18,649 nt of DNA from Zelonia costaricensis (Eukaryota; Euglenozoa; Kinetoplastea; Trypanosomatida; Trypanosomatidae): contig JASAOO010003037.1 of the NCBI GenBank assembly GCA_030849075.1, forward strand, positions 1-18,649, given 5' to 3'. Made by a program: the position numbers and the translations under genes. Shown here in pieces: positions 1 to 18,649 of this stretch (position 1 is its first letter; each line of letters opens with the position of its first letter). The notes under the pieces were generated by a model, which worked only from the letters and a program-made list of their open reading frames with translations, did not search any database and was not told where the DNA came from.

Positions 1-158
1 CCGGCGAGCTGGCGCCGATCCTTGCGAAACAGAAGGAGAAGATCTGGGACCACGGCTGTCTGTACCCGACGGATGACCTGATGACGCGCGCGACGGGCGA
101 GACGCTGAACCCCGAGTACCTGCACCAGCACCTGAAAGCACGCTACCTGGGTGCGTAA
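1..158 (+). CDS. M32 metallocarboxypeptidase, 3' fragment (tandem copy A)
   Basis: This is the last 52 codons of a family M32 (carboxypeptidase Taq type) metallopeptidase; its 5' part lies outside the window. The first two bases finish a split codon and the frame runs to a TAA stop at 156-158. The DNA matches 2784-2941 of the next gene at 156 of 158 positions. The differences are a silent T/C at base 59 and the stop codon (TAA here, TAG downstream). The encoded tail contains the family's C-terminal region ending in ARYLGA, with no peroxisomal or glycosomal SKL-like signal. The zinc-binding motifs are not in this fragment, so activity cannot be judged. It is the upstream member of a recent tandem pair. 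Confidence 0.93.
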   Translation, partial: GELAPILAKQKEKIWDHGCLYPTDDLMTRATGETLNPEYLHQHLKARYLGA

Positions 159-1269
159 GTGGTGCGCACCGGGACGCTTGAGGGAGGCTGTAGTGCGGGT
201 GACTCGTGACCCTTCTGGTCCTTGGCCTACTGCTGACTGCCGGGTGGGATGCTTTTTGTCCAGGGAACGGCCCTCTTTAATACTCCGCGTTCGAGTCGCA
301 GGTCGCTAATGCCTGCGTTGCCTTTTTTTTCCCAGCGCTGGTGAGCTGAGGACCGCTGTGCTTGTGCTTACGCTTGTGCTCCTGCCTCAGCGACTCCGCT
401 GGGGCGTTGGGGCTCTGTTCTCGTCGGACGGGCACGTGCGGCCTCGAGTTGCAGGTGCCGTGCAACGAGGCTGGGGCTCGGCGTCAGCACCACAGAGACG
501 CCCGCCTTCACCCGAGAGCTTTCTCTTTTTTCTTCCGTGCGTGTGTGTTGTCTGCATTCACTTTTGCCCCCCCCCCCCTATTAGAGAGGAGTGCACTCGC
601 GCTGTTCTCTTTAACGCTTATCTTCACTCTTCTTTCCCCCTAACTCTGTCCTTCCAAGCCCCGCGTACGTGTGAAGTGTCGCATTCAACACAGAAGGACT
701 TGCGGCCCGCCTAGTGCGCCGAGCGGTCCGGCTCTCCCCCTTTTTTTTGTCTCTGTCTCTTCTCCCGTGGTGCGTCACACCTCTGCTGGTCGCGCAAAGA
801 CGCCGTCGTTGTTTGACGGATGTGCGAGGAGCAGACGGATGACTCGACGGGAAGGGAAAAGGCGAAACAATGCAGCGGACTGCAGTGGAGACAGCATGGC
901 TTCCTGACGCTGACGGGGGACGGGGCAACGACGCGCATGGCCCCTCTCCCATCGCTGACCGCGTGACCGGTGCAACCTCTAATTGTGGCGACACCGTCGC
1001 TCAGGAGCAGGTGCAAGCGCACTTTACCGGACCTGATGTGTGACGTTGCGTGCGGCAGCTGTGCCGGGCACTTATGAAGCGCTCATCTTTTGGGCTGCCT
1101 CCTCCGTGCGCCATTCCCGTCATTCTCAACTCTTGTGTCGCTTCGTTGCCCTCTCACGCCGCGTTCGCTTAACACATCGTCCCTCTCCGTGCCCCGCTTC
1201 CCCCCCCCCCAAAATGGTGTTTGGCTCCATTCGCCGTGCACTGCAGGCCGCATCCAAAACAGGAGAAAC

Positions 1270-1283
1270 AAAAAAAAAAAAAA
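1270..1283 (+). repeat. Poly(A) tract (A14)
   Basis: A run of fourteen A residues sits about 160 bases before the start of carboxypeptidase copy B. It may be a simple homopolymer or the remnant of a retroposon tail. No flanking direct repeat or element body was recognised, so only the tract itself is claimed. Confidence 0.75.
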
Positions 1284-1290
1284 CACTGCT

Positions 1291-1338
1291 CACATCTACC
1301 GTTTTGTTCATTCGTGATCTCTGTGTGCGCTTCCGCAG
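1291..1338 (+). promoter_or_regulatory. Candidate trans-splice acceptor for carboxypeptidase copy B
   Basis: A T/C-rich stretch ends in CGCAG with AG at 1337-1338, about 106 bases before the ATG at 1445. In trypanosomatids the spliced leader is joined at the first AG behind a pyrimidine tract. Other AGs (1246, and several between 1366 and 1400) follow weaker or more distant tracts, so the exact site is uncertain. Confidence 0.4.
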
Positions 1339-1444
1339 TCGTCTGTGCGCGTCCCTCTACGGTGAGAGCCAGGCAGCACATTGACTCGCGCGTTGCCAGA
1401 CTTCACGTTGCGTCAACTCCGATCATATTCTTCTGTTCGCAACC

Positions 1445-2941
1445 ATGGAGGCCTACAAGAAGCTGGAGGCCACGTTCACGAAGCTCTACCGCCTGGACCA
1501 CTTGCTGGGTCTGGGCGAGTGGGACATGAACACTTACATGCCGCCCAAGGGTGAGGAGGCGCGTGGGGAGGCGATGGCGACGCTGTCGGAGATCCGCTTC
1601 GGCTACCTGACGGCGCCGGAGGTGAGGGACCTGATCGAGGCCGCGAATGCCGCTGAGGCCGAGCTTTCCTTCGCCCAGCGCGCCAACCTGTGCGAGATGC
1701 GAAGGGAGTGGAGTCGCGCCACGGCGCTCCCGGAGGAGTTTGTTGGCCGCAAGATGCGCCTCACGACGCGTGCGCACAGCGTGTGGCGCGACAGCCGCGA
1801 TGCGAACGACTTTGCGAAGTTTCTGCCGGTGCTGAAGGAGCTCGTGGCGCTTGCGCGCGAGGAGGGCGGCTACCTGTCCGCTGGCACGTCGCTGTCGCCG
1901 TACGAGGCGCTGATGGACCAGTACGAGCCCGGCATGACGACGAAGAAGCTGGACGAGGTGTACGCGAACGTGAAGTCGTGGCTGCCGCAGCTGCTGAAGG
2001 ATATTGTGCAGAAGCAGGCGAATGAGGCTCTTGTCTCGTTCGAAGTCTTCCCGCTTGCGAAGCAGGAGGAGATGGGGCAGGAGTTTCTCCGAGTGCTCCA
2101 GTTCGACACGGATGCGGGTCGCCTAGACGTCAGTCCGCACCCGTTCACCGGGATGACGAAGGAAGACTGCCGTCTGACGAACAACTACAGCGAACACTCC
2201 CTCGTGCAGAGCCTGTATGGGGTTCTCCACGAGGGCGGCCACGGCAAGTACGAGCAGAACTGTGGCCCGCGCGACATGATCACGCAGCCGGTGTGCAGGG
2301 CTCGATCCATGGGCGTCCACGAGAGCCAGTCGCTGTTCGTGGAGTTCCAGGTGGGTCGCGCAACGCCGTTCATGCAGTTTTTAAGTAGGCGCGCTGAGGC
2401 GCACTTTGGTGCTCGCCCTGATCTTACACCCACGAACTTTCAGAAGGCACTGCAGAGCGTGCAGCCGGGGTACATTCGTGTGGACGCGGACGAGGTGTGC
2501 TACCCGCTGCACGTCATCCTGCGCTACGAGATCGAGCGCGGCCTGATGGAGGGCAAGATGGAGGCGGAGGACGTGCCGCGCGTGTGGAACGAGAAGATGC
2601 AGGCCTACCTCGGGCTGTCCACGGAGGGCCGCGACGATCTGGGCTGTCTGCAGGACGTTCACTGGTCGATGGGCTCCCTCGGGTACTTCCCGACGTACTC
2701 GCTTGGCGCGATGTACGCTGCGCAGATCATGGCGAGCATCCGCAAGGAGCTTGGCGACGACAAGGTGGACGAGTGCCTGCGCACCGGCGAGCTGGCGCCG
2801 ATCCTTGCGAAACAGAAGGAGAAGATCTGGGACCACGGCTGCCTGTACCCGACGGATGACCTGATGACGCGCGCGACGGGCGAGACGCTGAACCCCGAGT
2901 ACCTGCACCAGCACCTGAAAGCACGCTACCTGGGTGCGTAG
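1445..2941 (+). CDS. M32 metallocarboxypeptidase (tandem copy B)
   Basis: Encodes a 498-residue zinc carboxypeptidase of family M32, about the usual family length, which would remove C-terminal residues from peptides. The family motifs appear in order: SPHPFTG (residues 230-236), DCRLT of the DxRxT type (241-245), HEGGH of the HEXXH type (262-266, with Glu263 as catalytic base and His262/His266 as zinc ligands), HESQS (292-296, whose glutamate is the family's third ligand), the ADEVCYPLH segment from residue 348, and a GCLQDVHW then GYFPTY segment. No signal peptide, membrane segment or C-terminal SKL is visible, so a cytosolic enzyme is inferred. The chosen ATG is the first in the frame and gives a typical M32 N terminus. 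The 3' end is almost identical to the partial gene at the window start, showing a recent tandem duplication. The third M32 gene at 7034 is much more distant. Confidence 0.97.
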   Translation: MEAYKKLEATFTKLYRLDHLLGLGEWDMNTYMPPKGEEARGEAMATLSEIRFGYLTAPEVRDLIEAANAAEAELSFAQRANLCEMRREWSRATALPEEFVGRKMRLTTRAHSVWRDSRDANDFAKFLPVLKELVALAREEGGYLSAGTSLSPYEALMDQYEPGMTTKKLDEVYANVKSWLPQLLKDIVQKQANEALVSFEVFPLAKQEEMGQEFLRVLQFDTDAGRLDVSPHPFTGMTKEDCRLTNNYSEHSLVQSLYGVLHEGGHGKYEQNCGPRDMITQPVCRARSMGVHESQSLFVEFQVGRATPFMQFLSRRAEAHFGARPDLTPTNFQKALQSVQPGYIRVDADEVCYPLHVILRYEIERGLMEGKMEAEDVPRVWNEKMQAYLGLSTEGRDDLGCLQDVHWSMGSLGYFPTYSLGAMYAAQIMASIRKELGDDKVDECLRTGELAPILAKQKEKIWDHGCLYPTDDLMTRATGETLNPEYLHQHLKARYLGA

Positions 2942-3808
2942 CCGCGGGACTGTGTTGCTGCGGTCGCTCTTTTTGTTTTTGGTGGAACGCCCATTAAAAG
3001 AAGGAGTGATTCGCTGTTTCACCAGCGCGATCGTTAGCCAACCGTTCTGAAGCGTGTTTCCAGCATCTGCGGTGTTCACACCAACAAAGAAGAATGATAG
3101 CGACACAGCCCTCTCTCGAGCAGGTGCGCCGACACTGGTGCGGGTAGTGGCGGCACAACACGAGTTCGGTAGCAGGCGTCTAGAGCTGTGGTCTCGCTGC
3201 AACTCCTCCCATAGTGGAGAGATGGAAGGCGCGTCTGCACTCGTTTCGCTCTCGCAAAACACAGCACTTCGGAAGTGCGACGTTTCGCTCTCTGTGTGAG
3301 TCCACTTTGTTATCGCAACTGCATCCTTTCTGGTAATCCTCTCCGTCCTCGCTCATGTGGCTCCCCACATCGATCGTTCGCACGAAACGCAACTCGCGTT
3401 CGTTGCGTGCGCGTATCCATGTGGGTGAACGTCCATCAAGGTTGCACGCTTGTCTTCTAGCCGTTTTTTCAGTTGCCACCTCTTTCTCGTCCCTCACGCA
3501 CACTCAAACCAATTTCCTGTCGACTCCCGGTATTTCACCGAGTAGCTCCTACGCGCGCCCGCACTCGACTTGGACTGCGGCTCCTTCCCAACAGCGCCTA
3601 CACGCCTGCTTTGCCCGCCGTGGGTTGTTTGCACCGGCGTGTGAACACAGGGAGCGACGACTCGGGTCTCCTGACTTCCCTCTGTTTGTTTTTGCGCTCT
3701 GGTGGGCACGCCGCCGAGCCGCTTTCCCTCTCTCTCACTCTCGCGCTTTCTGTGTGGCACTTTTCTGGCCTTGTGCGTGCTCAGCCGGTGCAGGTGACGC
3801 AGAGACGA
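2942..3808 (+). other. Intergenic region, carboxypeptidase copy B to isocitrate dehydrogenase
   Basis: About 870 bases with no recognisable gene. The sequence directly after the TAG does not resemble the sequence after the TAA of copy A, so the duplication similarity stops at or very near the stop codon. The frame of the dehydrogenase happens to stay open upstream to 3473. That stretch codes for low-complexity Ser/Leu/Arg-rich sequence, overlaps the splice signal, and is taken as non-coding. Pyrimidine tracts become dense from about 3560. Confidence 0.7.
3721..3784 (+). promoter_or_regulatory. Trans-splice acceptor for isocitrate dehydrogenase
   Basis: A CT-rich tract (3721-3767) is followed by GTGCTCAG with AG at 3783-3784, 24 bases before the ATG at 3809. 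A second AG at 3792-3793 is a possible alternative. This placement supports the 3809 start and excludes the upstream in-frame ATG at 3473 from the mature mRNA. Confidence 0.65.
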
Positions 3809-5086
3809 ATGGCAGAGGCTATCGGGTTCGCGAAGGGGGCGCTGGTGGTGCCGAACCACCCCGTCATCCCGTACATTGAGGGCGATGGCATTGGCAAGGA
3901 AATCACGGAAGTGGCACACCGCGTGTTTGACGCTGCGGTGGCCAAGGCGTACGGCAACGCGCGGCACGTGTCGTGGATGGAGGTGCTGGCCGGCGAGAAG
4001 GCCTTCGAGACGAAGGGGACGTGGCTGCCCGAGGAGACGATTGCTGCCTTCCAGACGTACCGCGTCGGCCTGAAGGGCCCCCTGGCCACCCCGGTTGGTG
4101 AGGGCATCCGCTCCCTCAACGTCGTGCTGCGCCGCCAGCTCGATCTTTTCGTGTGTCAGCGGCCAGTGCGCTGGTTCACCGGCGTGGGGTCGCCGATGCG
4201 CCACCCGGAGTGGGTTGACATGGTCGTCTTCCGCGAGAACACAGAGGACATCTACTCGGGCATCGAGTGGGCGCAGGGCACGCCTGAGGCGGCCAAGTTC
4301 GGCGAGTTCCTCGAGAAGGAGATGGGCGTAACGGCGGTCCGCTTCCCGCAGACGAGCGCGTACGGCGTGAAGCCGGTATCGGTCGAGGGCAGCGAGCGGC
4401 TTGTGCGAGCTGCCGTGAAGTATGCCATTGACCACCACCTGCCTTCCGTCACGCTGGTGCACAAGGGCAACATCATGAAGTTCACCGAGGGCGGCTTCAA
4501 GAAGTGGGGCTACGCGCTGGCGGAGCGGGAGTTCGCCGAGTCCGTCTTCACGATGCCACAGTACGATGCCATTGCGGCAAAGAACGGCAAGGAAGCAGCG
4601 GAGACGGCGCTGCGCGAGGCGACGGAGAGCGGCAAGGTGGTCATCAAGGACTGCATCTGCGATGCCTTTCTGCAGAACACGCTGCTCCGTCCGCTGGACT
4701 ACAGCGTTATCGCGACGATGAACTTGAACGGCGACTACGTCTCCGATCAACTCGCCGCGCTCGTCGGCGGCATCGGCATTGCGCCAGGCGCGAACATCAA
4801 CTACGCCACCGGGCACGCCATTTTCGAGGCGACGCACGGTACGGCCCCCGACATCGCGGGGCAGGGAAAGGCAAACCCGTCCTCCCTCATCCTCTCTGGG
4901 GCAATGATGTTCGATTACATGGGCTGGTCCGAGGTGTCGGCGCGCATCATCAACGCGCTGGAGATGACTCTCCAGGCGAACCTCGCAACTGGCGACCTGG
5001 CCCGGCAGATGACCGGGGCCAAGCCACTTTCCACGACCGAGTTTGCTGAGGCCGTGATCAGGAACATCAACGGTAACGGCGCTTGA
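3809..5086 (+). CDS. Isocitrate dehydrogenase, bacterial (E. coli Icd-like) type, probably NAD+-preferring
   Basis: Encodes 425 residues aligning end to end with E. coli-type homodimeric isocitrate dehydrogenase, which converts isocitrate to 2-oxoglutarate and CO2 with reduction of NAD(P)+. Visible landmarks are IPYIEGDGIG (20-29), the substrate-binding loop IRSLN (100-104) with Arg108, Arg118 and Arg142, Tyr149 in NTEDIYSGIEW, Lys219 in VHKGN, Asp281, and Asp309/Asp313 in NLNGDYVSD. E. coli Icd recognises NADP+ partly through Lys344, Tyr345, Val351, Tyr391 and Arg395. Here the aligned residues are Asp348, Ile349, Ala355, Gly395 and Arg399, the pattern of NAD+ enzymes at four of five sites. 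No strong mitochondrial presequence and no C-terminal SKL are seen; the chain ends NGNGA. The start is chosen because it directly follows the splice signal and gives an Icd-like N terminus. Bacterial origin by gene transfer is an inference. As I recall, Leishmania is reported to have two divergent IDHs, one NAD+-specific. Confidence 0.96.
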   Translation: MAEAIGFAKGALVVPNHPVIPYIEGDGIGKEITEVAHRVFDAAVAKAYGNARHVSWMEVLAGEKAFETKGTWLPEETIAAFQTYRVGLKGPLATPVGEGIRSLNVVLRRQLDLFVCQRPVRWFTGVGSPMRHPEWVDMVVFRENTEDIYSGIEWAQGTPEAAKFGEFLEKEMGVTAVRFPQTSAYGVKPVSVEGSERLVRAAVKYAIDHHLPSVTLVHKGNIMKFTEGGFKKWGYALAEREFAESVFTMPQYDAIAAKNGKEAAETALREATESGKVVIKDCICDAFLQNTLLRPLDYSVIATMNLNGDYVSDQLAALVGGIGIAPGANINYATGHAIFEATHGTAPDIAGQGKANPSSLILSGAMMFDYMGWSEVSARIINALEMTLQANLATGDLARQMTGAKPLSTTEFAEAVIRNINGNGA

Positions 5087-6064
5087 GGTACCACCGTGTG
5101 TGCTACGTGTGCGCCATGCGAGGCGGGTGGTGGTATAGGTAGGAGACAGAGGGGGAGGAGGGGGAAGGGACGGGCCAACACTGCCTTGACCATTCATGCG
5201 ACCCCGACCAGCCACGCCTCCCGGCCTCCCCCTCTCTGTACCCGCTCCGCTCCTCTTGTGTCATGTGTTTCACCGAGGCGCTCACGTATCGCATCCTTGC
5301 GCGCTCTCTTTCCTTTGTATGTGGTTTTACTTGTGTGCATGCTCCGCCCCCGACCCCCTTTTTTTGTTCGTTTGCTTGTGTTGGCGTGTCTTCGTCTGTG
5401 TTGATGTGACGCACCTCCACACCCTCTCCGCGTCTTCGACCTCGACCTGGCCCGTTCCCGCACTTGACGTCCATCGCTGCTTCGAGGTGACTTCCTTGTC
5501 GCTGAATTGTTGTCCACGGCGAATGTAGATTTGTGGAGCCGCGGGCTCAGATCGCCTCGACGCCCTCTTCGTTCCTTTTTTTTCTTGTTTTCTTTCCGTC
5601 ACCCCTTTACCCGTGATTTCTTGTTTAGCTGGGTGACCATATTGGTACTTGCCCACCGCTCGACTACCCCCCCCTCTCTCTCTCTCTTCTTCACCCCTAC
5701 CCTCCCCATGCACACACACATACACGCACTCACTCGCTCTCCGCCCTTACCTCGCAACCTTGGTGAACATGTGCCATGGACGCAGGGACCCCTTCCCTCC
5801 TATTCCCCCCCCCTCCCCTTACACAGATGCTAGGCTGGGTCATGCACCGGCCAGAAGGGCCACCTGTCGTGGCTGTAGACCTCGCCACATCCAAGCACGC
5901 AGGCCGTGCATTGCCAGCCAGCTTGCACGTGCTCATGCGTCGCTGCAGTATCTCTCCCTCCTTGCCCCCCCCTCCCTCCATGGACAAGCAGAGACGAGAG
6001 GACTGTGTTCTCATCTTGAGTTGCGAATTCTCGCTCACTCTCAACACTGTGTGCGCGTGTGCCC

Positions 6065-6083
6065 GTGTGTGTGTGTGTGTGTG
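6065..6083 (+). repeat. (GT)n microsatellite
   Basis: An uninterrupted GT dinucleotide run lies at the head of a wider GT-rich stretch that continues to about 6112. It is typical of trypanosomatid intergenic and UTR sequence, and is likely polymorphic between strains. Confidence 0.9.
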
Positions 6084-6273
6084 AGTGTGCGTGTCTATGT
6101 GTATGTGTGCTCGTAGGCGTGCATTCTGGGAGTTCGCAGCCGGGCGTGCTCGCTGCCTTGTGCGCGTGGCCATTTTTTCCTCTACCAAAAGTTGATGGTG
6201 GGAAAAAAGAAGCTCGTGCGGCTTCCACAATGTGCGTTTGGTCGTGTTCGCGGTTCCCCGTATGTGCGCGTTG

Positions 6274-6290
6274 GTGTGTGTGTGTGTGTG
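6274..6290 (+). repeat. (GT)n microsatellite
   Basis: A second short GT run lies about 200 bases after the first. It is non-coding and in the same intergenic region. Confidence 0.9.
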
Positions 6291-6328
6291 CCGTGCAAGG
6301 CAGGCTCATGCAAGAGACTCGAAACCAC

Positions 6329-6345
6329 GAGAGAGAGAGAGAGGA
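6329..6345 (+). repeat. (GA)n microsatellite
   Basis: A short GA run, a purine-strand repeat in a region otherwise dominated by pyrimidine tracts on the + strand. Confidence 0.85.
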
Positions 6346-6995
6346 GGAAAGCGAACCACCCGCTTCACGAAGAAACGCGACAAGGAGCGCCGTACTTCCT
6401 CTTCAAGATAGACGAGTATTCGGCGGGGGGAAGAACATGAGGAGAAAACATCGATCATCTGTCCGTCAACGAAGGCGTGTCTTTCGCTACACTTGGCTGC
6501 TGCTTCTGAGTCGCCGCCTCCAGCAGGAGGAGTAGGAGAGAGGTTCTAACGAACCGGCTGTCCGCTTGCTCTTCTTGCGACCACAGACGCATCCACCCGA
6601 AAAAAGTCTCCCTTTAGACCAACTGAGTTGCGGGTTGCGGTTTCTGGTTTTGTCCGCCCCTCTTACCGATCTGTGTTCTCGGACACAATTGGAGCCTCGT
6701 GTGTGGCTTGCGTCGCCTGCCCCAGCTCGCCCGATCTAACTTGGTTGTCCGTCAGCTTCCGCCACCTTGTCCCCACCTCTTCTTCTCGCCAGCGTCGCAC
6801 CCTCCCCGCCCAGCTCTGTCACATCGCCACGCGGCCCATTCGTGCACGGAGCTTTCACACAAGAGAAAAAAAGAAGTTGCGGCGCACCGATCCGTCACTC
6901 TCTCCCCCCCCCTCTGCTATTATCTGCATCTCAACCTCAACTGTTAGCTCGTGTGTGTGTGTGCGTTGGCTCGCAACCTCCTCGCACAACCTCGT

Positions 6996-7031
6996 CACCC
7001 ATCCCCCCCCGCTCTTCTTCCCGCCCTGCAG
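6996..7031 (+). promoter_or_regulatory. Candidate trans-splice acceptor abutting the third carboxypeptidase start
   Basis: A strong C/T tract (C8 at 7003-7010, then CTCTTCTTCCCGCCC) ends in TGCAG with AG at 7030-7031. Only two bases separate this AG from the ATG at 7034. If used, the native 5' UTR after the spliced leader would be 2 nt. An earlier candidate is the AG near 6946-6947 behind another tract. Confidence 0.5.
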
Positions 7032-7033
7032 AT

Positions 7034-8551
7034 ATGCCCGAGGCATACGAGCAGCTCGAGAAGCTCTTTCAGGAGCACTACCGCTACCACCACCTCATGC
7101 AGCTCGCTCTCTGGGATGCGCGGGTGATGATGCCGGCCAAGGGCGCCAAGGCCCGCGGCGCCGCCACGGCGCAGCTGAAGTGGCACATGCACGAGATGCT
7201 CACCAGCGAGTCCACAAAGAAACTACTTGAGACGGTTGCGGCCGAGGCACACTTGCTGGGCCCCGTGGAAAGGGCGAACCTGCGCGAAATGCAGCGACGG
7301 CACCTGTCCGACGCCGCACTGCCGGCGGAGTTTGTGGGGCGCAAGGCAAGACTGTCGTCGGTGGCGGGGGTAGGCTGGGCCAAGGCGCGCGCGCAGAACA
7401 ACTTCGCGCTGTTCGAGCCGTACCTGAAGCAGTGCGTCGAGGTGGCGCGGGAGGAGGCGCGCTATCGCAGCGCTGTCTTTGGCACCGGTGTGTACGAGTC
7501 GCTCTTCCATCTCTTCGAGTGCGGCATGTCACTGGAGAGCGTCGACGCCATCTTTCGCGACATCCGTGTCTGGCTGCCGCCGCTGCTGCGCCGCGTGCTG
7601 GCGGTGCAGGAGGAGACGCAGGCCAACACCGTGCCGCTGCGTGGGCCGTTCCCGGTCGAGCAGCAGAAGCCGCTGTGCGAGTTCATGGCGCAGGTGTGGG
7701 GCTTCGACTTCGAGGGCGGCCGCCTCGATGCAAGTCCGCACCCCTTCACGGGCATGGTGCCAGAGGACACTCGTATCACCACCAGTTACAGCACCGCGAC
7801 GTACACCAAGGCCATGTTCATGACGATCCACGAAACGGGCCACTCGCGCTACAACGTCAATCTCGGGCCGGAGGGCAAACGTGGGCAGCCCGTGGCGGAG
7901 GTGCGCTCGCTCGTGATTCACGAGGGGCAGTCGCGCATGGCCGAGGTGGTGATTGGCCGCTCCGCCGCCTTTGCGGACTTCGCGACGCCCGTGCTGCGCC
8001 GCTTCCTCGGCGACGACCCGGCGTTCGCGTCGGTGGAGAACGTGCGGCAGGTGCATCAGCAGGTTCGGCCCGACCACATCCGCCTCACCGCGGACGAGGT
8101 GTGCTACCCGCTGCACATCCTCTTGCGCTACGAGATCGAGCGTGCCCTGGTGGAGGGCAAGATGGAGGTCGCCGATGTGCCGCGCGTGTGGAACGAGAAG
8201 ATGCAGGCCTACCTCGGGCTGTCCACGGAGGGCCGCGACGATCTGGGATGTCTGCAGGACATGCACTGGTCGTGGAATCTCTTTGGGTACTTCCCTACAT
8301 ACACGCTGGGGTCCATGTACGCGGCGCAGCTGATGGCAACCATCAAGCGCGAGCTGGGCGAAGGCGTCGTGAATGCGGCCATTCGCACAGGACAGCTCGG
8401 CCCCATTCTTGCGAAGCAGAAGGAGAAGGTCTGGGAGAACGGGTCCCTGTACACGACGGAGGAGCTGATCCTCCTCACCACCGGGGAGCCGTTGAACCCG
8501 CGGTACTTCCGGGAGTACCTCGAGCGTCGCTACCTGCGCGGCGAGGACTAG
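7034..8551 (+). CDS. M32 metallocarboxypeptidase, divergent paralogue
   Basis: Encodes a 505-residue M32 zinc carboxypeptidase. Motifs in order are SPHPFTG (234-240), DTRIT (245-249), HETGH (266-270, HEXXH type with catalytic Glu267), HEGQS (296-300), the ADEVCYPLH segment from residue 353, GCLQDMHW and GYFPTY. All expected zinc ligands and the catalytic glutamate are present, so it should be active on peptide C termini. It differs from the tandem pair: by eye only about a third of residues agree in the N-terminal part, and the glycine before GYF in copy B (HWSMGSLGYF) is replaced (HWSWNLFGYF). It ends RYLRGED, with no SKL-like signal. The DNA from 8090 to 8284 is unusually close to 2486-2680 of copy B. 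The start is placed at the ATG directly after the splice signal; the upstream in-frame ATG at 6767 precedes that signal. Confidence 0.96.
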   Translation: MPEAYEQLEKLFQEHYRYHHLMQLALWDARVMMPAKGAKARGAATAQLKWHMHEMLTSESTKKLLETVAAEAHLLGPVERANLREMQRRHLSDAALPAEFVGRKARLSSVAGVGWAKARAQNNFALFEPYLKQCVEVAREEARYRSAVFGTGVYESLFHLFECGMSLESVDAIFRDIRVWLPPLLRRVLAVQEETQANTVPLRGPFPVEQQKPLCEFMAQVWGFDFEGGRLDASPHPFTGMVPEDTRITTSYSTATYTKAMFMTIHETGHSRYNVNLGPEGKRGQPVAEVRSLVIHEGQSRMAEVVIGRSAAFADFATPVLRRFLGDDPAFASVENVRQVHQQVRPDHIRLTADEVCYPLHILLRYEIERALVEGKMEVADVPRVWNEKMQAYLGLSTEGRDDLGCLQDMHWSWNLFGYFPTYTLGSMYAAQLMATIKRELGEGVVNAAIRTGQLGPILAKQKEKVWENGSLYTTEELILLTTGEPLNPRYFREYLERRYLRGED

Positions 8552-9020
8552 GCCACGGGGCAACCTGCGCGTGCGCGGTGCGCGACTTTGTCCCGCTCCC
8601 TCCCCACAACTCTATTCAGCACACCTGGCGTAGTTGGAGCCGTATCGCAGACGTTTCGGGCTTGATCAGATGCTGCACGGCTCTTGTATTGTGCTGTTCT
8701 CTTGTGTGTGCGTCTGAACCGTTTTTATCGTCGCGTTGTTTTTTTCTCATTTCCCCCTTTCTGTTTTCAGATTGCGTTGCACGCACTTTGTCTTCTTTTA
8801 TGGAGGAAGTGACGCGGGCTGTCCTGGCTTGTGGGCACACGGTAACGTTCCAGCTAGCCCTTCGTCCCTCGCTTCGGCTTTCCACTCATCTCCACATCGA
8901 GTGCTCATGTTCTATTTTCTCTTTCTCGAGACGGTGCATGCGCTCTTGGTTTTCTTGTTGTGCATCACGTCCGACGCATGCTCGGCGCCCTGGCTTGTGT
9001 GTTGAAGGACACACCAGAGC

Positions 9021-9055
9021 CTCTCTCTCTCACTTTATCGTCTCTCTCTCTCTCC
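9021..9055 (+). repeat. (CT)n repeat tract
   Basis: Two CT dinucleotide runs are separated by a short T/C-rich spacer. Such a tract could act as a splicing or polyadenylation signal in trypanosomatids, but no gene start follows closely. Confidence 0.85.
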
Positions 9056-9882
9056 ACTTCATCTTTTTGTGTGTGTGTTGTTGCTTGAGTGAGGGCCACC
9101 TCTTGTGTGTGAGATGCCTGCCCGCGCAGAAGCTGCGTCACTCTATCCCACTGCACGCGCCCTGCGTCTCAGCGCCGAGTACGCAGGTTCTCTCGACGGT
9201 GCGCGTCGGACTCGCCATCCTTGTACGCACCACCAACGACGCGCACGTGCTTGTGCGTCGTGTGCAGTTCCTCCCTGCACGCCGAGGTGCTCGCGTTCGA
9301 CGCACGTGCCCACCGACGTGCCGCTCGCGGCCTGCCGGCACCGCCCAAGCCGCTCCACGGCGGTGTTCATGCTCCAGCTTGGCGCATGTCCGTCTCCATC
9401 TCTCTCTCAATTCGGCCACTCGTTGCTCTTCGTGTGGTGCTCTCAAGGGCTTTGCGATTATCGGACGGTGGCACCTTCTTTTCCGTGAATTCGCGAGTGC
9501 GTGATGTGCTGGGGCGTTTCGGGGAGCGCGCGTGGACCCGTGTGTGGTTGTCTTCCCTGGCTCTTGAGCCGATTAGCCGTGACACAAACGCCGCTAGAGG
9601 AGGTGGACGTCGCTGTTCTGCGGGAACAACAAGAAGGTTCGGTGGAAAGAAACAACAGGGTCACTCTCTCACGTCTCGACTGTGGAGACAAGCAACAACG
9701 CGAGCACCGAAAAATCATCTCACGGCACCGTTCAAAAAAACAGCAAAAACGAATGAATCCGCACAAACGCTGCACGACACAATGCAAGAAGAACGTGTCA
9801 CCCTGGTTTGAGGCGTGCGGCTCTTTCGTGCGAGACAACCCATCAGCTGGTTCAGAGAGCGGCGCGCGCCTTCACTTCCACC

Positions 9883-9883
9883 N
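9883..9883. other. Undetermined base (N)
   Basis: A single ambiguous base in non-coding sequence. It marks an assembly or sequencing uncertainty and affects no gene called here. Confidence 0.99.
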
Positions 9884-10053
9884 CCGCCTCCTCTTTCGCG
9901 GCCCACATCGGCTCCACAGCGACACTAGAGAGCCACTCCCATCTCTCAGTTTCGAACATCTCTGTAGGAACTTGTTCATTGCCGTCATTGAACCTCAGCA
10001 AGCGCAACCATCGGTGCCGCCGCTGTCAGCGTACTGGAGAGGGACAAAGCACT

Positions 10054-10069
10054 CACACACACACACACA
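10054..10069 (+). repeat. (CA)n microsatellite
   Basis: A short CA dinucleotide run in the long intergenic region before the giant gene. Confidence 0.88.
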
Positions 10070-11049
10070 GCCCTTGCGTTGGCTCCCATCTTCCGTGATC
10101 CTCCGTATCCCCGCGCCCTCTGGTGAGTTTTGTGGTGCGTTCTTCGTCTTGCTGACCGTGCGGCGTGTGGCGTGCGAAAGGTGGGGAGTGCGTTGGCGCT
10201 CACGTGGCGGTGAAACTTGGCAGAGGCACCGCCTCCCGTTCTTCGCCTGTCCGCCGACACCTGTGCTGCACAACCTTCTCTTCCTCCCTTGACGGCGGCA
10301 GTTCCTTTTTCCGTGTCACCGGGCTGCGTGACTCCGGCTCCGTGTGCATTGCCGTCTCACCTGCTTTGCCTTTCCTGCCCCGCTTCCTCCTGTTGCGCTG
10401 CACTTTACCGCCGTGCTCACACGCGCTTTGGGGGTTGAGAGGGGGGGTGCGGGGACTGTACCAAAGCCGAACGGTCCGTTGCGTGGCGTGTCGCGTGCCG
10501 GTCGTGCATGGCACGTGGAGAAAAAGTCGATCTATACCCTGTCCCCGCGTTTCTTCGCCCTGTGCGTTTGTTCCTTTGCTCCCCGCACACTGCTGCTGCT
10601 GCCGCTACTGCGTGTCCCGCAAACCGCACGAGGTTCTAGGGCGCCCGTTCTCCCTTGGCCCGCACACTTGCAGACTCTCCTCTTATTGTCGGCATCTGAC
10701 AGCGGAGCCCCCTCCCACCACCACCACCCCTTCCACCTGCGCCTTGTTAGGCGCCCCTTCTTCATCTTTATTTTTGCGTGTGCGCACTTTGCAGCCGGTG
10801 CCGCTCTTCGCTCTTTTTTGCCATCAAGCTGCGACCACCCCGTTCCACCAAGCCTCTGCTCTGGCGCGCGCGGGAGCCGGGTGGCTGGCCTGCGCGTGAC
10901 GTGTTTCTTTACGCGTCGTCCATCACGGGGGCGCTGGCCAGCATTGCCTCGGCGAATTGCACCGCAACAAGAGGCACCGCAGTGTGCTGTAGATTGCACT
11001 ACACCGCCTCCGCTGGAGGTTTCGTGTTGCACGCATCTTTCGCTAGGCG

Positions 11050-11089
11050 CCACTCCCTCTTTCTCTCTTCCGTGCTGGGTCCTCTCCAG
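11050..11089 (+). promoter_or_regulatory. Trans-splice acceptor for the kinesin-ROCO gene
   Basis: A pyrimidine-rich stretch (CACTCCCTCTTTCTCTCTTCC, then CCTCTCC) ends in CCAG with AG at 11088-11089, 24 bases before the ATG at 11114. An alternative AG lies at 11104-11105. It supports the 11114 start over in-frame ATGs further upstream. Confidence 0.6.
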
Positions 11090-11113
11090 ATCGCGGCGAA
11101 CGCAGGCGCTGTC

Positions 11114-14100
11114 ATGAGCGAGAGCCCCACTGCTGTGGCGGCTGGCGCTGCTGCTGCTGCCGCCGCGCAAGAGGCGGACATAAGCCGGGCTCAGTCCGCT
11201 GCGCCTTCGAGCGAGAACAGCACGGAGGAGAACACGGGGTATGAGGAGGGGCGCATCACCGTCAGCGTCCGAGTGCGCCCGCTCAACGCGCGGGAGAGCA
11301 AGCTCGATGTTGGTCTCTGTATTGCCGCGCTGCCGGGCTACAGCACCATCTACATCCTCCCCTCGGGCGAGTCGGAGGCGCAGTTGCGGGGTCTGCTCGC
11401 CGCCGACCCACAGCTGCGCGGCACGCGACACCACCGCTTCACCTTCGATCACGTCTACCCCACCGACGCCACACAGGAAGAGGTGTACGACCAGATCGGG
11501 CGGCCGGTGCTGGAGTCGAGCTTCCGCGGCTACCACACGTGCATCTTTGCGTACGGCCAGACCGGCAGTGGCAAGAGCTACTGCATGATGGGCGCCGACG
11601 GCGGTCGTACCATCGACGTGGCCCCCGGCATCATTCCGCGCCTGTGCCGCGAGATGTTCGTCGAGATGGACAAGCGGCGGCAGGCGGCCACCGACAGCGG
11701 CGCGGAGGTCGACTTCAGCGTCTACGTGAGCTACCTGGAGATCTACCGCGAACGCGTCCGCTCACTTCTCGACGAGGTGCACGATGCGCGGCTCGTCTCG
11801 GCGGGCAACGCTGGCGGAGACGCCGGCGCCGCCTCGCCACGCCCGCTCGGCGCGTCGCTGCGCCGCCCGAACGCGCAGCATACGGCTGCGATGGGTGACT
11901 CCAGCGACGCCGCCCTGCGGGTGCGCGAGCACCCCACGCTGGGTGTGTATGTGGAGGGCCTCGCGGAGATCCCGGTGACGAGCGAGGAGCAGGTGCTGCG
12001 GCTCATGGTGCGCGGCAACCAGCGCCGCCACACCGCCTCCACAAAGATGAACGACACGTCAAGTCGCTCACACGCCATCTTCACGCTGCAGCTGCTGCAG
12101 AAGCGCACACACACGGTGCCCTCGAGCGAGGCGGCAGCGATGGCACCGGAAGGCGGCGGCGGCGGCGGTGCAGCCAGCTACGGGGCGCCATCGGCGGCGG
12201 CGGTGCTTGCGGCCGCTGGCGCCACGGAGACCGTGACGACCATGACGACACAGCTTGGCGCGAAGATCAACCTCGTCGACCTCGCTGGCAGCGAGCGAGC
12301 CAAGGCGACGGGCGCGGAGGGCGAGACGCTCAAGGAAGGCGCGCAAATCAACAAGTCGCTCACCACACTCGGCATCGTGATCAACGCCCTCGCCGCGCAG
12401 TCGTCCGCGAACGCGGCGAGTGGCGCTGCGCACGCTATCGGCTCACCCCTCGCTCGCGGCACGGCGAAGCGGCACATCCCGTACCGCGACTCCACGCTCA
12501 CCTTCCTGCTGAAGGAGTCGCTCGGCGGCAACAGCAAGACCTTCATGATCGCCACTGTCAGCCCCAGTGCCGACAACTACGACGAGTCACTCAGCACGCT
12601 GCGGTACGCGGATCGAGCCAAGGCGATCGTCATGAAGGCGTTTGTGAACGAGACCGCCGGCGACAAGCGCATCCGCGAGCTCGAGGAGGAGGTAACGCGG
12701 CTGCGCGAGCAGATCCGGTCGCTGCTGTCCGCTGAAGCCCAGCGCTTCTCGGTGTCGGAGGGACCCGTGGCGCTGCGCGACAGCGAGTCTATGCCACTGC
12801 CCTCGGAGCCCTGCATAGTCCCGTATGTGAGCGAGGACGAACGCGAGGCGAGGCACGAGCGCCACGGCTTCCCCCGCACGGCCGTGATGGAGGTGGGCGC
12901 GGGCGAGGCGCAGGGTGGCGTTGTCGCAGTGGAGCCACCGCGGGGCTCCTGCGAGGGCGACGGGACGCGGGGCACAAGCCCGACCCCGTCCGCGTCGCCC
13001 TCGTCCGACTGGCACCACGAGGAGTCGAGCGCCGTCGTCGTGGAGACGCTGCACTCGGAGCTGCGCCGCGCTGAAGAGTTGATTCGGCAGATGTCAGACA
13101 CGCAGGCAGAGCGGGACTCGCACGTGGCCCAGCTCATCCGGCGACACGAAGAGGAGCAGGCCGCCAGCCGCGCCGCGGCCGTCACGATGGCTGCCGCGGC
13201 CGCCGCGGCCGCCGCGAGCAAGGAGGCCGAGAAGAATGCGGCAAGCGCCATGACAGCGACGATGCGGCTGCACCGCGAGGAGCCGTACCTGCTCAATATG
13301 GACGGCGCAGGCGACTGGGTCGTGGCCTACCTGGGGCCGGCAGAGACGCGCGTAGGCTGCTTCGAGGACCACCGCCGCGGACGTCACGGCGCTCACGACG
13401 AGAACAACGGCGGCGACTCCGTCGACTCCTCGATCGTCCTCTCGTCGCGTGCCTCGGTGTCATCTTCCGGTGCCACAGGCGATGCAGGACAAACTGCTGA
13501 TGGCTGCGAGGCGGTGCGTCGCGTGTGCATTCCTCGCGAGTTCGGCGATGGCATCGGGGCCCCGCATTGCGTTCTCGATCGCTCAGGCTTGACTGCCGCG
13601 GCGGCGGCGGCGAAGACGGTGCTCCGGGCGTGCCCGGGCTTCGACACGTACGTGATGCGCCCCCTGTCTCGCACCCCGTTTGTGGTCAAGGGCGGCGACA
13701 CGTTCACGGTGCAGAGTGGCGACGTGCTGGACCTTGGCAATGACCACATTCAACTCAAATACATGGACCCCACCGAGCCACCCGTAACAGCGCGTGGCCG
13801 TCGCACCGCGCCGGTGCCGCCCAAGATCGCCCTCTCCGGCCCAGCATCGGCGGAGTGGACCGGCAGCGATCGCGGGGCCAGCTCTGCCGCCGCCTCACGC
13901 GCGTCCGCTGGGCACCGGCAAGAGGCGGCCGCAGCCGACGCGCTGCGGCAGCGAAGGAGGCAGAGGATGGGGCCAGCAGGGGGTGCGGACAACGCCGCTG
14001 ATGCTGCAGGCGCCAGCGCCACTGGAGTGCGCGGCGGCGGCGGTGACGCCCCTGCGTTGGCGCTGTACGACAGCTTCTCCTCGCAGTCTGCATACGAGGA

Positions 14101-17100
14101 AGCGGACAATGCGGAGGGCGGGGCTGAGCCGGCCCAGTACGCAAGCGACACTGACAGCCACAGCGGCGACTCCTTCAGCGACTCCGAAAGCGACGAGATG
14201 CCGAGCCCGGGTGCGGAGCAGCCGCGGTCGCAGGCAACCACGCCGTCCCCACCGCTCAGCCGTCCGGTCATTCCGGCCTTGGCCTTCGGCAAGGCGTTTC
14301 CAGGAAGCCGCTTCTCCCCGCCGCCCCCTCCTGCAGCGCCAGCTCCGGCGGTTTCCACGTACGCAGCGGTGGGGCCCGCGGACGGTGTCGCCGCATCGTC
14401 AAACCCCTTCGAGTCCACCAGCAGCTACACCGGGAGCGAGCCGGACGACCATGAAACGTACGATGTGCAGGAGGGGTCGGGGATGGAGCAGACCACCTCC
14501 GACCTGGGCAGCACCACGCGGAGCCAGCACACCGGCACCGGCGCAGGAGGCGTCAAGGGCCTCACCTTCTCGCTCCCGTTGTCGCGGCTCGTGCCTACGC
14601 ACTCGGCTCCTGGCGCGCCAGGAGCTCCGGCGAAGCCGGCGCGTCCCGTCAAGACCCGTGTGCCCAGCAAGCGCACCCCGCAGACGGCGCACCTCAACCC
14701 CAACTCGGCCCTCTCCCTGTCGGAGATGCAGGCGATGCGGACGAACGCGTCCTCTGGCACGTACCGCAGCGAGCTGCCCCCGCGCTTTGTGGGCCGCTAC
14801 AACCTCCTTCTCGTCGGGCCCTCCGGCAGCGGCAAGAGCACGCTGGTCGACAACCTCGCCAAGGAGGACGAGCCGTGGCTGCAGTCCGCCTTCTCCGTCT
14901 TGACCAGCAGCGCGCGCGGCCTTGGTGGCGTCAGCGCCTCCGGCGGCGGGGGCCGCCCGACGTTTGGAATCCACACCACAACCATCACCGCCCCTGGCGC
15001 CACACCCATGAACCTCCACGTCCACGAGCTTGGCGGCACGCCGTGCTTCAGCCCGCTGCTGGACCAGCTGCCGTCCCACCGCGTCACGTACTTGCTGTGC
15101 TTCCCGCTGAACAGCGGGCCGCCGCTCATGGCGCTGCGTGGCATTGTGGAGGACATCCTGTGCCGCACCGACAGCCACACCGTCGCGCTCATCTTGGTCG
15201 GCACCCACGCCCACCTCAGCAACGCCGCGGGTGGGGCGAAGGGCGAGACGGGCGGCCTCTTCTCACGCCGCCTCAGCCCGGTGCGGCAGGCGATGCTGAA
15301 GCGGCAGATGGAGGAGGTGGAGCTGCAGGTCGCGAGCCTCATCCAGATGCTGCAGCCCTTCCCCCAGCTGCGGCCCACCATCGTCGGTCGCTTCGCAGTG
15401 GACAACGCGCAGCGGCAGGTGTACGCGACGGGGTACCGGGCGGTGGAGGGCTTCCCAGAGCTGCTGCAGTGGCTCGGTGACACGGCGCGCGATCGGTGCA
15501 AGGCCGACGCCGACTTTGCCGGTGGCTTGGTGCCGGCCCGCTGCATGGAACTGGGCCGCCAGGTCGGGCTGCTGCGGGAGCGGGGCAAGTGGTGTCTATC
15601 CCTGCGCGACTTCAAGGCCCTCGCGACGGCGGTGAGCTCGCAGTACGACACGGCGCCCCCTGCCGGCGCAGACGGGACGCTCGCCCGCGACATTCTACGC
15701 CAGCACATGCAGCTGCTGGCCGACTGGGGCGTGCTCGCTCACCGCTTCCGCAGCACGCCGTTGCGCCAGCACGTTATTCTCGATGTGGTGTGGCTGTGCC
15801 GCCTGCTGACCACGCTCGCGTGCTGCGCGCTGGTCGCGACGGCGGAGTCGGACGGGCTGACAAGCGAGGAGGCGGCGACGCTGGTGGACGTGGCGGGCGA
15901 ACGGGGTTCAGTGCTGCTTTCCAAGAAGGAGGCGGCGCTGCGCATTCTGCTCACCCCCGGCGCAGAGCGCATCGTCGATGTCGTCAAGGTGGCTACGACC
16001 GACACCCCGCACCTGCTCCGCTATGGCGTGCTGTCCATGCCCGTCCTCGTGACGATGCTGGAGCCGCACTTCAGCGAGTGCGGAGAAGGGGGCGGCGCGC
16101 AGCGCGGCGCAGGGGCGGGGCGGCGGGTCGACAACGCGGCGCTCAACTTGATCGCCCGCGGCGACCCGTCCACGACGGACGCCCGCTACGCCGTTCCACT
16201 GGCGGGGGTGCTCGAGCTGCTCGTGCTGTGCGACTTTATCATTGCCGGTCGCAAGCTGCTCTTCAGCCCAGGCAGCGACAGTGGCGAGCCAGCGTCCGTC
16301 GCCGCACCGCAGAGCGGCGGAGGCACACACAACGCCACGACACAGGGCAGCGGTAACACCGCGGAGGACGAGGACGCAGACGGCATCGACCCGGCGAAGG
16401 AGAGCTTCGTCGTGTACCCGCTGCACTTCCGCACGCCCGCGTCGGCCGGTGTGACGTGGCTGATGCCGTGCTTCCTCTCTGGCCCGTTTTACGTCTTCAA
16501 GATGGACATGGTGCCGCGCAACTTCTTCCCGAAGCTGCTGTGCCGACTGGCAACCGTGTCAGACCGCATCTACCTCGGCCCCGCCGTGGCGCAGCGCTGG
16601 GGCGGGCCGACACAGCGCTGGGGATCGGACGCGGCTCGCTCGCGCGGCGGTAATGGCGGGCGCCGCCCCCCGGCGGGTCCATTTGATGCGTACTTCAGCG
16701 AGTGCGCTGGCAAGTCGTTTGTGCTGCCGCACTTCGCGGGGCAGCGCCCGCACGCACCCGAGGACGGGTCGCCGCGTCGCCGCGACGGGTTCTGGTTTGA
16801 CGCGGCGTGGCTGCTGTACAAGGATGGCGCACGAGGTCGTGGCGTCGACAATGCCGCTGGCGACCCGCACGGGGACGACGGGGACGACGACGATGGCGAC
16901 AACTGTCGCGTCCTGGTGCGTCTGGTGCACCACAGCATCTTTCTCTCCTTTCACTGCCACCGCGTCGCGACGTCAGCCGGCGTTGGCGGTGGCGGTGGCG
17001 GCGATGCCGGCTCGGCGAGCCCTGGGGTGCAAGATTTCTACGAGGCGGTGCTGGAGGCGGTGCGGCACGTTGTGGAAGAGTACCCTGGGGGCAAGTGCGG

Positions 17101-17605
17101 CGAGTCGATGCAGTGCTGCGTGGACCCAACGGCGCTGCTCGAGATGGAGTTGCGCCACCCCGCGGTGCAGTCGGACCGCGAAACCGCCGCCATGGACAAG
17201 TACGTGCGCTTCGCCAGCATCAGCGACAACCTGAACAGCCTGGAGCGGGTGCTGGCCAAAAGCGGGACGGCGCTGCGCACGGCGCGAACGGCGCGGCGCT
17301 CGCACGGCGCCGCGGCGGCGGCGGCGTCAGAGGAGCAGGGAGAGGATGAGAACACGTACGTGCCGCTCCTGCGCAACTTCAGCGCCACGGCGCCGCTAAA
17401 CGTGGCTGAGTGCATTCGCCGCTGGAAGACGGAGCAGCACTTTTTTATTTCGACCGAGGTGGAGGGGCGTCTGGTGCGGGCATTGCAGGAGCTCGGCGGT
17501 TGCTACCACCGCAGCCGCAGCGAGGACGCATCCGCAGTGATGCGGAACAGCTGCTTCGCGCTGGACAACCTGCTCGATGTGCTTGCCCGCGTCGACACAG
17601 CCTAG
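11114..17605 (+). CDS. Kinesin-FHA-Roc-COR chimera (giant kinesin with ROCO module)
   Basis: Encodes about 2163 residues. The kinesin motor spans about 48-505, with P-loop GQTGSGKS (148-155), SSRSH (316-320), DLAGSE (389-394) and the C-terminal RYADRAK. Low-complexity inserts lie at about 222-266 and 331-378. A short coiled coil starts at 517 and a second helical stretch runs from about 640 to 720, including poly-Ala. A kinesin-3-like FHA domain (722-885) shows TRVG (745-748), HC (818-819) and DTYV (844-847), split by an insert of about 45 residues. A disordered Ser/Pro/Gly/Ala-rich linker follows to about 1225. A Roc GTPase-like domain then carries P-loop GPSGSGKST (1235-1243), a G2-like Thr1283, a G3-like HELGG (1304-1308) and a G4-like VGTHAH (1362-1367). 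COR-like sequence runs from about 1473, with its second half at about 1765-2005 ending in a YPGG/CC segment like the end of ROCO COR domains. No LRR or kinase domain is seen. The motor and FHA calls are secure. Roc-COR rests on motif order and is strong but unaligned. A role in microtubule cargo transport or flagellar work is inference. Confidence 0.9.
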   Translation: MSESPTAVAAGAAAAAAAQEADISRAQSAAPSSENSTEENTGYEEGRITVSVRVRPLNARESKLDVGLCIAALPGYSTIYILPSGESEAQLRGLLAADPQLRGTRHHRFTFDHVYPTDATQEEVYDQIGRPVLESSFRGYHTCIFAYGQTGSGKSYCMMGADGGRTIDVAPGIIPRLCREMFVEMDKRRQAATDSGAEVDFSVYVSYLEIYRERVRSLLDEVHDARLVSAGNAGGDAGAASPRPLGASLRRPNAQHTAAMGDSSDAALRVREHPTLGVYVEGLAEIPVTSEEQVLRLMVRGNQRRHTASTKMNDTSSRSHAIFTLQLLQKRTHTVPSSEAAAMAPEGGGGGGAASYGAPSAAAVLAAAGATETVTTMTTQLGAKINLVDLAGSERAKATGAEGETLKEGAQINKSLTTLGIVINALAAQSSANAASGAAHAIGSPLARGTAKRHIPYRDSTLTFLLKESLGGNSKTFMIATVSPSADNYDESLSTLRYADRAKAIVMKAFVNETAGDKRIRELEEEVTRLREQIRSLLSAEAQRFSVSEGPVALRDSESMPLPSEPCIVPYVSEDEREARHERHGFPRTAVMEVGAGEAQGGVVAVEPPRGSCEGDGTRGTSPTPSASPSSDWHHEESSAVVVETLHSELRRAEELIRQMSDTQAERDSHVAQLIRRHEEEQAASRAAAVTMAAAAAAAAASKEAEKNAASAMTATMRLHREEPYLLNMDGAGDWVVAYLGPAETRVGCFEDHRRGRHGAHDENNGGDSVDSSIVLSSRASVSSSGATGDAGQTADGCEAVRRVCIPREFGDGIGAPHCVLDRSGLTAAAAAAKTVLRACPGFDTYVMRPLSRTPFVVKGGDTFTVQSGDVLDLGNDHIQLKYMDPTEPPVTARGRRTAPVPPKIALSGPASAEWTGSDRGASSAAASRASAGHRQEAAAADALRQRRRQRMGPAGGADNAADAAGASATGVRGGGGDAPALALYDSFSSQSAYEEADNAEGGAEPAQYASDTDSHSGDSFSDSESDEMPSPGAEQPRSQATTPSPPLSRPVIPALAFGKAFPGSRFSPPPPPAAPAPAVSTYAAVGPADGVAASSNPFESTSSYTGSEPDDHETYDVQEGSGMEQTTSDLGSTTRSQHTGTGAGGVKGLTFSLPLSRLVPTHSAPGAPGAPAKPARPVKTRVPSKRTPQTAHLNPNSALSLSEMQAMRTNASSGTYRSELPPRFVGRYNLLLVGPSGSGKSTLVDNLAKEDEPWLQSAFSVLTSSARGLGGVSASGGGGRPTFGIHTTTITAPGATPMNLHVHELGGTPCFSPLLDQLPSHRVTYLLCFPLNSGPPLMALRGIVEDILCRTDSHTVALILVGTHAHLSNAAGGAKGETGGLFSRRLSPVRQAMLKRQMEEVELQVASLIQMLQPFPQLRPTIVGRFAVDNAQRQVYATGYRAVEGFPELLQWLGDTARDRCKADADFAGGLVPARCMELGRQVGLLRERGKWCLSLRDFKALATAVSSQYDTAPPAGADGTLARDILRQHMQLLADWGVLAHRFRSTPLRQHVILDVVWLCRLLTTLACCALVATAESDGLTSEEAATLVDVAGERGSVLLSKKEAALRILLTPGAERIVDVVKVATTDTPHLLRYGVLSMPVLVTMLEPHFSECGEGGGAQRGAGAGRRVDNAALNLIARGDPSTTDARYAVPLAGVLELLVLCDFIIAGRKLLFSPGSDSGEPASVAAPQSGGGTHNATTQGSGNTAEDEDADGIDPAKESFVVYPLHFRTPASAGVTWLMPCFLSGPFYVFKMDMVPRNFFPKLLCRLATVSDRIYLGPAVAQRWGGPTQRWGSDAARSRGGNGGRRPPAGPFDAYFSECAGKSFVLPHFAGQRPHAPEDGSPRRRDGFWFDAAWLLYKDGARGRGVDNAAGDPHGDDGDDDDGDNCRVLVRLVHHSIFLSFHCHRVATSAGVGGGGGGDAGSASPGVQDFYEAVLEAVRHVVEEYPGGKCGESMQCCVDPTALLEMELRHPAVQSDRETAAMDKYVRFASISDNLNSLERVLAKSGTALRTARTARRSHGAAAAAASEEQGEDENTYVPLLRNFSATAPLNVAECIRRWKTEQHFFISTEVEGRLVRALQELGGCYHRSRSEDASAVMRNSCFALDNLLDVLARVDTA

Positions 17606-17655
17606 CGAAGCCGCGGGGAGAGAGGAGAGGAGAGGGGGTAGGCGAGTCACATAGT

Positions 17656-17672
17656 TGTGTGTGTGTGTGTGT
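17656..17672 (+). repeat. (GT)n microsatellite
   Basis: A short GT run about 50 bases after the stop of the giant gene, in its probable 3' UTR. Confidence 0.88.
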
Positions 17673-18555
17673 AGATGCATGTAGGCGTGTTCATCCGAAC
17701 GAAACGTTTCTGACGGTTGGCTGCTTTATCTTTCACCTGGCCCCGTGCGGTCCTGCTTGCTGCCCGTTGCCGTCATCGTCTTCCCCGCTGTCCATTAGTT
17801 CGTCGTCGCTTTCCGTTCTCGTCTCTGTGTGTGCTTGCGTGTGCTGTGCACGTCCTCGCGAACAACCACACTCAGACGCTGGTATACACACGCTCCTTCG
17901 TTCCCCAAAACCAAACAGGAGAACACAACTGTGGTGTGCAGGTCGGCTTGACTGCTCCTGCTCTGTTTGTTCTCTTTTTTTTTTCAGCTTTCTGCGGCGC
18001 CAGAACAGCGAGCGGCAGTAGGCATCGCCCCCGTGCGCACCGCAGCTTGCAAGCGCTACTTGCTCGTGTTGCGTCGCGTGCGTGATTGCCGCAGGTACGA
18101 GTGACGCTGATGCCCTCCCACGCTACCATCGGATGTAACCTCCGCAGTCCAAGACCGTCCTCGGCTTGACCGCCAGTGAATGCGAGCCTTTCTACTACTG
18201 CGCTGACTCTTCTTCCCTCACATCTCTGCTTCGCACTTGGTGTGCGTCTCTGCGGCGCCCCATGCCCAACGTACACGCATGTGCACCAACGTGCCGGCAC
18301 GTCATGCGATGCCGTGCACCTATGCCCTCCACTACATTGCTGACGCGGGCCCCTTTTCACACTTGGCCAGATTGTTCGCTACCCTTATAAGTACTTCACC
18401 GATTCCCCGCTTGCGGTGTAGCCTAGTGCTGTTCCAAGCCGCTCCTGAAGCAACGTTCTATCCTGTACAACACCTCAACGGCTTTCCCGCAGCGCCCTCT
18501 CGCTAACATCTGCGAGCCCCGCCAGCCACACCACTGAGGTCTCTATCGTCGGCCA

Positions 18556-18611
18556 GTTTCTGTTTTTTCTTTTCATCTTCTTCACACGATTTGTCATTGC
18601 CCACGTGTCAG
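18556..18611 (+). promoter_or_regulatory. Trans-splice acceptor for the gene entering the 3' edge
   Basis: A T-rich pyrimidine tract (18556-18586) is followed by the first downstream CAG, with AG at 18610-18611. The ATG at 18617 follows after only five bases, which supports a real gene start there. Confidence 0.65.
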
Positions 18612-18616
18612 GAAAG

Positions 18617-18649
18617 ATGAGCACGTACAAGCGCGCGCGGACGCAGTCT
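18617..18649 (+). CDS. Start of an unidentified gene (5' fragment)
   Basis: Eleven codons, MSTYKRARTQS, run to the window edge. They are called as a gene because the ATG directly follows a well-formed pyrimidine tract and AG, as at the other gene starts, and the fragment has the GC-rich, Arg/Lys-containing character of local coding sequence. The product cannot be identified from so few residues. Gene orientation agrees with all other genes in the window. Confidence 0.6.
   Translation, partial: MSTYKRARTQS

Follow-up and report, generated by a model that had tools for sequence, protein, structure and literature searches.

A single open reading frame (ORF) of Zelonia costaricensis, at positions 11114..17605 on the forward strand of the window (the whole 18,649-nucleotide stretch of DNA that was analysed), very probably encodes one polypeptide of 2,163 amino acids that unites a kinesin motor, a probable FHA region and a divergent Roc–COR module. 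On the basis of sequence comparison, Roc and COR-A are well supported and COR-B is weaker. We lean towards a fuller reading, in which a kinesin-3-type motor, short coils, a probable divergent FHA region, a flexible linker and the divergent Roc–COR module share this chain and the COR part would control the state of the motor. If true, this would be a natural fusion of a microtubule motor with a GTPase and pairing module of the type found in LRRK2, the Parkinson's disease protein. The original prediction knew of no kinesin–Roc–COR protein, and none was recognized among the open-licence papers listed, as judged from titles and the starts of abstracts.

The frame, already read as uninterrupted in the original prediction, is open from a GTG codon at 10778 to the stop codon at 17605, and the ATG at 11114 was used as the start. 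The ORF looks to be coding along its full length: GC content at third codon positions is 0.73–0.93 in the 21 segments of 300 bp that start within it, including 0.73–0.92 in four segments over the linker, and 0.52–0.63 in the six segments wholly outside it; the segment at 11014, which spans the ORF start, has a value of 0.72. On the reverse strand, the longest ORF entirely beneath the main ORF has 303 amino acids, and an ORF of 334 amino acids overlaps its start. Spliced-leader acceptors consist of a pyrimidine run and then an AG before the ATG, and a likely acceptor lies at 11053..11089, with a pyrimidine run at 11053–11071 and an AG at 11088–11089. The only pyrimidine run of at least 14 nucleotides within the ORF is at 16938–16952, inside COR-B; the scanned ORF sequence contains none between the motor and Roc. 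This absence, together with a coding signature that is unbroken through the linker, leaves nothing in the sequence to suggest that a second gene begins between the two halves. It also argues, as does the lack of an in-frame stop, against two genes or products having been joined through an assembly error or unrecognised processing. We consider such an origin highly improbable, even though a long low-complexity linker separates the halves and they are known in joined form from one assembly.

The motor domain, with inserts, occupies 11270..12628 (residues 53–505) and matches the complete Pfam Kinesin model (1–327/327; E = 4.2e-99, 332 bits). All three motifs on which the motor had originally been recognized were located: GQTGSGKS (148–155), SSRSH within NDTSSRSH (313–320) and DLAGSE (389–394). 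The best PDB sequence matches are KIF13B and KIF1A. Of the 60 PDB matches listed, the first 14 are either KIF13B, KIF1A and a KIF1C-related protein or carry kinesin-3 in their entry title. By these nearest PDB sequences, the motor is of the kinesin-3 type. A neck linker and short neck coil follow at 12632..12754 (residues about 507–547), where a rough coil rule flags residues 500–547 and Pfam Kinesin_assoc reaches an E value of only 0.08. A second short coil is predicted by the same rule at 13010..13144 (residues 633–677), preceding the FHA region. The two closest motors of the same genome show no Roc–COR-like tail.

Residues 722–890 or thereabouts (13277..13783) form a probable divergent kinesin-3 FHA region with a long insert. 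The landmarks on which an FHA domain in kinesin-3 order was originally predicted were located at TRVG (745–748), PHCVLD (817–822) and DTYV (844–847), and local alignment to pieces of KIF1A scores 70 with the insert cut (maximum of 2,000 shuffles, 50) and 58 uncut (matched by 1 of 2,000 shuffles). A PDB sequence search up to an E value of 10 yielded just two entries, the KIF1C (E = 1) and KIF1A (E = 1.1) FHA domains, and a profile of nine FHA domains from the same genome gave 2.1–3.0%, under the shuffle maximum. The low-complexity linker that follows (13784..14779, residues 891–1222) has no Pfam match.

The C-terminal half comprises Roc (14795..15523, residues about 1228–1470; placed by hhalign and motifs), COR-A (15524..16273, about 1471–1720; BLASTP and hhalign), COR-B (16397..17149, about 1762–2012), which is interrupted by glycine-, alanine- or aspartate-rich inserts, and a tail with the stop codon (17150..17605, residues 2013–2163) that has no Pfam domain. 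Against a profile of 18 bacterial Roco proteins, hhalign gave 94.9% over Roc and COR-A (score 68.7; maximum of 100 shuffles, 27.7), the two being collinear within one profile alignment. COR-A by itself gave 36.3% (score 30.7; maximum of 60 shuffles, 19.0), and residues 1420–1568 match a Roco paralogue from the same genome, L010, at E = 1e-8 in BLASTP. These results bear out the Roc and COR-A portions of the Roc–COR assignment made originally; COR-B is the least supported part of the module. With its three inserts cut, COR-B is collinear and gave 27.0% in hhalign (score 27.5; maximum of 60 shuffles, 19.5) and 52 against L010 (maximum of 1,000 shuffles, 49); uncut, the values were 2.0% (score 20.2; shuffle maximum, 18.0) and 42, which was matched by 15 of 1,000 shuffles. 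In AF2, COR-B blocks 581–600 stood at 70–74 and blocks 711–780 at 44–80. The best PDB fold matches of an alignment-led AlphaFold model are LRRK2, LRRK1, MbRoco2 and CtRoco, in a model that is biased by the Roco rows of its alignment (A5) and does not place the TFGI motif discussed below as switch I. The single-sequence AF2 model was uninformative (pLDDT of 38), with no Roco protein among the 50 structure matches listed.

Pfam reported no Roc–COR module in the whole protein; its COR-A model found no match at E = 0.001 anywhere in the genome and missed even L010, so the Pfam result says little here. Plain HMMER with the bacterial profile gave 8.3 bits (E = 0.59; best of 2,000 shuffles, 2.0). No relative was found in the viral contigs searched, a plasmid tblastn search with the kinesin tail as query gave a single match (E = 0.3), and matches in PHROGs and NCBIfam were mostly to the P-loop, none above the NCBIfam curated cut-off. 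The C-terminal half might instead be a P-loop NTPase of another family with a superficial likeness to Roc–COR: Pfam gives AAA-type P-loop matches below cut-offs and no Roc, the best PDB sequence match of this half is non-Roco, and small GTPases give stronger matches to the Roc profile than the present Roc does (seven of eight small GTPases count, L015 having been read in the wrong frame; the misread row was also part of the small-GTPase profile). An unrelated P-loop family without COR is nevertheless improbable given the BLASTP match to L010, the collinearity of Roc and COR-A and a COR-A score above all 60 shuffles; no profile or alignment check assigned the region to such a family.

Residues 1216–1440 alone gave 93.9% against bacterial Roc (score 49.8; maximum of 60 shuffles, 20.3); against the small-GTPase profile, Roc gave 55.1%, over the P-loop only. 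The second P-loop and the VGTHAH motif of the original prediction were located at 1235–1243 (GPSGSGKST) and 1362–1367. The P-loop (G1) is intact, with its Lys and Ser conserved. G3 appears as HELGG (1304–1308), with Glu replacing Asp and Thr at the position after GG where Gln is usual, and G4 appears as THAH (1364–1367), with His replacing Asp. This degeneracy of G3 and G4 was overlooked in the first reading. Switch I is likely to be TFGI (1283–1286), which a bacteria-only profile and alignment A4 align to the Roc T-x-G-I; MAFFT alignments and a profile supplemented with L010 put it elsewhere. TFGI was chosen on spacing: 22 residues lie between it and HELGG, which by an eye count is similar to the 23 of L010 and the 24 of the bacterial L030. 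With G3 and G4 altered, Roc may be a pseudo-GTPase. The switch role originally given to the module is not assured, given the changes at G3, G4 and the Gln position. On the sequence, these changes lower the case for an active GTPase and not that for Roc–COR ancestry. In one set of Entamoeba Roco domains, the majority likewise lack critical residues (PMC2927912).

Under the fuller reading that we favour, the COR part would self-associate and pair two motor chains or, alternatively, touch the motor–FHA part, and would thereby govern the dimerization and activity of the motor. Roc would serve as a nucleotide-bound scaffold or as a switch with a changed nucleotide preference. Small GTPases bound in trans control other kinesin-3 motors (ARL8 with UNC-104/KIF1A), and Roc–COR in cis would do the equivalent within one chain. 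We suggest only tentatively that the protein represents a further Roco architectural group, in which Roc–COR in cis on a kinesin-3 motor would replace long coiled-coil dimerization, a replacement already raised in the original prediction, and would regulate the oligomeric state and autoinhibition of the motor from within the chain. Less probably than under the favoured reading, Roc–COR in the same architecture would be a tail for cargo or scaffolding that works independently of nucleotide (a pseudo-GTPase), any dimerization proceeding through the neck coil and the pre-FHA coil as in other kinesin-3 motors. Such a tail would fit the altered G3, G4 and Gln positions, whereas L010 retains DFAGQ and THLD, and predicted coils do persist at 500–547 and 633–677. 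It fits less well with the conserved P-loop Lys and Ser and, provided that TFGI is switch I, the conserved switch-I Thr. Also against it is coil content: the rough rule flags 443 residues in a motor paralogue on contig 605 and 162 here, although in another on contig 683 it flags only 149.

A natural Roc–COR–kinesin fusion would offer a direct test of whether such a module sets the oligomeric state of a motor, and would extend Roco proteins to a lineage that is not named in the available text of PMC6337361. LRRK2 associates with microtubules in some conditions (PMC9758056, PMC9290818), and the kinesin-3 motor KIF16B was among the top matches of an LRRK2 proximity proteome (PMC13304329).

The order of N-terminal motor, neck and short coil, further coil and probable FHA region is that of kinesin-3 proteins (KIF1A/UNC-104, KIF13B), and for both the motor and the FHA region the nearest PDB sequences belong to this family; the differences are the Roc–COR tail and the strong divergence of the FHA region. 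In other kinesin-3 motors the tail holds coils together with domains that bind lipids or proteins, PH for example. That of KIF16B carries PX (PMC13304329). The kinesin–FHA (KISc-FHA) architecture is deemed ancestral to eukaryotes (PMC2867816); motor and, probably, FHA are common to both, and no Roc is named in that study, the words 'Roc' and 'GTPase' being absent from its main text. With LRRK2, LRRK1, CtRoco and MbRoco2 the ORF shares a Roc that leads into COR-A and, with less certainty, into COR-B, but it differs in its changed G3 and G4 residues and in the kinesin motor N-terminal of the module. Pfam found no LRR or kinase domain in the ORF. Neither is universal among Roco proteins, as DAPK1 lacks LRR and MFHAS1 lacks a kinase, and none of the three groups set out in the same account (LRR–Roc–COR, the same with a kinase, and DAPK1) bears a motor (PMC6337361). 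L010 (1,016 amino acids) has 26% identity in COR-A over 159 aligned columns and shares WxD..WL and CRVLV in COR-B; it differs in having no motor, intact G motifs and a zinc-ribbon-like Cys stretch after COR-B, and so provides a natural comparison, within the same genome, for the degenerate Roc.

The kinesin-Roc-COR protein is encoded by one open frame (11114–17605, forward strand; 2,163 codons plus a stop) that runs without interruption through a motor with intact motifs and a region of Roc-COR homology, a fusion known from one genome. The kinesin, FHA and Roc-COR motifs named in the original prediction were all located in the translated frame, in the order claimed. GC content at third codon positions is 0.73–0.93 in the 21 windows starting within the frame, including those in the linker, and 0.52–0.63 in six wholly external windows. 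The ATG is preceded by a pyrimidine run and an AG, and a scan of the frame found no pyrimidine run of 14 nt or more between the motor and the Roc half. Elsewhere on the contig, at 1445–2941, 3473–5086 and 6767–8551, an isocitrate/isopropylmalate dehydrogenase-like frame (E 3.6e-89) has an M32 carboxypeptidase Taq frame to either side of it, these two sharing a strand (Pfam, E 4.6e-152 and 1.1e-137).

Residues 53–505 form a complete kinesin motor (Pfam, E 4.2e-99), the top PDB sequence matches of which are KIF13B and KIF1A. Judged from alignments, residues ~722–890 are probably a kinesin-3 FHA domain: a search of 177,635 distinct PDB sequences with this region matched only KIF1C (E 1) and KIF1A (E 1.1) up to E 10, both in their FHA domains. 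Local alignment with pieces of KIF1A scored 58 uncut (a score reached in 1 of 2,000 shuffles) and 70 with the insert cut (2,000 shuffles ≤50); a profile of nine FHA hits from the protein's own genome gave no match. By eye, low-complexity or poorly conserved inserts interrupt the conserved motor, FHA and COR blocks (residues ~225–270, 332–380, 427–453, 753–796, 1655–1690, 1715–1765, 1840–1890, 1905–1930 and 1952–1972), and such inserts are the likely reason that Pfam misses or splits domains in this protein.

Own-genome searches covered 28.67 Mb in 755 contigs of what appears to be a trypanosomatid genome, with the gene on contig 227. There are 65 kinesin motor matches, a total in which a gene counts more than once if its motor is divided by inserts, and long kinesin frames include those on contigs 233 (2,278 amino acids), 605 (2,246) and 480 (3,490). 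Ranked on E-value, the nearest two motors are on contigs 683 (1,470 amino acids) and 605 (2,193). BLASTP of the whole protein against these two returned motor matches and one marginal 59-column match (E 0.065); against L010, a Roco protein on contig 742, it returned the COR region only. A rough rule counts 443 coil-like residues in the contig-605 protein, 149 in the contig-683 protein and 162 in the kinesin-Roc-COR protein, 39 of these within its motor.

For Roc-COR in the tail, Pfam and plain HMMER fail or give a marginal result. Searched against its own genome, the tail matches one place besides itself at E ≤0.001, which is L010 (BLASTP, E 1e-8, spanning the end of Roc and COR-A; local alignment score of 105, 1,000-shuffle maximum of 63). 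This 1,016-amino-acid protein (97–3147, reverse strand) matches Roc (3.4e-13), COR-B (3.3e-4) and COR-A (1.8e-3) in Pfam and LRRK2 Roc in the PDB (E 9.7e-7), and aligns with seven plasmid-borne Roco proteins; its Pfam hits at E ≤10 include neither an LRR nor a kinase. A zinc-ribbon-like CPNQDC...CPTC stretch lies downstream of its COR-B, and Cys residues also occur close to this position in some Roco proteins of cyanobacteria.

A bacterial Roco profile of 18 pieces, reduced from 93, matched the tail at 94.9% (hhalign; score of 68.7; 100 shuffles ≤27.7), pairing TFGI (1283–1286) with Roc T-x-G-I, HELGG (1304–1308) with WDFGG, and the region near 1531–1560 with COR-A; none of six other proteins or pieces exceeded 1.0%. 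Seven small GTPases from the same genome matched the Roc part of the profile at 97.8–99.1%, higher than the kinesin tail. Their alignments end at or before profile position 163, with COR at ≤0.4%, so the Roc-COR assignment is carried by COR-A rather than by the Roc part alone. The COR-B assignment is weaker. By itself it reached 2.0% uncut (score of 20.2; 60 shuffles ≤18.0) and 27.0% with three inserts cut (27.5; shuffle maximum of 19.5); against L010, with which it shares WxD..WL and CRVLV, it scored 42 uncut (a score reached in 15 of 1,000 shuffles) and 52 cut (1,000-shuffle maximum of 49).

The tail Roc retains the P-loop and, provided that TFGI is switch I, the switch-I Thr. Its G3 region has Glu in place of Asp and Thr after GG, where Gln is usual, and G4 reads THAH (1364–1367) instead of THxD. 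L010, the G motifs of which are intact, differs in retaining DFAGQ and THLD. The kinesin-fused Roc may still bind nucleotide but lack the usual specificity for GTP or its hydrolysis; in one set of Entamoeba Roco domains, the majority are likewise reported to have lost critical residues (PMC2927912).

We infer that self-association of COR would set the oligomeric state of the motor, and that Roc would act as a regulator or scaffold. Kinesin-3 motors are controlled in trans by ARL8, which makes a GTPase-like regulator in cis attractive. CtRoco is reported to be mainly a dimer without nucleotide or with GDP, and a monomer with GTP (PMC5714945).

Roco proteins have been divided into three groups, with LRR, with LRR and kinase, and DAPK1, in an account that contains neither ‘kinesin’ nor ‘kinetoplast’ (PMC6337361); ‘kinesin’ is likewise absent from PMC6320773. 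A survey of 1,624 kinesins from 45 eukaryotes, naming Trypanosoma and Leishmania among discicristates, used Pfam and CDD to describe 105 architectures, and found no non-motor domain in 1,300 of its kinesins; its main text contains neither ‘Roc’ nor ‘GTPase’ (PMC2867816). A Roc missed by Pfam, like the one described here, would have been invisible in that survey. Among the open-licence papers listed, titles and abstract openings yielded no report of a kinesin with Roc-COR. As far as we searched, the combination is new, and its component parts are of known kinds.
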